Part shown: in pieces, positions 1 to 64,000 of the stretch
Position numbering within the stretch: position 1 is the first letter of the stretch
Layout of the letters: each line of letters starts with the position of its first letter
Assembly: GCF_900141825.1 (NCBI RefSeq)
Contig: NZ_FQYQ01000013.1
Location: forward strand, 1 to 64,000
From: Pseudobutyrivibrio xylanivorans DSM 14809
GTDB taxonomy: Bacteria > Bacillota > Clostridia > Lachnospirales > Lachnospiraceae
Length of the DNA stretch: 64,000 bases
Reading direction: 5' to 3'
Made by a program: the position numbers and the translations under genes
The notes under the pieces: model-generated
What the model was told of the DNA's origin: nothing
Database searches by the model: none
Seen by the model: only the letters and a program-made list of their open reading frames with translations

Positions 1-59
1 AACAACATAGAGAGCCGTAGTCGGATTTTTTTCCATCAGAGCATCGACTCAGCGAGGGA

Positions 60-270
60 GCATAATGACGCCCCTTTATGGATAAGCAGAACGAAGGAAT
101 TAAGGACCCTGGAATCAGGTGATCCCGTATGACATGGGAGGTTAGGCTGCCGTAAGGACTTGGGGATAAGAAGGGCCAATCATAGTGATAATAAGACGAC
201 GTCTTATTAAGTGCACCCCAAATACCTGTATATCCGTAGTTTTGGCCGTGGGGAATGGCATGGACTTAGA
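60..270 (+). ncRNA. Possible structured RNA with a pseudoknot
   Basis: This stretch is clearly richer in G and C than the flanking DNA and I find no convincing reading frame in it. Two six-base helices interleave: TTGGGG (160-165) can pair with CCCCAA (216-221), and GGCCAA (174-179) with TTGGCC (242-247), which makes a pseudoknot. Between them AATAAGAC/GTCTTATT (about 190-208) forms a hairpin. Upstream are CCCGT/ATGGG (124-138) and CCTG/CAGG (110-121) hairpins. The strand is inferred from the downstream genes. I do not recognise the family; known large Firmicutes RNAs such as the raiA motif are worth comparing. It could also be the leader of the small genes that follow. Confidence 0.35.
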
Positions 271-353
271 TAGCTTCATCTATGTGACTATGAAAAAGTG
301 AGAAAAAGTGAGTTAACAAGAGATAAAACAAGATTAATATGGGAGGTGTTCTT

Positions 354-437
354 GTGTTAATAAAGATTGACGAAGATGAAAGAGTAATCGTATTATGGGA
401 AAGACTAATGATATTGAGAGGTAAGTTCTATGACTGA
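354..437 (+). CDS. 27-residue small ORF, possible leader peptide
   Basis: A GTG start at 354 has a good ribosome site (GGGAGG, 341-346) at normal spacing and opens a 27-codon frame ending TGA at 435-437. The peptide is charged, rich in Glu/Asp and Arg/Lys around a hydrophobic VIVLWERLMIL core. Its stop overlaps the start of the next gene (ATG at 430), the arrangement expected for translational coupling. The next gene's ATG has no strong ribosome site of its own, so this small frame may be what loads ribosomes onto it. Function unknown. Confidence 0.45.
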   Translation: MLIKIDEDERVIVLWERLMILRGKFYD

Positions 438-678
438 AAAAAGAGTATGTACCCGTTGCTTATTGAGGGATATGATTGATGCCGATATGGGGATGATAGA
501 AAAATATAGGTCGGCTTTAAAGGCGGAGGACACTGTGGATGATGCAGAATATGAAAGACGTCTTGGAATCTGTACCAGCTGCGAGAAGCTAAATGAAGGT
601 ACCTGTATGTCCTGCGGATGTTATGTGGAGCTCAGGGCAGCAGCTAAAGTATCTAGATGTCCTAACAAGAAGTGGTAA
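430..678 (+). CDS. Small cysteine-rich (zinc-ribbon-like) protein, DUF6171-like
   Basis: An 82-residue protein with three spaced cysteine pairs: CTRC near residues 7-10, CTSC near 48-51 and CMSCGC near 59-64, plus a late single Cys. This suggests one or two bound zinc ions. It resembles the small DUF6171 family of Firmicutes, whose function is unknown to me. It lies just downstream of the possible structured RNA and overlaps the preceding 27-codon ORF by 8 bases. No signal peptide or membrane segment is visible, so it is probably cytoplasmic. The family assignment is from memory and moderate in confidence; that it is a gene is well supported by its conserved-looking composition. Confidence 0.65.
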   Translation: MTEKRVCTRCLLRDMIDADMGMIEKYRSALKAEDTVDDAEYERRLGICTSCEKLNEGTCMSCGCYVELRAAAKVSRCPNKKW

Positions 679-723
679 GAGAAAACGGGTAAGCGAAAAT
701 CTATTTAGTACCTATATGGTGAA

Positions 724-1215
724 CAAGCATATAAAAATGGAAGAAAACTAAAAATTATATGCTTGGAGAAGGAGATTATATAGGGATTTAATCTGTTCAA
801 GCATATAAAAAAGAAAAAAATTGAAAAATTATATGCTTAGAGAAGGAGATTATATAGGGATTTAATCTGCTCAAGCATATAAAAAAGAAAAAAATTGAAA
901 AATTATATGCTTAGAGAAGGAGATTATATAGGGATTTAATCTGCTCAAGCATATAAAAAAGAAAAAAATTGAAAAATTATATGCTTAGAGAAGGAGATTA
1001 TATAGGGATTTAATCTGCTCAAGCATATAAAAAAGAAAAAAATTGAAAAATTATATGCTTAGAGAAGGAGATTATATAGGGATTTAATCTGCTCAAGCAT
1101 ATAAAAAAGAAAAAAATTGAAAAATTATATGCTTAGAGAAGAAGGTTACATAGGAATTAAACCTGTTCAAGCATATAAAAATGCAAAAAAATAGAAAATT
1201 ATATGCGTGGAGCAA
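724..1215. repeat. Tandem array of a 74-bp double-hairpin unit (about 6.6 copies)
   Basis: The word CAAGCATAT recurs at 724, 798, 872, 946, 1020, 1094 and 1168, an exact 74-bp period. Copies 2-5 are identical; copies 1, 6 and 7 have diverged. Each unit holds hairpin I, AAGCATATAA paired with TTATATGCTT around an A-rich loop, and hairpin II, AGATTA paired with TAATCT around TATAGGGATT. In copy 6, hairpin II changes to AGGTT...AACCT, a compensatory A-T to G-C swap, which suggests selection on base pairing. There are no spacers, so it is not a CRISPR array, and no long reading frame crosses it. Function unknown: an untranslated RNA, a transcript-end array or a DNA-level element are all possible. 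Confidence 0.9.
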
Positions 1216-1288
1216 GAATTAAGATTTTTGGGATTTAATAGCTCCCCAGACAATACTACAAATATTTTAGAGAAAATTAAAATATTTA

Positions 1289-1317
1289 TTGAAAACATAA
1301 AATTGATTTGATATATT
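1289..1317 (+). promoter_or_regulatory. Sigma-A-type promoter of the GH43 pair
   Basis: TTGAAA (1289-1294) and TATATT (1312-1317) are separated by exactly 17 bases, about 90 bases upstream of the GH43 lipoprotein start. The intervening leader contains GAGGATTATCCTC (1331-1343), a perfect small dyad, and AAGCAT...ATGCTT (1351-1378). The latter reuses the outer stem sequence of the 74-bp repeats upstream and could be a regulator site or a leader hairpin. Confidence 0.6.
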
Positions 1318-1407
1318 GAATTCATCGGTTGAGGATTATCCTCATCTACTAAGCATATTTAATAGGGGCTTGATGCTTAGCGATAAGACAAATATGGAGG
1401 ATGAACC

Positions 1408-2946
1408 ATGAAAAGATTTCTTTCATGTGTTCTGGCTATTTCTATGGCAGGTGGTCTTGTGGCGTGCTCAGGCTCAGATTCAGAAGTGAAAAACTATACG
1501 GTCAGCTATGATGGCATTGCCACTGGCGACGTTTCTTCGGGCGTTTCTGTCCATGACCCATCAATCCTAGAAGTAGACGGAACATATTATATTTATGGCT
1601 CTCATATGACAGCAGCAAAAAGTGATGATTTGCTTAGCTGGAAGAAGGTAGCTGATGGCTACAACAAAACTAATCCGGTCTACGGCCAGATTTATGATGT
1701 AAAGGAAAAATCCTTTGCCTATGCAGGCAGCAAGGACAGTATTATTAAAACTGATGATGGCAAGACCCATGTGTGGGCACCGGATGTAATTTACAACGAG
1801 TCCATGGGAAAATATGTGATGTATTATTGCACCACAAGTACATTTAATGCATCAAACCTCTGCTTTGGAATAAGTGATTCTCCAGAGGGTCCGTTTGAAT
1901 GGCAGGGAGCTTTGATTTATTCAGGCTTTACAAATAAAAATATAGATGCCACAGACGTTCTTGATTATGTGGATGAAGACTATGCAAAGAAGCACTACAT
2001 AAAGGGTGGCGCTTATAATTACGAGGACTATCCAAACGCCATCGATCCAACAATTTTCTATGATAAGGATGGCAGGATGTGGATGACCTATGGTTCGTGG
2101 TCTGGTGGAATTTATCTGTTGGAACTCGATCCTAAAACAGGCTATGTGATTCACCCGGAAGCTGATGAAGCAAATAGGGTAGACGCCTATTTTGGTAAAA
2201 AGCTTCTAGGTGGTGGACATATTTCCATCGAAGGACCGTACATTATGTATGACGCAAATACGGATTATTATTATTTGTTTGTATCTTACGGTGGTCTAAC
2301 CTCAACTGGTGGATACCAGATGCGCGTTTTCCGTTCAAAGACTGTTGATGGAGATTATGTAGATATGAATGGCGCTTATCCTGAAAAGAGTGCACTTCAT
2401 CAGAACTTTGGACTTAAGCTTTCAGGAAATTATAAGCTTCCAAGTATAGACAAGGCATACATGGCAACAGGTCATAACTCAGCCTTTGTAGATTCGGATG
2501 GAAAAGAGTATATCGTTTATCACACCCGCTTTAATGACGGCGGTGAGGGGCATTCTCCAAGAGTGCATCAAATGCTGATGAATGAAGAGGGATGGCCATG
2601 CGAACTTCCATATCAGACTCAGGGGGAGACTGTTTCTAAGGCAGGATATGACAAGAAAGAGGTTGTTGGCCGTTACTTTGTAGTTAATCAGGGAACAGAT
2701 ATCTCCAGCGATATCGCAAATCCGATAATTGTTTATCTTAACAAGGATGGAAGCTGTGATGGCAAGGAAGTAAGTGGTAAATGGGAAATGAAGGATGGCA
2801 CTTACTATATGACTATTACTATTGATGGACAGGATTATAGTGGTGTTTTTTGCCAGATGAAAGATGAAGCTGGCACAGATGTAATGACATTCTCGGCTGT
2901 TGGGAACAATCAGTCGGTTTGGGGCGTAATGTATGATGATAAATAA
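1408..2946 (+). CDS. Secreted GH43 lipoprotein, probable endo-1,5-alpha-L-arabinanase
   Basis: A 512-residue lipoprotein expected to cleave arabinan outside the cell. The N-terminus is a lipoprotein signal with lipobox LVAC (Cys20). The five-bladed GH43 propeller follows (about residues 45-400) with the three expected acids: general base Asp50 in HDPS, Asp213 in AIDPT, and general acid Glu275 in IEGPY; GHNSAF is at about 355-360. Residues about 425-512 look like the GH43 C-terminal beta domain of Abn2-type arabinanases. The start has a ribosome site (TGGAGGA). It is followed after 21 bases by an intracellular GH43 enzyme, so the two are probably co-transcribed: this one releases oligosaccharides, the second trims them. 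Exact linkage specificity is inferred. Confidence 0.85.
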   Translation: MKRFLSCVLAISMAGGLVACSGSDSEVKNYTVSYDGIATGDVSSGVSVHDPSILEVDGTYYIYGSHMTAAKSDDLLSWKKVADGYNKTNPVYGQIYDVKEKSFAYAGSKDSIIKTDDGKTHVWAPDVIYNESMGKYVMYYCTTSTFNASNLCFGISDSPEGPFEWQGALIYSGFTNKNIDATDVLDYVDEDYAKKHYIKGGAYNYEDYPNAIDPTIFYDKDGRMWMTYGSWSGGIYLLELDPKTGYVIHPEADEANRVDAYFGKKLLGGGHISIEGPYIMYDANTDYYYLFVSYGGLTSTGGYQMRVFRSKTVDGDYVDMNGAYPEKSALHQNFGLKLSGNYKLPSIDKAYMATGHNSAFVDSDGKEYIVYHTRFNDGGEGHSPRVHQMLMNEEGWPCELPYQTQGETVSKAGYDKKEVVGRYFVVNQGTDISSDIANPIIVYLNKDGSCDGKEVSGKWEMKDGTYYMTITIDGQDYSGVFCQMKDEAGTDVMTFSAVGNNQSVWGVMYDDK

Positions 2947-2967
2947 TAAGGGAGATTATAAGTAATT

Positions 2968-3912
2968 ATGGATAAGAATTTTGAATACAATAAACCGTGG
3001 ATATTGCAGCGTGCAGATCCATATGTATACAGACACACAGATGGAAAGTATTATTTTACTGCTTCAGTGCCAGAGTATGACAGGATAGTTTTGCGCTGTA
3101 GCGACACTCTTGAAGGGCTTAAGGATGAGTCAGAACTTGAGGTTTGGCATAGACATGAGTTAGGTCCGATGTCCAAGCATATTTGGGCTCCAGAAATCCA
3201 CTTCCTTTTTGGAAAATGGTATATCTATTTCGCAGGAGGTGAAATGGAGGATATATGGAAAATTCGTCCATACGTATTGGAATGCCAGGGACCAGATCCT
3301 ATGAAAGATCCTTGGGTTGAAAAGGGAAAGATTACCAGAGCTGAGACAGATGAATTCTCTTTTGAAGCCTTTTCTTTGGATGCTACTGTATTTGAGAATA
3401 AGGGTGTCTGGTATTATATTTGGGCTGAGAAAGTTGGTGTTGGAAAACAGATTTCAAATCTTTATATCGCCCGTATGAAAAATGGATATACTTTGGAGAC
3501 TGACCAGGTGCTTCTCACTACTCCTGATTATGACTGGGAGCGTCATGGATACTGGGTAAATGAAGGACCATCTGTAATTATTAGAGATGGCAAAGTGTTT
3601 ATGACATATTCAGCCAGCGATACAGGTGTAAATTATTGCATGGGAATGCTGACTGCTGATGCAGACAGTGATTTGCTTGATCCACTTTCGTGGAAGAAGG
3701 AGAGATATCCTGTATTGGCATCATCACCTGAACATGTGGTATATGGTCCAGGCCATAATTCATTTACTGTGGATGAGGAAGGCAATGATATTCTTGTTTA
3801 TCATGCCAGAACTGAAACAGAGATAGTGGGAGACCCACTGTATAATCCTAACAGGCATGCGATGCTAATGAAGTTCCAGTTTATAGATGGGAAACCTGTA
3901 TTTAAGTTTTAG
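2968..3912 (+). CDS. Intracellular GH43 alpha-L-arabinofuranosidase
   Basis: A 314-residue single-domain GH43 enzyme without a signal peptide, so cytoplasmic. The catalytic triad is visible: Asp17 in QRADPY (base), Asp138 in SLDAT (pKa modulator) and Glu199 in NEGPS (acid). The opening motif, with HTDGKYYFTASVPEYDR soon after, is typical of exo-acting arabinofuranosidases that take single arabinoses from imported arabino-oligosaccharides. It sits 21 bases behind the secreted GH43 and ends at a strong bidirectional terminator. Sub-family and substrate cannot be fixed from the sequence alone; beta-xylosidase activity is the main alternative. Confidence 0.85.
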   Translation: MDKNFEYNKPWILQRADPYVYRHTDGKYYFTASVPEYDRIVLRCSDTLEGLKDESELEVWHRHELGPMSKHIWAPEIHFLFGKWYIYFAGGEMEDIWKIRPYVLECQGPDPMKDPWVEKGKITRAETDEFSFEAFSLDATVFENKGVWYYIWAEKVGVGKQISNLYIARMKNGYTLETDQVLLTTPDYDWERHGYWVNEGPSVIIRDGKVFMTYSASDTGVNYCMGMLTADADSDLLDPLSWKKERYPVLASSPEHVVYGPGHNSFTVDEEGNDILVYHARTETEIVGDPLYNPNRHAMLMKFQFIDGKPVFKF

Positions 3913-3923
3913 GACAATAAAGA

Positions 3924-4006
3924 AGCCAGTCTGTAGTTGACAAGCTCATAGATTTCTCAAGCGGAGAAATACTATGGCTTGTCAGCGTAACAGGCTGGCT
4001 ATTTTT
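3924..4006. terminator. Long bidirectional terminator hairpin
   Basis: The outer arms AGCCAGTCTGT (3924-3934) and ACAGGCTGGCT (3990-4000) pair with one G-U. Inside, TGACAAGC pairs with GCTTGTCA, and CATAG/CTATG with ATTTCTC/GAGAAAT extend the stem. ATTTTTAATT follows on the plus strand. It separates convergent genes, the GH43 pair and the ArsR-type regulator. Confidence 0.85.
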
Positions 4007-4008
4007 AA

Positions 4009-4929
4009 TTATTCTATTGGCATATAATTTAATGATACTCTGATGTCCTGACTGTAATTTCCGAAAGTCTTTCCGAAGAGTGTTACACCTCCGATGTGGT
4101 CTGCATCATCATCTACAGCAATTCTAAAATCTAAAGGCTGGCCCTGTTTGATGTTTAAATCAGCGATAGTGAGATCTGAAATCTGAAGACCATCAATAAA
4201 TGTGCCGTGCTTGTTTATAACAAGCAGCTTAAGCAATCCGTACTGATTCCAGTTCTGTGGCCACCAGTCTGGCGTAAACATTCCTAAGATATCTCCACCA
4301 AAATCTCCAGGGCTGGTCCACATACCAAGCTTGGTTCCGTTAAGATAGAAGCTGATATCGGAAGGCCAGTTGTTATCAACCCCTGGTGCCTCAGAAGAAA
4401 TCTCAAAAGAGATGGAAATCTGAGTGATGCGATTGTTGCTAGGTACAAGATTAGGGAAAGAGTACTCCACAAATCCCTTTGTAAACCACATAATATCTGC
4501 ATTGAATCTGTCTGGATGACTAAAGTATCGTGCATCATCGATTTCACCAATAACAGAGGTGCTGTTAGCAAGACCGCAGGTAGGGCAGATATCATATTTT
4601 GAAAACTGTCCAACTTTTATGTCTGTGGTAAATACATTTGTAAGATCCGCAGGCTTTTCTACTTCTATAACAATTTTATCCTGAATAACTGAACAAAGCT
4701 TTGAATTGCCGTGACTGGCAGATTCATTTGAGGTAGAAATAAGACCGCATTCCTCTAATTTTTTTATGTGGCCAGTGAGAGCACCATTGCTGAGATTGAG
4801 CTGTGTGGCCAGCTGGTTCATACTCATACGGTCATTTTCTAATAAGATATTAAGTATCTGGATTCGCACGTCTGAGCCTAAGGCTTTAAACAATTCTAGT
4901 CCTTCATCCAGGGAAGTGATATGAATCAT
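4009..4929 (-). CDS. ArsR-type transcriptional regulator with a C-terminal sensor domain
   Basis: 306 residues. Residues about 8-70 form a winged helix of the ArsR/HTH_20 type (FKALGSDVRIQILNILL, then SNGALTGHIKKLEECGLI as recognition helix and wing). A CPTC pair at 115-118 could bind metal or be structural. Residues about 130-306 are beta-rich with many aromatic residues, look unlike a standard ArsR protein, and may bind a sugar. It lies between the GH43 genes and the divergent ABC importer operon, so it most likely controls arabinan genes in response to an arabinose-derived ligand. That role is inferred from position. It has its own consensus promoter on the minus strand. Confidence 0.75.
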   Translation of the reverse strand: MIHITSLDEGLELFKALGSDVRIQILNILLENDRMSMNQLATQLNLSNGALTGHIKKLEECGLISTSNESASHGNSKLCSVIQDKIVIEVEKPADLTNVFTTDIKVGQFSKYDICPTCGLANSTSVIGEIDDARYFSHPDRFNADIMWFTKGFVEYSFPNLVPSNNRITQISISFEISSEAPGVDNNWPSDISFYLNGTKLGMWTSPGDFGGDILGMFTPDWWPQNWNQYGLLKLLVINKHGTFIDGLQISDLTIADLNIKQGQPLDFRIAVDDDADHIGGVTLFGKTFGNYSQDIRVSLNYMPIE

Positions 4930-4968
4930 CGTACTGCTCCTTTTAAATAATGAAAATTAGTTCATATA

Positions 4969-4998
4969 ATTATAAAATATACGTAATTTAAGTGTCAA
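4969..4998 (-). promoter_or_regulatory. Consensus promoter of the ArsR-type regulator
   Basis: On the minus strand a perfect TTGACA (4993-4998) and a perfect TATAAT (4969-4974) are 18 bases apart, about 40 bases upstream of the start codon. The remaining AT-rich DNA from 5000 to 5170 shows no gene. Confidence 0.75.
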
Positions 4999-5171
4999 TA
5001 CAAATAGAATAAGGAATTAAATATTTTATAATAAATTAAAGATATGAAAAATTTAGCTATTTAAAGTGATGCAATGTATATTCAATTGGTAATAATGACT
5101 AAAAATATTGTGACGAATTTGTGGATAATAAAAGAACATCCAAAATAGTTTAGTTTTATCTAAAATAAATA

Positions 5172-5200
5172 TTGACGTATGAATATCATGGCTTTATTAT
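5172..5200 (+). promoter_or_regulatory. Promoter of the arabino-oligosaccharide importer operon
   Basis: TTGACG (5172-5177) and TATTAT (5195-5200) are 17 bases apart; an overlapping TATAAT (5198-5203) gives a 20-base spacing. About 120 bases of leader follow, then a strong AGGAGG ribosome site. The upstream 170 bases to the regulator promoter are the likely control region; I could not identify a clear operator dyad. Confidence 0.55.
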
Positions 5201-5322
5201 AATACCATAATCGTTAATGAGTTGTGCAGTTCAATTCACGGGCTAACAAGCCTCAGCCCTTGGATATATAAATTGCATAGCCAGACGCAAAAACATTTCT
5301 TTTAAAAACAAGGAGGAGAAGA

Positions 5323-6753
5323 ATGAAGAAGAAATTGGTAAGTGCATTGCTTTGCACATCAATGGCAGCCAGCTTACTTGTTGGTTGTGGGGGAGCAGCA
5401 TCAGAAGGCGGGGTAGATCCTGACGCTGTAGATGAAACAGAAGAAGTAGAAGCTGAGTCAGCAGAAGCTGAGGTAGTAACAAATACATTTGGTGATCCAA
5501 ATGGTACTCATCTTGAGATGTGGACTTTCGTTGAGCTTCACGGACAGCATTACGGTGTAATGGCTGAGGAGTGGAACAAGCAGCATCCAGATAACACAAT
5601 CGAAATTACATGTACAACATATCCATATGGCGATATGCACACAAAGCTTCTTACAGCTCTTGAAGCAGGAACAGGTGCTCCAGACATCTGTGACGTAGAA
5701 GTAGGTCAGTTCCCTAACGTAGTTGAAGGTCTTGATCAGTGGTTAGTTCCACTTAATGACTACGCAAAGGATTATCTTGATACAATGGTTACATCTCGTA
5801 TGGAGACATACCAGGGCGAGGATGGAAATTATTACGGTGCTCCTTACCATGTAGGTGCTACAGTAATGTATTACAACGTAGCTGCTATGAGCGAAGCTAT
5901 GGGACTTAGCCAGGACGAAGTTATTGCAAAGATTGATGCAGTAAAGACCTGGGATGATTACGCAAAGCTTGGTGAAGAGTATCTTGGTACAGTAAATGAA
6001 GAGGGTAAGTATTGGACATCAGTTGATACAGGCGGTGTTGATTGGCTCTGGATTGCAATGGCTGAAAACGGAGATGACTGGACAGGTGGATTTGATAATC
6101 CAGCAAACGTAAATATTGATTCAGTAAAGACAATGCTTACAATGCAGCAGGATTGGTTAAAGAGTGGTCTTGCAGAGGTTTCTCCAGATGGACACGTTGA
6201 CCTTGAGGCTGGTTTCCAGAATATTATGGATCACAACATCGTTTCATTCCCTAAGGCAATGTGGTACATGTCACGTTTCACAAACTATATGCCTGATGAG
6301 AAGGGCAACTGGTACATTGCTAAGTGTCCTGTATTCAAGGCTGGACAGAAGTGCTCTGTAGGTATTGGTGGTACAGGTACAGTAGTAACACAGCAGTCTG
6401 AAAATAAGGATCTTGCAGCTGAGTTTACTTGCTGGGCAAAGATGTCTGAAGAAGGCGAGCAGCACATTTGGGATACACTTGGATTTGATGTATGTAATTC
6501 AGCTTTATGGAATGATGATGCATTCGCACATGATGATAACAACCAGTACAATCAGTTCTTTATAAATTATCCATATGATGTACTTAGCGATATTGGAATG
6601 GAAAACATCGGAAAGATTTCTGTTGTATCTATCAGCCCAACAATCAATGAGTACTTCTGCACAACAACACTTAATCAGGTTCTTGAAGATCCAGATTACT
6701 CTGTTGATGATGCACTTGAGGAAGCTCAGAATGCTGTCGATATGGAACAGTAG
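5323..6753 (+). CDS. ABC importer sugar-binding lipoprotein
   Basis: A 476-residue family 1 extracellular solute-binding protein. The signal peptide ends at a lipobox (LLVGC, Cys22), and an acidic, Ala/Glu-rich linker (about 27-50) joins the lipid anchor to the binding domain. It captures a sugar outside the membrane and delivers it to the two permeases encoded next. The GH43 and GH51 neighbours point to arabino-oligosaccharides. No ATPase gene is present; such importers usually share an MsmX-type ATPase encoded elsewhere. The start has an AGGAGGAG ribosome site. A 12-bp hairpin 30 bases after the stop probably keeps its transcript more abundant than the permease genes'. Confidence 0.85.
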   Translation: MKKKLVSALLCTSMAASLLVGCGGAASEGGVDPDAVDETEEVEAESAEAEVVTNTFGDPNGTHLEMWTFVELHGQHYGVMAEEWNKQHPDNTIEITCTTYPYGDMHTKLLTALEAGTGAPDICDVEVGQFPNVVEGLDQWLVPLNDYAKDYLDTMVTSRMETYQGEDGNYYGAPYHVGATVMYYNVAAMSEAMGLSQDEVIAKIDAVKTWDDYAKLGEEYLGTVNEEGKYWTSVDTGGVDWLWIAMAENGDDWTGGFDNPANVNIDSVKTMLTMQQDWLKSGLAEVSPDGHVDLEAGFQNIMDHNIVSFPKAMWYMSRFTNYMPDEKGNWYIAKCPVFKAGQKCSVGIGGTGTVVTQQSENKDLAAEFTCWAKMSEEGEQHIWDTLGFDVCNSALWNDDAFAHDDNNQYNQFFINYPYDVLSDIGMENIGKISVVSISPTINEYFCTTTLNQVLEDPDYSVDDALEEAQNAVDMEQ

Positions 6754-6782
6754 GAGATATTTATATGGATATAAATACAGCA

Positions 6783-6815
6783 AGGATGCCTGCCAGAGGG
6801 CAGGCATCCTCTTTT
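6783..6815 (+). promoter_or_regulatory. Intercistronic hairpin (partial terminator or mRNA stabiliser)
   Basis: AGGATGCCTGCC (6783-6794) and GGCAGGCATCCT (6799-6810) are perfectly complementary (12 bp, 4-base loop AGAG) and are followed by CTTTT. It sits between the binding-protein gene and the first permease. Its position also shows that the upstream in-frame ATG at 6765 is not the permease start. Confidence 0.8.
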
Positions 6816-6842
6816 AAAAAGGTAGAAGGAGCAAAAGGCTTT

Positions 6843-7739
6843 ATGAAGTTTAAGAAATTATTCTATTCTCAAAAGGTTGCACCATATGTTTTTGTTGTGC
6901 CTTTTGTCCTCAGTTTCTTTTTCTTTTGGGTTTATCCTCTTATCACAGCTTTTACTATGAGCTTTCAGGATATAGGAGCGATAAAATCTGATTGGGTTGG
7001 TTTTGCAAATTACGCAAAGCTTTTAAAGGATAATGTATTTCATATTGCAGTCTTTAACAGTGTAAAATACATGTTCTTCACATTAGTACTTCTTATTCCA
7101 TTCCCAATGCTTTTTGCTGTTTTGATGGATAGCAATTTAGTAAAGGCAAAGGGTGTATGGAAAGCAGTTCTTTACATGCCAGCTTTAACATCAGTAGTTA
7201 TTTCTGGTACATTATTCCGTCTCATGTTTACAGAGTACACAACAGGTCAGATGAATATGGTAACAGCGGCTCTTGGCCTTGGAACATATAAATGGTTAAA
7301 GATGGGCTGGTCAGGAATGCTTGCTCTTTTAATCGTAGCCTGCTGGAGATGGACAGGAGTAAATATGCTTTACTTCCTTTCAGGACTTAAATCTATTGAT
7401 ACAGCTCTTTATGAGGCTGCAGATATAGATGGAGCGTCAAGCTGGCAGAAGTTTAGATTTGTAACACTGCCTCTTTTAAAGCCAACAACAGTATACGTAC
7501 TTACAATATCTGTATATGCAGGTCTTGCAATGTTCCTCGAGTCATACATGTTATGGGCAGGAAATTCATCACCAAACAATATCGGTCTTACTATCGTAGG
7601 ATACCTGTATAAACGTGGTATTGAAAAGAATGATATGGGTTATGCCTGCGCTGTTGGTGTAGTGCTTCTAGTTGTAGCTCTCATCATCAACTTCGCACAG
7701 TTAATTTTTAATGGAACATTTAAGAAGGAGGAGCAGTAG
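6843..7739 (+). CDS. ABC sugar permease, AraP/MalF-like
   Basis: 298 residues, six predicted membrane helices, with the EAA loop (EAADIDGASSWQKFRFVTLP) that contacts the shared ATPase. It is one half of the importer channel. I place the start at ATG 6843 (MKFKKLF) because it has a GGAG ribosome site at 6826-6829 and lies beyond the intercistronic hairpin; an in-frame ATG at 6765 would put the hairpin inside the coding region and add residues with no membrane character. The next permease starts one base after the stop. Confidence 0.85.
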   Translation: MKFKKLFYSQKVAPYVFVVPFVLSFFFFWVYPLITAFTMSFQDIGAIKSDWVGFANYAKLLKDNVFHIAVFNSVKYMFFTLVLLIPFPMLFAVLMDSNLVKAKGVWKAVLYMPALTSVVISGTLFRLMFTEYTTGQMNMVTAALGLGTYKWLKMGWSGMLALLIVACWRWTGVNMLYFLSGLKSIDTALYEAADIDGASSWQKFRFVTLPLLKPTTVYVLTISVYAGLAMFLESYMLWAGNSSPNNIGLTIVGYLYKRGIEKNDMGYACAVGVVLLVVALIINFAQLIFNGTFKKEEQ

Positions 7740-7740
7740 T

Positions 7741-8610
7741 ATGGCAAAGCAGAAAACTATGGCAGCCACTCCTCAAAGAAGAATAGGAACAATTCTAGGA
7801 ACAGGCTTCTTTCTGATTCTTAGCTTGATTATCGTATTTCCGGTATTTGCAGGATTATTGGCATCATTTCGACCAGGCACACAGCTCATTCGTAGAGGTT
7901 TATCTATAGATTTAGATTTCTCTACAATGAATTTAAATAATTATACTTATTTATTTAGTGGTAATGCAGACAGCCAGAAGTACTTTATGTGGTACAAAAA
8001 CTCACTCATTATCACAGTACTATCAGTGGCTCTTACACTTATTATTTGCTACTTTGTTGCATATGGACTTACAATGTACGATTTCAAATTTAAGAACCTT
8101 TTATTTACAATTGTACTCGCAACAATGATGGTACCATTTGAGATCCTTATGCTTCCATTATATAAGGAAATCATTGCACTTAAGTTGATTGACACCTACA
8201 CAGGTGTAATCATAATAGGCGTGTGCAGCGCTTCAACAATTTTCTTCTTCAAGCAGTACCTGTCGGGTTTGCCAAAGGATTTATTGGATGCAGCGCGCAT
8301 TGATGGCTGCAGTGAATATGGCATTTCGGTAAGAATAATCCTTCCACTTGCCAAACCAGCTTTTGCATCCATGGGTATTTTATGTGCAATGGGCAGCTGG
8401 AATGCCATCCTTTGGCCACTGCTTGTACTTAAAGGCGCAGAGAAGTTTACACTTCCAATTGGACTGAACACACTTCTTACACCATACGGAAATAACTATG
8501 ATGTTCTTATTGCCGGTTCGATGTTCGGAATTTTACCTATTTTGGTAATTTTCTTAATCTTTAACAGATACATTATTGACGGAATGACTGCCGGTGCGGT
8601 AAAAGGTTAA
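7741..8610 (+). CDS. ABC sugar permease, AraQ/MalG-like
   Basis: 289 residues, six predicted membrane helices and the EAA loop (DAARIDGCSEYGISVRIILP). It pairs with the preceding permease. The start at ATG 7741 is supported by AGGAGG at 7727-7732 inside the end of the upstream gene; the in-frame ATG at 7711 has no such site. The stop codon is built into the foot of a 15-bp hairpin that separates it from the GH51 gene. Confidence 0.85.
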   Translation: MAKQKTMAATPQRRIGTILGTGFFLILSLIIVFPVFAGLLASFRPGTQLIRRGLSIDLDFSTMNLNNYTYLFSGNADSQKYFMWYKNSLIITVLSVALTLIICYFVAYGLTMYDFKFKNLLFTIVLATMMVPFEILMLPLYKEIIALKLIDTYTGVIIIGVCSASTIFFFKQYLSGLPKDLLDAARIDGCSEYGISVRIILPLAKPAFASMGILCAMGSWNAILWPLLVLKGAEKFTLPIGLNTLLTPYGNNYDVLIAGSMFGILPILVIFLIFNRYIIDGMTAGAVKG

Positions 8611-8637
8611 TAAACAATCGGAGATTGTTTATTAACC
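8605..8637 (+). promoter_or_regulatory. 15-bp perfect intercistronic hairpin
   Basis: GGTTAATAAACAATC (8605-8619) and GATTGTTTATTAACC (8623-8637) are perfectly complementary around GGA. The 5' arm includes the permease stop codon. No T-run follows, so it is more likely an RNA-processing or stability element than a terminator; it may insulate the GH51 message. Confidence 0.8.
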
Positions 8638-8660
8638 CTAATTGAAGGAGACATAATATA

Positions 8661-10181
8661 ATGGCAAAATTAGTAATCAATAACGAAAATAAAAAATCCA
8701 CAATCGCTCCAGAAATCTACGGTCATTTCTCAGAGCATCTGGGCAGATGTATCTACGAGGGACTTTATGTAGGAGAGAACTCAGACATTCCAAATGTAAA
8801 TGGAATGCGTAAGGATGTTGTAGAGGCTCTTAGGGAAATGAAGGTGCCTGTACTTCGTTGGCCAGGTGGATGCTTCGCAGATGAGTATCACTGGATGGAT
8901 GGTATTGGTCCAAAGGAAAAGCGTAAGAAGATGATTAACACTCACTGGGGTGGTGTAGTAGAAGATAACAGCTTCGGTACACACGAGTTCTTCGAGCTTT
9001 GTCGTCAGCTTGGATGTAAGACATACGTAAATGCGAATGTTGGTTCAGGCACAGTTCGTGAGATGAGTGAGTGGGTTGAGTATATGACATTTAACGGAGT
9101 ATCTCCAATGGCAGATCTTCGTAAGGAAAATGGTCATGAAGAGCCATGGGTAGTTGATTACCTTGGCGTTGGTAACGAGAACTGGGGATGCGGCGGAAAT
9201 ATGCGCCCACAGTTTTATGCTGATGAATACAGACGTTATCAGACATATGTTAGAAATTACAATGGCAACAAGCCAATCGCAAAGATTTGCTGCGGTGCCA
9301 ATGTAGATGATTATCACTGGACAAAGGAGGTTCTTGATACCTGCTTTGATCATACACCAGAGCACTTCCATGGATTTATGGATGGTCTTTCTCTTCATTA
9401 TTATACCCTCCCAGAGACAGAGGATGACTGGAACTTCAAGGGAAGTGCAACAGATTTCACAGAGGAGGTATTCTACCAGACTCTTAAGAGATCTTACTTT
9501 ATGGAAGAGCTTATCAATAAGCATGGTGCAATTATGGACACTTACGACCCAGATAAGAAGATTGGCATGATGATTGATGAGTGGGGTATCTGGACAGATG
9601 TTGAGCCAGGTACTAATCCAGGCTTCTTATATCAGCAGAATACAATGCGTGATGCCTTAGTAGCTGGTATGAACCTTAATATCTTCAATAAGCATTCTGA
9701 CAGAGTAAAGATGGCATGTATTGCTCAGATGATTAACGTACTTCAGTCAGTAATGCTTACAGATGGCGAAAAGATGATTAAAACCCCTACATATTACGTC
9801 TTCAAAATGTATCGTCATCACCAGGGAGCTACACTTCTTGATTCAAGCCTTGTTGGAAACGGCACAGTTGGATCAGAGAAGAATGAACTTCCTAAGGTAT
9901 TCGAATCAGTATCAGAAGATGCTGATGGTGTTATCACAATTACTCTTACAAACAATTCTCTTGAGTCAGCAGAGGATGTGGAGATTCAGCTTACAAAGGA
10001 TGGTGCTTCATACAAGGTATGTGAGGCAGTATTTGTATCTGGAAAGATGAACGCTTACAACACATTTGAGAATCCTGAGGTTGTTAAGGAAGAAGAGTTC
10101 AAGGATTTCAATAGAACTCCTAATGGTATCACAGTTAAGCTTCCAGCTTGTTCAGTTGTTAGCATCAGAATCAAGAAGTAA
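8661..10181 (+). CDS. abfA: GH51 alpha-L-arabinofuranosidase
   Basis: 506 residues, the usual length for intracellular GH51 enzymes, and no signal peptide. The (beta/alpha)8 domain carries the acid/base Glu173 in GNENWG and the nucleophile Glu307 in [18 protein letters not shown] (about 66-76) is the family's substrate-binding signature. The C-terminal beta domain starts near 390. It removes terminal arabinofuranose from imported oligosaccharides by a retaining mechanism. It is last in the importer operon, and its own ribosome site (GAAGGAG) follows the 15-bp hairpin. Together with the GH43 exo-enzyme it covers different linkages. No arabinose isomerase or kinase genes are in the window. Confidence 0.93.
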
Positions 10182-10215
10182 ATTGAACTAACTTTTTTTC
10201 ATTCTTAAAATAATA

Positions 10216-10248
10216 GTGGCAGAGCAAAATGCTCTGCCACATTTTTTT
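10216..10248. terminator. Terminator shared by convergent genes
   Basis: GTGGCAGAGCA (10216-10226) pairs with TGCTCTGCCAC (10230-10240) around AAA, followed by ATTTTTTT. On the minus strand the hairpin follows the Tp47-like gene, whose stop codon overlaps the T-run. Confidence 0.9.
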
Positions 10249-12037
10249 ATCTCCAACCGCCGAAGAAGAAATTGAAAATTTTTGTCTGAATCACCTGTAA
10301 GTGTTGTTTTATAACTGGAAGAACGTTCTGAACCTGTGGACAGTATTTCTTTACAATAGGAACAACCACACAATTTACAAACTCATTAATTTTCTTATCG
10401 ATGCATTTTACAGTTTCTTTTTGTTCGTCACTAAGAACATCGGTAGATGGCTTTGCTGGTTCTGTTGGTGTATCGATAGCTGGCTCCTCTGGAGTATCTG
10501 GATTATCAATTACTGGCTCTTCAGGAGTGTCTGGCTCGTCTGGCTCAGTTGGCTCTTCTGGTTCTGTTGGGGCACTTGGATCGGTGCCTAGAGTTTCAGG
10601 ATTAACAGTTGATGTGATATCTGCATACTCATCATTTACGAGAGTAACTGTGTAAGATTTCTCAGGAATGAGTTCATCTTCAACAGTGTATTTTATAACG
10701 CCGTTTACTACTGTTACAGGAGCCTTGTCAACAACTGTTACTGACTGACGACCCTCTTTGTATGAAAGAGAAAGGGTAGTATTCTGAAGCACTGTGTCGA
10801 TACCTGAAATGATAAGCTCCTTGTTATTATTCTCATTAAAGAATGTGCTAAGAGCTGAGCTATCATATGTAGCTTTTACCTTGACTGGAGTTTCAAACTT
10901 AAAGCTGTAAACATCAGAAGCTGTAAGGTAATCTACTGAAGTGATGGATCCACCTTCAAAGGATACTGCTGAATTGGTATCAGGTGAGAATGCGATTTCA
11001 TATGTAGAAACCCATAACTCCTTAAGATGTCTTACGCCCATAGAAATAGGATTTCCATTTGCATCAGTACCGCGAAGGATTGCACCATGAACTGAGTTAT
11101 TAATAGCGTAAATATCGTTGTCTCTTGTTCTTCTAAGGTAGCTTGTAGTTGGCTCCATAACCTCGAGCTGGTAAGTTCCATATCTTGTGTAATACTTTAA
11201 CTCACCTTCAGCATCGTTGATTGAAACGCTCTTTCTGATTACCGCATTTTTGAATTCACTTCCATCATAAGGAAGATAATATGATGGAATATCGTTATTT
11301 TCATTTAATGTAATCTTTAAAAGATTTGCATAAGAATCATTATCAAGCTTGTCTGCTGAATCAAGAATTGCTGCTTTTACATAGTCTTCTTTTGAAACAG
11401 CTACGTTTGCATTTTTAAGTCCGTAAATCTGGTAGCCATCGTCAGTAACTTCTGAAACATTTGTGCTTGTAAATAGGTTACTCTTGCCCTTTGTAGCAGA
11501 TGATACTGCATCATATTCAGGGGCAGATGTTTGTCCGCGATAAAGGTCTGTATAGGATGCTTCGTAGGTTCCGTAAAGCTTTCCGGAAAGATTTGCTGTG
11601 GTGTAATAGTAAACATCAGAGTCATCAATTTCTGTGAAAGAAGAGAAACCAGTTTGCGTTTTTTCTTCATCTGTGTTCTCTAAAACAATTGCTGAATCAG
11701 GTGTGAGGTCATCACTGTTGGCTAAGAAATAGTAGGTCTCGTCATTGATTGTAATTTTAGAAGCTGTAACCTCCTGAAGGTCTTCAGATGCATCATCAAC
11801 ATCTTCAGATTCATTTACATTTTCATCAGCTTCTACATATGCTTCAACATCTGCTTCTACATCTTCATCTGCTTCTGCTAGCGCAAGTTCTTCAACATCC
11901 TGAGTATCCTCATCAGCGACAGGTGGTTCTGCCTCTACTACAACATCCTCAGTAATTTCAGCAGCAGATACTGAAACTGGAAGTGATGTCAGCGCAAGTC
12001 CAAATGCAAGGAACTGGGCTAAAACTTTTCTTTTCAT
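10247..12037 (-). CDS. Secreted Tp47-like protein with Pro/Glu-rich stalk
   Basis: 596 residues with a signal peptide (cleavage after VSA, about residue 25) but no lipobox. An acidic segment (about 26-90) is followed by the same domain as the divergent lipoprotein: KLYGTYEASYTDLYRG, then YDAVSSATKGKS and YQIYGLKNANVAV. This order and wording match the N-terminal domain of Treponema pallidum lipoprotein Tp47 (ATLSYADYWAG, FDAVSRATHG, VHGMKFVPVAVP) as I remember it. A Pro/Glu/Thr-rich stalk with TPEEPVID-type repeats (about 485-530) leads to a C-terminal region of about 60 residues with two cysteines, ending in FFFGGWR, perhaps an amphipathic or surface anchor. Function unknown; its divergent partner sits in a flavin electron-transfer operon. 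Confidence 0.65.
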   Translation of the reverse strand: MKRKVLAQFLAFGLALTSLPVSVSAAEITEDVVVEAEPPVADEDTQDVEELALAEADEDVEADVEAYVEADENVNESEDVDDASEDLQEVTASKITINDETYYFLANSDDLTPDSAIVLENTDEEKTQTGFSSFTEIDDSDVYYYTTANLSGKLYGTYEASYTDLYRGQTSAPEYDAVSSATKGKSNLFTSTNVSEVTDDGYQIYGLKNANVAVSKEDYVKAAILDSADKLDNDSYANLLKITLNENNDIPSYYLPYDGSEFKNAVIRKSVSINDAEGELKYYTRYGTYQLEVMEPTTSYLRRTRDNDIYAINNSVHGAILRGTDANGNPISMGVRHLKELWVSTYEIAFSPDTNSAVSFEGGSITSVDYLTASDVYSFKFETPVKVKATYDSSALSTFFNENNNKELIISGIDTVLQNTTLSLSYKEGRQSVTVVDKAPVTVVNGVIKYTVEDELIPEKSYTVTLVNDEYADITSTVNPETLGTDPSAPTEPEEPTEPDEPDTPEEPVIDNPDTPEEPAIDTPTEPAKPSTDVLSDEQKETVKCIDKKINEFVNCVVVPIVKKYCPQVQNVLPVIKQHLQVIQTKIFNFFFGGWR

Positions 12038-12095
12038 ATTAATCCTCCTAAATTATATTTTGTCCGTTAGTATTCACTAACCCTACCGTAGTCAA

Positions 12096-12124
12096 ATATA
12101 ACACAAGTTAGAAATACCTAACAA
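12096..12124 (-). promoter_or_regulatory. Promoter of the secreted Tp47-like gene
   Basis: On the minus strand TTGTTA (12119-12124) and TTATAT (12096-12101) are 17 bases apart. The middle operator copy overlaps the -35 and the spacer. About 50 bases of leader precede a TAGGAGG ribosome site. Confidence 0.5.
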
Positions 12125-12170
12125 CTGTTATTTACACTATTATTTGGATAAAAATTATCGTTATTACGTA

Positions 12171-12199
12171 TTGACTCTGAAATTATGAAATGATAATAT
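12171..12199 (+). promoter_or_regulatory. Promoter of the Tp47-like/flavin operon
   Basis: TTGACT (12171-12176) and TAATAT (12194-12199) are exactly 17 bases apart. The third operator copy begins eight bases after the -10, at the expected transcription start. The in-frame ATG at 12190 lies inside this promoter, so translation must begin downstream at 12265. Confidence 0.65.
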
Positions 12200-12264
12200 C
12201 CGAAAAGTTAGTGGAATCTAACGATGGTTATATAAATCTAAATATAATTAGGAGGAATAATATT

Positions 12265-13416
12265 ATGAGAAAGAAGATGTATTTATCCCTTATGTCAGTT
12301 ATGGCATTAGGACTTATTGGTTGCGGAGCTAATGAGGCAGCTGTTGATACAGAAAGTGTGGAGGTAGCTGAGGAAGAGGTGACTCAGGCTGCAAGTTTAC
12401 TTGATCCAAATACAGAGTATGTATTTGGTACAGCAACACTTTCATATGCTGAGTTTTATTCAGGGGATGTTTCGAGTGTAGATTCTTATGATGCAGTAGC
12501 ATCTGCAACAACTGGAAAGTCAGAGATTTTCCCAAATATGGTTACAGATTTTGTAGATGAGACAACTAATGCAGATGGATACCACATCACAGGTGTTAAG
12601 AATGTAAATGTGGCAGTTCCTGCAGATCAGGTAGAAGCTTACAAGTCTATCAATGACAGCTTTGTAGAGGCTGATGCTGAGCCAGAGCAGTACAAGGTTG
12701 TTACAGTAGAAGATGGCAAGGCTACATATTCAGAGACAAATTTTGCAGTAGCTGACACAGTAACAGATGCAGATGCACAGCTTCTTACAGGAACAGTTTG
12801 GGGCGATTATGAGATTGATATTTTAGAGACATCTACTTCTTATATTAAGAACACAAGAGAGGATGGAGACTTTAAGATTGATGGAAATATTCAAGGTATC
12901 ATCCTCGAGACAGAGTCTGGTCTTAAGGTAGGTATGGAGTACCTTCAGAGCGTATGGGTTCAGCCATATGAGATTTCATTTAACGTAGCTTCTGATAACA
13001 CACACAATCAGAGAATGACTTTTGATAACCTTGACGAGCTTAGCAAGCTTGAAAAGGAGACAGTAACAAAGGTTACATTCATCAATCAGAATGACACATA
13101 TGTATATGAGCTTGATGGAGTTTATGTAAAGCCTGTATATAAGGATGCAAGGGCAACAGCTGTAGTAGACGAAAAGGCTGAGACAATTACTTTATCAGAT
13201 GTCCCTGAAGATCTTGAGAATCCTACAGTAACTGCTACTTATGTAGTAGGCGAAGGCAGAGAGGCTATCAGAACTGAGGTATGTTCTGTGGCAGCTGCTG
13301 ACTCAGTTCAGATGGATTCTGCTGCTCTTAAGGAGGCAAAGGCTGCTGGAGAGGGAAGCTATACAATTGTTATTTCTAGTGATAACTATGCAAATATAGC
13401 AGTGGTAACAGAGTAA
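12265..13416 (+). CDS. Tp47-like lipoprotein, first gene of the flavin operon
   Basis: 383 residues from ATG 12265, chosen for its TAGGAGG ribosome site (12249-12255) and because it gives a clean lipoprotein signal (MRKKMYLSLMSVMALGLIGC). The mature protein starts with an acidic linker, then the Tp47-like domain: FGTATLSYAEFYSGDV, SYDAVASATTGKSEIF and ITGVKNVNVAVP. The C-terminus (YTIVISSDNYANIAVV) also resembles the last strand of Tp47. T. pallidum Tp47 binds and hydrolyses penicillin, but its natural role is unknown. Here the gene overlaps the flavoprotein gene by one base (TAATG), so the two are translationally coupled, which suggests an extracellular redox-partner or cofactor role. That role is inference. 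Confidence 0.75.
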   Translation: MRKKMYLSLMSVMALGLIGCGANEAAVDTESVEVAEEEVTQAASLLDPNTEYVFGTATLSYAEFYSGDVSSVDSYDAVASATTGKSEIFPNMVTDFVDETTNADGYHITGVKNVNVAVPADQVEAYKSINDSFVEADAEPEQYKVVTVEDGKATYSETNFAVADTVTDADAQLLTGTVWGDYEIDILETSTSYIKNTREDGDFKIDGNIQGIILETESGLKVGMEYLQSVWVQPYEISFNVASDNTHNQRMTFDNLDELSKLEKETVTKVTFINQNDTYVYELDGVYVKPVYKDARATAVVDEKAETITLSDVPEDLENPTVTATYVVGEGREAIRTEVCSVAAADSVQMDSAALKEAKAAGEGSYTIVISSDNYANIAVVTE

Positions 13417-14531
13417 TGGTATTTTTAATCTCTTTGTGCCTTGCACTGATTTTCATCCTTGTATGTGGTGACAGCTTAAAAAAGAATCCAGTTCCTTTTT
13501 ACATAGGAACATTCGCAATTTCCTTTCTATCTATCTTTGCAGCATGGTCAGATATGGCCATGCCTGCATTGATAGAAAATTGGATTATTCCAATAGTTGC
13601 AGGAGGTGGACTGACTGGCGCATTTTTCGCAATAGTAATGTATGCCGGCGCATTTCCAAACCGAAGCCTTGGTGCAAAGACATTTATTCCACTGAGAGGA
13701 CCGCTTTCGATTATTGCTTCTATTAATGGATTGGGACACAGTGTTGCTTATGGCCTGTCCTATTATAAGAAGGCTTTGAATGGTTTTTCGGAATTAAGTA
13801 CTAGCCTGATTATTTTTATCGTTCTTTCTACAATAATGACCCTGATAATGATTCCACTTTTCATAACATCATTTGTATCTGTCAGAAGAAAGATGAAGGC
13901 TGTTACATGGAAGAAGTTGCAAAGAATGGCATATATTTTCTATGCACTTTTATTTGTCCATGTAATGATGCTTATGGTTCCACCTGCTCTTAAGGGCAGC
14001 AAGGGATATGATATTACAGTTTTTGTATATGTATTCATCTATCTAAGCTATCTGGTATGTAGATTGGCAAAAGCAACTGGTGCCACCGCAGAAAAGCTTC
14101 CAAGGAAACAGATGGTTTTGGTTAGCCTTTCACTCCTAGTAGCAACTTCAACTGTTGCTGTTATAAATGCCAATATTGAAAAGCCAGAAGAAAAGCCAGA
14201 TGAAAAACTTGCATCAGAGAAGATTGAGCAGACCACAGATTTATCTGCCACAAATACTCTTAAAGATGGTACATTTACTGGCGAAGGAATGGGTAATAAT
14301 GGTACAATAGCAGTTGAAGTTACCATTACAGGTGGAGAAATTTCTGATATCGTCTTTACGAAGTTTAGTGATGATGCAGAATACTTTGATGTAGAAAAAG
14401 ATGGCAAGGAGATGATTGACCAGGTACTTCAAGCTCAGAGTGCAGATGTGGATACAATTGCGGGTGCCACATACTCTTCAGAGGGCTTTTTAGCCGCAGT
14501 TAAAGATGCTCTGAAACAGGCTGGTCAGTGA
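13416..14531 (+). CDS. Ferric-reductase-like membrane protein fused to an FMN-binding domain
   Basis: 371 residues. Residues about 1-245 hold six or seven membrane helices resembling the MsrQ/ferric-reductase-like domain, with possible haem-ligand histidines His108 (GLGHSVAYG) and His182 (FVHVMM). After a charged Glu/Lys linker, residues about 280-371 form an extracytoplasmic FMN_bind domain ending in DTIAGATYSS (346-355). This fits the site where ApbE attaches FMN through a Thr/Ser phosphoester (likely Ser354). It should carry electrons across the membrane to a covalent flavin outside. ApbE follows immediately (4-base overlap), and the Tp47-like lipoprotein precedes it with a one-base overlap. 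Confidence 0.8.
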   Translation: MVFLISLCLALIFILVCGDSLKKNPVPFYIGTFAISFLSIFAAWSDMAMPALIENWIIPIVAGGGLTGAFFAIVMYAGAFPNRSLGAKTFIPLRGPLSIIASINGLGHSVAYGLSYYKKALNGFSELSTSLIIFIVLSTIMTLIMIPLFITSFVSVRRKMKAVTWKKLQRMAYIFYALLFVHVMMLMVPPALKGSKGYDITVFVYVFIYLSYLVCRLAKATGATAEKLPRKQMVLVSLSLLVATSTVAVINANIEKPEEKPDEKLASEKIEQTTDLSATNTLKDGTFTGEGMGNNGTIAVEVTITGGEISDIVFTKFSDDAEYFDVEKDGKEMIDQVLQAQSADVDTIAGATYSSEGFLAAVKDALKQAGQ

Positions 14532-15613
14532 GAATAATGGTTTTGAATTGTGATTCTTTTAAAATAAACTATAAGAAAATGGGCGCAGGTTTACTTTGCG
14601 CCCTGCTTTTATGTGGTTGTGGTACTGAAAAGCAGATAGAAGATAAGCTGACAGATACCAAATCAACCACTTTTTTTGCAATGGATACAGTTATGGATAT
14701 TCAGATAACTGGAGATGAGGAGCTTTTATCTGAGGCAGAACAGAAGGTGGTTGCTCTTGAAAAGCAGCTTTCTGTTACAGAAAAGGATAGTGAGGTCAGC
14801 TGCATCAACAGAGATAAAATTGGCAGGCTCACAGGAGATGGCGCTAAGATTTTTGCTGGTGGTATGGATATTTGTGCAGCCACAGATGGCGCTTTGGATT
14901 TGACTATCTATCCTGTATTAAAGGAGTGGGGATTTACAACCGGTGAATACAAGGTTCCAAATGATGATGAGATTAATCAGCTATTAGAGGCTGTTGATTA
15001 TAATAAAGTAGAAATTTCTAATTTGGGAAATGATTATATTGATATAGTCTTACCTGATGATATGGAGATAGATTTAGGCAGTATTACAAAGGGTTACACC
15101 AGCCAGATGCTTCACGATTTCTTTAAAGAGAATGGTGTGGAATCAGCCCTTATAAATCTCGGTGGAAATGTTCAGTGCCTTGGTGGAAAACTTACTGGCG
15201 AACCATGGAAGATTGCAATTAAAAGTCCTTTCCCTGACAGTAAGGATGGAATCATTGGGGTACTTCAGGCGGAGGATTTAGCCATTGTTACTTCAGGCGG
15301 ATATGAGCGCTATTTTGAAGAGGACGGAAAGGTATACTGGCATATTTTAGATCCAACCACAGGAAAGCCTGCAGACAAAGGCCTCGCAAGTGTTACAATA
15401 GTGGGTAAGGACGGTCTGAGATGTGACGGATTATCTACAGCGCTTTTTGTTAAAGGCTTGGATGAAGCAGTAGAATATTGGAAGAATAATGATGACTTTG
15501 ACATGATTATTGTTATGTCAAATGGAGATGTGCATATCACTGAGGGGATAGCAGAGAATTTCGCACTTGCATCAGAATATGCCAACGCTAATTTGACAGT
15601 AGAGACGAGATAG
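14528..15613 (+). CDS. apbE: FAD:protein FMN transferase (lipoprotein)
   Basis: 361 residues from GTG 14528; ATG 14537 is an equally possible start, both coupled to the upstream stop. ATG 14579 would remove the basic N-region of the signal. The lipobox is LLCGC. ApbE signatures are present: FFAMDTVMDI, YPVLKEWGF, the metal-binding DLGSITKGY, LINLGGNVQ, TSGGYERYF and HILDPTTGKP. It uses FAD to attach FMN covalently to Thr/Ser of exported flavoproteins. The obvious substrate is the FMN_bind protein encoded just upstream. It acts on the outer face of the membrane. Confidence 0.93.
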   Translation: MRIMVLNCDSFKINYKKMGAGLLCALLLCGCGTEKQIEDKLTDTKSTTFFAMDTVMDIQITGDEELLSEAEQKVVALEKQLSVTEKDSEVSCINRDKIGRLTGDGAKIFAGGMDICAATDGALDLTIYPVLKEWGFTTGEYKVPNDDEINQLLEAVDYNKVEISNLGNDYIDIVLPDDMEIDLGSITKGYTSQMLHDFFKENGVESALINLGGNVQCLGGKLTGEPWKIAIKSPFPDSKDGIIGVLQAEDLAIVTSGGYERYFEEDGKVYWHILDPTTGKPADKGLASVTIVGKDGLRCDGLSTALFVKGLDEAVEYWKNNDDFDMIIVMSNGDVHITEGIAENFALASEYANANLTVETR

Positions 15614-15617
15614 TATT

Positions 15618-15995
15618 ATGAAAAAGAACGATTTGATATTAATAGGGGCTCTGCTTATTATCGCATTTACGATACTAGGGATTACCAGAGTATGGCAGAA
15701 GAATAATACTGACGAAACAGCTATGGTAATCGTCACTGTAGATGGGCAGGAGATGGGGAGATTTCCTCTTAATCAGGACTTGGAGCAGCGCTTTGATTTT
15801 GCAGATGGAAGCTATAATGTTCTTCGTATATACGATGGTAAAGCTGAGATTGCGGAGGCATCATGTCCAGATCAGATTTGCGTAAAACATCACAAGATTC
15901 ACTATACAAATGAGACTATTGTATGCCTGCCAAACAAGCTTGTTGTGGAAATCGTTGGCGGGAAATCCAATGATGTTGATACTGTAGCAAATTAA
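15618..15995 (+). CDS. NusG domain II-containing membrane-anchored protein
   Basis: 125 residues: one N-terminal membrane anchor (about 6-24), then a small beta domain of the NusG-II type with the usual SCPDQICVKH...TIVCLPNKLVVEI pattern. Despite the name it is extracytoplasmic and not a transcription factor. The two cysteines could form a disulfide or bind a cofactor. In Clostridia this family commonly accompanies ApbE, FMN_bind proteins and a Gx transporter, as here; its biochemical role is not established. Confidence 0.85.
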   Translation: MKKNDLILIGALLIIAFTILGITRVWQKNNTDETAMVIVTVDGQEMGRFPLNQDLEQRFDFADGSYNVLRIYDGKAEIAEASCPDQICVKHHKIHYTNETIVCLPNKLVVEIVGGKSNDVDTVAN

Positions 15996-16005
15996 GGGGG
16001 CTCTT

Positions 16006-16506
16006 ATGAAAATGAATACCAGAAAAACTGCATATTTAGGTCTTCTTATAGCCCTTGCATTTGTTCTTAGCTACGTGGAGGTGTTGCTGCCGCTTAATAT
16101 TGGTATTCCTGGTGCAAAGGTGGGACTTGCCAACATCGTTATCGTTGTTGCACTTTATACCATTGGCGGGAAAAATGCAGGGATGCTGTCACTGGTTCGT
16201 GTAATCCTAGTGGGGCTCACCTTTGGAAATTTTGCAATGATGCTTTACAGCTTAGCAGGAGCAGTTTTGTCTTTTGTGATGATGTATGTGGCAAAGCGCA
16301 CCAAGAAGCTTTCAATAACTGGAGTCAGTGTTGTTGGAGGAGTTTTTCACAATGTGGGACAAATCATTGTTGCCATATTTGTTTTGGAAACCAGCCAGCT
16401 GGTTTATTATCTACCGTTTTTGATTATCATAGGAACCATATCAGGTGTAGTAATAGGCATCCTTTCAGGTATGATTTGCAGGCGTGTAAAGGTTGCATTC
16501 GCATAA
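16006..16506 (+). CDS. Gx transporter family protein (heptaprenyl synthase component I-like)
   Basis: 166 residues, five or six predicted membrane helices, with the family's PGAKVGLANIV motif near residue 35 and Gly-rich helices. The family is often annotated as heptaprenyl diphosphate synthase component I but looks like a small substrate-specific (ECF-S-like) membrane transporter. In related clusters it may bring in a flavin or quinone precursor for the redox system; that is inference. It is the last gene of the operon and has its own GGGGG-type ribosome site. Confidence 0.8.
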   Translation: MKMNTRKTAYLGLLIALAFVLSYVEVLLPLNIGIPGAKVGLANIVIVVALYTIGGKNAGMLSLVRVILVGLTFGNFAMMLYSLAGAVLSFVMMYVAKRTKKLSITGVSVVGGVFHNVGQIIVAIFVLETSQLVYYLPFLIIIGTISGVVIGILSGMICRRVKVAFA

Positions 16507-16563
16507 GCTTTTGGAGTATACTCTAACGAGTTAAAAAGATTCTTTAGAAGATGGGATATAAAT

Positions 16564-17451
16564 ATGAGCGATTATATTATTAGCTGTTGTTCCACAGTAG
16601 ATGTTACTGAGGAATATTTAAAAGAAAAGAATATTGAACACGTATGCTTCCATTATTATATGGACGAAGTGGCTTACACAGACGATTTGTTTAAGTCTAT
16701 GTCAGCAAAGGACTTTTATCAGGCTATGGTTGACGGAGCAATGACTCGTACATCACAGGTTAATGCGGAAGAGTACACAGCTTACTTTAGAAAATTCTTA
16801 GAGCAGGGTAAGGATATTATTCATCTTACACTTTCAGGCGGTATCTCAGGAACTATTAATTCTGCACGTATTGCAGCTGAGGCACTTCAGGAAGAGTTCC
16901 CAGACAGAAAGCTTGTTGTATTTGATAGTCTTACAGCATCAGCTGGCTATGCCCTTATGATGGATAAGCTTGCATCACTCAGAGATGAGGGCTACGATTT
17001 CGACAGACTTGTTAATTGGACAAACGGACATATCCAGAATCAGAATACATGGTTCTTCACAACAGATCTTACATTCTTCATCAGAGGTGGACGTGTTTCT
17101 AAGCTTTCAGGATGGTTCGGAACAGCTCTTAATATCTGCCCACTTTTGAATATTAATGACGAAGGAAAACTTTGCCCACGTCAGAAGTGCCGTGGTAAGA
17201 AGATGGTAAAAAGAGCAGCTCTTGAAGCTATCAAGCAAAGAATTGATGATGGTGAGGATTACAGCGAGAATATTTTCATCACTCATTCTGTTTGCTATGA
17301 TGATGCAAGAGAGATGGCAGATATGCTTGAGTTTGCCTTCCCTCACATGAAAGAGAAGATTCGTATTTTCGATATAGGACCTACTATCGGTTCTCACACA
17401 GGCCCTGGTACAGTAGCTATTGGCTTCTGGGGCTCATTAAAGGAGCATTAA
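16564..17451 (+). CDS. DegV family fatty-acid-binding protein
   Basis: 295 residues with the two-domain DegV fold: the N-terminal CCSTVDVTEEYL and the mid-protein signature TLSGGISGTINSARIAAE, with TSQVNAEEY (about 62-70) lining the lipid site. The family binds fatty acids and acts with FakA in fatty-acid phosphorylation in Gram-positives; no FakA gene is adjacent. The ribosome site is weak. The leader contains the 10-bp dyad GAGTATACTC (about 16514-16523). A hairpin terminator follows. Confidence 0.85.
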   Translation: MSDYIISCCSTVDVTEEYLKEKNIEHVCFHYYMDEVAYTDDLFKSMSAKDFYQAMVDGAMTRTSQVNAEEYTAYFRKFLEQGKDIIHLTLSGGISGTINSARIAAEALQEEFPDRKLVVFDSLTASAGYALMMDKLASLRDEGYDFDRLVNWTNGHIQNQNTWFFTTDLTFFIRGGRVSKLSGWFGTALNICPLLNINDEGKLCPRQKCRGKKMVKRAALEAIKQRIDDGEDYSENIFITHSVCYDDAREMADMLEFAFPHMKEKIRIFDIGPTIGSHTGPGTVAIGFWGSLKEH

Positions 17452-17463
17452 TAAGTAGTACAA

Positions 17464-17497
17464 AAGTGTTGAGTTTATTATAATGAACTCAGCACTT
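17464..17497 (+). terminator. Hairpin downstream of degV
   Basis: AAGTGTTGAGTT (17464-17475) pairs with AACTCAGCACTT (17486-17497) with one G-U, followed by the weak tract ATTATATT. It probably ends the degV transcript and overlaps the leader of the next gene. Confidence 0.5.
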
Positions 17498-17518
17498 ATT
17501 ATATTGGAGGGAGAAATA

Positions 17519-18088
17519 ATGAAAGAAAAAATTAAAGGCTTACGTCTAAACATCACAATCTCAGGAATTATCAGTATTATAGTAGGTATACTCCTTTTGG
17601 CATATCCAACAGAGAGCCTTAATACAATTAGCAGAGTAATCGCAGTTATCGTAATTCTTGCAGGTATTTGTGCTATTATCAGCCAGATAATTGAAAAGGG
17701 CTTCAATGCAATGGGTATAGCAGTAGGTGGCGTTCTTGCGCTTATCGGACTGTGGATTTTTATCGCACCAGGATCTATTGTTTCAATAATTCCAATTGCT
17801 ATTGGAGTGCTTTTGGTAGTTCACGGACTTCAGGATTTAGGTCTTGCTATCGAAACAATTAAGACTAAGGCACCACGTCCATGGCTTACATTTATTATTG
17901 CAATTGTAACAATTCTTCTTGGAGCAGTTTGTATCGCAGATGCTTTCCATTTAGTTGAGATTGCTACAAGACTTATCGGTTTAATGCTCATCTATGATGG
18001 TATTACAGATGTCTTCACTGTTCACAAGGTTAACAAGGCAGAAAAGATTATTGATGTAGAGCTTTTAAGCGAGGAAGATGTTATATAA
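17519..18088 (+). CDS. HdeD/DUF308-type membrane protein
   Basis: 189 residues with six predicted membrane helices and short loops. The first helix (LNITISGIISIIVGILLLAYP) and repeated Gly-Ile-Ala helices are typical of the DUF308/HdeD family, linked to acid or envelope stress in some bacteria. The start at ATG 17519 has a GGAGGGAG ribosome site; the upstream in-frame ATG (17483) lies in the degV hairpin and is not used. The stop overlaps the next start by one base (TAATG). Substrate or role unknown. Confidence 0.75.
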   Translation: MKEKIKGLRLNITISGIISIIVGILLLAYPTESLNTISRVIAVIVILAGICAIISQIIEKGFNAMGIAVGGVLALIGLWIFIAPGSIVSIIPIAIGVLLVVHGLQDLGLAIETIKTKAPRPWLTFIIAIVTILLGAVCIADAFHLVEIATRLIGLMLIYDGITDVFTVHKVNKAEKIIDVELLSEEDVI

Positions 18089-18321
18089 TGGGTCAGATGG
18101 AATTTAAAATGGAACGCACCGGTCTTCTTGAAGAGGGCGAGGTGCTTCCAATTACTGAATATGCCCTTTCCAACTCATATTATTATGTGTTGGGAAGGTC
18201 TTTTGCCATGTCGGGCAATTACACTACTTTGGAGCGAATTAAGGCCAAAGAGGGTAAGGTTATCGACATTAAAGAGACACCCAAAGGATTCTATGTCACA
18301 GTAGAATATGAGGATTCTTAA
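18088..18321 (+). CDS. Small hypothetical protein
   Basis: 77 residues, acidic, no signal peptide or membrane segment. The pattern (short N-terminal helix, then predicted strands ending GFYVTVEYEDS) suggests a small beta-sheet protein. It is translationally coupled at both ends: its start overlaps the DUF308 stop, and the TetR gene's ribosome site lies across its last codons. I do not recognise the family. Confidence 0.6.
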   Translation: MGQMEFKMERTGLLEEGEVLPITEYALSNSYYYVLGRSFAMSGNYTTLERIKAKEGKVIDIKETPKGFYVTVEYEDS

Positions 18322-18331
18322 GGAGCAGTTA

Positions 18332-18904
18332 ATGAACAATCAATCACAAAATGCTATTGATATTGTGCTTGCTGAGAGTTTGAAAGAGCTTGCAGCCACC
18401 AAGCCAATCGAAAAGATTACAATAAAAGAAATTACAGATAAGGCAGGGGTAATTCGTCCTACCTTTTATAATCATTTCCAGGATAAGTATGAGTTGCTTG
18501 AGTGGATTACTGTAAACGAGCTTTTTGCTCCTGTAGAGCCATTTTTGTCCAACGGCATGTTGAAGGAAGCGGTTATGTTTATCCTTACAACAATGGAAAA
18601 GGAAAAAGATTTTTACAAGAGAGCTGCCATGTTAGAAGGGCAGAATTCTTTTAATGAGATTTTTAACAGATGCGTTGCGAAGGCAGTGCAGAAGTATCTG
18701 GATTTGGAGAGTCTTGCGAAGGTTGCTAATTATCCATGGCTAAAGGAAGAGCTTGTGGCTGATTTTTTGGCGCACTCTATTAGCTGGGTTACAATCCAGT
18801 GGATAATGCGAGGCATGAAGGTCCCTGTAGAGGAGCTTACAGATGTCTATGTTAAGATTTTCCACAGTCCATTCATAGAAATTGTTTCCAGTCTTAAAAA
18901 ATAA
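18332..18904 (+). CDS. TetR/AcrR family transcriptional regulator
   Basis: 190 residues. Residues about 8-55 are the TetR helix-turn-helix (ITIKEITDKAGVIRPTFYNHFQDKYELL). The C-terminal all-helical domain resembles the TetR_C_7/DhaS-like type, which often senses small metabolites. ATG 18332 is chosen for its AAGGAG site at 18319-18324; the in-frame ATG at 18308 lies inside the previous gene. It is last in the DUF308 group and probably controls it. Its operator is not identified, though a 13-bp dyad lies 100 bases downstream. Confidence 0.8.
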   Translation: MNNQSQNAIDIVLAESLKELAATKPIEKITIKEITDKAGVIRPTFYNHFQDKYELLEWITVNELFAPVEPFLSNGMLKEAVMFILTTMEKEKDFYKRAAMLEGQNSFNEIFNRCVAKAVQKYLDLESLAKVANYPWLKEELVADFLAHSISWVTIQWIMRGMKVPVEELTDVYVKIFHSPFIEIVSSLKK

Positions 18905-19007
18905 TTTTTTGGTTTTATGTTAAAACTACAAACTAAAAGCTTTGTATCTTGTATATAAGTCTATATTAGTGGTTGAATATAAGATGTAGAGAAATGTGTA
19001 AAATATG

Positions 19008-19020
19008 CGAACATTGTTCG
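19008..19020. promoter_or_regulatory. 13-bp dyad CGAACATTGTTCG before the accessory Sec operon
   Basis: CGAACATTGTTCG is perfectly symmetric about the central T and lies 30 bases upstream of the operon's first start codon, just after a weak TAAAAT. It looks like an operator. The neighbouring TetR protein is a candidate binder. It resembles the Firmicutes LexA box but has three rather than four central bases. Confidence 0.35.
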
Positions 19021-19050
19021 TATTTTATTTGATTGGAGTATAATAATTTT

Positions 19051-19635
19051 ATGAGTTTATTTGAAGACTTGCTAATTATAGTAGGTGTACTTTTAGATGT
19101 ATTTGCCACAATGGAAATACAGGGAGCTATGATAGCTCAGATTAAAAAGAAGACGCTACTTATTGCCTGCGGTGTTGTTGCTGCTATAGAGCTGGCGTTC
19201 TTTTTTGTGGGCTACACAACCTGCTGGCTGTTAGCAGGTAGAGGCGCTATATCTAATCCTTATTATTACGGCGAGACAGTGGCGGTCATTGTCCTGGCTA
19301 TCCTTGGTGTAAGGCTTATCGTAAAGGCTATTAAGCGAGAGATTATTCAGGAACATTTAAGAGATGCACTTAGAGTTTGGGACTATGTACGATTTATCAT
19401 AGTTTCAAGTTTTTATACAGCTGCAGCAGGCTGTGTTTGCGGATTGGTTGGTATTACAGTATGGCACGTAATCGTCATCATTACTGTTATATCGATTCTC
19501 ATGGTTATTATGGGCTTGTATACAGGCCTTCATTTTGGCTTTGAGAACAAGACTATTGCCTACGTTATCGGGGCAGTATTGTTATGGGGAGTAAGCTTGG
19601 AAATGTTATTGCATAGGATACTTGAGGTTATCTAG
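19051..19635 (+). CDS. MntP-like six-helix membrane protein
   Basis: 194 residues with two similar three-helix halves. The first half (GVLLDVFATMEIQG) resembles the manganese exporter MntP (MSMDAFAASIGKG), while the matching position of the second half (SSFYTAAAGCVCGL) has lost the conserved Asp. It is therefore a divergent relative, perhaps not a metal exporter. I prefer ATG 19051; the in-frame TTG at 19033 contains its ribosome site. It is 24 bases upstream of secY2 and probably co-transcribed with the accessory Sec genes, where I know of no standard counterpart. Confidence 0.6.
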   Translation: MSLFEDLLIIVGVLLDVFATMEIQGAMIAQIKKKTLLIACGVVAAIELAFFFVGYTTCWLLAGRGAISNPYYYGETVAVIVLAILGVRLIVKAIKREIIQEHLRDALRVWDYVRFIIVSSFYTAAAGCVCGLVGITVWHVIVIITVISILMVIMGLYTGLHFGFENKTIAYVIGAVLLWGVSLEMLLHRILEVI

Positions 19636-19659
19636 TAGGGCATTTTTAGGGGCAGGAGT

Positions 19660-20865
19660 TTGAAAAAACATTATTTTCCTAAAACACTATTTCAAAAGCT
19701 GATTTTCACATTTATCATTATGGCGGCTTATCTGGTAGGTAGGGAGCTGCCACTTTATGGTGTGGATTTAGCAGCTTATGAAGCGTTTAGGGATAAGAGT
19801 GCGGATTTAATAATGCAGACTATTGGAGGAGATAGGTACAAGACAAGCTTGCTTGCTCTTGGAATATCTCCTTTTATGTTTTCTACGCTGTTTATACAGA
19901 TGATCGTGGCTTTCAAAAGTGCAGACAGCAAATCACATACATCACCAAAGAAAATCACCAGAGCCACACTTATTCTTATGGTTATCTGGGCCAGTGTTCA
20001 GGCCTATCTCACTACAAAATCTACAATTTACATATACGACGGTGGCACGGAGCTGATTCTCGCTAAGATAATTTCTGGTGTGGAAATGGTTACGGGAGCA
20101 TTTGTTATTCTGTGGCTGGCTACCAGAAACGGCAAGTATGGCGTAGGCGGTCAGACTATTTTGATTTACGTCAACATTTTAGATAGCGTTGTTCAGACTG
20201 TTAAAGGGGCAACCTTTAAAGAGCTGAAGGCGATTGGAGTTATATCTTTAATAGCTCTGTTATTCACCATTATTTTTGAGAATACTGAGTACAGAATTCC
20301 TATGCAGCGAATCTCAATTCACAGTATTTTCTCAGATAAGAATTATATTCCTATTAAGCTTAATCCTATTGGAATGATGCCTGTTATGTTCGCATCAGCA
20401 TTTTTCCAGCTTCCTGCGTACATTATCACAGGACTGGCTTCCACATTTCCGGATAATAGTGATTTGCAGTGGCTGGGGGAAAATATGGATACCAACCACC
20501 CTTTTGGGATAGGAGTGTACATAGTTGTTTTATACGTAATTACGATAATTTTCTCTTTTATCTTCATCAGCCCAAAGAATTTGGCAGAGTCATTGCAGAA
20601 GGCTGGAGACAGTATCACAGGATTGAAGGCTGGTAGAAAGACCAGAGTGTATATACGAAATAGACTGTTGGTTATAGCTATTTTTTCAGCTACGTTTTTG
20701 AGTTTGTTTATTGCGCTGCCACTATATATGCATATGGAGGAGATGATTCCTGCATCGGTGATGAGCCTTCCATCAATCCTTATAGCAATGGCTAGTATTA
20801 ATTGTAATTTGTACAGGGAGTTTAGGGCGGTGAAAGAGTACGACGCCTATATACCGTTTATATAA
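19660..20865 (+). CDS. secY2: Accessory Sec channel SecY2
   Basis: 401 residues, ten predicted membrane helices, TTG start. The SecY features are recognisable (GRELPLYGVD near helix 1, LGISPFMFSTLFIQ in helix 2, YIPIKLNPIGMMPVMFASAFFQLP in helix 7) but loops are shortened, as in SecY2 proteins of accessory systems. It forms the membrane channel for one or a few glycosylated surface proteins and works with SecA2 encoded 2 kb downstream. CAGGAG lies very close to the TTG, so translation may be modest. Confidence 0.85.
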   Translation: MKKHYFPKTLFQKLIFTFIIMAAYLVGRELPLYGVDLAAYEAFRDKSADLIMQTIGGDRYKTSLLALGISPFMFSTLFIQMIVAFKSADSKSHTSPKKITRATLILMVIWASVQAYLTTKSTIYIYDGGTELILAKIISGVEMVTGAFVILWLATRNGKYGVGGQTILIYVNILDSVVQTVKGATFKELKAIGVISLIALLFTIIFENTEYRIPMQRISIHSIFSDKNYIPIKLNPIGMMPVMFASAFFQLPAYIITGLASTFPDNSDLQWLGENMDTNHPFGIGVYIVVLYVITIIFSFIFISPKNLAESLQKAGDSITGLKAGRKTRVYIRNRLLVIAIFSATFLSLFIALPLYMHMEEMIPASVMSLPSILIAMASINCNLYREFRAVKEYDAYIPFI

Positions 20866-20876
20866 TTGGGGGACCT

Positions 20877-22502
20877 ATGCTTTACTTTATTCCTGCATGG
20901 TACCAACAGAATAAGTGGAAAGAGTTGGAGCAGAGCTGGCACACCAGAAGAATGCACACAGAGTTTGATGATACCGTTAAACAGGTGCAGATGTTCCACA
21001 GAAGTGGAATGCACGATTTCAAGATTCTTCTTTTGAGTCACACTCCAAACTTCAGACATTTCCTTCATCGCCAGGGTGTTTTACATGCATCTTACTGGTC
21101 TTGTTTTGATGCCATTCAGGAGGTTACAAAGAAGAAGGCAGTGGTTTTCTCATTCCACAATCTGAATTGGCCGGAGGGAATTGAATTCGTATATACGCCA
21201 TTTGTTGTGGTGGCTTATTTGAAGAATGAGAAGTATGCCCAGATTGAATTTGGTGAAGCTGGAAATCCTATTGAAGTGGCCATGTACCAGAATGGTCTGG
21301 TGAGCAAACGAAACATCTATGACGACAGAGGATTTGTTTCGGCAATGGAGGCTTATGATCAGGGTAAGCTTTTATATACCGATTATTTGACGGAGGCTGG
21401 TGTTGCCAAGATGAGGGTGTACGCAGATGATGGACGTGTGGAAATCAATCCTCAGAATAATACATTCCTTGTTTTTGATGGTGATGAAGTGGAGACTGTG
21501 AAGTTTAGTTCCCTGAATTACCCGAACCTTGGGGAGGTTATTCGCGAGGTCTTTTACACCCATATTTTGATGAATAACGATGACGATATTTTCTGCATCG
21601 CCATGCATAACCAGAATATTCAGGTGGCAAATGAGCTGATTGGTCGAGAGAAATGTATATTGTCATTCTACGGTGATAGATATCGAATAAAAGATCATCC
21701 TGAGGCAAAGGAGCTAGTGAAGAAGGCGGGATATATTATCACTGATTCCGAGGCTACCAGTAGATATCTGGTGAGGGAGCTGGGAGAAGAAATTGAGAAT
21801 CTTATTGATATTTCACCATATGATTCACGTATGGATTTTGGAATCAGCGGCGAGCTGACAGTACAGAAGGTGCTGGTGCCTGTTGATGATTTGCCTGAGG
21901 ACAGATTTAAGGCTCTTGTTATTCAACTGGCAAGTTATCTTCCTCAGAATGAGAATGCTATGATTCATCTGTTCACGAGAAATGCTACCTATAACTGGCC
22001 GGAAGTTCTTCTTAACAAGGTAGCAGACATTGTGGAGGAAGCGGGATTCGACAGAAGGATTGTCATCCCAGAAGAAATCGAGGATGACACAGCAGAAAAT
22101 GAGGTGGATTTGGAGGACGAAGAAGAGGAAGAAATCCCTGTAAGATTTTTTGTGGAACAATGTGTGGATGAGCTTTCTGTAAGTAAATGTATCAGAGAGC
22201 AACGAATCATGGTGGATATGAGACATAATCCTGATTTGTACTTGCAGATAAACTGCATCAGCACGGCTATACCACAGATTATCAGGCGAGAGACCCAGTA
22301 CATGCAGAATATGTACAACGGCTTTGTCGTGAAGGATTTTGAGCAGATTCCGGCGGCGTTGGACTACTTCTTAGGTTCCCTTGCTAACTGGAATCAGGCT
22401 AAGGTTTATTCTTATGACATAGCCCAAAAGTTTACAACCAGAAAGCTTTTGGAAAAGTGGAAGGAAGTTAGGGCTTATATGGAAAGCCAGGAAAGAAAGT
22501 AA
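20877..22502 (+). CDS. asp1: Accessory Sec system protein Asp1
   Basis: 541 residues, cytoplasmic. The N-terminus (YFIPAWYQQNKWKEL) and the first region are typical of Asp1, a glycosyltransferase-fold chaperone that binds the exported adhesin and SecA2. An acidic insert (about 400-425, runs of Glu/Asp) lies in the second half. The gene begins 11 bases after secY2. In characterised streptococcal systems Asp1 works in a complex with Asp2 and Asp3; here only Asp3 follows. Confidence 0.85.
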   Translation: MLYFIPAWYQQNKWKELEQSWHTRRMHTEFDDTVKQVQMFHRSGMHDFKILLLSHTPNFRHFLHRQGVLHASYWSCFDAIQEVTKKKAVVFSFHNLNWPEGIEFVYTPFVVVAYLKNEKYAQIEFGEAGNPIEVAMYQNGLVSKRNIYDDRGFVSAMEAYDQGKLLYTDYLTEAGVAKMRVYADDGRVEINPQNNTFLVFDGDEVETVKFSSLNYPNLGEVIREVFYTHILMNNDDDIFCIAMHNQNIQVANELIGREKCILSFYGDRYRIKDHPEAKELVKKAGYIITDSEATSRYLVRELGEEIENLIDISPYDSRMDFGISGELTVQKVLVPVDDLPEDRFKALVIQLASYLPQNENAMIHLFTRNATYNWPEVLLNKVADIVEEAGFDRRIVIPEEIEDDTAENEVDLEDEEEEEIPVRFFVEQCVDELSVSKCIREQRIMVDMRHNPDLYLQINCISTAIPQIIRRETQYMQNMYNGFVVKDFEQIPAALDYFLGSLANWNQAKVYSYDIAQKFTTRKLLEKWKEVRAYMESQERK

Positions 22503-22504
22503 TT

Positions 22505-22948
22505 ATGGAAAAAGCCAGTTGGACAGTCTATTGGAATGAATATAGTTCGGATACCTATCTGTACGGCTCTGAAATCGAGTATGTGGCAAGGAATAATGTG
22601 CGCTTTAAAAATGAGCTGATGCCACCAGGAACCGTCATAAAACAGTGGTATTCTCTGACCAATTATCAGGCCCAGAGAATAGAACCGGCCCTGCCGATTA
22701 TCGATGGCGAGAGTAGATATCGAATCAAGGTAAATGTGGAGACGCCGGAGGATACAGGCTGCCTGGTTCGTCTGGTATTTTTGGACAGATACGAGAGAGA
22801 GGCCGGGGATTTTACACTTCGTGGTAAGGAGGCAGAATTTTCCTGTCCACTTAAAACCTACAGCTACAGAATGCAGCTAATAAATGCGGGGATGACAGAA
22901 TTTGTTTTTCATTCAGTGATTATTGAGGAATTAGAGAGCAAGGACTAA
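22505..22948 (+). CDS. asp3: Accessory Sec system protein Asp3
   Basis: 147 residues, close to the length of the Asp3 core. Diagnostic wording includes YLYGSEIEYV, NELMPPGTVIKQW, TNYQ and RIEPALPIIDG, typical of the carbohydrate-binding-module-like Asp3 fold. It binds unfolded serine-rich adhesin and SecA2. It starts two bases after asp1, and its stop overlaps the secA2 ATG by one base (TAATG). A large asp2, encoding an acetyltransferase-like protein, is normally found between asp1 and asp3 and is absent. Confidence 0.85.
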   Translation: MEKASWTVYWNEYSSDTYLYGSEIEYVARNNVRFKNELMPPGTVIKQWYSLTNYQAQRIEPALPIIDGESRYRIKVNVETPEDTGCLVRLVFLDRYEREAGDFTLRGKEAEFSCPLKTYSYRMQLINAGMTEFVFHSVIIEELESKD

Positions 22949-25296
22949 TGAAAATCAAAAAGACCAAGGGGATTGTGAAGCAACTTTATAAGGAGCTGAA
23001 GAAGGTCAAAAGCTACAAGGAGGAGATGGCAGCTCTTACTGATGAGGAGCTGAAGGCTAAGACTGTGGAATTCAGACAGCGTTTTGAGAACGGAGAGAGT
23101 CTGGATAAAATGCTGCCGGAGGCCTTTGCTGCAATGTGTGAGGCGGACATGCGTGTGCTTCACATGTTTCCTTTTGATGTTCAGATTCTGGCGGGAATTG
23201 CTTTGCATTTAGGATATCTGGCTGAGATGAATACAGGTGAGGGAAAGACTCTTACAGCTACATGTCCTATGTATCTAAATGGTCTTACAGGAAAAGGTGC
23301 AATTCTGGTTACAAACAACGAATACCTGGCACTTCGTGATGCTGAGGAAATGGGACCGGCCTACGAATTTATGGGTCTTACAATTTCCGCAGGTGTTAAG
23401 CGAGATGCTGATGATAAATTTGAAAATGATGAGAAGAAGGAAATCTACAACTCGGATATCGTATATACGACCCACTCTGCTTTGGGATTTGATTATCTGA
23501 TTAACAATCTGGTGAAGTCGGCCGATGAGCGATTTATGAGGGATTTCTATTACATAATTATTGATGAGGCTGACTCAGTTCTTCTTGACAGTGCCAGCAC
23601 CCCTCTTGTTATTTCTGGCGCTCCACGTGTCCAGTCAAACCTATATGACATGGCGGATTTCTTCGTAAGGACTCTGCAGGAGGATGTGGACTATGAGGTA
23701 GAGGAGAAGAATGTCTGGTTCACAGAAAAGGGGCTTGAGTATGCCGAGAGTTATTTTGGAATAGAGAATATTTTCAGCCCTGAGTGTTTTGAGATATATC
23801 GCCATCTTGTGCTGGCGCTGAGAGCTCACAAGATAATTGAAAAGGGAACGGAGTATATGATTTCAGAGTCGGGAGAAGTGGCACTTATCGATGCCAGCTC
23901 TGGTCGTATGTTGAAAGGTGTAAAGCTTCGTGGTGGTCAGCATCAGGCTCTTGAGTGCAAGGAGAAGGTGGAGATTACCCAGGAGAACCGTTCTATGGCA
24001 TCTATCACCTATCAGAATTTCTTCTCAATGTTTCCGAAGATGGCGGGCATGAGCGGAACCATTTATGATGCCAGAGATGAGCTCTACGATGTGTATGGAA
24101 AGAAGGTTGTGGTTATCCCTACCAACAATCCAATTCAGCGAGTGGATTGTCCAGACTGGTTCTTCAGTGATTCTGAAAAACAGTTTGAGGCGGCGATTAA
24201 ACTGGCGGTTAAAAAGCATGAAACAGGACAGCCTGTTCTTATAGTTACTACTATGATTTCTGATACTGAAATCATTTCACATCTTCTTGTGAAGGAGGGG
24301 CTGGCTCACTCAGTTTTGAATGCAAATAACGCATTTTGGGAGGCTGAAATCATCAAGGAAGCAGGTCAGATGGGAGCAATGACGGTGGCTACTTCCATGG
24401 CTGGTCGTGGTACTGATATTAAGCTGGGACCAGGCGTTAAGGAGCTTGGTGGACTGGCAGTTATTGGTGTTGGTCGAATGCTTAACATTCGTGATGAGAG
24501 ACAGGCCAGAGGTCGTGCAGGACGCCAGGGTGACCCAGGCTACAGTAGGTTTCTTGTATCTCTTGAGGATGATATTGTGGAAAAGGGGACTGACCCTGAA
24601 AAGCTGAAAAAATATATTGATGGCAAAAAACGTATAAGCGATAGAAGGATAAAGAAAATTGTAAACGGAGCCCAGCGAACCAATGAGGAAATGGGCGTTA
24701 CCAACAGAAAAAATTCAAAGGATTATGATGTGGTTCTCCAACTGGAAAGAAAGCTTATGTATGACACCAGAGATATGCTTTTGGATGGTGGTACAGTTGA
24801 AAAAGAAAAGCTTATGGCCATTGCAGGTGAAAACATTGATGAGTTTTTGAGAGAGAATAAAAAGCTGGATACATCAACGCTGAATAGATATTTGCTTGAT
24901 AATATTTCCTATAGGATGGAGAAGGAAAGCAGCCTGATAAATCTTTCAAACAAGGCCAGAGTGAAGGCTTATATTCTCGCTAGAGTGGAGCGTTCGCTGG
25001 AGGAAAAGAAGGAGGCTATCGGCTCAGAAAATGGCATGAATGATTTCATCAGAGTCTCAGCTCTTTCGGCCATAGACGAAGCGTGGATTGAGCAGGTTGA
25101 TTATCTACAGCAGCTTCAGGGAGCAGTATCGGGACGAAGCTCCGCTCAGAGAAATCTTATGTTTGAGTACCAGGGGGAAGCACTGGAATCTTTCAGAAAG
25201 ATGGAAAGCAGGATTAAGAGAAATATTATCCGAAATGTGCTGTTGTCGGAAGTGAGTATGGATAAGAAGAATAAGTTAAGGATTATTTTGCCATGA
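22948..25296 (+). CDS. secA2: Accessory Sec ATPase SecA2
   Basis: 782 residues, about 50 to 60 shorter than housekeeping SecA and lacking the C-terminal zinc-binding tail, as usual for SecA2. Walker A is MNTGEGKTLTA (GEGKT 97-101), the DEAD-type box is IIDEADSVLLD, and the second helicase half has TSMAGRGTDIKLG and RQARGRAGRQGDPG. It drives export of a glycosylated surface protein through SecY2. It overlaps gtfA by four bases at its end. Confidence 0.9.
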   Translation: MKIKKTKGIVKQLYKELKKVKSYKEEMAALTDEELKAKTVEFRQRFENGESLDKMLPEAFAAMCEADMRVLHMFPFDVQILAGIALHLGYLAEMNTGEGKTLTATCPMYLNGLTGKGAILVTNNEYLALRDAEEMGPAYEFMGLTISAGVKRDADDKFENDEKKEIYNSDIVYTTHSALGFDYLINNLVKSADERFMRDFYYIIIDEADSVLLDSASTPLVISGAPRVQSNLYDMADFFVRTLQEDVDYEVEEKNVWFTEKGLEYAESYFGIENIFSPECFEIYRHLVLALRAHKIIEKGTEYMISESGEVALIDASSGRMLKGVKLRGGQHQALECKEKVEITQENRSMASITYQNFFSMFPKMAGMSGTIYDARDELYDVYGKKVVVIPTNNPIQRVDCPDWFFSDSEKQFEAAIKLAVKKHETGQPVLIVTTMISDTEIISHLLVKEGLAHSVLNANNAFWEAEIIKEAGQMGAMTVATSMAGRGTDIKLGPGVKELGGLAVIGVGRMLNIRDERQARGRAGRQGDPGYSRFLVSLEDDIVEKGTDPEKLKKYIDGKKRISDRRIKKIVNGAQRTNEEMGVTNRKNSKDYDVVLQLERKLMYDTRDMLLDGGTVEKEKLMAIAGENIDEFLRENKKLDTSTLNRYLLDNISYRMEKESSLINLSNKARVKAYILARVERSLEEKKEAIGSENGMNDFIRVSALSAIDEAWIEQVDYLQQLQGAVSGRSSAQRNLMFEYQGEALESFRKMESRIKRNIIRNVLLSEVSMDKKNKLRIILP

Positions 25297-26789
25297 TATA
25301 CAATTTTAATCTCGGTATTGGCTGGGCGTCATCGGGTGTTGAGTATGCCCAAAGCTACAGAGCCGACATTCTAAGAAAAATAAATAAGCCTGCCAAATTT
25401 ATTTTCACCGACATGTTCCCGAGGGATAACCTTATTGACATGACAAGAAACATTGGTTTTAAGGATGATGAAATCATTTGGCTTTACACCTTCTTTACGG
25501 ATTTTGTTCCGGAGGAGGTTACCTATGAGCTGAAGGATTTGCTGGCATCGATAGGGGATGATGAGTATACCCTTGAGCGAGATGGTAAGATTGGTCGAAT
25601 AATATTTGGTGGAAGCAATAATTTCTTCAGAGTGTACTTTTTGAATGAGACTGAAGAAAAGGTACACAGGGTGGAGATGGTTTCCAGAGGATGCCTGATT
25701 CGAAAAGATTACTTTATGTCCAAAAGAGTCTTTGCTGAATATTATGCACCCCTTGATGGCAAGGCACATCTTTATCAGAGACGATTCTTTAATCGGGATG
25801 GTTCTGTCGCTTATGAGGAGGCAATCGATGATGATTCGGTGATGTACAAATTTCCTGATAAGCTAATCTGCTCCAAGGAAGAATTGATTGGGTATATGAC
25901 ATCCAGGCTAAATCCCACGGCAGATGATATTATCATAATTGACCGCGCTACGGGGCAGGCGCAGGCCATACTTGAAAATGCCGGTGAGGCCAGAGTGGGT
26001 GTGGTTATTCATGCGGATCATTTTAGCGAAGGTTCTACTGATGAGGACAATATTCTTTGGAATAATTACTATGAGTATACCTTCTCCATGAACAGACATA
26101 TTGATTTTTATATCACTGCTACTGAGGATCAGCGGAAGCTATTGATGGAACAGTTTGAGCAGTATATGGGAGTTACTCCTACCGTATATACGATACCAGT
26201 TGGAAGTCTGACAGAGCTAATCTATCCAACGGAGCCTAGGAAAAAGCATTCGTTTATTACGGCATCGAGATTGGCTACAGAAAAGCATGTGGACTGGCTG
26301 GTTGCAGCAGTGGCAGAAGCCCGAAAAAGAGTGCCGGATATCAGTCTTGATATATACGGTAAGGGTGGTGCAGAAGAGGAGTTAAAGAAGCAAATCGATA
26401 AGCTGGGTGCTGAAGAATATATACGACTTATGGGCCAGCGTGATTTGACTGATGTATATAAAAAATACGAGGGGTATTTATCTGCGTCCACAAGCGAGGG
26501 CTTTGGATTGACATTGATGGAGGCTATAGGTTCAGGGCTTCCGATAATTGGTTTTGATGTAAGATACGGCAATCAGAATTTTATAGATCAGGGATTAAAC
26601 GGCTACAAGCTGCCATATCTCATTGGAATGGAAAGAGTCAGACGCCAGGAAAAGCTGGTTCAGGCCATTGTGAAACTGTGTACCGAGGATGATATTGAGT
26701 CCTTTAGTAACCATTCGTACGAAAAGGCTAAACAGTATTTGACTGAAGAGGTGGAGTTGAAATGGAAAAAGCTGGTAGAGATGAAATAA
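25293..26789 (+). CDS. gtfA: Accessory Sec glycosyltransferase GtfA (GT4)
   Basis: 498 residues. An N-terminal extension with a beta-rich region (about 80-200) is followed by a GT-B fold: acceptor half with IHADHFSEG, donor half with TASRLATEKHVDWLV, YGKGGAEEEL and the nucleotide-sugar acid in SASTSEGFGLTLMEA. In streptococci GtfA adds the first GlcNAc to Ser/Thr of the adhesin and needs GtfB as partner. Its 3' end overlaps gtfB by 28 bases. Confidence 0.88.
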   Translation: MIYNFNLGIGWASSGVEYAQSYRADILRKINKPAKFIFTDMFPRDNLIDMTRNIGFKDDEIIWLYTFFTDFVPEEVTYELKDLLASIGDDEYTLERDGKIGRIIFGGSNNFFRVYFLNETEEKVHRVEMVSRGCLIRKDYFMSKRVFAEYYAPLDGKAHLYQRRFFNRDGSVAYEEAIDDDSVMYKFPDKLICSKEELIGYMTSRLNPTADDIIIIDRATGQAQAILENAGEARVGVVIHADHFSEGSTDEDNILWNNYYEYTFSMNRHIDFYITATEDQRKLLMEQFEQYMGVTPTVYTIPVGSLTELIYPTEPRKKHSFITASRLATEKHVDWLVAAVAEARKRVPDISLDIYGKGGAEEELKKQIDKLGAEEYIRLMGQRDLTDVYKKYEGYLSASTSEGFGLTLMEAIGSGLPIIGFDVRYGNQNFIDQGLNGYKLPYLIGMERVRRQEKLVQAIVKLCTEDDIESFSNHSYEKAKQYLTEEVELKWKKLVEMK

Positions 26790-28123
26790 TTTTATTATTT
26801 GATTATTTTAACAGGGGAAGCCAGGATCTTTTTGAGTCTTTTCGTAATGCTGAAATTCCAGTGATTGCCCTTGTCATAAACGATGATGGATTCCTGCCAG
26901 ATGGTGTGACAAACATTTATGAGCACTTTTTGGGGGATTATCGTAAATGCGATAAATGCAAGGGAAAACCTTTATATTTTAATCAAATTACGGTTCCGGA
27001 TTATTGGGAAATTAGCGCTAATAACACCAGTGGAAGCATCCATGATAAGGATAAGGAACGAGGAAGAATATTCTTTGCACAGCCTACCCACAAACGCTTC
27101 GTTAGACTGGTGGATTATCTTGATGAACTGGGTAATGTCCGGTGTACGGAGCACTATAACAAATACGGTGCGTTGTACGCCAGAACAATGTTTAACAAGA
27201 AATCGGAGAAGGTGAATAAAACCTTTTTCGATACCGAGGGCAGAGAGGTAATCGTGGAAAACTACGTTACCTCTGACATAATTTTGAACTATCAGGGGAA
27301 GACTTTTATCTTTAAGAATCGGACGGATTTTGTGTGCTTCTTCCTGAAGCTGAGAGGACTGGAAAATAACAGGATTTACTTTAATTCACTTTCGGTTCCG
27401 TTCTTTGTTTCCAATACTCTCAAGTCTCCTGGAAAGCCGAAGGAAGATTTGCTCTTCTGGCAGGAACCTGCCAGAGATGATATTCCTGGAAATATGCAGG
27501 TTATCTTCGATGGGAAGTCCGGTAGCTGCGACAGGGTGGTGGTTCAAAATCGACAGGCTTACAGGAAGCTTCTGGAGCTTGGAGCACCGGAGGAGAAGCT
27601 GAAGCATCTGGGATTTATTTATACGTTCCACAAGAAAAATAATGGTCATCCAGAGGCACTGATTTGCACTAACACGGAGAATGTGGAGAAGCTAAAGGAG
27701 ATTGTTGAAGGATTACCTCAGGTGACATTCCATGTGACAGCAATAACAGAAATGTCGGCTAAGCTTTTGGCACATGAAAAATATGACAATGTAATCATGT
27801 ACCCTAATGTTAAGGCGATAACCCTTGAAAGATTGTTTAATCGGTGCGATTTTTACCTTGATATTAACCATGAAGGGGAAATTGTGGAGGCAACCAGAAG
27901 GGCATTTGTATACAATCTTCTGATATTTTCATTCAAACAAACGCAACATGGTGTATATACAGCGCAAGAAAATATATTTGATTGTGCAAATTGCACAGGA
28001 TTAATTCAAAGACTGAATAATCTGCTAAAAGACAAAACAGCTTTAAATGAGGCAATTTCCACTCAGCATTCGGAAGGTTCGACAACTAGCACAAAAGAAT
28101 TCATAGAAATTTGTAAACATTAA
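26762..28123 (+). CDS. gtfB: Accessory Sec glycosyltransferase partner GtfB
   Basis: 453 residues, similar in plan to GtfA but without the catalytic donor-site acid motif: the corresponding region reads LFNRCDFYLDINHEGEIVEATRRA. This agrees with GtfB acting as the substrate-recognising partner that stabilises GtfA. It overlaps gtfA by 28 bases and ends the operon before a strong terminator. No adhesin, polymerising transferase or sortase gene follows. Confidence 0.85.
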   Translation: MEKAGRDEIILLFDYFNRGSQDLFESFRNAEIPVIALVINDDGFLPDGVTNIYEHFLGDYRKCDKCKGKPLYFNQITVPDYWEISANNTSGSIHDKDKERGRIFFAQPTHKRFVRLVDYLDELGNVRCTEHYNKYGALYARTMFNKKSEKVNKTFFDTEGREVIVENYVTSDIILNYQGKTFIFKNRTDFVCFFLKLRGLENNRIYFNSLSVPFFVSNTLKSPGKPKEDLLFWQEPARDDIPGNMQVIFDGKSGSCDRVVVQNRQAYRKLLELGAPEEKLKHLGFIYTFHKKNNGHPEALICTNTENVEKLKEIVEGLPQVTFHVTAITEMSAKLLAHEKYDNVIMYPNVKAITLERLFNRCDFYLDINHEGEIVEATRRAFVYNLLIFSFKQTQHGVYTAQENIFDCANCTGLIQRLNNLLKDKTALNEAISTQHSEGSTTSTKEFIEICKH

Positions 28124-28128
28124 CGAAT

Positions 28129-28178
28129 ACAGCCCTTTTTGTGGAGTAAAACTGCACAAAAACATGGGCTGTTTTTTT
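28129..28178 (+). terminator. Terminator of the accessory Sec operon
   Basis: ACAGCCC (28129-28135) pairs with GGGCTGT (28166-28172). TTTTTGTG/CACAAAAA extends the stem inward and seven T residues follow. Confidence 0.9.
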
Positions 28179-28200
28179 ATGTTCTATACAACCATTTTTC

Positions 28201-28229
28201 TTGAATTGGGGTGGAAATTATGCTTAAAT
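28201..28229 (+). promoter_or_regulatory. Promoter of the PPDK gene
   Basis: TTGAAT (28201-28206) and TTAAAT (28224-28229) are 17 bases apart. A 75-base leader with a small GTCTG/CAGAC stem precedes a TAGGAGGA ribosome site. Confidence 0.5.
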
Positions 28230-28304
28230 AATAACGGACTGTCTGTAACCCCTTAATTGCAGACGGTAATTTTCAGTTATTTTTATTTTTAGGAGGATAT
28301 TGTA

Positions 28305-30947
28305 ATGGCTAACAAATGGGTGTATATGTTTAGCGAAGGTGACATGTCAATGCGCAACCTTCTCGGCGGAAAGGGTGCTAATCTTGCAGAGATGACAAGC
28401 ATTGGCTTACCAGTACCACAGGGTTTCACAATCACAACAGAGGCTTGTACTCAGTACTATGAGGATGGCCGTAAAATTAACGACGAGATCATGGCTCAGG
28501 CTATGGAGGGTGTTAAGAAAATGGAAGAGATCAACGGCAAGAAGTTCGGAGATCTTAAGAACCCACTTCTCGTTTCAGTTCGTTCAGGTGCTCGTGCATC
28601 TATGCCAGGTATGATGGATACAATCCTTAACCTTGGTCTTAATGATGAAGTAGTTGCAGCTATGATCGCTGGTAACCCAGATCCAGCTTTCGAGCGTTTC
28701 GTATATGATTCATACAGAAGATTTATCCAGATGTTCTCAGATGTAGTTATGGAAGTAGGTAAGAAGTACTTCGAGCAGCTCATCGATGAGATGAAGGAAA
28801 AGAAGGGTGTTAAGTTTGACGTAGACCTTACAGCTGCAGACCTTAAGGAACTTGCAGAGCAGTTCAAGGCAGAGTACAAGAATCAGCTTGGTTCAGACTT
28901 CCCTTCAGATCCAGTAGAGCAGTTAAAGCTCGCTATCGAGGCAGTATTCCGTTCATGGGACAACCCTCGTGCAAACGTTTACAGAAGAGATAACGATATC
29001 CCTTATTCATGGGGTACAGCAGTTAACGTAATGCCAATGGTATTCGGTAACTTAAATAATGAGTCTGGTACTGGTGTTGCATTCACTCGTGACCCAGCTA
29101 CAGGCGAGAACAAGCTTATGGGTGAGTTCCTTATCAACGCACAGGGCGAGGACGTAGTTGCTGGTGTTCGTACACCAATGCCAATCGCTCAGATGGAGAA
29201 GGAGTTCCCAGAGGCATACGCAGAGTTCATCAAGGTATGTGAGACTCTTGAGAATCACTACCATGATATGCAGGATATGGAGTTCACAGTAGAGAACAAG
29301 AAGCTTTACATGCTCCAGTGCCGTAACGGTAAGAGAACAGCTCCAGCTGCTCTTAAGATTGCTTGCGACCTCGTTGATGAAGGACACAAGACTCCAGAAG
29401 AGGCTGTAGCAATGATCGACCCACGTAACCTTGATACACTTCTTCACCCACAGTTCGAGGCTGCTGCTCTTAAGGCTGCAACTCCACTTGGTAAGGGTCT
29501 TGGCGCATCTCCAGGTGCTGCTTGTGGTAAGGTTGTATTTACAGCAGATGATGCTGAGGCATGGGCTGCTAGAGGAGAGAAGGTAGTTCTTGTACGTCTT
29601 GAGACATCTCCAGAAGATATCACAGGTATGAAGGCTGCTCAGGGTATCCTTACAGTTCGTGGTGGTATGACATCACACGCTGCAGTAGTTGCTCGTGGTA
29701 TGGGTACATGCTGCGTTTCTGGTTGTGGCGACATCAACATGGATGAGGAGAACAAGAAGTTCACTCTTGCAGGCACAACATTTACAGAGGGTTCTGAAAT
29801 CTCTATCGATGGTACAACAGGTAACATCTACGCTGGTATCATCCCAACAGTTGACGCTGTTATCGCTGGCGAGTTCGGTCGTGTAATGGCTTGGGCTGAT
29901 GAGTTCAGAAGACTTAAGGTTAGAACAAATGCAGATACTCCAGCTGATGCTAAGAAGGCTAGAGAGCTTGGTGCAGAAGGTATCGGTCTTTGCCGTACAG
30001 AGCACATGTTCTTCGAGGCTGACAGAATTGCAGCATTCCGTGAGATGATCTGCTCAGATACAGAGGAAGAGAGAGAAGTTGCTCTTGATAAGATTCTTCC
30101 TTACCAGCAGGGAGACTTCAAGGCTCTTTACGAAGCACTTGAGGGATGCCCAGTTACAATCAGATTCCTTGATCCACCTCTTCACGAATTCGTTCCTACA
30201 GAGGATGCTGATATCGAGAAGCTTGCAAAGGCTAAGAACAAGTCAGTAGAGGAAATCAGAAACATCTGCGAGTCACTCCACGAGTTCAACCCAATGATGG
30301 GTCACAGAGGATGCCGTCTTGCAGTTACATATCCTTCAATTGCTAAGATGCAGACAAAGGCTGTTATTCGTGCAGCACTTGAAGTACAGAAGGCTCATCC
30401 AGATTGGAATGTTAAGCCTGAAATCATGATCCCACTTGTATGTGAGGTTAAGGAGCTTAAGTACGTTAAGCAGGTAGTTGTAGAGACAGCTGATGCTGAA
30501 ATCGCAGCAGCAGGCGCTACACTTGAGTATGAAGTTGGTACAATGATCGAGATTCCACGTGCAGCTCTTACAGCTGACGAGATCGCTAAGGAAGCTGACT
30601 TCTTCTGCTTCGGTACAAACGACCTTACACAGATGACATTTGGTTTCTCTCGTGATGATGCTGGTAAGTTCTTAAATGCTTACTATGATACAAAGATTTT
30701 CGAGAACGATCCATTTGCTAAGCTTGACCAGACAGGTGTTGGTAAGCTTATGGAGACAGCTATTAAGCTTGGTAAGCCAGTAAATCCTAAGCTTCACGTA
30801 GGTATCTGCGGTGAGCACGGTGGAGATCCATCTTCAGTAGAGTTCTGCCACAAGATCGGTCTTGACTATGTATCATGCTCTCCATTCAGAGTACCAATCG
30901 CTAGACTTGCAGCTGCACAGGCAGCTATCGCCGAGTCACGTCAGTAA
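28305..30947 (+). CDS. ppdK: Pyruvate, phosphate dikinase
   Basis: 880 residues, full length. It interconverts pyruvate + ATP + Pi and phosphoenolpyruvate + AMP + PPi, the glycolytic step of many anaerobes. The N-terminal nucleotide-binding domain has LLGGKGANLAEM and SVRSGARASMPGMMDTILNLG; the central swivelling domain has the phosphohistidine loop GGMTSHAAVVARGMG; the C-terminal PEP domain has GLCRTEHMF, IRFLDPPLHEF and the catalytic cysteine in GICGEHGG. Codon use is strongly biased (CTT, GGT, AAG, GCT), unlike its neighbours, which fits very high expression. It has its own promoter and terminators and is unrelated to the adjacent operons. Confidence 0.97.
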   Translation: MANKWVYMFSEGDMSMRNLLGGKGANLAEMTSIGLPVPQGFTITTEACTQYYEDGRKINDEIMAQAMEGVKKMEEINGKKFGDLKNPLLVSVRSGARASMPGMMDTILNLGLNDEVVAAMIAGNPDPAFERFVYDSYRRFIQMFSDVVMEVGKKYFEQLIDEMKEKKGVKFDVDLTAADLKELAEQFKAEYKNQLGSDFPSDPVEQLKLAIEAVFRSWDNPRANVYRRDNDIPYSWGTAVNVMPMVFGNLNNESGTGVAFTRDPATGENKLMGEFLINAQGEDVVAGVRTPMPIAQMEKEFPEAYAEFIKVCETLENHYHDMQDMEFTVENKKLYMLQCRNGKRTAPAALKIACDLVDEGHKTPEEAVAMIDPRNLDTLLHPQFEAAALKAATPLGKGLGASPGAACGKVVFTADDAEAWAARGEKVVLVRLETSPEDITGMKAAQGILTVRGGMTSHAAVVARGMGTCCVSGCGDINMDEENKKFTLAGTTFTEGSEISIDGTTGNIYAGIIPTVDAVIAGEFGRVMAWADEFRRLKVRTNADTPADAKKARELGAEGIGLCRTEHMFFEADRIAAFREMICSDTEEEREVALDKILPYQQGDFKALYEALEGCPVTIRFLDPPLHEFVPTEDADIEKLAKAKNKSVEEIRNICESLHEFNPMMGHRGCRLAVTYPSIAKMQTKAVIRAALEVQKAHPDWNVKPEIMIPLVCEVKELKYVKQVVVETADAEIAAAGATLEYEVGTMIEIPRAALTADEIAKEADFFCFGTNDLTQMTFGFSRDDAGKFLNAYYDTKIFENDPFAKLDQTGVGKLMETAIKLGKPVNPKLHVGICGEHGGDPSSVEFCHKIGLDYVSCSPFRVPIARLAAAQAAIAESRQ

Positions 30948-30971
30948 AAGATCCGAGCTGTTTTTTGGGAA

Positions 30972-31108
30972 CTTTCGAAATTTCGAAAGATTTTATGAAA
31001 CAAAGCATGAGGATTTATCATCCAAATAATTCGTTTCATTACCCAGAAAAGCTTGAAATAGAGCTATTCCTAGTATAGGGTGTCTGCAAAGGCACCCTAT
31101 ATTTTTAT
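30972..31108 (+). terminator. Palindrome and terminator after PPDK
   Basis: CTTTCGAAATTTCGAAAG (30972-30989) is a perfect 18-bp palindrome followed by ATTTTATG. Then ATAGGGTG (31075-31082) pairs with CACCCTAT (31093-31100) and ATTTTTAT follows, a good intrinsic terminator. The stretch 30948-31269 has no gene; it probably contains or adjoins the left end of the conjugative element, but no attachment-site repeat could be recognised. Confidence 0.7.
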
Positions 31109-31191
31109 GTAAAAAATAATTTCAACCAAGCTGTAATGAAATCTAGATACAAGTAATTGTTATCTGCATTCGACAAAAATTTATGTCAAAA

Positions 31192-31251
31192 GTTCGGAAA
31201 ATCCGAACCTAAAAAATTGACCAATTTGAAAAAAGTTCGGAATATCCGAAC
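31192..31251 (+). promoter_or_regulatory. Autoregulated promoter with two 17-bp operators
   Basis: Two perfect dyads, GTTCGGAAAATCCGAAC (31192-31208) and GTTCGGAATATCCGAAC (31235-31251), have centres 43 bases apart, about four helical turns. The promoter TTGACC (31217-31222) / GAATAT (31240-31245), spacing 17, lies so that the second dyad covers the -10. The XRE-type protein encoded next is the obvious binder and would repress itself. Confidence 0.8.
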
Positions 31252-31269
31252 TTGGAAGGAGGTTCGAAA

Positions 31270-31605
31270 ATGTCGAAATTTACAGCGAAAAAGCTTAAAG
31301 ATGCTCGTGTAAGAGCTGGATTTACTCAAGATGAAGCAGCCAAGCTAATGAATCTGAAAAAGACTAGCATCAGTGAAATGGAAGCTGATAAGAGAAGTAT
31401 ATCTGCAGATGAACTTGCTCAGTTTTCTCGTATTTATAATGTAGATGTGAGAGAATTGCTTTTTGTTGAATTTACAGAAGCAGGAGACGAGCAGAGATTA
31501 ACTGCTAAGTATAGTTCTTTCCTTAAGTTACTCGAAAAACTATCTGATCGAGAAGTTGAAGATGTTTATTGGGTAATAAAGCGTAAGGTTGAAGGATTAC
31601 TATAA
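31270..31605 (+). CDS. XRE-family repressor
   Basis: 111 residues. Residues about 8-62 are a helix-turn-helix of the Cro/C1 type (LKDARVRAGFTQDEAAKLMNLKKTSISEMEADKRSIS); a short helical tail (75-111) probably dimerises. The start is ATG 31270, behind AAGGAGG (31257-31263); the upstream in-frame TTG (31252) would start inside the operator. Two operators at its promoter indicate autorepression. It is the first recognisable gene after PPDK and may be the mobile element's maintenance repressor or a cargo regulator. Confidence 0.8.
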   Translation: MSKFTAKKLKDARVRAGFTQDEAAKLMNLKKTSISEMEADKRSISADELAQFSRIYNVDVRELLFVEFTEAGDEQRLTAKYSSFLKLLEKLSDREVEDVYWVIKRKVEGLL

Positions 31606-31624
31606 AACTTAACAGTTTATTTGA

Positions 31625-31661
31625 AAGGCCGGTTGGTGATATTTACTTGCCGGCCTTCTTT
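31625..31661 (+). terminator. Terminator of the XRE gene
   Basis: AAGGCCGG (31625-31632) pairs with CCGGCCTT (31650-31657), followed by CTTT. A second stem GCAGCA...TGCTGC (31678-31707) faces the opposite strand and may end the next, minus-strand gene. Confidence 0.6.
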
Positions 31662-31716
31662 AATTATGTAGTTAAATGCAGCACCGAAACCTCATATTCG
31701 ATGCTGCATAAAGCTA

Positions 31717-32088
31717 TTATAAGATGGCGGATTGTTCTTCTGTTATGTCATCGACAGAATCATCTTGTGTTACACAATGGCTCGAAGGGTGTTGAAGTGT
31801 ATTTAGTATTACCTGTCCTTCACGTTTGATTTTCTTTTTCTGCTTGGCGTGGTTTATTAATGCAATACCTCCGCCTACTGTTACAGTAATCAATATTCCA
31901 ACTGTAGCCCCTTGAATTCTCCCAAGTTTAAGGTTAGATGCAGATTCTGATGCATAGTAACGTACAATACGCTTTAGACCATCTTGCATGCTTCCATTAC
32001 CCAACTCTGATAGAGCGTGTGTGGTAACTGGAGCAGATGGATTCGGCGTGTTAATTAGTTTTGTTATTTGTGTTGCTGTAGAATTCAT
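31717..32088 (-). CDS. Small single-pass membrane protein
   Basis: 123 residues with one hydrophobic helix at about 58-78 (GATVGILITVTVGGGIALI) followed by a basic stop-transfer HAKQKKKIKRE, so N-out/C-in is likely. The N-terminal half is polar. A canonical AGGAGG precedes the ATG, which supports it as a real gene. It is transcribed against its neighbours on both sides. The family is not recognised; a phage-resistance, signalling or toxin-related role would be guesswork. Confidence 0.6.
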   Translation of the reverse strand: MNSTATQITKLINTPNPSAPVTTHALSELGNGSMQDGLKRIVRYYASESASNLKLGRIQGATVGILITVTVGGGIALINHAKQKKKIKREGQVILNTLQHPSSHCVTQDDSVDDITEEQSAIL

Positions 32089-32203
32089 TTTTATATCCTC
32101 CTGAAATCTTTTATTTGTTGGTTTTATTTTATAAGGTGTGGTATTATAAGTAAAGAATAATAGTTCGCGTAAGAAATCATTTGCGTGCGTCGAGTCTATT
32201 CTA

Positions 32204-32219
32204 ACGAATAATAATTCGT
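32204..32219. promoter_or_regulatory. Operator-like dyad ACGAATAATAATTCGT
   Basis: A perfect 16-bp dyad lies 17 bases before the ATG of the next gene and touches its ribosome site. A related half-site (GAATAATAGTTCGCG) lies about 50 bases upstream. It is probably bound by the protein encoded next. Confidence 0.45.
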
Positions 32220-32236
32220 ATAAAGGAGTTTTATAT

Positions 32237-33064
32237 ATGCTTAAAGGAAAAAGCTTGAGTGAATACGAGGGTTTTGCTTATCGTTTAGTTATGGCTGCAA
32301 ATAATAAACAGATTGATGATACCAAGGAATTGGCGGAAAAATTATATAGTGATGAGACTTGTAGAGGGATAATCAAGATGAGAAAAAGAAAAAAGGAGGT
32401 CGCTTCTAATCCGGTAGATAATGTTTTAAGAAATGTTCAAAAGCATTTAAATGAGAAAGATCCATACAAAGTTCCCAGTACATACATTTATGCGTATAGT
32501 GTGGTTTTGGATTGTTCGATTGATTATCTTTATGGACGAACTGACGTAATGTCTGTTGACATGGATGTGAAAGAGATTTGTAAAAAAACGGGTTTGTCAG
32601 AAAAGGCAGTAAAATGCTTACTAGAATATAAAAGTGACAATGATGATAGTAGTATATTTTCTATAACTCAATGGTGGTCAGAGTTTCTTTGTGAAGATTC
32701 TTTTTATAGCATTCCAATGGTTTGGCATGATTATGCTAGTAGAATTGTTGAATTATATGATTTAGATAAAAAGGTAGCAGCTATGCAAAAGGCGGACAAT
32801 GAGGTTGTGGTTGATGATCACATAATGCAATTGTTGTTGGAAGATGATAACCATAAAACATTACGAAGTATAAGGCGTGAAAAGGAAGACTCGACCTTAG
32901 GTGCATATCACAAAATGATACAGCTTATAGAGCATTATTTTGAACAATATGCAGAAGAATGGGCGAAAAATCAACATCTTGATTATGAGGAAATGTATTA
33001 CCGTGGTGAAATAAATAAAAGGAAAATTATAAAAGAGCAAATAAAACAACCAGAAATAAAATAA
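32237..33064 (+). CDS. Putative helix-turn-helix regulator of the mobile element
   Basis: 275 residues, AT-rich. The segment VPSTYIYAYSVVLDCSIDYLYGRTD (about 80-104) ends like the last helices of many phage-type XRE domains (DYLLGRSD), and the preceding region has a charged insertion, so this may be a degenerate HTH. The remainder is helical with a charged tail and no known motif. Its promoter region carries a dyad, suggesting autoregulation. It ends at a strong terminator. Moderate confidence as a gene, low for function. Confidence 0.5.
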   Translation: MLKGKSLSEYEGFAYRLVMAANNKQIDDTKELAEKLYSDETCRGIIKMRKRKKEVASNPVDNVLRNVQKHLNEKDPYKVPSTYIYAYSVVLDCSIDYLYGRTDVMSVDMDVKEICKKTGLSEKAVKCLLEYKSDNDDSSIFSITQWWSEFLCEDSFYSIPMVWHDYASRIVELYDLDKKVAAMQKADNEVVVDDHIMQLLLEDDNHKTLRSIRREKEDSTLGAYHKMIQLIEHYFEQYAEEWAKNQHLDYEEMYYRGEINKRKIIKEQIKQPEIK

Positions 33065-33073
33065 AGTAGATTG

Positions 33074-33106
33074 AGACCATCCAATTAAATGGATGGTCTT
33101 TTTTTC
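33074..33106 (+). terminator. Strong intrinsic terminator
   Basis: AGACCATCCA (33074-33083) pairs perfectly with TGGATGGTCT (33090-33099) and seven more T residues follow. Confidence 0.92.
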
Positions 33107-33165
33107 TTGACGTGTACGCAATGACTACATTATAATGAAACTAAAGATACACGCAGTGACTACAT
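33107..33165 (+). promoter_or_regulatory. Promoter with a duplicated 16-bp direct repeat
   Basis: TTGACG (33107-33112) and a perfect TATAAT (33131-33136) are 18 bases apart. TACGCAATGACTACAT (33115-33130) fills the spacer, and CACGCAGTGACTACAT (33150-33165) follows the start site: 14 of 16 bases match, 35 bases apart. This looks like a two-site operator blocking the promoter of the small HTH gene. Confidence 0.7.
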
Positions 33166-33179
33166 AAAGGAGGACAGCC

Positions 33180-33452
33180 ATGAAGAAGGATACATACAAT
33201 GTCGAAGGCATTGAAATCGAAGTGGAACATATAGATAGGAATGATGGCAATCGTGAGCGTAGACTTGTAGCATATCAGTTTAAAGCAATTAGAGAGCAGT
33301 CTGGTATGAATCGTAAAGAGTTTTCTGAATGGCTTGGCATTCCCTATCGGACCATGCAGGAATGGGAACTTGGACGCAGACAGATGCCGGATTACGTGCT
33401 TCGCTTGATTGCATATAAAGTTAAGATGGAGAAGGAAAGGGGGAATCTATGA
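33180..33452 (+). CDS. Small HTH protein of the conjugative element
   Basis: 90 residues. The C-terminal half (SGMNRKEFSEWLGIPYRTMQEWELGRRQMPDYVLRLIAYKV) is a Cro-like helix-turn-helix common in Tn1549-type elements; the N-terminal 30 residues are acidic. It is strikingly similar to the protein encoded at 36711-37004, so the element has two copies of this regulator type. It has its own promoter with a duplicated site, and overlaps the next gene by four bases. Confidence 0.75.
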   Translation: MKKDTYNVEGIEIEVEHIDRNDGNRERRLVAYQFKAIREQSGMNRKEFSEWLGIPYRTMQEWELGRRQMPDYVLRLIAYKVKMEKERGNL

Positions 33453-33760
33453 TGACAGTATTATATGGTGTTGGAACAGTCTTAAGAGTGATCGTTAGAA
33501 TCTCATTATTGCCGGTACAGGCAGCTCTTACATTACTGATGCTTGCTATCGGCTTTATTGGTGGATTAGCAAATATTGTATGCTGGTTGTTAGGGGCTTT
33601 CTTTGTTATTGGTGGTATCTGTTCATTTATTAATGGATCTACATCTCTTGGATGGCAGGGCGTTATAGTAGGTATTATTGTAGCTGTAGTTCCTCAGGCT
33701 TTAACTCTTTGGGGCGCCGAAGGAATACTTGGACTTAAGGAACTTTTGGGAAAGATATAG
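33449..33760 (+). CDS. Small membrane protein (CD1845-like)
   Basis: 103 residues with three predicted helices, rich in Gly, Ile, Leu and Val (LTLLMLAIGFIGGLANIVCWLLGAFFVIGGI; then WQGVIVGIIVAVVPQALTLW). It resembles the small membrane proteins annotated as CD1845-like in clostridial conjugative elements; that link is from memory. It starts within the stop of the HTH gene, so it is coupled. Function unknown. Confidence 0.6.
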   Translation: MMTVLYGVGTVLRVIVRISLLPVQAALTLLMLAIGFIGGLANIVCWLLGAFFVIGGICSFINGSTSLGWQGVIVGIIVAVVPQALTLWGAEGILGLKELLGKI

Positions 33761-33819
33761 CTGGCACTAGTGTGCTTTTAATAATATAAATTTATAAAAG
33801 TTGGTGGGGACTAATTATT

Positions 33820-35331
33820 ATGACTAGAATAGAAAAGGAATATAATAGAGTAGTTGAGTATGGCTGTCAGATTGATGAATTATCATTAAATTGTAAATTT
33901 GAAGAGTTAAAAAAAGTATTGGACGACATGATTGAATATAAAAATGCTGATGATAATGTAAGCAATGATGTCAATTTTAATTACTATCTTGGAACTGGTT
34001 TTGGTATATATGCCGATTATGTGCAACAATCAGCGAATGATAAATTTGATTCGTCAGTCATAGATTTAAGACGGAAATCAATGATTTATTTTCGTAAGAG
34101 TCTTGAATTGAATAATGGAGTTAGTAATCCTGACTCAAGATTAAAGTTATGTATATTAACAAATTATGCAAATCAGTTAGTGATTGCAGGACGGTACATA
34201 GAAGCACTAAATGTATATCGCAATGTACTTGGAATCGATAATGAGTTTTCGATGGGAATGGGAAATTATGGTAGAACTTTAATGTTTTTGGCAAATATGG
34301 TAAATGATAAGGGACACTATCAAGAACTGCATTGTTATGCGTATCATGCACTAAAAAAAGCTATACAAAACATTGATTATGATATGCATGAGCAGGCATT
34401 ATCAGCGTTTGGAAAAATTGTAGAGGAATATGAAGCATTGCCATCGATTGATTATGTTAATAAACCAATAGTTTTTCCTGAATATACACTTGGAGATAGT
34501 GATGAAGAGATTCAATATAGAAAATGGTGCTTAAAAAATCATCTTTTTCTTAATCCGTTAAATGATGTAATTGAAATAGAATCTGCATTTGCTCACGATC
34601 CATTGAATATCATAAAATATACTGAAGATATTACCGCCTCTGATTCAATCAATGGAAACCCAGCAGAACCACCAAGATGGTTTGCTATGTTAAATAATTT
34701 AAAAGAAGAATACATTTATGCAAGGTATCTATGTTTTACTAGTAGCCAAGAGGATGCATATCCCCATTTTGCTGATAAAGATGTCACTTTATCTTTTGGG
34801 AGCTTTGATAACACAGTTTATTCGATACGGGTGGAACAAGGTAAAACGGCATTTAGAGTCTTATATTCATTACTTGATAAAATATGTTTTTTTGTAAATG
34901 ATTTTTGGAGAATCGGTTTAGAAGAGGGAAAGGTAACTGCAAGGGGTATTTGTAAGGCAAGGAAATATCCTAAAGATAATAAAGCATTAATGTCATTATA
35001 TTGGGTTCTATGTGAGTTTTTCGAAAAATACGGGGATGCTGAACAGCCATATGAAAAGGAACTAGCAATACTAAGAAATGCTCTTGAACATAAATATGTC
35101 AAAATCCATAAAGGGGATTGGAATAGAAGACTAAAAATTGAAAGTGATAGTTTTTATCATGTATCAGAAAATGACTTAAGAGCTAATACAATCAGATTAT
35201 TACAACTTGTTAGAGAATCTCTTATGTATCTTATTTATGCTATTGAAAAAGAGGAAATCAAAAAGAGTCAATCAAAATCATATGTTGGAACTATGCCTAT
35301 TTCAAATTATCCTGATGCATGGAAAAAATAA
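33820..35331 (+). CDS. TPR-like protein with a LA2681-type HEPN domain
   Basis: 503 residues. The N-terminal two-fifths contains helical repeats of TPR character (LTNYANQLVIAGRYIEALNVYRNVL). The middle has YRKWCLKNHLFLNPLND, characteristic of the LA2681-like HEPN family. Near the C-terminus, RNALEH (419-424) fits the Rx4-6H signature of HEPN ribonucleases. Such proteins are suspected abortive-infection or RNA-cleaving effectors, with the TPR part as sensor. The gene is AT-richer than the conjugation genes, stands alone between two regulatory regions and is probably cargo. No obvious antitoxin partner is adjacent. Function is inferred. Confidence 0.75.
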   Translation: MTRIEKEYNRVVEYGCQIDELSLNCKFEELKKVLDDMIEYKNADDNVSNDVNFNYYLGTGFGIYADYVQQSANDKFDSSVIDLRRKSMIYFRKSLELNNGVSNPDSRLKLCILTNYANQLVIAGRYIEALNVYRNVLGIDNEFSMGMGNYGRTLMFLANMVNDKGHYQELHCYAYHALKKAIQNIDYDMHEQALSAFGKIVEEYEALPSIDYVNKPIVFPEYTLGDSDEEIQYRKWCLKNHLFLNPLNDVIEIESAFAHDPLNIIKYTEDITASDSINGNPAEPPRWFAMLNNLKEEYIYARYLCFTSSQEDAYPHFADKDVTLSFGSFDNTVYSIRVEQGKTAFRVLYSLLDKICFFVNDFWRIGLEEGKVTARGICKARKYPKDNKALMSLYWVLCEFFEKYGDAEQPYEKELAILRNALEHKYVKIHKGDWNRRLKIESDSFYHVSENDLRANTIRLLQLVRESLMYLIYAIEKEEIKKSQSKSYVGTMPISNYPDAWKK

Positions 35332-35379
35332 AATTTAGACAGCGAAAAATATATTTCATAAAAACATAAAATGGTCTCT

Positions 35380-35622
35380 GACCGACATTGTCTCTTTTTG
35401 ACTCGTTTTGTCTCGTCTCGACCGACATTAGCACTTCTCTTATAAATTTAACGGTGCTATTATTATCATAGACAAGTGAGAGGTAAACAAAAGCCACTCA
35501 CTTGTTTTTCTTTTGCAGAAGAATAGGAAGCAGATACAAGCGTCATTGCATGACCAAACCCTCAAGGTCGTGTGTGGCGCTTTTTTTGTTATCCGAAACC
35601 GGTAAGCGCGCGCCGGTGTTTC
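35380..35622 (+). promoter_or_regulatory. Leader with direct repeats and two tandem terminators
   Basis: This gene-free region precedes the conjugation operon. GACCGACATT occurs at 35380-35389 and 35420-35429, 40 bases apart, within a run of GTCTC/TCTCG words. ACAAGTGAG (35472-35480) pairs with CTCACTTGT (35497-35505) before TTTTTC, a terminator. A second terminator follows: CATGACC/GGTCGTG inside AGCG/CGCT (35539-35580) with seven T residues. Then GAAACCGG...CCGGTGTTTC (35595-35622) encloses GCGCGCG. Stacked terminators ahead of an operon suggest transcription attenuation or anti-termination, as known for Tn916; the repeats could be regulator or replication sites. Confidence 0.55.
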
Positions 35623-35658
35623 TATAAAAAACTGTTAAAGAAAAGGAGAAAATTGAAT

Positions 35659-36711
35659 ATGGATTATGAACGTTTCAAAGAAGGTTTCCAGGATGCGTTA
35701 AAGGCTGAACTTGCTGTTAGAGGAGCTGATGTTGAACTTACTGCTCGAAGAGTAGATAAGATGAATGAAAGCTATGATGCTATCACAGTAAGACATACGG
35801 ACAGTTCTATTGGAGTGAACATCAGTGTTGAGAAAGCATTTGCTGCTTATGAGAATGGTACACCAATCCCTGAGATCGCTGAGCATTTTGCTGATGCAGT
35901 GGAGAAAGGATTCCGTGAATCGCCTCAGGTGGATCTGGAGTCGCTCTCTGATTATGAGCAGATGAAGAACAAGCTTTCTATGGAAGTGGTTTCTGCAGAG
36001 AAGAATGCGGAACTTCTTGAGAGCGTACCTCATGAAAGAATGGAGGATATGGCTGTTGTTTATCGCTTTGTGCTTGATCAGACAGATTCCGGCAATGGAA
36101 CAATCCTTGTTACCAATCAGTTGCTTGATCAGTATGGCATTACCAAAGAGCAGCTTCGCGCTGATGCCATGGAGAATGCACCTGAAATCAGACCATCTGA
36201 GATCAGAGGTATGTCTGAAGTAATGAGTGAGCTTGCACCTGGCATGATTCCTGAGGTTGCACCGGAAGATGAGCAGATGTTTGTTGCTACAGTTCCGGAT
36301 AAGATCCATGGAGCTGGTGTTATCGCATATCCGAATTTCATGGAGGATGCAGCTGAAAAGATGGGCGGTGACTTCTTCGTTCTTCCAAGCAGTATTCATG
36401 AGGTTTTGCTTGTAAAGGACAATGGCCAGATAACAGCCAAAGAGCTGGAAAACATGGTCAAAGAGGTCAATGCTACTCAGGTAGAACCTGCAGATCAGCT
36501 TACAGATCACGTTTATCATTACGACAGTCAGAATCATATTTTTGAGTTGGCTGATAAGTATGAGGAACGTCAGCGTGAGGCTGAGGTTGTAGCTGATAAG
36601 GATTCTGTCCTTGGAGATCTAAAAGAAAAGAAACAGGAGATTGCAAAGAAAGATCCGTCAAAGGATGCAGTTACAAAGGCTGAAACTAAGAAGTATGAGG
36701 CTTCTCTATAA
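35659..36711 (+). CDS. DUF5688 family protein
   Basis: 350 residues from ATG 35659 (AAAGGAG site); the upstream in-frame ATG (35572) would run through the GC-rich hairpin. It is soluble and acidic, with the family's pattern of VRHTDSSIGVNISVEKAF, VVYRFVLDQ..ILVTNQLLDQYGI and PSSIHEVLLV. It is typically the first gene of the conjugation/replication block in Tn1549-like elements. Function unknown. The stop overlaps the next start by one base. Confidence 0.7.
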   Translation: MDYERFKEGFQDALKAELAVRGADVELTARRVDKMNESYDAITVRHTDSSIGVNISVEKAFAAYENGTPIPEIAEHFADAVEKGFRESPQVDLESLSDYEQMKNKLSMEVVSAEKNAELLESVPHERMEDMAVVYRFVLDQTDSGNGTILVTNQLLDQYGITKEQLRADAMENAPEIRPSEIRGMSEVMSELAPGMIPEVAPEDEQMFVATVPDKIHGAGVIAYPNFMEDAAEKMGGDFFVLPSSIHEVLLVKDNGQITAKELENMVKEVNATQVEPADQLTDHVYHYDSQNHIFELADKYEERQREAEVVADKDSVLGDLKEKKQEIAKKDPSKDAVTKAETKKYEASL

Positions 36712-37004
36712 TGCCTGGTAAATCATCTGTCAGAAGCAATCTCCAAGAGAAAAAATCCGGACTGGAAAATGTACAAAAGTCAGCTGCTTCTGAGAATTTT
36801 GTATCTCTCAGGAAAGAGACTGGCATGAACAGAAAAGAGTTCGCTGAATGGATGGGGATACCATATAGAACCATGCAGGATTGGGAACTCGGTATATCCA
36901 AAGCTCCGGATTATGTTTATGACTTGGCTAGGTACAAAGTCAAGAATGAGCTTGAAAAAGGCAATTTAATAAGAAAACAGCACTTACAAAAAGAGTGCAG
37001 GTAA
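36711..37004 (+). CDS. Second small HTH protein of the element
   Basis: 97 residues. TGMNRKEFAEWMGIPYRTMQDWELG (about 38-62) is the helix-turn-helix. Over 50 residues it closely matches the protein at 33180-33452, down to the ending YKVKNELEKGNL, so the two arose by duplication. The N-terminal 30 residues differ. It is coupled to the DUF5688 gene and followed at once by a strong terminator. Likely regulates transfer or replication genes. Confidence 0.75.
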   Translation: MPGKSSVRSNLQEKKSGLENVQKSAASENFVSLRKETGMNRKEFAEWMGIPYRTMQDWELGISKAPDYVYDLARYKVKNELEKGNLIRKQHLQKECR

Positions 37005-37010
37005 TGATAA

Positions 37011-37040
37011 GGCTTCGAAGCTTAGGCTTCGGGGCCTTTT
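37011..37040 (+). terminator. Terminator after the second HTH gene
   Basis: GGCTTCGAAGC (37011-37021) pairs with GCTTCGGGGCC (37026-37036) through 11 bp including two G-U pairs, loop TTAG, followed by TTTT. Confidence 0.85.
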
Positions 37041-37065
37041 CTTATGGTGAAAGGAGATATCTAAG

Positions 37066-37278
37066 ATGAGTAAAAAACATATGAGAGTTCAGAAGAACTT
37101 TAACAAAAATGGCATTTCAAGGGTGCCACACAGTGTTGCACCTAAGCTTGGTCCAGTTACACCTTGCAATTGCAGTCATCCTTGTCCTTATGGTAATGGC
37201 AGAACGTTTTGCTTTCCTTGCTATCAGAAGCTTGTTGCTGACAGCAGAAGTAACAGTGTTGCTACAGGTAATGCCTAA
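37066..37278 (+). CDS. Small cysteine-rich protein
   Basis: 70 residues, basic N-terminus, then CNCSHPCPYGNGRTFCFPCYQKL (about 34-56) with five cysteines and a His that could hold zinc. Good AAGGAG ribosome site. It precedes the replication initiator by 11 bases. Comparable small Cys-rich proteins occur at this position in related elements; the role is unknown. Confidence 0.55.
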   Translation: MSKKHMRVQKNFNKNGISRVPHSVAPKLGPVTPCNCSHPCPYGNGRTFCFPCYQKLVADSRSNSVATGNA

Positions 37279-37289
37279 AGAGGTGTGGT

Positions 37290-38153
37290 ATGGACTTTGG
37301 CTATTTTCATGAGGAAGAGTCTGAGCAGTTTGCCTTCTATCGGATTCCCCAGGTGCTCTTTAAGGATGAAAAGTTCGTAAAGCTTTCAACGGATGCCAAG
37401 GTTCTATATGGATTATTTCTGAATCGGGTATCTCTTTCTAAGAAGAATCACTGGATTGATGAAGAGGGCAGAGTATATGTCTATTACACCCTTGTCAGTA
37501 TCCAGGAGGATTTGCATTGTGCGAGTCAGAAGGCATTAAAGCTTTTAAAGGAGCTTGAGTGCTATGGACTTATCGAAAGAATAAAGCAGGGACTTTGTAA
37601 ACCTGACAGGATTTATGTGAAGAACTTCATCACACTTCAGGAATCACCAGCCCGGAGTGGTGAAAATCACCATACCGGTGTAGTGAAAATCACCAGCCCG
37701 GAATGTCGAGAATCACCACCTAATAATATAGAGTTAAATAATACTGAGTGTAGTAATACTAATCTTATCTTATCTAAGAGCAGAGAAGATGAGATGGAGC
37801 TATACAGACAATATTTATACCAGTTACTGGATATAGAGATACTCAAAGAGCGCTATCCCTATGGAGTAGAAGAGATAGATGAGATTTTTGACATAATCCT
37901 GGATGTGCTGTGCAGCAATCAGAAGTTTATCACTATATCCGGGGATAAAAAGCCTATTAACGTAGTGAAAAGCAGATTCATGAAGCTGGATAGCAGCCAT
38001 ATTCAGTTTGTAATGGACAGTATGAAGGACAAGACTACAAAGGTTCGCAATGTAAAGAAATACATAGTGGCAGCACTTTATAATGCGCCAATTACGATTA
38101 ACAACTATTATCAGTCGCTGGTCCAGCATGACATGGCGACAGGAAAAATCTAA
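37290..38153 (+). CDS. Replication initiator A family protein (RepA_N)
   Basis: 287 residues. The N-terminal domain (FAFYRIPQVLFKDEKFVKLSTDAKVLYGLFLNR, then SLSKKNHWIDEEGRVYVYYT) is the RepA_N winged-helix. The C-terminal domain (about 165-280, VLCSNQKFITISGDKKPINVVKSRFMKLD) is the DUF6017-like part found with it. Conjugative elements use such an initiator for replication of the excised circle. A stretch of unusual AT-rich Asn/Ser codons (about 145-165) joins the domains; in RepA_N plasmids the origin often lies in this part of the gene. Confidence 0.85.
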   Translation: MDFGYFHEEESEQFAFYRIPQVLFKDEKFVKLSTDAKVLYGLFLNRVSLSKKNHWIDEEGRVYVYYTLVSIQEDLHCASQKALKLLKELECYGLIERIKQGLCKPDRIYVKNFITLQESPARSGENHHTGVVKITSPECRESPPNNIELNNTECSNTNLILSKSREDEMELYRQYLYQLLDIEILKERYPYGVEEIDEIFDIILDVLCSNQKFITISGDKKPINVVKSRFMKLDSSHIQFVMDSMKDKTTKVRNVKKYIVAALYNAPITINNYYQSLVQHDMATGKI

Positions 38154-38159
38154 GGAGGA

Positions 38160-38576
38160 ATGACAATGGAACAGATTACAATTGATATTCAACTTGATCC
38201 TATGAAGGATGGAATTAAAGTACCGGAGACAGATGTATCCAGACCTGATGCTCATGCTGTGATTCTTGGGACCAACGGCAAAATCAGACAGATTTCTATG
38301 AAGGAAGCAGAGACAATCCTTGATCAGATGGCTACTTGTGGGGCTGGAACTCATCTTGGACAGTCAGATTATATTGCTGTTTACAACAAGGATAAGCTTT
38401 TTAAGGCTGAAGGTGAGGAGTACCTGGTAGGCAGTGTTCTCATTTTTCAAAGAGCAGGGAATGTGCTCAAGGCTATTCCTGATGATGAGATTGGTGATCT
38501 CTTAGAGGTTGCTATGGCACAGATGGATACTTTGAAGGCAGGAGATGCCTGCTTTTCTGCAATGCGTGTTGATTAA
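38160..38576 (+). CDS. Conserved-type hypothetical protein of the element
   Basis: 138 residues, soluble, acidic. It starts at ATG 38160 or 38166 behind AAGGAGG. The sequence VSRPDAHAVILGTNGKIRQISMKEAETIL looks like a small alpha/beta fold. I do not recognise the domain. It is packed between the initiator and the next gene with 6- and 12-base gaps, so it belongs to the same transcript. Confidence 0.6.
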   Translation: MTMEQITIDIQLDPMKDGIKVPETDVSRPDAHAVILGTNGKIRQISMKEAETILDQMATCGAGTHLGQSDYIAVYNKDKLFKAEGEEYLVGSVLIFQRAGNVLKAIPDDEIGDLLEVAMAQMDTLKAGDACFSAMRVD

Positions 38577-38588
38577 GGGAGGAAAATC

Positions 38589-38918
38589 ATGAGTAGAACA
38601 ATACCGAGAGCTTACGTTACTGCAGCATGGAATAAGAATCCGGTTGTGGCAAAAGAAGATGCCAAGAAATACTGTCAGGAACTAGTAAAGGAAGGATACC
38701 TTCCGCTTTGTCCTATTCTTGCTTTTGATGGAATCTTTTCAGCTGAGGATACAGAAGCTCATAAGAGATTCAAGGAGATGTCCGAGGATCTACTTCGTAG
38801 AGCCAGATTCCTTGTTATCTGTGGTAATAAGCAGAATGAGGAAGTTAAGGATGATATCGCAATAGCCAGAAAGTCCAAGGTTATTGTTACAACCTTAGAT
38901 GGAGTCATTGGCTTGTAG
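38589..38918 (+). CDS. DUF7768/DUF4406-like protein (deoxyribosyltransferase fold)
   Basis: 109 residues. RAYVTAAWNKNPVVAKEDAKKYCQELVKEGYLPLCPILAF and the later RARFLVICGNKQNEEVKDDIAIARK resemble the nucleoside 2-deoxyribosyltransferase-like fold of small element-borne proteins (DUF4406/DUF7768). Catalytic activity is not established for this group, and the usual Glu nucleophile is not obvious. It could act on nucleotides or signalling molecules. Confidence 0.6.
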   Translation: MSRTIPRAYVTAAWNKNPVVAKEDAKKYCQELVKEGYLPLCPILAFDGIFSAEDTEAHKRFKEMSEDLLRRARFLVICGNKQNEEVKDDIAIARKSKVIVTTLDGVIGL

Positions 38919-38947
38919 GATGTTAGTCAGGAAGGAGGCGATAGTTC

Positions 38948-39433
38948 ATGGTTAATGAAGAGTCATCAGCCAAGTCGCTCCATTTCATGGTGGAAAAAGG
39001 TGCTAAGCCAACAGTGCGTATGTTTATGAATATCCTGAAAGCTTATATGCGTCACAGGCATGATAAAAAATATTTTGGGAAGGAGAAAGAGCCTACAGGT
39101 AAGATGCCTGTGAAAAAGCTCATTAAGCAGGGCAAAGGTGCTCAGAAAATTGAGCTGGATGGTGAAGATATCCATTTGTTTAATCGCCTTGCCAAGAAGT
39201 ATGGTGTAGATTATGCCGTGGTTAAAGACAAGGAGGCTGGCACTTATAAGATCTTTTTCAAGGCTCAGGATGCAGATGCTATCTCTGATCTAGTAGCGGA
39301 TTATACCAAACGTACCCTTGGAAAAGAAAAAGGTGCAAAGGAGAGCGTACTTGGTAAGCTAAAGAAACTTAAGGAAAAGGTTGCTTCTATACCTCGCAAG
39401 GTAGTAGAGAAGAGGAAGGAGCAGACACGATGA
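38948..39433 (+). CDS. pcfB: PcfB family conjugation protein
   Basis: 161 residues, basic, with a coiled-coil-prone C-terminus. The core GQGAQKIELDGEDIHLF-like segment (about 55-75) and AKKYGVDYAVVKDKEAGTYKIFFKAQDADAI are typical of PcfB (DUF3801), which links relaxase complexes to the coupling protein in Gram-positive conjugation. It overlaps the VirD4 gene by four bases, the expected partner. Confidence 0.8.
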   Translation: MVNEESSAKSLHFMVEKGAKPTVRMFMNILKAYMRHRHDKKYFGKEKEPTGKMPVKKLIKQGKGAQKIELDGEDIHLFNRLAKKYGVDYAVVKDKEAGTYKIFFKAQDADAISDLVADYTKRTLGKEKGAKESVLGKLKKLKEKVASIPRKVVEKRKEQTR

Positions 39434-41205
39434 ATCAGAAATTAAAAAAGAAGATTATCCTGAATATCCCTTATGTTGCAATAGGCCTGTTTGCTACCAA
39501 CTTAGGTGAGGCCTGGAGAATAGCAGAAGGGATGAATGCTTCGGAAAAGCTTCAGGGGCTTATTATCGGAGGTGGATTTCAAACTGCATTTACGAATCCG
39601 CTTCCTAGCTTACATCCCTTTGATTTGCTTATTGGTGCAGCCTGTGGCGCAGCACTAAGACTTGCAGTTTATCTAAAGGGAAAGAATGCCAAGAAATTTC
39701 GGCATGGCTCAGAATATGGTTCAGCCAGATGGGGAAAGCCCTCCGACATAGAACCTTTCAAAGATCCTGATCCGAAGAATAATGTGATTCTGTCCCAGAC
39801 GGAGCAGATTACACTAAGTTCCAGACCATCACAGCCAAAGTACGCAAGAAATAAGAATGTGCTGGTTGTAGGTGGTTCCGGCTCAGGTAAAACACGCTTT
39901 TTTATTAAACCAAACTTGCTGCAGTGCGACAGTAAGGATTACCCTTGTTCGTTTGTAGTAACTGATCCTAAGGGAAGCGTGGTTCTTGAATGTGGTAATG
40001 CACTTTTGAAGAAGGGGTATCGAATTAAAATCTTCAATACCATCAACTTTAACAAGAGTATGCACTACAATCCTTTCGCTTATATTCGTAGTGAAAAGGA
40101 TATCCTAAAGCTTGTAACTACGCTGATTGCCAATACTAAAGGTGAAGGAAAAGGCGGTGATGAATTCTGGGAAAAGGCCGAAAAATTGCTGTATTCAGCG
40201 CTTATAGGCTACATCCATTATGAGGCTCCAATAGAGGAACAGAACTTCACAACACTTCTTGAAATGATCAACGCAATGGAGGTCAGAGAAGATGATGAGG
40301 AGTTCAAAAATGCAGTCGATATGCTCTTTGATGAGCTGGAAGAAAAAGATCCAAATCATTTTGCAGTTCGCCAATATAAGAAATACAAATTGGCAGCTGG
40401 AAAGACAGCGAAGTCAATCCTTGTAAGCTGTGGTGCCAGACTGGCTCCATTCGATATCAAGGAGCTTCGAGAGATTACAGCTTATGATGAATTACAACTG
40501 GATACTATCGGTGATAAGAAAACGGCGTTGTTTCTGATTATGTCAGATACGGACGCCACTTTTAATTTTCTGATATCTATGGTGTACACGCAGTTGTTCA
40601 ATCTCTTATGCGAGAAAGCTGATGATGTTTACGGTGGAAGGCTTCCGGTCCATGTAAGGTGCCTTGTAGATGAGTGCGCCAATATCGGACAGATTCCTAA
40701 CCTGGAAAAACTTGTGGCAACTATCAGATCCCGTGAGATTAGTGCCTGCTTGGTATTACAGGCAAAGTCACAGCTTAAGGCAATCTACAAAGATAATGCG
40801 GATACCATTATCGGTAACATGGATTCTCAGATCTTCCTTGGAGGAACTGAGAAGACAACGCTTAAGGATCTTACAGAGATTCTTGGCAAGGAAACCATTG
40901 ATATGTACACCACAGGAAATACTAAGGGCTCTCAGGAGTCCTACAACATGAATTATCAGAAGCTCGGCAAAGAGCTGATGAGTATGGATGAGCTTGCTGT
41001 TATGGATGGCAGTAAATGTATTGTGCAGGTGAGAGGTGTGAGACCTTTTCTTTCAGATAAGTATGACCTGACAAAGCATCCAAACTATCCGCTGACAGCA
41101 GACTATGACAAGAAGAACTGGTTTGATATTGAGAGGTATCTAAACAGAAAGCTTGTCCTTCATCCAAATGATGAATATGAAGTGTTTGATGTTGATAATA
41201 ACTGA
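39430..41205 (+). CDS. VirD4-like type IV coupling protein
   Basis: 591 residues. Two N-terminal membrane helices (about 9-28 and 55-80) anchor it; the ATPase domain has Walker A GGSGSGKTRFF (about 150-160), Walker B RCLVDECANIG (about 410-420) and the conserved TIIGNMDSQIFLGG. It is the T4CP/PcfC-type motor that brings the relaxase-DNA complex to the mating channel. It sits in the usual order PcfB-VirD4-Maff2-VirB6-PrgI-VirB4. Confidence 0.92.
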   Translation: MNQKLKKKIILNIPYVAIGLFATNLGEAWRIAEGMNASEKLQGLIIGGGFQTAFTNPLPSLHPFDLLIGAACGAALRLAVYLKGKNAKKFRHGSEYGSARWGKPSDIEPFKDPDPKNNVILSQTEQITLSSRPSQPKYARNKNVLVVGGSGSGKTRFFIKPNLLQCDSKDYPCSFVVTDPKGSVVLECGNALLKKGYRIKIFNTINFNKSMHYNPFAYIRSEKDILKLVTTLIANTKGEGKGGDEFWEKAEKLLYSALIGYIHYEAPIEEQNFTTLLEMINAMEVREDDEEFKNAVDMLFDELEEKDPNHFAVRQYKKYKLAAGKTAKSILVSCGARLAPFDIKELREITAYDELQLDTIGDKKTALFLIMSDTDATFNFLISMVYTQLFNLLCEKADDVYGGRLPVHVRCLVDECANIGQIPNLEKLVATIRSREISACLVLQAKSQLKAIYKDNADTIIGNMDSQIFLGGTEKTTLKDLTEILGKETIDMYTTGNTKGSQESYNMNYQKLGKELMSMDELAVMDGSKCIVQVRGVRPFLSDKYDLTKHPNYPLTADYDKKNWFDIERYLNRKLVLHPNDEYEVFDVDNN

Positions 41206-41228
41206 TGTCTTGACTAAAATATTATTGA

Positions 41229-41308
41229 TGATTTTTATTTCGGTAAAAATCAATCTCCAACCTTGAGAGATAATCAAATGCAGGGATAATTCGATTTGTT
41301 ATCGAATT
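41229..41308. promoter_or_regulatory. Two perfect inverted repeats after virD4
   Basis: TGATTTTTA (41229-41237) pairs with TAAAAATCA (41244-41252) around TTTCGG; AATTCGAT (41288-41295) pairs with ATCGAATT (41301-41308) around TTGTT. Neither has a long T-run. The first may be a weak terminator; the second looks like an operator or processing site before the small gene at 41394. Confidence 0.5.
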
Positions 41309-41393
41309 CAGCTAAGAAGGTGACAGTATTGTCCGCTATCCGGTGCGTGATTATTGCATGTTATTAATGGAATCAAGGAGAAAGGAGATAGTC

Positions 41394-41645
41394 ATGGCAA
41401 AAGGTGTATCATCTAAGACACACAGTCAAAAAGAATTGGATAATTACGCTAATCAGCATAATCCAAACAATAAGGCCTACAAGGCAAGAGTTGCTAATGA
41501 TCAGGCGACTAAGAAACAGTCTAAGAAAGCATTAGCAAATCAGTCTAAGAAGCGTGCAAAACGCCAGGCTGAATTCGATGAGAAATATGGTCTTTCTTAT
41601 CCGCTTGATTGGATGTGTTATAGCAATCCATATGATTTTGACTAA
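41394..41645 (+). CDS. Small basic hypothetical protein
   Basis: 83 residues, strongly basic in the middle (ATKKQSKKALANQSKKRAKRQAEF) with an aromatic, acidic C-terminus (YPLDWMCYSNPYDFD). ATG 41394 is preceded by AAAGGAG; an in-frame ATG at 41343 lies in non-coding-like DNA. It probably binds nucleic acid or a partner of the mating apparatus. It occupies the gap between coupling protein and pilin-like gene seen in related elements. Confidence 0.6.
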   Translation: MAKGVSSKTHSQKELDNYANQHNPNNKAYKARVANDQATKKQSKKALANQSKKRAKRQAEFDEKYGLSYPLDWMCYSNPYDFD

Positions 41646-41660
41646 TCATGAAAGCAAGAG

Positions 41661-41752
41661 AGCATCAATCTATTATGGTTGGTGCTTTTTTGTTGTAGTT
41701 TTTTAATTTTGAGAAAGAGCTTCTAATGCAGTTGCATTAGGGGCTTTTTTTA
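41661..41752 (+). terminator. Two tandem terminators before the Maff2 gene
   Basis: AGCATCAA (41661-41668) pairs with TTGGTGCT (41678-41685) followed by TTTTT. CTAATGCA/TGCATTAG within AGC...GCT (41718-41745) is followed by TTTTTTT. Two terminators in 90 bases would sharply limit read-through into the pilin-like gene, or be targets of anti-termination. Confidence 0.75.
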
Positions 41753-41851
41753 ATGCGCGCATTTTCAAAGTTCAGTCGACGGGGCTTTGGAAGGACAACT
41801 AAATACAAAGAAACCAAAAACTATTTTTTTAATCACAAGGAGGATTTTATT

Positions 41852-42064
41852 ATGGCATTTTTCAACTCAGCAGTAGGCGTACTTCAGACACTCGTTATCG
41901 CACTTGGTGCAGGTCTTGGAATTTGGGGTGTTGTAAACCTCATGGAAGGTTACGGCAATGATAACCCTGGAGCTAAGTCACAGGGCATGAAGCAGCTCAT
42001 GGCCGGTGGTGGTGTTGCACTCATCGGTACTACACTCGTTCCACTTCTTTCCGGACTTTTCTAA
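41852..42064 (+). CDS. Maff2 family small membrane protein (VirB2-like)
   Basis: 70 residues, two hydrophobic helices (VGVLQTLVIALGAGLGIWGVV and LMAGGGVALIGTTLVPLLSGLF) separated by a polar GYGNDNPGAKSQGMKQ loop. This is the plan of VirB2/TrbC-like pilin subunits and of the Maff2 family of CD1107-type elements. ATG 41852 has AGGAGG upstream; the in-frame ATG at 41753 lies within the terminator's T-run region. A small stem (GGGCAG 42094-42099 / CTGCCC 42109-42114) follows the stop and may raise its transcript level over the downstream genes. Confidence 0.8.
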   Translation: MAFFNSAVGVLQTLVIALGAGLGIWGVVNLMEGYGNDNPGAKSQGMKQLMAGGGVALIGTTLVPLLSGLF

Positions 42065-42137
42065 TCCGGCCTATCAACAACAAAAATCAGGAGGGGCAGT
42101 GTAACAAGCTGCCCTTCCCTGAGAAAGGAGGCAATCG

Positions 42138-43004
42138 TTGGAAAGTTTGTTAGAAAAACTGACTGATTGGCTCAAAGACATGCTGGTAGGTGGGATTATG
42201 GATAACCTCACATCTACATTTTCAACCTTAAATCAGAAGATTGGAGAAGTAACAGCACAGGTAGCACAGACTCCAGACCAGTTCCAGCCCACGGTATATA
42301 ACCTCATCAGGAACCTGTCGGAGAATGTGATTCTACCCATAGCAGGAATCATCCTTACTTTTATTGCCTGCTATGAACTGATACAGCTGGTCATCGCTCA
42401 CAATAACCTGGCAAACTTTGAAACCTGGATTTTTTTTAAGTGGGTATTCAAGACCTTTGTAGCAGTAACGCTGATTACAAATACCTTTAATATCACCATG
42501 GCAGTCTTTGATGTAGCACAACATGTGGTCAGTCAATCAGGATCACTTATCGCCGGAAGTACCGCAGTGGACGGTTCAACTCTGGCAACTATGCAAAGCA
42601 CTTTGGAAGCAATGGATGTAGGGCCGCTGTTTGGTATATTCCTGCAGTCCTTTGCTGTGAAGTTCTTATTTGAGATTTTATCGATTCTGATTTGGGCTAT
42701 TGTCTATGGACGAATGATAGAGATCTATTTGACCATCAGCCTTGCTCCGATTCCTTTTGCGACTTTTGGCAATAGAGAACAGAGCATGATTGGACAGAAC
42801 TATTTGAGATCCCTTTTTGCTCTTGGCTTCCAGGGATTCTTAATCATGGTATGCGTAGCAATCTATGCAGCCCTGGTTCAGACAGTTTCATTTTCATCGG
42901 ATATCATGGGCTCTTTGTGGAATGTCCTTGGTATCACATTACTTCTTGCATTCACTTTGTTTAAGACAGGTTCTATTGCAAGATCTGTATTCCACGCACA
43001 TTAA
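42138..43004 (+). CDS. VirB6-like conjugal transfer membrane protein
   Basis: 288 residues from a TTG start behind AAAGGAGG. An N-terminal amphipathic region (DWLKDMLVGGIMDNLTSTFSTLNQKIGEV) is followed by six or seven membrane helices, as in VirB6/TrbL channel proteins of the CD0411-type elements. It forms the inner-membrane core of the mating channel. Next is PrgI, 12 bases on. Confidence 0.8.
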   Translation: MESLLEKLTDWLKDMLVGGIMDNLTSTFSTLNQKIGEVTAQVAQTPDQFQPTVYNLIRNLSENVILPIAGIILTFIACYELIQLVIAHNNLANFETWIFFKWVFKTFVAVTLITNTFNITMAVFDVAQHVVSQSGSLIAGSTAVDGSTLATMQSTLEAMDVGPLFGIFLQSFAVKFLFEILSILIWAIVYGRMIEIYLTISLAPIPFATFGNREQSMIGQNYLRSLFALGFQGFLIMVCVAIYAALVQTVSFSSDIMGSLWNVLGITLLLAFTLFKTGSIARSVFHAH

Positions 43005-43016
43005 GGAGGAAAAGAA

Positions 43017-43475
43017 ATGGCATCTTATATTCCGGTGCCTCGTGATCTCACGAAGGTAAAGAGTAAAGTGGCATTCAACCTCACCAAGCGTCAGCTCATC
43101 TGCTTCTGTATAGCTGCAGCTATCGGTGTTCCAACCTTTTTCCTTTTGAAAAAGATCGGAGACTCAACCTTTGCAGCTATGGGTATGATGATTGTAATGA
43201 TGCCGCTGTTTTTCTTTGCAATGTACGAAAAGAACGGACAGCCACTAGAGGTATTCTTGCATCACTTTATTCAGGCAACATTTATCAGGCCGAAGATCAG
43301 GCCTTACAAAACAGATAATTATTACGCTGCCCTGATGAGGCAGGAGAAAGCAGAGAAGGAGGTAGAAAAAATTGTTTCTGAAAGCGAAAAAAAGAGACAT
43401 CGCAATGCCGGCAGGGTTATCGAGAGCAGACCAGAAAAGAGTAAGAGCCGTCATCAAAGAAGCTCAGAAAAATGA
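43017..43475 (+). CDS. prgI: PrgI family protein (VirB3-like)
   Basis: 152 residues: two adjacent membrane helices (about 36-75) after the family opening YIPVPRDLTKVKSKVAFNLTKRQL, and a long charged cytoplasmic tail. It partners the VirB4 ATPase at the membrane. Its last 104 bases overlap the start of the virB4 gene in another frame, an unusually long overlap supported by VirB4's ribosome site lying inside this gene. Confidence 0.85.
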   Translation: MASYIPVPRDLTKVKSKVAFNLTKRQLICFCIAAAIGVPTFFLLKKIGDSTFAAMGMMIVMMPLFFFAMYEKNGQPLEVFLHHFIQATFIRPKIRPYKTDNYYAALMRQEKAEKEVEKIVSESEKKRHRNAGRVIESRPEKSKSRHQRSSEK

Positions 43476-45795
43476 TGGTGTTCCCAGAACAGCTCAGCAG
43501 AGCATTCCTTTTGACAGGATGTTTAAGGATGGCATTTGCAGAATAGGCAGCGATTATTATACAAAGACGATTCAGTTTCAGGATATCAATTATCAGTTGG
43601 CACAGCAGGAGGATCAGACGGAGATTTTTGAGGAGTGGTGTAGCTTCCTGAATTTCTTTGATAGTTCGGTTCACTTTGAGCTTAGCTTCATGAATATGGC
43701 AACGGATGCAGAGAAGTTTGAAAAGTCCATTGCCATACCACATCAGAACGATGGATTCAATGAAGTCAGGGATGAGTATACCGGCATGTTAAAGCGTCAG
43801 ATGGAAGCTGGAAACAATGGTCTAACCAAGACCAAGTATTTATCCTTTGGTATTCATGCAGAGTCCATGAAAGCAGCAAAACCGAGACTTATTCATATCG
43901 AGATGGATCTTCTTAACAACTTCAAAAGACTTGGTGTTCAGGCAAACACACTAAACGGCGCAGAACGCTTAGAGCTGATTCACCAGCAGTTTCATATGGG
44001 AGATGATGAGAAGTTCTTCTTCGACTGGAAATGGCTTGTAGGAAGCGGCCTTTCAGTAAAAGACTTTGTGGCTCCTGCAGGACTTAATTTTAAAAATGGC
44101 AGATTATTCCAGATGGGTAATCTCTATGGAGCCATGAGCTTTCTTAGCATCACAGCTTCTGATATCTCAGACAGAATGCTGGCAGACTTCCTTGGTATGG
44201 AGTCCAGTCAGATTGTGACAATGCATGTTCAGTCTGTGGATCAGACTGAGGCGATTAAAACGGTAAAACATACCATTACAGAACTTGATCGAAGCAAGAT
44301 TGAGGAGCAGAAGAAGGCGGTAAGAGCCGGTTATGATATGGACATTATTCCATCAGATCTTGCAACTTATGGCAAGGATGCGAAAGCGCTCTTAAAGGAA
44401 TTGCAGAGTCAGAATGAGCGTATGTTTCTTCTGACTTTCTTGGTGCTTAATACAGGAAAGACAGAGCAGGAACTTGAGAACAATGTCTTTCAGGCAAATT
44501 CTATTGCTCAGAAGCATAACTGCAATCTGGTAAGACTCAATTTCCAGCAGGAGCAGGGACTTATGAGTTCTCTACCTCTTGCCTACAACGAGATTGAAAT
44601 CCAGCGTGGAATGACTACAAGCTCCACAGCTATTTTCGTTCCATTTACAACGCAGGAATTATTCCAGGCAGGAGATGAGGCTTTGTATTATGGACTGAAT
44701 GCCCTTTCCAACAACCTGATTATGGTTGACAGAAAGAAGCTTAAGAATCCTAACGGCCTTATCCTTGGTACTCCCGGTGCAGGTAAATCGTTCTCTGCAA
44801 AAAGAGAAATTGCAAATGCGTTTCTTGTTACAGATGATGATGTTATCATCTCAGATCCTGAGTCAGAGTATAGTGCGCTGGTAAAAAGGTTTGGCGGTCA
44901 GGTTATTAAGATTAGCCCTACCAGCAGTCAGTACATCAATCCGATGGATATCAATATGAACTATTCTGATGATGATAATCCGATTGCCTTAAAGGCAGAT
45001 TTTATCCTGTCTTTGTGTGAGCTTATTGTCGGTGGAAAGGAAGGACTTAAGCCTGTTGAGAAGACTGTCATTGACCGTTGTATTCATCAGATTTATCAGC
45101 AGTACTTCCTGAATCCTGTGCCTGAGAATATGCCTCTTCTTGAGGACCTTTACAATGCACTCTTGAAGCAGGATGAGCCGGAAGCAAAGAATGTGGCAAC
45201 AGCCCTTGAAATCTATGTCACAGGTTCTCTGAATGTGTTTAATCACAGAACTAACGTGGATATCACAAACAGACTTGTATGCTATGACATCAAAGACCTC
45301 GGAAAGCAGCTGAAGAAAATCGGAATGCTAGTTGTTCAGGATCAGGTCTGGGGCAGAGTTACAGAGAATAGAAGCCAGGGAAAATCCACTAGATACTACA
45401 TGGATGAGATGCACCTTCTTCTTCGTGAAGAACAGACTGCAGCTTACACAGTAGAAATCTGGAAACGTTTTAGAAAGTGGGGCGGTATTCCAACTGGAAT
45501 CACTCAGAACGTAAAGGACTTACTTGCTTCTAAGGAAGTTGAGAATATCTTTGAAAACTCTGATTTTATCTATATGTTGAATCAGGCAGTAGGAGATCGA
45601 GCTATCCTTGCCAAACAGTTGAATATCAGCCCTCATCAGCTCTCGTATGTCACACATTCGGGAGAAGGTGAAGGGCTTTTATTTTATGGCAATGTTATCT
45701 TGCCGTTTGTGGATCGCTTCCCTAAGGATTTGGAACTCTATCGTATCATGACCACCAAGCTTGATGAGGTGGCACAGTCTCAGGAGGAGAGCTAA
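43372..45795 (+). CDS. VirB4-like conjugation ATPase (CD1110 family)
   Basis: 807 residues. TTG 43372 is chosen because AAGGAGG (43356-43362) lies nine bases ahead; ATG 43405 is the alternative. The C-terminal ATPase domain has Walker A ILGTPGAGKSFSAKRE (about 463-478), DVIISDPESEYSALV and Walker B STRYYMDEMHLLL (about 670). It powers assembly of the mating channel. It lies immediately before the NlpC/P60 hydrolase gene (next start one base later). Confidence 0.92.
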   Translation: MFLKAKKRDIAMPAGLSRADQKRVRAVIKEAQKNDGVPRTAQQSIPFDRMFKDGICRIGSDYYTKTIQFQDINYQLAQQEDQTEIFEEWCSFLNFFDSSVHFELSFMNMATDAEKFEKSIAIPHQNDGFNEVRDEYTGMLKRQMEAGNNGLTKTKYLSFGIHAESMKAAKPRLIHIEMDLLNNFKRLGVQANTLNGAERLELIHQQFHMGDDEKFFFDWKWLVGSGLSVKDFVAPAGLNFKNGRLFQMGNLYGAMSFLSITASDISDRMLADFLGMESSQIVTMHVQSVDQTEAIKTVKHTITELDRSKIEEQKKAVRAGYDMDIIPSDLATYGKDAKALLKELQSQNERMFLLTFLVLNTGKTEQELENNVFQANSIAQKHNCNLVRLNFQQEQGLMSSLPLAYNEIEIQRGMTTSSTAIFVPFTTQELFQAGDEALYYGLNALSNNLIMVDRKKLKNPNGLILGTPGAGKSFSAKREIANAFLVTDDDVIISDPESEYSALVKRFGGQVIKISPTSSQYINPMDINMNYSDDDNPIALKADFILSLCELIVGGKEGLKPVEKTVIDRCIHQIYQQYFLNPVPENMPLLEDLYNALLKQDEPEAKNVATALEIYVTGSLNVFNHRTNVDITNRLVCYDIKDLGKQLKKIGMLVVQDQVWGRVTENRSQGKSTRYYMDEMHLLLREEQTAAYTVEIWKRFRKWGGIPTGITQNVKDLLASKEVENIFENSDFIYMLNQAVGDRAILAKQLNISPHQLSYVTHSGEGEGLLFYGNVILPFVDRFPKDLELYRIMTTKLDEVAQSQEES

Positions 45796-47442
45796 ATGGA
45801 TGAAGAGAAGAAGTTTACGAAGGAAAGACATAAGAAGAGGGCCTCCGGTAGATATCAGAAGAAAAGCCAGGGCGAGAAGCTGAAAAGTGAAACTGCTGCT
45901 AAGAAGGCCTACGGAAAGAAGTTCCGTCATGGCAAAAAGGACCTGGAACTTACTGCAGAGGAAAAGAAAAAAATTAAAAAGCTTCAGGTACAGGGCAGGC
46001 ATAAAATCCGCCTTGAGGTAGCTGAGAACGTATCCGTTCATCGTCAGATTGACAGAACGAATGAAGATCAGAATGTAGGTACAGAGGCTTTGAATAAGAC
46101 TACAGCGACTGCTGAAAAAACAGTAAGAACACTTCAACAGAGCCGGTATTCTAAGAAACTTCAGAAGGATGTCAAAAAGGGCGCTGAGGAGACCACATCC
46201 ACAAAGGCAGTTCAAAAGAATTACATGAAAAAGGAATTCCAAAGAGCTGCCTATAAGAAATCACAGAAAGAAGCTGCTAATCAGGTTGGAAGCATATCAA
46301 AGAAATTTGTCGATAAGGCAGAAGACCTGGTTGGAAGATTTGCAGAATGGATTCGTGAGAAAATCATGGATAATCCGCTGGTAATCATTATTGCGCTTGT
46401 GATTCTTATTCTGATTCTGATGCTTTCCGGCAGTGCCGGTCTTGCAGGAGGAATGCTTGGTTCCTTCAGTGATACTACAATAGCTACTTCTTATACTGCA
46501 GATGATGATGATATTCGTGCTGTAGAGCAGGATTATAAGACCAAGGAGTCTGACTTGCAGACGCAGGTGAATAACATCCCTACAACGCATCCCGGCTATG
46601 ATGAGTATCGCTATAATCTGGCAGAGATCAACCACAATCAATATCAGCTGGCCGCACTTTTGACAGTACTGTATGAGGATTATACGGAAGTGGAAGTGCA
46701 GAGTAAACTTACTGAGATTTTCAATGCTCAGTATAATCTGACCAGCAGAGAAGTGATTGAAAAGAGAACCAGGACAGAAACCAGAACCGGTCACTATAAG
46801 GATGAGAAAGGGCAGGTGCATTCCTACACTTATACGGTGGAAGTTGAATATGACTGGCATGTACTTGTGACAACACTTACCAATAATACGATGGATTCTG
46901 TTGTAAGAAACATGGGACTAACTGAGGATCAGACGAGCCGCTATGAGCTTTTGTTGGAGACAAGAGGCAATAAGGCATATCTGTTTGAGGGTGATCCTTA
47001 TTCCAATCCCGACCCGGGTGAATATCAGGATTATGATATTCCACCGGAGGCTCTTACAGATACCAGATTCGCCAATATGATTCGAGAGGCTGAGAAGTAT
47101 CTTGGATATCCATACGTATGGGGAGGAAGTAGTCCAAGTAGTAGCTTTGACTGTTCTGGATTTGTAAGCTATGTCATCAATCATTGTGGCAATGGATGGA
47201 ACTATGGCAGACAGACTGCGGATGGTCTTCTGAATAATTGCTGCATCAGAGTTTCAAAAGAAGATGCAAAACCTGGAGATCTTATTTTCTTCCAGGGAAC
47301 CTATGATACATCAGGAGCCAGTCATGTAGGAATCTATGTAGGTAATGGCATGATGATTCATTGCGGCAATCCGATTCAGTACACATCTATTAATACAAGC
47401 TATTGGCAACAGCATTTTTACACATTTGGAAGAATTCGATAG
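45796..47442 (+). CDS. Membrane-anchored NlpC/P60 peptidoglycan hydrolase (CD1108 family)
   Basis: 548 residues. A long basic cytoplasmic N-terminus (about 1-190, rich in Lys) precedes one membrane helix (about 196-222). The outer part includes a repeat-linked region and, from about 430, an NlpC/P60 domain with catalytic Cys in SSFDCSGFVSYV, His in ASHVGIYVG and a third residue in MMIHCGNP. It opens the cell wall for the mating channel. Between helix and enzyme, VIEKRTRTETRTGHYKDEKG may correspond to a wall-binding or assembly domain. Confidence 0.9.
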   Translation: MDEEKKFTKERHKKRASGRYQKKSQGEKLKSETAAKKAYGKKFRHGKKDLELTAEEKKKIKKLQVQGRHKIRLEVAENVSVHRQIDRTNEDQNVGTEALNKTTATAEKTVRTLQQSRYSKKLQKDVKKGAEETTSTKAVQKNYMKKEFQRAAYKKSQKEAANQVGSISKKFVDKAEDLVGRFAEWIREKIMDNPLVIIIALVILILILMLSGSAGLAGGMLGSFSDTTIATSYTADDDDIRAVEQDYKTKESDLQTQVNNIPTTHPGYDEYRYNLAEINHNQYQLAALLTVLYEDYTEVEVQSKLTEIFNAQYNLTSREVIEKRTRTETRTGHYKDEKGQVHSYTYTVEVEYDWHVLVTTLTNNTMDSVVRNMGLTEDQTSRYELLLETRGNKAYLFEGDPYSNPDPGEYQDYDIPPEALTDTRFANMIREAEKYLGYPYVWGGSSPSSSFDCSGFVSYVINHCGNGWNYGRQTADGLLNNCCIRVSKEDAKPGDLIFFQGTYDTSGASHVGIYVGNGMMIHCGNPIQYTSINTSYWQQHFYTFGRIR

Positions 47443-47453
47443 GAGGAAATAGC

Positions 47454-47768
47454 ATGTTTGAGAAATTAGATAAACTTCGAGAAGAAGTCAGGCGCTGTGA
47501 AAAGCGTAGAGATGAAGCCAATGAGCGCTTAAAAGCTGCTCAGGCTAAGCTAAAGGAAGCAGAAGCCAGTCAGATATTATCTGATGTTGGTGCACTTAAG
47601 CTTTCTCCGGAAGAGGTAGCAAAGCTTTTACAGCTTGCTGCAGCTGGACAGCTTTCTGTTCCAACAGCAGAGAATAAGACGGAACCCACAACTACTGAAG
47701 CAAAGTCATCCATCTATGGAGATGATGACAGTGATGATAAGGAGGAATCAGAGGATGAAGATTACTAA
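47454..47768 (+). CDS. DUF4315 family protein
   Basis: 104 residues from ATG 47454 (AGGAGG site). The N-terminal half is a coiled coil (FEKLDKLREEVRRCEKRRDEANERLKAAQAKLKEAE); the middle LSPEEVAKLLQLAAAGQ is a short helix; the tail is very acidic. Found in this position in CD1107-type elements, function unknown. It overlaps the next gene by 14 bases. Confidence 0.75.
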   Translation: MFEKLDKLREEVRRCEKRRDEANERLKAAQAKLKEAEASQILSDVGALKLSPEEVAKLLQLAAAGQLSVPTAENKTEPTTTEAKSSIYGDDDSDDKEESEDEDY

Positions 47769-48561
47769 ATTTAATAAGCGACTTACCGGAGCTGTGGCAT
47801 GTGCTGCAGCTCTTTTTATTGGGATGACTCCCATGACAGCTTTTGCGCATACAGGACCTGAAGCGGAATGTACCTGTGAGACGAAATGCAGTGAAGACTC
47901 TGTAAATGAAGAGTGTCCTGTATGCAAAGAGGACATCTCTTTATGCCAGGGTGAAGAGAAACCTGAAGAACCTGAGGAACAAGAGGAAGAGAAAATGGGG
48001 CCTCTTACACCGGATGGGAATCTTACTCTGGTTGATGATTACGGTTCGGTAGAAGCCGGTGGCAAGCAGTTTATCACTGTTGTTACCAAGAAGGGGAATT
48101 ACTTCTATATCATCATTGATCGTGATGATAATGGCACAGAAACCGTTCATTTCTTGAATATGGTTGATGAAGCAGATCTCTTGTCACTAATGGATGAGGA
48201 TGAGCAGAAAGCGCTCAAGGAATCTTTAGAGAGCGCGGAAAAAGAGGAAACTACAAAGGAAACAGTTGAAGAGACTGAGACCACACCAGAACCTGAGGTT
48301 AAGGAAGAAAAGAAGAAACCGTCAGTTGGTCCAGCAGCTATTGTTGCACTTATTATTTTCCTCGGTGCAGGTGGATACATGGGCTTTAAGTATTTGAAGG
48401 AAAAGAAGCCTAAGAAGGTACAGGCATCACCAGATCCTGATGAAGATTACTTAGAGGATGAAGAGGACGATTATCTTGAAGATGCAAAAGAGGAATCAAA
48501 TGAAGAGATTCCTGAGGCTGATGAAGATACATCGGAAGAATCTGATTCTGATGATGAGTAA
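47755..48561 (+). CDS. DUF4366 family surface protein (CD1107 family)
   Basis: 268 residues from ATG 47755, the start that gives a signal peptide (FNKRLTGAVACAAALFIGMTPMTAFA). A Cys-rich segment (CTCETKC...CPVC...C, about 37-62) and a Glu-rich linker lead to the DUF4366 core (GKQFITVVTKKGNYFYIIIDRDDNGTETVHFLN), then a C-terminal membrane helix (about 198-216) and an acidic tail. The topology is outside-core with a cytoplasmic acidic end. Probably a surface component of the mating apparatus; it belongs to the Tn1549/CD1107 signature set. Confidence 0.8.
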   Translation: MKITKFNKRLTGAVACAAALFIGMTPMTAFAHTGPEAECTCETKCSEDSVNEECPVCKEDISLCQGEEKPEEPEEQEEEKMGPLTPDGNLTLVDDYGSVEAGGKQFITVVTKKGNYFYIIIDRDDNGTETVHFLNMVDEADLLSLMDEDEQKALKESLESAEKEETTKETVEETETTPEPEVKEEKKKPSVGPAAIVALIIFLGAGGYMGFKYLKEKKPKKVQASPDPDEDYLEDEEDDYLEDAKEESNEEIPEADEDTSEESDSDDE

Positions 48562-48625
48562 TTGAATATTTGATTCTAAAGGGCAGTCCATAAGGGCTGC
48601 CCTGATTTGTTTTGGAGGACAAGTT

Positions 48626-48772
48626 ATGGCAAGAAAATCAAGATATATGGGTTACGTGGAAGGGGTAGAGCAGCTTAAGGCAAAGCATGAGAAGCGTAGA
48701 AAAATCGAAAAGGAAAAGTCTCTTACCAGGAAACTGAATCAGTACAAGAAGGAGGTGAGGGAGAATGGGTAA
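48626..48772 (+). CDS. 48-residue basic protein
   Basis: The frame ATG 48626 to TAA 48772 has a TTGGAGG ribosome site and overlaps the following gene by eight bases, the packing of the neighbouring genes. The peptide is highly basic and helical (YVEGVEQLKAKHEKRRKIE...KSLTRKLNQYKKEVRENG), probably a short coiled coil. A GGGCAG/CTGCCC stem lies upstream (about 48580-48602). Similar small genes occur between CD1107- and ArdC-type genes; function unknown. Confidence 0.6.
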   Translation: MARKSRYMGYVEGVEQLKAKHEKRRKIEKEKSLTRKLNQYKKEVRENG

Positions 48773-50099
48773 AACCACAAATTTTGATCCTGAGAAGGCA
48801 GCTGAGCAGCGAAAAGCTGAAATGAAGGATATTACAGAGAGGCTGGAAAAGGGTGTGCAGGATGTCTTTGGTTCAGAGCAGTTTCAAAATTTACTGGATA
48901 CCATGGCTAAGTTTCCGCATTACTCGGTGAATAACAATATCCTTATCATGATGCAAAAGCCGGATGCAACGCTTGTTCAATCCTATACCGGATGGAAGAA
49001 AATGGGACGCTTTGTAAAGAAGGGTGAGAAGGGAATCCGTATCCTTGCTCCGGCTCCTTTTAAGTTGGAAAAAGAACAGGAAAAGGTGGATGAGGCTGGC
49101 AAAGTCATTCTTGATAAAGATGGCGAAGCTGTAAAGGAAAAGGTGGAAATCAATCTTACTGCATTTAAGCCTGTGAGTACTTTTGATATCTCTCAGACAG
49201 AAGGTGAACCACTTCCATCCATCGGTGTAGATGAGCTTACCGGAAGTGTGGAAGGATATCAGACATTCTTTGAAGCAATCAAGGCAGCAAGTCCTGTACC
49301 TATCGGATTTGAGGATATCAAGTCCGGTGCCAAAGGATATTTTCATGTTGAAGATAATCGCATTGCTATCAATAACGGCATGAGTGAGATCCAGACAGTA
49401 AAGACTGCAATTCATGAAATGGCTCATGCCAAGCTTCATAACCTGGAAGCCCAGAAAGATAATAAGCAATCAAAAAACAGTAAAGAGGTTGAAGCTGAGA
49501 GCGTTGCCTATACTGTGTGTCAGCACTATGGCATTGATACTTCTGATTACAGTTTTGTTTATGTTGCAACCTGGTCTCAGGGTAAAGAGATGCCTGAGTT
49601 AAAAGAATCACTTAATACGATTCGTGAGGCAGCAGCTGATCTTATTACAAAGATTGATGCGAAAGTACAGGAGCTTACAGCTGAGAAGGAACCTATCAGT
49701 TTCTATGTAGCTGAATGTGGTGAGTTTCATTCCATGGGTGAGTTCCATGAGAATCTGACCTTGCAGCAGGCAGTAGACATCTATAAGTCGATTCCATCTG
49801 ACAGGATGAATGGTGTAAAGACAATCGGCCTTGTCATCAAAGACGATCAGATTCTTGCTAATGAATATGACCTGGTTGTTGGCAACAGATTGAATATGCA
49901 GGAGATAAAAGATATCCTTCCTGATCTGGCAGAACATCCTCTTGTTGTGAAGGCAGCAGATGAAATTGCAAAGCTTATGCCTGAACTTGAAGGGGTTGAG
50001 AAAAGTGAGTCTGTATCCAAGAAACTGAAGGAGAAGACAAAAGATGTTAAACCTAAAAAAGCTAAGGCATCAAAGAAGAAGGAGGAAGTTGCTATATAA
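48765..50099 (+). CDS. ArdC-like antirestriction/ssDNA-binding protein
   Basis: 444 residues. The N-terminal ArdC domain (FPHYSVNNNILIMMQKPDATLVQSYTGWKKMGRFVKKGEKGIRI) binds single-stranded DNA; it is followed by a metallopeptidase-like motif HEMAHAKLH with a downstream Glu in EVEAESVAYTVCQHYG. Residues about 305-400 (FYVAECGEFHSMGEF...TLQQAVDIYKSIP) form a YodL/LPD-type domain. The Lys-rich tail is basic. ArdC proteins protect entering single-stranded DNA from host restriction. This fits an element that itself carries a type I system. Confidence 0.8.
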   Translation: MGKTTNFDPEKAAEQRKAEMKDITERLEKGVQDVFGSEQFQNLLDTMAKFPHYSVNNNILIMMQKPDATLVQSYTGWKKMGRFVKKGEKGIRILAPAPFKLEKEQEKVDEAGKVILDKDGEAVKEKVEINLTAFKPVSTFDISQTEGEPLPSIGVDELTGSVEGYQTFFEAIKAASPVPIGFEDIKSGAKGYFHVEDNRIAINNGMSEIQTVKTAIHEMAHAKLHNLEAQKDNKQSKNSKEVEAESVAYTVCQHYGIDTSDYSFVYVATWSQGKEMPELKESLNTIREAAADLITKIDAKVQELTAEKEPISFYVAECGEFHSMGEFHENLTLQQAVDIYKSIPSDRMNGVKTIGLVIKDDQILANEYDLVVGNRLNMQEIKDILPDLAEHPLVVKAADEIAKLMPELEGVEKSESVSKKLKEKTKDVKPKKAKASKKKEEVAI

Positions 50100-50115
50100 G
50101 ATAAAATTTTTCAAC

Positions 50116-50144
50116 TACGCTTTTTTGCGTATATGATATATAAT
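50116..50144 (+). promoter_or_regulatory. Operator-like hairpin and -10 before the XRE gene
   Basis: TACGC-TTTTTT-GCGTA (50116-50131) is an inverted repeat placed where the -35 should be, with a perfect TATAAT at 50139-50144. No good -35 is visible, so this promoter may need activation, or the dyad may be the regulator's site. Confidence 0.45.
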
Positions 50145-50177
50145 AAGTCCATGCCATAATTAATTTGGAGGTAGGAC

Positions 50178-50663
50178 ATGGAATTATTTGCTGAGAATCT
50201 AAAGAGATTAAGAAAAGAACGAAATATGACACAAGATCAATTAGCGCATGTTTCTGATATTCCGAAGGGGACAATTTGCAACTACGAGCAGAATCGTGGG
50301 GGCTGCGATCCTTCGCTTCACAATCTAATGGTTTTGGCAGATATTTTTGATGTTACTCCTTACAATCTATATTATGGAGGAAAGAAAGAAATGACTACAA
50401 ATTCTATTTACATGGATGAAATTTTAAGTGAGCTTTTAGAGTTGGACGATGAGGCTATTGCGGAGATTCATGATAGCGAACTCAATGGCGTAAACTTACC
50501 TAAATTGAGTGTTTCAGAAGATGTAATAACTAGCCTTAAGAATCAATGGAACAAAGATGTTGTATATCCTAATCGTGGTTTGTATAAAAATTACATTGAA
50601 CAGACAATTAGAAGATATGCGCAGGACAGGCAAGGTTGGAAAAAGAAATTCGGATTAGATTAA
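50178..50663 (+). CDS. XRE-family regulator within the conjugation region
   Basis: 161 residues. Residues about 6-62 are a Cro/C1 helix-turn-helix (LKRLRKERNMTQDQLAHVSDIPKGTICNYEQNRGGCDPSLHNLMVLADIFDVTPYNLYYG). The C-terminal 100 residues are helical and unrecognised. It has its own promoter region and lies between ArdC and topoisomerase genes, so it probably controls the topB-mob block. Confidence 0.8.
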   Translation: MELFAENLKRLRKERNMTQDQLAHVSDIPKGTICNYEQNRGGCDPSLHNLMVLADIFDVTPYNLYYGGKKEMTTNSIYMDEILSELLELDDEAIAEIHDSELNGVNLPKLSVSEDVITSLKNQWNKDVVYPNRGLYKNYIEQTIRRYAQDRQGWKKKFGLD

Positions 50664-50727
50664 TATTTATCGATTAGGCGTCTTGGAGAAATCCAAGGCG
50701 CTTATTTTATTATTAGGAGGTGTTTAT

Positions 50728-52614
50728 TTGAAATTAGTGATTGCAGAAAAGCCTTCAGTAGCTCAGTCCCTGGCGAGAGTCATTGGGGCTAATCAGAAAA
50801 AAGATGGCTACCTAGAAGGTAATGGTTATATTGTCAGCTGGTGCGTAGGGCATCTGATTGAGCTGGCGAATCCTGAACATTATGATGAGAAATATAAGAA
50901 GTGGCGCAAGGAAGATTTACCGATTTTCCCTGCGCCATTTTCATATCAGGTAACAGCTTCCACGAAAAAGCAGTATCAGGTATTAAAGGATCTCATGAAG
51001 CGTTCTGATGTAGACAGCCTTGTAGAGGCAACTGATGCAGGGCGTGAGGGAGAGCTTATCTTTCGTCTTGTTTATAAGCAGGCAGGATGTAAAAAGCCGT
51101 TTGAGAGACTTTGGATTTCATCCATGGAAGATAAAGCAATCAAAAATGGCTTTGCTAATTTGAAACCTGGCGCAAACTATGATGATCTCTATGAAGCTGC
51201 ACTTTGTCGTGAACGTGCGGACTGGCTTGTAGGTATAAATGCTACAAGATTCTTTTCTACAGTTTATGGTCAGACCTTAAATGTTGGACGTGTTATGACT
51301 CCTACACTCGCAATGATTGTAGAGCGTGAAGCTGAGATCAAGGGTTTTAAGCCTGAGAACTTCTATACCGTTCAGATGCTGGTATCCGGTGTTGCAGTTA
51401 CCTCAAAACGCTTCAAAACTAAGCAGGAGGCAGAGGAACTAGTAGAGAAAATCAATGCAACTGATAATGCGAAAATTTCTAAAATGGAGACCACTACGAA
51501 AACTGAGAAGCCACCACTTCTTTATGATCTGACAAGTCTTCAGAGGGATGCTAATAAGTATTATGGCTTTACTGCTCAGCAGACTCTTGACTATACCCAG
51601 AGTCTTTATGAGAAAAAGCTTGTTACTTATCCAAGAACAGACAGCAGATATCTGACTGATGATATGGATGATAGCACAGCTCGCCTTTGTTGCCTGATGA
51701 AAGAAAAGTACGGATATACGAAGATGGCTCCTGTCCATACAAAGCAAGTGCTAAATAGTAGCAAGGTATCTGATCACCACGCGATAATTCCTACAGAAAA
51801 TGTATCAGAAGCTGATTACTCAGAAATCCCTTCCGGAGAACAGAAAATACTTGGACTTGTAACAGCAAGGCTACTTTCTTCTGTTGGAGATACAGCAGAG
51901 ATTACAGAATATGCTTTGGAAGTAGAATGTGCCGGCGAAGTATTCAAGGCTAAGAGTAAATGCTTTACAAAGCCTGGATGGCACCTTTTGGAAGACTGGA
52001 TTCTTGGTAAGCAGAAAGAAGAGGATGAAGATTCATCAGACAAGAAAGACGCTGGTGGTTCTCACAGCGTTTTAGAAATCTTAGAAACAGATGCATCCCT
52101 TCTATCTGAAGGACGTGAGCTTCCCGCGAGAGATCCAATGGTAAAGGAAGGAAAGACAACTCCAAAGAAACGTTTTACAGAGGACTCTTTACTTTCTGCT
52201 ATGGAATCAGCAGGAGCAAAGGAAACACCTGACGAAGTAGAGCGTAAAGGTCTTGGTACTCCAGCAACACGCGCTGGTGTAATTGAAAAGCTGGTTCGTA
52301 TCGGTTTTGTAGAAAGACAGGGTAGTAAGAAAACAAAATATCTAGTTCCAACTGATAAGGGAACTTCTCTTATTACCGTTATGCCGGAACAGATTCAGTC
52401 AGCATCTATGACAGCTGAGTGGGAACAGAAACTCTTGGAAGTGGAAAAGCAGGATATTGCTTCTGAAGACTTTATGGCTGAGATCAAGGATATGATTGTT
52501 GATCTGATTGAGACTTATGAGCCTGTAAAGGGGGCAGATAAGTTATTTCCACCACGCCAATACAAACAGTATAAAAAGTATCCAAAGAAAGGAGCATCCA
52601 GATGGCAAAGATGA
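50728..52614 (+). CDS. topB: DNA topoisomerase III of the element
   Basis: 628 residues starting at TTG 50728 (TTAGGAGGTG site; protein MKLVIAEKPSVAQSLARVIG). The in-frame ATG at 50683 has no ribosome site. Toprim motifs include EATDAGREGELIF, and the active tyrosine is in YPRTDSRYL (about 305-313). The usual C-terminal zinc fingers are missing and the protein ends with a basic KQYKKYPKKG tail. Conjugative elements carry this enzyme for strand processing during transfer. The next gene overlaps by 13 bases. Confidence 0.93.
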   Translation: MKLVIAEKPSVAQSLARVIGANQKKDGYLEGNGYIVSWCVGHLIELANPEHYDEKYKKWRKEDLPIFPAPFSYQVTASTKKQYQVLKDLMKRSDVDSLVEATDAGREGELIFRLVYKQAGCKKPFERLWISSMEDKAIKNGFANLKPGANYDDLYEAALCRERADWLVGINATRFFSTVYGQTLNVGRVMTPTLAMIVEREAEIKGFKPENFYTVQMLVSGVAVTSKRFKTKQEAEELVEKINATDNAKISKMETTTKTEKPPLLYDLTSLQRDANKYYGFTAQQTLDYTQSLYEKKLVTYPRTDSRYLTDDMDDSTARLCCLMKEKYGYTKMAPVHTKQVLNSSKVSDHHAIIPTENVSEADYSEIPSGEQKILGLVTARLLSSVGDTAEITEYALEVECAGEVFKAKSKCFTKPGWHLLEDWILGKQKEEDEDSSDKKDAGGSHSVLEILETDASLLSEGRELPARDPMVKEGKTTPKKRFTEDSLLSAMESAGAKETPDEVERKGLGTPATRAGVIEKLVRIGFVERQGSKKTKYLVPTDKGTSLITVMPEQIQSASMTAEWEQKLLEVEKQDIASEDFMAEIKDMIVDLIETYEPVKGADKLFPPRQYKQYKKYPKKGASRWQR

Positions 52615-52976
52615 AAAAAATCAGAAAATGGGATGAAGTCACAGGAAATGCAGTAGAGGAACAGATTCCTGAGTCCATTGATCCGATAGAGGATGTTGGG
52701 GCAGGTCCATCCATAAGTAGAAATCATATGCGAGGCATCGAGGATATGGTGGAACAGAATGATAATTCATTTGACGGAATCATTAATAATGTGCCTGCAG
52801 CTCCTGTGCCGGATTTTGCAGAAATCAATGAAAAGGCAGATCAGGAGGATATTATTGCAGACACCAAGGCTTCTGTGATGGAGAAGATAAAAGAGCAGCA
52901 GGAAAAAGTGAAGCTGGCTCCAATACCGGAACCTGAGAAGAAGACTCCTGTGATTTGTCCCTGCAGGGAGATGTAA
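52602..52976 (+). CDS. Small acidic protein of the mobilisation block
   Basis: 124 residues, acidic, probably largely disordered (NDNSFDGIINNVPAAPVPDFAEINEKADQEDI), with a Lys-rich start and the short ending CPCREM. The position between topB and mobC matches the DUF4316-type small proteins of related elements, but I am unsure of the family. It starts within topB and ends three bases before mobC. Confidence 0.55.
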   Translation: MAKMKKIRKWDEVTGNAVEEQIPESIDPIEDVGAGPSISRNHMRGIEDMVEQNDNSFDGIINNVPAAPVPDFAEINEKADQEDIIADTKASVMEKIKEQQEKVKLAPIPEPEKKTPVICPCREM

Positions 52977-52978
52977 TC

Positions 52979-53308
52979 ATGAATAATAGAACGGAGCAGT
53001 TTCATTTCTTTGCAACTCCGGAGGAAGCTAAACTGATTCGTGACAGGGAGAAAGAAATCGGCATCTTAAATGAGAGTGCTTATCTTCGAAAAATGGCGAT
53101 TGATGGTTATCTCATCCAGATGGATTTAAGTGATGTCAAAGAGGCCGTAAGGCTTCTTGGCATCACATCTTCCAATATGAATCAGTATGCAAAGAAAGCA
53201 AATGAAACCGGCAGTATCTACAAAGAAGATATCGATGATATCAGACTTCATCAGGAAGAACTTTGGAAAGTGATGAAGGAAATACTAAAGCGCTTGTCTA
53301 CGATTTAG
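52979..53308 (+). CDS. mobC: MobC-type relaxosome protein
   Basis: 109 residues from ATG 52979 (GGGAGATG site); the in-frame ATG at 52955 lies inside the previous gene. The N-terminal ribbon-helix-helix (TEQFHFFATPEEAKLIRDREKEIGILNESAYLRKMAIDGYLI) is typical of MobC accessory proteins, which bind the transfer origin and help the relaxase nick. The relaxase gene follows in 18 bases. Confidence 0.8.
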   Translation: MNNRTEQFHFFATPEEAKLIRDREKEIGILNESAYLRKMAIDGYLIQMDLSDVKEAVRLLGITSSNMNQYAKKANETGSIYKEDIDDIRLHQEELWKVMKEILKRLSTI

Positions 53309-53326
53309 GAAAGGAGGTGAATGCGC

Positions 53327-54760
53327 ATGGCGGCTACAAGACTTATCACGATGCACCAGAATAAAGGTAAAAGCGTAGCGAAGTCTCTCAGCGATAGAAC
53401 AGATTATGCCAAGAATGGAGAGAAGACCGAAAATGGTCAATTCATCAGTTCCTACGCCTGCCAGGCTGAGAGTGTTGATGAAGAATTCATGCTCTCGAAA
53501 AGAGAATATGAGCGTCTGACAGGAAGACATCCCAGGGGCAATATCATCGCTTATCAGATCAGGCAATCCTTTAAGCCGGGAGAAATCACACCGGAGGAAG
53601 CGAATCAGGTAGGCTATGAAACTGCCATGCGATTTACCAAAGGCAATCATGCTTTTATCGTAGCGACGCATACGGATAAGGCGCATATTCACAATCACAT
53701 CATCTTTAATTCCACGAGTCTTGACTGTACCCATAAGTTTAGAGATTTCTTTTTTGTTGGACTGGCTCTGCAGAGATTATCGGATATCATCTGCCTAGAG
53801 CATGGACTGTCTGTCATTGAAAAGAAAAAGCCTAGTGAGCGTGTTAAGCGAACCACTTATCCTGAGAAGAAATCCTTTCGCGATGATATTAGAGATGCGA
53901 TTGATCAGATTCTTAAGGAAGGTAGCACAAAAGATTTTGATGAGCTGCTTTATAAACTGGAAGATGCCGGATACGAGATTAAGCGTGGAAAGCACATTTC
54001 TCTAAAAGGAAAAGGTCAGAAGCGTTTCATACGGCTGCGCTCTCTGGGGGATGGTTATACAGATGAGGACCTTAAGAAGATTCTTGCCGGTGAGATGGAG
54101 CATGCTTTCTACGATAATGAAAAAGCCGAAAAGCAGCCAAAGACTTACCTGCGAAAAAAGGAAAATCATGAGTTTGACCTTCTTATCGATATTCAAAAGA
54201 AGCTGGCCCAGGGCAAGGGAAAATATTATGTTCGCTTTGCCAAGAACTTTAATACAAAGCAGGTGGCTAAGGCAGTTTTATATCTAAAGCAGCATGACAT
54301 TCGAAGCTATGATGATCTGGAGAAAAATGTGAAAACAGCAACAGAGCGATTTACGAAAATTTCAGCTTCCATAAAAGAAAAGGAAAAGCGACTTGCTGAG
54401 ATTCAGGTCTTGAAGAAACATATCTTTGATTACTTTAAGACAAAAGACGTATACGCAGATTATCGTAAATGCGGATACAGCAAGAAGTTCCTGGAAGAGC
54501 ACAGACAGGAAATCCTGCTTCATAAGGCTGCCAAGAATGCATTTGATGAGCTTCATCTAAAGAAACTTCCTAAGATAAAAGACCTCAGCGCTGAGTACGC
54601 TGAAATACTTGCAGAAAAGAAAAAGCTGTACGGTGAATATCGTCAGGTCAAGAAAGATATGCAGGAGATTCAAAGAGCAAAATATGATATCGACCAGTTC
54701 CTTAAAAGCGATGAAGAGCAGAAGAAGGAACGCGTCAGAAAACACAATATCACTCGATAA
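53327..54760 (+). CDS. MobP-type relaxase
   Basis: 477 residues from ATG 53327, nine bases after AAGGAGG; ATG 53321 is too close to the site. The relaxase domain (about 1-250) carries the three-His metal motif in HTDKAHIHNHIIFNST and an N-terminal tyrosine region (DYAKNGEKT). The rest is long charged helices including LKEGSTKDFDELLYKLEDAGYEIKRGKHIS. It nicks the transfer origin and pilots the single strand. MobC precedes it; a structured gene-free region that probably contains oriT follows. Confidence 0.9.
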   Translation: MAATRLITMHQNKGKSVAKSLSDRTDYAKNGEKTENGQFISSYACQAESVDEEFMLSKREYERLTGRHPRGNIIAYQIRQSFKPGEITPEEANQVGYETAMRFTKGNHAFIVATHTDKAHIHNHIIFNSTSLDCTHKFRDFFFVGLALQRLSDIICLEHGLSVIEKKKPSERVKRTTYPEKKSFRDDIRDAIDQILKEGSTKDFDELLYKLEDAGYEIKRGKHISLKGKGQKRFIRLRSLGDGYTDEDLKKILAGEMEHAFYDNEKAEKQPKTYLRKKENHEFDLLIDIQKKLAQGKGKYYVRFAKNFNTKQVAKAVLYLKQHDIRSYDDLEKNVKTATERFTKISASIKEKEKRLAEIQVLKKHIFDYFKTKDVYADYRKCGYSKKFLEEHRQEILLHKAAKNAFDELHLKKLPKIKDLSAEYAEILAEKKKLYGEYRQVKKDMQEIQRAKYDIDQFLKSDEEQKKERVRKHNITR

Positions 54761-54768
54761 TTCTAATA

Positions 54769-54810
54769 GGGAATCTGTAGGTTTAAGACTTATAGGTTCC
54801 CTTCTTTTTT
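54769..54810 (+). terminator. Terminator of the relaxase gene
   Basis: GGGAATCTGTAG (54769-54780) pairs with CTTATAGGTTCCC-type sequence (54789-54801) through 12 pairs including G-U, followed by TTCTTTTTT. Confidence 0.75.
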
Positions 54811-54840
54811 CATTTCTGAAGAAAATTCCAACAGCAAAAT

Positions 54841-55020
54841 AAAGCGTTTCGTAAGAATTGCGTAGCCAAGCGTTTAGCTTGTTCAAGGGGATTGGGGATG
54901 TGCCACCAACGAGCGGATAATAGCTTTTTGTACAAAAAAGCACTGCTCGCCACTTTGCGAAGACGCGCCCTAACACCATCAAAGATGGTGCCGCGCGAAG
55001 CGGAAATCCTATGGAAACTT
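54841..55020. other. Probable transfer origin (oriT) region
   Basis: This GC-richer, gene-free stretch follows the relaxase gene and is packed with dyads. CGAGC (54910-54914) pairs with GCTCG (54945-54949), enclosing GCTTTTT/AAAAAAGC around GTAC. CGCGC (54964-54968) pairs with GCGCG (54993-54997), enclosing the perfect stem CACCATC/GATGGTG (54974-54990). Relaxase recognition sites are typically such hairpins next to a nick site, and mobC and the relaxase are adjacent, so oriT is the best reading. The nick site itself is not identified, and attenuator roles are possible. Confidence 0.45.
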
Positions 55021-55100
55021 TCATATAAAAATATTGTTATAAAAACAAAATTCTATACGGAGTAATTCGAAGTAGAGTTTCGAAAAGTCGAAATTTCTAT

Positions 55101-55129
55101 TTGATATTGTGCGTGTGTGGGCGTATAAT
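55101..55129 (+). promoter_or_regulatory. Promoter of the restriction locus
   Basis: TTGATA (55101-55106) and a perfect TATAAT (55124-55129) are 17 bases apart. The leader forms two small stems, AGGAC/GTCCT (about 55147-55162) and ATGGG/CCCAT, before the ribosome site of the HTH gene. Just upstream lies TTTCGAAAAGTCGAAATTT (about 55079-55097). Confidence 0.7.
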
Positions 55130-55202
55130 GTACATTAGGACTATTTATGAGGACTTTCGGGTCCTTCACCAAGATGGGTAATCCCCATAAGAGAGGAATT
55201 AT

Positions 55203-55424
55203 ATGGCTGTATCTTATAACGGATTATGGAAATTATTAATAGACAAGAACATGAAAAAGATGGATCTTGTTGAAAATGAAAACATCGGAATTAGCAGTAG
55301 TACACTTGCCAAGATGAGTAAGGGCGAGACTGTGTCTATGAGTATCTTGGAAAAGATATGCTTAGAATTGGATTGCGATTTCGGAGACATAATTAGCGTA
55401 GATAGGAAAAATAGTTCTGTGTAA
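55203..55424 (+). CDS. Small Cro/C1-type regulator of the type I locus
   Basis: 73 residues, nearly all helix-turn-helix of the HTH_26 type (LWKLLIDKNMKKMDLVENENIGISSSTLAKMSKGETVSMSILEKICLELDCDFGDII). It heads the restriction operon behind a good promoter and is placed like the control proteins of restriction-modification systems. It may time expression after the element enters a new host. A small stem follows before hsdM1. Confidence 0.8.
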   Translation: MAVSYNGLWKLLIDKNMKKMDLVENENIGISSSTLAKMSKGETVSMSILEKICLELDCDFGDIISVDRKNSSV

Positions 55425-55510
55425 TTATTTAGAAGTCCGTCTTTTTGGACATCTAAAGATTTAAAATCAGAATTAAAAATAGAAATTAATGTCACAAGGA
55501 GTTAGAGACA

Positions 55511-57025
55511 GTGGATATAAATACAAATATCAATGAAGAAACCACGAGCCAACAATTGTTTTCGCATTTGTTTGAGGCTTGTAATATTTTGCGTGGCCCA
55601 ATTAACCAGGATGATTATAAGAGCTACGTAACACCGATTCTTTTCTTCAAGAGATTATCGGATGTTTATGATGAGGAAACTCAGATTGCGTTAGATGAAT
55701 CTGACGGTGATGAAGAGTATGCAGCATTTCCGGAAAATCATAGTTTTGTGATTCCAGAAGGTTGCCATTGGAAGGATGTTCGTGAAGTTAGCGAAAATGT
55801 TGGAACTGCTATTGTTAATGCAATGTATGGTATTGAAAGAGCAAATCCGGATAGATTGGCTGGAGTGTTTAGCAGTTTCGATGATGCTAACTGGACAGAT
55901 AAAACAAAGCTTAGCGATGAGAGATTAAAAGATCTTGTTGAGCATATGTCTAAAATCCATGTAGGAAACAATGATTACGCTGCAGATGTAATGGGCGATG
56001 CTTACGAGTACCTTATCAAGAAATTTGCGGATTTGTCTAAAAAGAATGCTGGTGAGTTCTATACACCAAGAACTATTGTAAAGCTTTTGGTTATGCTTAT
56101 GGCTCCACAAGCAGGAGAAACAGTTTATGATCCTGCATGCGGAACTGGTGGAATGCTTATTGAAGCAATTCACTATATGCATAATGACCAACTTACTTAT
56201 GGAAAAATATATGGACAGGAAAAGAATCTTTCGACATCAGCAATAGCAAGAATGAATCTATTTTTGCATGGCGCTAGAGATTTCAAGGTTACACAGGGAG
56301 ATACTTTAAGAAGTCCGAATTATATAAATGGTGGCCAGTTGCAGACGTTTGATTGTGTTATAGCAAATCCTCCATTTGGATTAAAAGCATGGGGCGCTTC
56401 TGCTTTTGAAATGGATGCGTATGGAAGAAATATCTGGGGATGTCCTTCAGATTCAAATGCTGATTTCGCATGGCTTCAGCATATGATTAAGTCTATGAAT
56501 CCAGCTACGGGGCGTGTTGCTGTAGTTATGCCACAGGGGGTTTTGTTCCATGGTGGCAAAGAAGGAGAAATTAGAAAACAAATTATTGAGTCTGATAAGA
56601 TAGAATGCATTATTACTTTGGTGGGAGGCATATTCTATGGCGCAGGTGTGTCTGCTTGCTTAATCTTGATGAACAATCAAAAGGTTCCAGATCACAAGAA
56701 CAAGATATGTATGATTGATGCAACAGAGATTTATACACCTGCAAGAGCACAGAACTATATGTCTGAAGATGATATTCAGAAAGTCTTTAATTTGTTTTCG
56801 AATTATAAAGATGAAATTGAAAAAGTGAAGATTGTTTCACTTGATGATATCAGAGAAAAAGACTACACATTATCGGTAAATACATATATAGAGAAAAAAG
56901 CACAGGAAATTGTGCCACCAAGCGTAGTCCGTTCTGAATATATCAATGCTGTAAAAGAAGCTAAAGAATCTGAACAAAGATTACTAAAGCTTCTTACAGA
57001 AGGAGGTTATTTGGATGAGCAATAA
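55511..57025 (+). CDS. hsdM: Type I methyltransferase subunit HsdM, copy 1
   Basis: 504 residues, GTG start behind AAGGAG. The helical HsdM_N domain (about 12-160) is followed by the N6-adenine methyltransferase: SAM motif DPACGTGGM (207-215) and catalytic NPPF (286-289). It pairs with HsdS and modifies adenine in the recognition site. It overlaps the second hsdM by 11 bases. The two proteins share layout and many positions (FKRLSDVYDEE, IPEG-HWKDVR, NLFLHG) but are clearly different, so both are probably functional. Confidence 0.92.
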   Translation: MDINTNINEETTSQQLFSHLFEACNILRGPINQDDYKSYVTPILFFKRLSDVYDEETQIALDESDGDEEYAAFPENHSFVIPEGCHWKDVREVSENVGTAIVNAMYGIERANPDRLAGVFSSFDDANWTDKTKLSDERLKDLVEHMSKIHVGNNDYAADVMGDAYEYLIKKFADLSKKNAGEFYTPRTIVKLLVMLMAPQAGETVYDPACGTGGMLIEAIHYMHNDQLTYGKIYGQEKNLSTSAIARMNLFLHGARDFKVTQGDTLRSPNYINGGQLQTFDCVIANPPFGLKAWGASAFEMDAYGRNIWGCPSDSNADFAWLQHMIKSMNPATGRVAVVMPQGVLFHGGKEGEIRKQIIESDKIECIITLVGGIFYGAGVSACLILMNNQKVPDHKNKICMIDATEIYTPARAQNYMSEDDIQKVFNLFSNYKDEIEKVKIVSLDDIREKDYTLSVNTYIEKKAQEIVPPSVVRSEYINAVKEAKESEQRLLKLLTEGGYLDEQ

Positions 57026-58511
57026 AATAACGCTTGAAGAATTAGAATCATATTTATGGGGATCAGCAGTATTACTTCGTACACATATAGATGCGGGGGC
57101 ATATAAGCAATACATTTTTCCATTGTTGTTTTTTAAGCGCTTATCAGACGTCTACGACGAAGAATGTGAGGCAATTTTAAAAGAGAATGATGGTGATGAA
57201 GAAGCGCTTCTTTGGGAAGAAAATCATCTTTTTATGATTCCTGAAGGGGCGCATTGGAAAGACGTTCGCGCAAAAACTGAGAATATAGGTGCAGCATTAG
57301 TGGACGCTTTTTACAAAATACAAAGTGCCAATAGTGAGAAACTTCAGGGTATATTTGGAGATGCAGCTTGGACTAATAAGAATAGACTTCCTGATCGTCT
57401 TTTAAAAGATTTGATTGAACATTTTAGTACAAAAACGTTGTCGATTTCAAATTGCCCAGAGGATGAACTTGGACAAGGATATGAATACTTAATAAAACAA
57501 TTTGCTGATGATAGTGGGCATACGGCTCAAGAGTTTTACACCAATAGAACAGTAGTACATTTGATGACAAAGCTATTAAAGCCAAAGTCTCAGGAAACTA
57601 TTTATGATCCGACATGTGGAAGTGCAGGTATGCTCATTTCTTGTATTGCTGCATTAAAAGATAGCAAACAGGAATGGCGTAATGTAAAACTATATGGACA
57701 AGAGATTAACCAATTAACGTCTTCTATTGGGAAAATGAATTTGTTCCTACATGGGATAAAAGATTTTTTTATTGTAAATGATGATACTTTAAAGTCACCA
57801 GCTTTTCTTGAAAACGGTGAATTGAAAAAGTTTAACGTTATATTGGCTAATCCACCATACTCAATTAAACAATGGGATAGAGCTTCGTTTGAATCAGACA
57901 AGTATGGCCGAAATTTTCTTGGAACGCCACCTCAGGGAAGAGCTGATTTTGCGTTTTTTCAACATATATTAAAAAGTCTTGATAAAGAAAATGGTAGATG
58001 TGCGATTCTCTTTCCGCATGGAATACTTTTTAGAAATGAAGAGGAAGAAATGCGGACTAAGTTAGTACAGTCAGATTTGGTTGAGTGCGTCATAGGAATA
58101 GGAAAAAATCTGTTTTTTAACTCTCCGATGGAGGCATGTATAGTAATTTGTAGAACGCGAAAAGAAAAAGATCGTGTGGGAAAAGTTTTATTTATTGATG
58201 CCCGAGAAGAAGTGACTAGAAAGAATACTCAGAGCTATTTGGAGGATCACCATATTGATAAAATTGTTTCTGCATACGAAGGATATAAAGAGTTGGATGG
58301 TTTTTCAGCTATTGCTAGCATAGATGAGATTCAGAAAAACCATTCCAAGCTAAGTATTGCTTTATACGTGCGATGTGTAAATCAAAAAGAGAATGAAGAA
58401 ACAATAGAAGTTAAAGATCAGATTGATGAATGGATTACGAGCATGAATACCTATCATCAAGGAGTTGATGAAATAATGTCACTTTTGGAGGAATCAGTTA
58501 ATGAAATATAA
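57015..58511 (+). CDS. hsdM: Type I methyltransferase subunit HsdM, copy 2
   Basis: 498 residues, also complete: HsdM_N domain (about 8-155), SAM motif DPTCGSAGM (198-206) and NPPY (279-282). Copy 1 has NPPF and DPACGTGGM. It starts inside copy 1 and overlaps hsdS by 11 bases, so all three are made as one coupled set. Normal type I enzymes use two copies of one HsdM; a two-gene arrangement suggests a heteromeric M2S complex or partner choice. Confidence 0.92.
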   Translation: MSNKITLEELESYLWGSAVLLRTHIDAGAYKQYIFPLLFFKRLSDVYDEECEAILKENDGDEEALLWEENHLFMIPEGAHWKDVRAKTENIGAALVDAFYKIQSANSEKLQGIFGDAAWTNKNRLPDRLLKDLIEHFSTKTLSISNCPEDELGQGYEYLIKQFADDSGHTAQEFYTNRTVVHLMTKLLKPKSQETIYDPTCGSAGMLISCIAALKDSKQEWRNVKLYGQEINQLTSSIGKMNLFLHGIKDFFIVNDDTLKSPAFLENGELKKFNVILANPPYSIKQWDRASFESDKYGRNFLGTPPQGRADFAFFQHILKSLDKENGRCAILFPHGILFRNEEEEMRTKLVQSDLVECVIGIGKNLFFNSPMEACIVICRTRKEKDRVGKVLFIDAREEVTRKNTQSYLEDHHIDKIVSAYEGYKELDGFSAIASIDEIQKNHSKLSIALYVRCVNQKENEETIEVKDQIDEWITSMNTYHQGVDEIMSLLEESVNEI

Positions 58512-59637
58512 GATAGGTGATATTGCTAAAGAAATATCAGTTCGTATAAATGATCCAGCAAATAGTGGTTATGACAAATTTGTTGGACTGGAGCATTATG
58601 AATCAGGAGAAGTGCGCATCCATAATTATGGTTCAACAGAGTTATTAGGGTCAGCTATGAAAGAATTTAAGGCCGGAGATATTCTTTTGGCAAGAAGAAA
58701 TGTTTATCTACGACGAGCTTCAGTGGTTGATTTTGATGGAATTACTTCTGGAGATTCTATTGTTCTTAGAGTCGAGAATCCGGTTATTGCAAGAATTGTT
58801 CCTTTCATTCTGAATACAGATGATTTTTGGAATTTTGCAGATATGTATTCCGATGGAACAATGTCGAAAAGACTGTCTCCAAAAATTCTAAAAGAGTATG
58901 AATTTGAATTACCAGAAGGTGATAAGCTTAAATGGTTAGCGGATACGCTTTGGGCAGCATATGAGACCAAAGAAAAATATGTGAGTCTACTACAGAAGAC
59001 AGATGAACTTGTCAAATCGCAATTTATCGAGATGTTTGGGGATCCGGAGGAGAACCCTTTGGGATGGGATACAAGGCCACTTTTGACGATGGGTTCGTGC
59101 AAAAATGGTATGAATTTCCATAGCAATGATTCCGGTGTGGAAATCAACTGTCTCGGTGTTGGGGATTTTAAGGACTACGATGTGATTGAGGATACCCACA
59201 TGCTACCGGCTGTTTCTCTGAATGAGATGCCCTCAGAGGATTATCTGCTGAAAGACGGCGATATCGTATTTGTTCGATCAAATGGCAACAAGACTATGGT
59301 CGGCAGGAGCGTTATAGTTTATCCCGGTGATAATCCAACGACTTTTAGCGGTTTTTGTATCAGGTATCGCAATGAAGACGAGTCTATTATGGTGCCTTAT
59401 TTGTTGCGGGTCTTGAAATCAGAATCTGTGAGAAAACAGATGTATGGCAGGGGCGCTAATATTCAAAACCTGAACCAAAAGACTCTTGCGGCTCTCAATA
59501 TACCGATTCCTCCTATGGAGGCACAAAGACAGTATGTTGAGATTGTGGAACAGAGCGATAAATCAAAATTTGAAATCCAGCATGCTATAAATGATTTGAA
59601 TGCAACAATACGTGCGCTGGTACAACAAACGGAATAA
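58501..59637 (+). CDS. hsdS: Type I specificity subunit HsdS (expressed copy)
   Basis: 378 residues, two target-recognition domains. Domain 1 spans about 1-150, then a conserved helix (LADTLWAAYETKEKYVSLLQKTDELVKSQFIEMFGD). Domain 2 spans about 183-345, then the second helix (EQSDKSKFEIQHAINDLNATIRAL). Domain 2 is bracketed by a 20-bp repeat (A1, 59015-59034) and a 21-bp repeat (B1, 59549-59569), which also bracket two silent cassettes downstream. The domain-2 DNA is richer in GC than the rest of the locus, a sign of separate origin. It is followed 59 bases later by a recombinase gene. Confidence 0.92.
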   Translation: MKYKIGDIAKEISVRINDPANSGYDKFVGLEHYESGEVRIHNYGSTELLGSAMKEFKAGDILLARRNVYLRRASVVDFDGITSGDSIVLRVENPVIARIVPFILNTDDFWNFADMYSDGTMSKRLSPKILKEYEFELPEGDKLKWLADTLWAAYETKEKYVSLLQKTDELVKSQFIEMFGDPEENPLGWDTRPLLTMGSCKNGMNFHSNDSGVEINCLGVGDFKDYDVIEDTHMLPAVSLNEMPSEDYLLKDGDIVFVRSNGNKTMVGRSVIVYPGDNPTTFSGFCIRYRNEDESIMVPYLLRVLKSESVRKQMYGRGANIQNLNQKTLAALNIPIPPMEAQRQYVEIVEQSDKSKFEIQHAINDLNATIRALVQQTE

Positions 59638-61246
59638 GGTGTCCGCCATGAAATCCTCCCATGAAAATATGAAGACATTGGATTAAGGAGGAAATTATGA
59701 ATATAGATTTGATACAACAGGTAGAGTCTCTTATGGCCGGGACCCTCAATAACATTCAGCTTGAACGCTTACATAACGTTTTAATACAAACATTTGGAAA
59801 TGAAGAAATTAAAGACGATGAGAAAGATTACCTTACATCGTTTATTGCTGCAAAACGAGTTGAGGGTTGCTCTGATAAAACAATTCGTTATTACCAGGCA
59901 ACAATAAAAACTGCTCTTGATAAGATTGGTAAGAGTGTAAAAAGAATTACCACTGATGATTTGAGAGGATATATTGATTCTTACCAACAGGAGAGTGGTG
60001 CTAGTAGGGTGACCGTGGACAACATACGAAGAATATTATCGAGTTTCTTTACATGGCTTGAAACCGAAGATCATATTATGCGGAATCCAATGAAGCGTAT
60101 TCATAAGGTTAAAACAGGGAAGGCTGTCAAAGAAACATACTCCGATGAGGACCTTGAAGTGATGCGGGATGGGTGCGATAACATAAGGGATCTTGCAATG
60201 ATAGATGTTTTAGCCTCAACGGGAATTAGAGTTGGGGAACTTGTAACACTAAACCGTGATGATATCGATTTTGAAAACCGTGAATGTATTGTTTTGGGAA
60301 AGGGAAACAAAGAAAGGCGTGTTTATTTCGATGCACGTACTAAGATACACCTGCAACAGTATTTGAACGGGCGTGATGATGATAATCCGGCGCTTATTGT
60401 TTCTCTTCAAAAACCCCACGAACGACTACAGATAAGTGGAGTGGAAATACGGCTTAGAGAACTTGGTAAGAGATTATCCATAAATAGAGTTCATCCGCAT
60501 AAATTCCGACGGACTCTTGCCACTGTAGCTATTGATAAAGGAATGCCTATTGAACAGGTGCAACAGCTTTTAGGGCACCAGAGTATAGATACAACGTTAC
60601 AATACGCTATGGTAAACCAAGCCAATGTGAAGAGCTCTCACAGAAGGTTTATTGGATAGTAATCGCAATTTATCGAGATGTTTGGCGATATGGAATCAAA
60701 TCCTATGGGTTGGAAGGAGTCAACATTAGGAGAAGAATGCTATTACATAAAGGATGGGCCGCATAAGTCACCTAAATACATTGATGATGAGTCGGGAATA
60801 CCATTTATTTCAACTCGAAACGTTGTGAATGGTGATGGCATTGACTGGAGTACAGCAAAGTATATTTCCGAACAGGATTATGAGGAATGTATAAAAAAAT
60901 GTAAGCCTGAGAAAGGGGACATCCTTTATTCAAAGGGCGGAACAACAGGTATTGCGAAGTATGTTGACACTGATCGTAAGTTTGCTAACTGGGTACATGT
61001 TGCAGTCCTGAAATTTGGGAATCAGCTTAATGGCAGGTTCCTAGAAAGAATGCTTAACATGGACTACTGTTATCAACAGTCACAAAGATTAACAAAGGGA
61101 ATAGCTAACCGAGATTTTGTTTTAAGTGCCATCGCACAAGTGAGAATTTACGTGCCACCAGTTAATCTTCAAGAAAGGTATGTAGCTTTTGTCGAACAGA
61201 GCGATAAATCAAAATTTGTTGTTTCAAATCGCAATTTATCGAGATG
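59015..61246 (+). repeat. Three direct copies of a 20-bp hsdS repeat (A sites)
   Basis: AATCGCAATTTATCGAGATG occurs exactly at 59015-59034 (A1, inside hsdS), 60661-60680 (A2) and 61227-61246 (A3), all on the plus strand; A1 and A2 agree for five further bases (TTTGG). In the hsdS frame it encodes SQFIEM. Spacing A1-A2 is 1646 bp and A2-A3 is 566 bp. I found no inverted copy. These are the likely recombination sites at the 5' edge of each specificity cassette. Confidence 0.9.
59697..60659 (+). CDS. Tyrosine recombinase of the hsdS locus
   Basis: 320 residues, XerC/D type. The SAM-like core-binding domain is at about 45-130. The catalytic domain has Arg178 (STGIRVGEL), Lys near 202 (GKGNKERRV), His268-x-x-Arg271 (HPHKFRRT), His294 (LLGHQS) and Tyr303 (TLQYAM), so it is complete. 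It has a strong AAGGAGG site. It lies between the expressed hsdS and two silent cassettes, the place of the recombinases that shuffle hsdS in other bacteria (PsrA-like). Its reading frame runs with its stop directly against the A2 repeat. It is not the integrase expected for the conjugative element itself. Confidence 0.88.
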   Translation: MNIDLIQQVESLMAGTLNNIQLERLHNVLIQTFGNEEIKDDEKDYLTSFIAAKRVEGCSDKTIRYYQATIKTALDKIGKSVKRITTDDLRGYIDSYQQESGASRVTVDNIRRILSSFFTWLETEDHIMRNPMKRIHKVKTGKAVKETYSDEDLEVMRDGCDNIRDLAMIDVLASTGIRVGELVTLNRDDIDFENRECIVLGKGNKERRVYFDARTKIHLQQYLNGRDDDNPALIVSLQKPHERLQISGVEIRLRELGKRLSINRVHPHKFRRTLATVAIDKGMPIEQVQQLLGHQSIDTTLQYAMVNQANVKSSHRRFIG

Positions 61247-61247
61247 A
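60678..61247 (+). CDS. Silent hsdS cassette 1 (single target-recognition domain)
   Basis: In the hsdS frame the sequence reads SQFIEMFGDMESNPMGWKESTLG... from the A2 repeat, then a full recognition domain (YIKDGPHKSPKYIDDESGIPFISTRNVVNG... IANRDFVLSAIAQVRIYVPP) to EQSDKSKF at B2, then a nine-residue tail and a stop. It has no own start signal apart from the ATG in IEMFGD. It would become active only if joined to the first half of hsdS at the A repeat. It is a different DNA specificity from the expressed domain 2. Confidence 0.8.
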   Translation: MFGDMESNPMGWKESTLGEECYYIKDGPHKSPKYIDDESGIPFISTRNVVNGDGIDWSTAKYISEQDYEECIKKCKPEKGDILYSKGGTTGIAKYVDTDRKFANWVHVAVLKFGNQLNGRFLERMLNMDYCYQQSQRLTKGIANRDFVLSAIAQVRIYVPPVNLQERYVAFVEQSDKSKFVVSNRNLSR

Positions 61248-61807
61248 TAGATCCTTATATCAAGAATGATAAAACAGTAGTAATGGAGGACATGGTTCTT
61301 CCTGATAGACCTATAACTTATGGCATAGTAAAACCGGGAACGAATGTTGAAGGCGGGGTGCCAGTTGTACGTGTTAAAGATTATACGGACGGCATAATTC
61401 ATACTAACGATATGCTTCATACAAAGCCGGAATTGAATAATAAGTATTTGAGATCAACTTTAAATGAGGGCGATGTACTTCTTTCAATTGGCGGTACCAT
61501 TGGCCGTGTAGCAATTGTTCCGGTTGATTTAGTCGGTGCTAACATCACTCAGCACACAGCCAGAATATCTTTGAAATCAGAATATAATCCAATATGGTTG
61601 AAGGGATTGTTGGAGACTTCGTTGATGCAAGAGATGATGGCAAAAAATACACTTGGTGTAGCTCAGGTTGGATTAAATCTTAAGGACATACGTCAGTTCA
61701 AAATGCCAGACATGCCTTGTGAAGAACAGAGTGAACTTGTAAGGCTATATCAACAGAGCGATAAATCAAAATATATATGTAATGTTACGAGGAGGTTTTT
61801 ATGTTAA
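61244..61807 (+). CDS. Silent hsdS cassette 2 (single target-recognition domain)
   Basis: From the A3 repeat the frame reads SQFIEMIDPYIKNDKTVVMEDMV..., then a recognition domain (GVPVVRVKDYTDG, LSIGGTIGRVAIVPVDLVGANITQHTARI, GVAQVGLNLKDIRQFKMP) to QQSDKSKY at B3, and stops seven bases into hsdR. The FGD motif after QFIEM is missing, so this cassette joins differently from cassette 1. No ribosome site precedes it. It is a third alternative specificity. Its end covers the ribosome site and start of hsdR. Confidence 0.78.
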   Translation: MIDPYIKNDKTVVMEDMVLPDRPITYGIVKPGTNVEGGVPVVRVKDYTDGIIHTNDMLHTKPELNNKYLRSTLNEGDVLLSIGGTIGRVAIVPVDLVGANITQHTARISLKSEYNPIWLKGLLETSLMQEMMAKNTLGVAQVGLNLKDIRQFKMPDMPCEEQSELVRLYQQSDKSKYICNVTRRFLC

Positions 61808-64000
61808 ACGAAGATACTATTGAGCAGATGCTTATATCGGTCCTTCAAAAAAATGGATGGACATATATTCCGGCAGATAAGATGCCGCGTCAGGATTCAG
61901 AGGTTATGGTTGAATCCATGGTTAAGGCTGCCCTAATACGATTGAATCCAGAAATAGCAGAAGAACCAAGTCGTGCAGATGAAGTCATATATAAGCTTAG
62001 ATCGTTGATATTGTCCGCACAGCCACATAACCTGATTGCTCAGAATGAGACATTTAAGAAACTGATATTTGAAGAAAACTCATTCCCGTTTGGTAAGGAT
62101 GGTAGAATGGTTCCTATTCGTTTTTTCGGTACGATGACTAAGGAAAACCTTGCTTTAAATGAGTATGTTGTAACAAACCAGTGGTGCTTTCCAACAAGAG
62201 AAGGTGGTAAGCGTCTTGATTTAGTTTTATTAGTAAATGGATTTCCACTTATTATTGGTGAACTTAAGACTCCTTTCCGTGATGCAATTACTTGGCTAGA
62301 TGGAGCAAAGGATATTGCAGATTATGAGAAGAGTATTCCTCAGATGTTTGTAACGAATGTATTCAACTTTGCATCTGAAGGAAAGTGTTATAGATATGGT
62401 TCTGTAAATATGCCTATTGATATGTGGGGACCATGGCATACTCCAGATGACAAAACAGAAGGTACGCTTATTTCAGTGCAGAAGAGTGTTGTAGACATGA
62501 TTACGCCTGAGAAGGTAATGGATATATTCCAGTTCTTTACTATGTTTGCAACGGATAAGAAGTATAGAAAGTACAAGATTATTTGCCGTTATCAGCAGTA
62601 TGAAGGTGCAAACCTTATAGTTGAGCGTGTTAAGGCCGGATATCCAAAGAAAGGTCTTATCTGGCATTTCCAAGGTTCCGGTAAATCCTTGCTTATGGTA
62701 TTTGCAGCATATAAGCTTCGAATGATTCCGGAATTGAAGAATCCAACAGTTGTTATTGTTGATGACAGATTGGATTTGGAAACACAGATTACAGCTACCT
62801 TCAATGCATCTGACATACCTAACATGGCAGCTGCTCGTACAAAAGAAGAACTTATAAAGTTCTTTGAAGGTGATATGCGTAAAATCCTCATCACTACAAT
62901 ATTCAGATTTGGTGATGTAGATAAGTGTTTGAATGAGAGCAGCAATATCATTCTTATGGTAGATGAAGCTCATAGAACTCAGGAAGGTGACCTTGGCGAG
63001 AAGATGAGAACAGCCTTACCTAATGCTTTCTTCTTTGGATTGACAGGAACGCCTATCAATAGAGTTGATAAGAATACATTTAGAACATTTGGGGCTGAAG
63101 AAGATAAGAGTGGATATATGAGTAAGTATTCATTCTCGGATTCTATTCGTGATGGAGCGACACTTCCTCTTAACTTTGAAGCTGTGCCAGTCGAGCTGCA
63201 TGTAGATAAAGAAAAAATCAATGAAGAATTTGATTTGATGACAAAGGACTTATCGGAAGAGGATAAGGCAGAGCTTTCACGCAGAGTCAACATGAAGGCT
63301 ATCATGTATGACAGAAAGCGAATAAAAAAAGTATGTGAGCATATAGCGAAACATTACCAGGAAAAGATAGAGCCTAATGGTTATAAGGGGCAGGTGGTTG
63401 TTTATGACCGTGATTGTTGCCTTATGTATAAGGAAGAGCTTGATAAGTTGTTAGGACCAGACGCTTCTACGATTGTCATGGATACTAACAATGATAAAGC
63501 TGATAAGTATAAGGCTTACAGAAGAGACCGTGATGAAGAAAGTAAGCTTTTAGATTACTACAGAGATCCAAAGACACCATTAAAGCTTGTTATTGTTACA
63601 GCAAAGCTTTTAACAGGATTTGATGCGCCAATTTTGCAGGTAATGTATTTGGACAAGCCTATGAAAGATCATAATCTTTTACAGGCTATTTGTCGTACCA
63701 ACAGAACCTATGATTCAGGTAAAACGTTTGGATTGATTGTTGATTATATTGGGATTTTTGATAATGTAGCAAATGCTTTGAACTTCGATGAAGAAGGTAT
63801 GAAAAAAGTTATTACCAACATTGAAGAAGTAAAGAAGAAGTTACCTCAGCTTGTTGATGATTGTATGCAGTTTTTTGATGGTATTGATACAAAAGGTGAT
63901 GATTGGGAAATTTTGCTGCAAGCTCAAGAAAGACTACCTGATGATAGAACAAAGGATAGGTTGGCTGCATACTTTAGAGTACTTTCACGTGCATGGGAAG
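61801..64000 (+). CDS. hsdR: Type I restriction subunit HsdR (runs off the window)
   Basis: An open frame from ATG 61801 (AGGAGG site) to the end of the window, 733 codons with no stop, so 3'-incomplete here. The nuclease domain has Asp140 (RLDLVLLVNG) and Glu154-Leu-Lys156 (GELKTP). The motor has Walker A GSGKS (292-296), VDEAH, GLTGTP and QAICRTNRTY. It moves DNA and cuts at a distance when HsdS finds unmodified sites. It directly follows silent cassette 2, so cassette movement must preserve this junction. Confidence 0.95.
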   Translation, partial: MLNEDTIEQMLISVLQKNGWTYIPADKMPRQDSEVMVESMVKAALIRLNPEIAEEPSRADEVIYKLRSLILSAQPHNLIAQNETFKKLIFEENSFPFGKDGRMVPIRFFGTMTKENLALNEYVVTNQWCFPTREGGKRLDLVLLVNGFPLIIGELKTPFRDAITWLDGAKDIADYEKSIPQMFVTNVFNFASEGKCYRYGSVNMPIDMWGPWHTPDDKTEGTLISVQKSVVDMITPEKVMDIFQFFTMFATDKKYRKYKIICRYQQYEGANLIVERVKAGYPKKGLIWHFQGSGKSLLMVFAAYKLRMIPELKNPTVVIVDDRLDLETQITATFNASDIPNMAAARTKEELIKFFEGDMRKILITTIFRFGDVDKCLNESSNIILMVDEAHRTQEGDLGEKMRTALPNAFFFGLTGTPINRVDKNTFRTFGAEEDKSGYMSKYSFSDSIRDGATLPLNFEAVPVELHVDKEKINEEFDLMTKDLSEEDKAELSRRVNMKAIMYDRKRIKKVCEHIAKHYQEKIEPNGYKGQVVVYDRDCCLMYKEELDKLLGPDASTIVMDTNNDKADKYKAYRRDRDEESKLLDYYRDPKTPLKLVIVTAKLLTGFDAPILQVMYLDKPMKDHNLLQAICRTNRTYDSGKTFGLIVDYIGIFDNVANALNFDEEGMKKVITNIEEVKKKLPQLVDDCMQFFDGIDTKGDDWEILLQAQERLPDDRTKDRLAAYFRVLSRAWE

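Follow-up and report, generated by a model that had tools for sequence, protein, structure and literature searches.

A type I restriction-modification locus of Pseudobutyrivibrio xylanivorans that is apparently able to exchange its second recognition domain

Background

The closest described system is the pneumococcal tvr locus (SpnIV), for which experiments showed excision and reintegration through two kinds of direct repeat, with DNA circles and a resident tyrosine recombinase (Kwun 2018, PMC6265443). Because excision-reintegration through direct repeats has been shown for that locus, the kind of mechanism considered here is already known; an earlier note on the DNA under study, which named only inversion as the usual mode of phase-variable type I loci, omitted this precedent. 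The tvrAT genes and the attenuator of tvr are regulatory and are not part of the exchange. In the inverting hsdS loci, one recombinase acts on several repeat classes (PMC7096588). These loci, among them SpnIII/cod/ivr with PsrA, use inverted repeats and flip DNA. Engineered recombinase-mediated cassette exchange relies on heterospecific lox or FRT sites, in which one recombinase meets the same arms and incompatible spacers.

The window analyzed here is a stretch of 64,000 nucleotides of the gut bacterium P. xylanivorans DSM 14809. It holds a locus apparently able to swap the DNA sequence that a defence system marks and cuts.

Results and discussion

Gene content and layout

Open frames and Pfam searches of the window give the gene order hsdM-hsdM-hsdS-recombinase-TRD2b-TRD2c-hsdR, all on the + strand, where TRD denotes a recognition domain:

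55511..57025, + strand: hsdM-1, N6 adenine methyltransferase subunit (Pfam N6_Mtase, E 1.9e-95, and HsdM_N; PADLOC MTase_I)
57015..58511, + strand: hsdM-2, second methyltransferase subunit, overlapping hsdM-1 (Pfam N6_Mtase, E 3.4e-87, and HsdM_N; PADLOC MTase_I)
58501..59637, + strand: hsdS, 378 aa, with fixed TRD1 and second domain TRD2a (Pfam Methylase_S, E 7.7e-12; PADLOC Specificity_I; TRD profile matches)
59697..60659, + strand: tyrosine recombinase, 320 aa (Pfam Phage_integrase, E 3.6e-34; NF040815 above cut-off)
60678..61247, + strand: TRD2b, headless second domain, silent cassette (Pfam Methylase_S, E 8e-13)
61244..61807, + strand: TRD2c, headless second domain, silent cassette (Pfam Methylase_S, E 2.5e-8)
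61801..64000, + strand: hsdR, restriction subunit, running past the window end (Pfam HSDR_N, E 4.2e-26, SWI2_SNF2 and T1R_D3-like)

A complete hsdS, a complete tyrosine recombinase and two headless TRDs are thus present as previously described, in open frames with the expected Pfam domains. The recombinase and the three cassettes are intact open frames, every TRD of the window lies on the + strand according to TRD profiles, and TRD2a, TRD2b and TRD2c are mutually distinct (28-33% identical). Conjugation-type genes lie near the locus.

This layout resembles that of SpnIV tvr with TvrR (PMC4263131, PMC6265443), where type I genes stand on one strand, the recombinase lies between TRD units, and two classes of direct repeat bound these units in a logic of excision and reintegration that is predicted here from sequence. 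In the window, likewise, hsdM, hsdS, hsdR and the spare TRDs are all on the same strand, a tyrosine recombinase stands among the TRDs, and two direct-repeat classes bound the TRD units with no inverted copies. The differences are also clear. The window locus has two hsdM genes, and only second domains are cassettes. The gap between hsdS and recombinase is only 59 bp and holds no toxin-antitoxin (tvrAT) genes, and in place of tvrAT genes and a terminator-like attenuator there is only a possible hairpin at the recombinase start. In tvr a core is common to both repeat classes in the same orientation, whereas the two classes of the window, A and B, have a common strong arm in opposite orientation and different centres.

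Recombinase

The recombinase scored 242.7 bits (cut-off 220) against NF040815, a XerA-type model that also has integron integrase in its title, and is accordingly assigned to the XerA-type tyrosine recombinases. Its catalytic residues are intact, with R178, K202, H268, R271, H294 and Y303 invariant in an alignment of 18 sequences. Like integrons, the locus has a cassette array that would be moved by a tyrosine recombinase; unlike them, its cassettes are gene parts joined in frame. Kinship with integrons, implied by the description "integron-like" in the earlier note, was checked with NCBIfam and found no support: against both subfamily models for integron integrases, TIGR02249 (63.9 bits, cut-off 265) and NF011946 (32.7 bits, cut-off 435), the protein scored far too low. 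It shares 64% identity with its counterpart in a tvr-like locus of Streptococcus thalassemiae (L148), which is not the S. pneumoniae TvrR itself. A quick tree, in which 41 of 108 inner branches are poorly supported and no starred small set surrounds the window protein, places both in one large group of moderate support.

Folding compared with shuffles pointed to one further feature:

59646..59698, + strand: possible RNA hairpin over the recombinase Shine-Dalgarno sequence and start codon

Taken alone, the window hairpin is not significant (z -1.57, with 12 of 200 shuffles as good; z -0.9 in a second run), and the signal at the start region becomes significant only in the family-wide comparison of recombinases. 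From these relatives, a hairpin over the ribosome-binding site may keep the recombinase scarce, though its signal is weak in the window itself.

The A and B sites

Three exact 20-bp copies of A and three exact 21-bp copies of B were found in the window, so placed that A marks the start and B the end of each of the three TRD2 cassettes:

59015..59034, - strand: A1, exact repeat, with strong arm CGATAAA and centre TTGCGA read on the - strand (site model)
60661..60680, - strand: A2, exact repeat, directly 3' of the recombinase stop codon
61227..61246, - strand: A3, exact repeat
59549..59569, + strand: B1, exact repeat, with strong arm CGATAAA and centre TCAAAA (site model)
61195..61215, + strand: B2, exact repeat
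61752..61772, + strand: B3, exact repeat

Recomputation confirmed that these repeats frame the second-domain units and that A1-A2 and B1-B2 are both 1646 bp apart; the spacing is equal because cassettes a and b are equally long (534 bp from A to B). The window has no inverted exact copy of A or B. In the 3.42-Mb assembly (57 contigs), a 17-nt pattern for A and a 16-nt pattern for B each gave three forward matches and no inverted match, and backward control patterns for the two cores gave 0 matches. As the core patterns occur forward only, inverted copies elsewhere, which according to the earlier note would make this a standard invertible locus, are excluded for this assembly. Inverted repeats in opposite-strand hsdS copies, typical of PsrA/CreX-type loci, are likewise absent from the window locus, which has a resident tyrosine recombinase and spare TRDs in common with such loci.

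Even so, the description "only direct repeats" is correct for whole copies of A and B but incomplete, because the two hold a shared half-site in opposite orientations, ATTTATCG in A and CGATAAAT in B. A and B thus resemble a single recombinase site placed in two opposing orientations: the strong arm CGATAAA is common to both and points inward from both cassette ends, whereas the 6-nt centres differ (TTGCGA in A, TCAAAA in B). Read on the + strand, the centres are TCGCAA in A and TCAAAA in B, differing at two positions, and a looser frame, AAATCnnAATTT, is common to both in one orientation apart from these two positions. A and B encode the conserved HsdS motifs SQFIEM and QSDKSK, and their centres encode different residues (SQ vs SK); the difference between the centres could stem from coding reasons alone.

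Proposed exchange

We consider it probable that sites recombine like with like, a circle being cut out through one site type and put back through the other, so that three second domains are exchanged in frame. The resident recombinase would bind both site types, and A would pair with A and B with B because strand exchange would occur only between sites with identical centres. Either A1 x A2 or B1 x B2 would release a circle of 1646 bp with the recombinase and a single domain on it. The return of this circle through the other site type would swap TRD2a and TRD2b and restore the native C-terminal tail, and TRD2c would enter likewise through A3 and B3. Three bipartite target sequences are therefore expected, from TRD1 combined with a, b or c. 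The computed products of A and B exchange are in frame (378 and 375 aa), as are the deletion products of A1 x A2 (366 aa) and A1 x A3 (364 aa). Excision and reinsertion rather than flipping, as first suggested in the earlier note, agree with the presence of direct repeats only, with the in-frame products and with relatives that carry the same cassette twice, from A to B. The terminal lock proposed there is possible: excision through A1 x A2 could remove the recombinase, and a locked state could follow if the circle were lost. It is not the sole outcome, because the same circle could also go back in through B, which would return the recombinase to the locus and finish the swap.

The proposed scheme is like engineered cassette exchange in that one recombinase would act on sites with the same arms and different spacers, their incompatibility being predicted here, and unlike the lox and FRT systems in that it is natural and employs another recombinase.

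Site centres in related loci

Among 79 classifiable distinct loci of our collection, 36 are of the one-strand kind, a share that is not a prevalence because loci were picked by similarity to the window recombinase. The other 43 are mixed-strand loci, presumably inverting. Left out of these counts were three loci repeating the genome of another collection (L077, L129 and L150) and 32 with fewer than three TRDs; the partial recombinase matches L035-L037 were not extended. Strand labels span only about 4 kb on either side, and the one-strand set includes a locus whose sites misfit the model (L107).

Opposite-orientation site pairs with an identical centre numbered 0 of 168 in the 36 one-strand loci vs 53 of 106 in the 43 mixed-strand loci, in which the sites of one locus often have one common centre; these loci also served to derive the site pattern, and only the held-out set is separate. 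In that small set, purged only of exact copies of earlier loci, the counts were 0 of 11 (seven one-strand loci) vs 13 of 25 (eight mixed-strand loci), after two one-strand loci already seen and 13 with too few TRDs had been excluded from 30 new loci. Classical inversion, in which A and B would be an inverted pair flipping a single cassette on and off, might be read from their inverted strong arms and from mixed-strand relatives, in which TRDs lie on both strands and a single centre often recurs in the two orientations. It is nevertheless the least probable of the alternatives, given that identical-centre opposite-orientation pairs are absent from all 36 + 7 one-strand loci and that a flipped cassette would yield no complete hsdS here. 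The lack of flipped TRDs in one-strand loci carries no evidential weight, because the set was defined that way.

On the + strand, 0 of 223 A-B pairs have identical centres, and four differ at one position. Since the window centres differ at only two positions and those four pairs at one, some A x B crossing is conceivable. Within loci, centre agreement exceeded all 5000 shuffles (41 pairs vs a mean of 10.0 for A; 45 vs 22.3 for B), and five of the 36 one-strand loci have no identical same-orientation pair. When the strong arm was the sole criterion for a site, 15 of 28 loci had uniform A-type centres and 17 of 35 had uniform B-type centres, an incomplete agreement since first-domain and chance sites are then also counted.

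A synonymous Ser codon in the A centre is uniform within all ten loci in which copies were read (11 scanned; L074 had no copy at two or fewer mismatches, and further diverged copies in other loci are uncounted), while most cassettes differ. Moreover, TCNCAATTTATCG is kept despite a change of peptide right after the site, which reads IDPYIKN in the window, GLVKAR in L043, DSVSCK in L079 and AQIKKW in L084. Mere codon constraint on the copies of A and B within a locus was rejected on these two observations; as a reason for A differing from B, codon constraint is possible. The same observations bear on the view that the array is an inactive or nearly inactive relic, with repeats that are conserved coding motifs and headless domains left over from past duplication. 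The repeats do encode HsdS motifs and no rearrangement was seen in the one assembly of this strain, yet DNA identity extends to synonymous positions, TCNCAATTTATCG persists beside different peptides, and the recombinase and three cassettes are open with catalytic residues intact, so that we regard a relic as highly improbable.

Duplicated cassettes

In four relatives the same domain cassette is present on both sides of the recombinase, from A to B (99.3-100% identical), and a fifth locus has a tandem unit:

Anaerosphaera multitolerans (L086): duplicated cassette of 502 bp, 99.8%
Clostridium punense (L092): duplicated cassette of 567 bp, 100%
C. luticellarii (L106): duplicated cassette of 594 bp, 99.3%
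Viral-collection contig (L185): duplicated cassette of 542 bp, 99.6%
L078: tandem A-TRD-B-recombinase unit of 1699 bp, 99.7%, in a metagenome assembly where the tandem copy may be a resolved graph loop

The sites repeated within duplicated cassettes (L078, L086) do not count as independent. In the four duplications, identity sets in no more than about 5 bases from the A centre and ends no more than about 25 bases past the B centre; the flanking sequences are unrelated. Two loci of different species (L115 and L144) have a common cassette, 90.7% identical from A to B. Other internal repeats (L098, L107, L143 and L144) in the all-vs-all comparison are not counted as A-to-B duplications.

Repeats of 20-25 bp are short for RecA-mediated exchange. 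This and the tight boundaries of the duplications make it very unlikely that RecA-dependent homologous recombination or gene conversion between repeats moves the cassettes with the recombinase incidental, although the cassette shared by L115 and L144 is also obtainable by homologous recombination between conserved regions, and some excision and shuffling at longer pneumococcal repeats persisted without TvrR, though also in a recA mutant (PMC6265443). The co-occurrence of recombinase and arrays is no evidence here, because loci were collected by recombinase.

Plain tvr-type shuffling, in which every repeat recombines with every other through a common core and the classes are not incompatible, has more in its favour. 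The two pneumococcal repeat types share a core of about 11 bp in one orientation (PMC6265443), the start-of-hsdS and mid repeats of L148 have, in our reading, the common centre TCGGGA, and A and B of the window share the frame described above. It is still unlikely, in view of the A-B and opposite-orientation pairs, none of which has a common centre, of the within-class agreement above shuffles, and of the four duplicated cassettes, which begin at A and finish at B.

A TRD cassette in a different slot between close strains was sought among 111 distinct loci compared all-vs-all (at least 250 bp at >=80%) and none was found; the best candidates, L079/L083 and L067/L068, showed no slot change. No such change was seen directly because relatives of TRD2b and TRD2c are very rare: among 397 family genomes, TRD2b matched two genomes including its own, the other match being weak (41% identity), and TRD2c matched only its own. 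A second strain of the window locus was not found in the searched collections, which may omit records very near the window. No recombinase more than 73% identical to that of the window was found in viral contigs, and none above 65% in plasmids (13 records) or phages (7 records).

Conclusions

What is new relative to the known tvr kind is the apparent use of two incompatible site types. In the literature titles, abstract openings and passages covered, neither incompatible centres in hsdS arrays nor a hairpin at the start codon of such recombinases was described. One-strand arrays like the window locus are probably undercounted, because a large REBASE survey searched inverted repeats, and the phrase "direct repeat" is absent from its main text (PMC7394358). 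As the locus lies near conjugation-type genes, a mobile element may carry this self-varying methylation system along.

More tentatively, and with slightly less than even confidence, we propose that this is natural recombinase-mediated cassette exchange with orthogonal sites, in which the 6-nt centre alone sets the mode within one recombinase family: the same centre at both domain ends would give inversion, and different centres would give cut-and-reinsert that keeps cassettes in register, while recombinases of both modes would tend to carry a ribosome-binding-site hairpin as a throttle. If true, the centre rule would allow the switching mode to be read from sequence by a simple test. It would also supply many natural site pairs for a single enzyme family and would explain, in a way that is easy to test, what keeps cassettes in register.

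Organization of the hsdS locus

A type I restriction-modification operon occupies 55.5-64 kb of the window on the + strand, with the following features:

55511-57025, +, hsdM-1
57015-58511, +, hsdM-2
58501-59637, +, hsdS
59646-59698, candidate hairpin around the start codon and ribosome-binding site of the recombinase gene, weak in the window
59697-60659, +, tyrosine recombinase
60678-61247, +, first headless Methylase_S domain (TRD2b)
61244-61807, +, second headless Methylase_S domain (TRD2c)
61801 onward, +, hsdR

Exact copies of repeat A, at the start of each second-domain cassette, lie at 59015, 60661 and 61227, and those of repeat B, at the cassette end, at 59549, 61195 and 61752, just where the earlier note had placed them. 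The equal spacing of 1646 bp that it reported (A1-A2 and B1-B2) is real, and means only that the first two cassettes are equally long (A-to-B length 534 bp each, against 525 bp for the third). Searching the whole assembly with the core patterns of A and of B gave three hits for each, in a single orientation only. The second domains (TRD2a in hsdS, TRD2b and TRD2c) are mutually distinct, with 28-33% identity, and the fixed first domain (TRD1) matched none of these three.

The apparent kinship of the two repeats was missing from the earlier note. A with its flank, in reverse complement (A1, A3), reads CTCGATAAA-TTGCGA-TTTGA, and B (B1, B2) reads AGCGATAAA-TCAAAA-TTTG. Each is composed of a strong arm and a weaker outer arm on either side of a 6-nt centre; the outer arm is degenerate at A2 and B3. 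The strong arm CGATAAA is common to both and is directed into the cassette from each end. The centre is the same among copies of A and among copies of B, and differs between A and B. By this layout, the two look like one kind of recombinase site.

Fusing the hsdS head in silico with cassette b or cassette c at A gives in-frame products, 366 and 364 aa long, that end in short foreign tails. When both A and B are used for the exchange, the products have 378 and 375 aa and retain the native tail. Given such products, excision through A1 x A2 and reinsertion of the circle through B, or the reverse, would exchange one domain for another without loss of the recombinase from the array. Its action, the need for matching centres and the order of events are inferred from general tyrosine-recombinase chemistry and from the pneumococcal tvr locus.

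Centre agreement among related loci

Recombinase relatives were found in 4 of 29 genomes of the genus (E up to 1e-60) and 30 of 397 of the family (E up to 1e-90), own genome included in both; the best 80 of 580 matches in genome contigs and 30 loci from viral contigs were also used. The loci served to build a TRD profile, which was applied to 114 of them (33 + 80 + the window). It assigned 37 as one-strand (three or more TRDs, each on the recombinase strand) and 45 as having TRDs on both strands; the other 32 had too few TRDs. Removal of three duplicates left 36 one-strand and 43 mixed-strand loci.

Opposite-orientation site pairs shared a centre in 0/168 cases in the one-strand loci versus 53/106 in the mixed-strand loci, and at least one such pair was present in 0/36 versus 22/43 loci. 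Same-orientation pairs agreed in 55/133 and 40/97 cases, respectively. The recurring centre in mixed-strand loci is mostly CGATAA, CAATAA, TGATAA or CAAGAA. Because the site pattern came from the very loci counted, it was rerun unchanged on the viral collection, giving 0/11 same-centre opposite pairs in seven new one-strand loci versus 13/25 in eight mixed loci. With sites recognized by the strong arm alone, counts that take in first-domain and chance sites, centres agree in 41/88 A-A, 45/92 B-B and 0/223 A-B pairs (+ strand); within-locus agreement is complete in 15/28 loci for A-type and 17/35 for B-type sites. Between loci, centres agree in 361/3482 A pairs and 1034/4373 B pairs, and the within-locus counts for both exceeded all 5000 shuffles.

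In some one-strand loci (L123, L146, L042, L132, L110), the hsdS start bears a third class of site with its own centre, e.g. GGGGGG or GTCAGA, which would permit exchange of first domains too.

Copies of A were scanned in 11 loci near the window, ten of which gave at least two. In each of these ten, the Ser codon inside the A centre is identical among all copies read (TCG in four loci, TCT in five and TCA in one); none of 100,000 shuffles of the 27 copies was as concordant. Four copies, two each in L078 and L086, lie inside duplicated cassettes and are not independent. The peptide following A is often wholly different between cassettes despite the same codon. Judged by codon use, the copies of A within a locus are conserved as DNA rather than as protein.

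Probable cassette movement

Three named strains within the one-strand set, Anaerosphaera multitolerans (L086), Clostridium punense (L092) and C. luticellarii (L106), carry the same cassette on both sides of the recombinase with 99.3-100% identity, which starts at most about 5 bases from the A centre and stops at most about 25 bases past the B centre, between unrelated flanks. The same pattern was found in L185, one of the seven held-out one-strand loci. In L078, a metagenome assembly, two copies of the A-TRD-B-recombinase unit stand in tandem, a structure that either an excised circle on reinserting or an unequal exchange would be expected to leave. Two loci from different species (L115 and L144) have one cassette in common from A to B (90.7% identity), and no other stretch of at least 250 bp at 80% identity or more. 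The duplicated and common segments indicate that cassettes move as A-to-B units; a point against this is that locus-against-locus comparison revealed no cassette in different slots between two close relatives. L144 also has a tandem duplication upstream of hsdS (-2962 to -2118 relative to the recombinase, period about 414 bp), starting near a start-of-hsdS type site.

Recombinase start and gene content

Across the family, the 71 nt around the start of the recombinase gene have more stable predicted folds than their shuffles (mean z -2.65, n=84). In the same locus set, mean z was -0.14 for 48 hsdM starts and +0.13 for 36 hsdR starts (Mann-Whitney p 1.5e-13 and 5.6e-13 against the recombinase starts). 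The Shine-Dalgarno sequence pairs with upstream bases in 47/84 recombinase, 10/48 hsdM and 5/36 hsdR starts. The fold is similar by mode (mean z -2.78 one-strand, -2.97 mixed), with Shine-Dalgarno pairing commoner in mixed loci (27/36 versus 10/28). The hairpin is predicted in numerous relatives, whichever their switching mode, including L079, L083, L086, L046 and L040. The simplest reading of these predicted folds is a translational throttle on the recombinase; for tvr, PMC6265443 describes a transcriptional attenuator at the corresponding position.

An hsdM match lies upstream in 77/114 loci. Two adjoining hsdM genes are present in 8/114, the window (55511-58511), L073, L076, L078, L079, L083, L084 and L086, with none among the mixed-strand loci of this set, and also in the held-out one-strand loci L166 and L185. 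They perhaps form a heteromeric M1-M2-S enzyme.

An ArdC-type antirestriction protein, a type IA topoisomerase and a relaxase precede the operon (48765-54760), and a large serine recombinase lies about 15 kb after it (contig 79708-81417; 15708-17417 of the continuation, L039). A conjugative or mobilizable element may carry the locus. After hsdR, PADLOC models matched ZacA, ZacB and ZacC (contig 64713-71391 and onward; L039:713-7391), followed by a macro-domain protein and a KAP NTPase; this region is likely a defence island. Recombinase relatives occur in 13 plasmid records, Ligilactobacillus and Lactococcus among them, and in seven records filed as phages, six of which are unannotated faecal contigs. 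Among the matches listed, close relatives (L078, L146, L117, L126, L143) are filed under distant organisms (gammaproteobacterium, Akkermansia, Ruminobacter and Methanobrevibacter bins), reflecting wide transfer or misbinned contigs.

Comparison with tvr

The earlier note held that such loci usually invert; excision-reintegration had already been shown at pneumococcal tvr (PMC6265443; the locus is named in PMC4263131), where circular intermediates form, the direct repeats are of two types and a tyrosine recombinase is resident. In a Streptococcus thalassemiae locus (L148), the genes follow the order known from tvr: hsdM, TRDs, a 78-aa ORF, a Doc-family gene, recombinase, TRDs and hsdR. Antitoxin matches of this ORF are sub-threshold only and include TIGR02609, the tvr antitoxin family per Kwun 2018 (PMC6265443). 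The L148 recombinase is 64% identical to that of the window, and both belong to one 27-row tree group (support 86). On the 111-row recombinase tree, the one-strand and mixed states need three changes, and switching mode appears largely conserved. Unlike tvr, the window lacks the tvrAT toxin-antitoxin genes, has two hsdM genes, carries second domains only in its cassettes, and has distinct centres in A and B.

From its sequence, the locus is probably an active cassette-exchange system. Such exchange is already known in kind through tvr; within the literature searched, the site design is new, and the centre rule, by which only sites with the same 6-nt centre would recombine, is the part worth testing.
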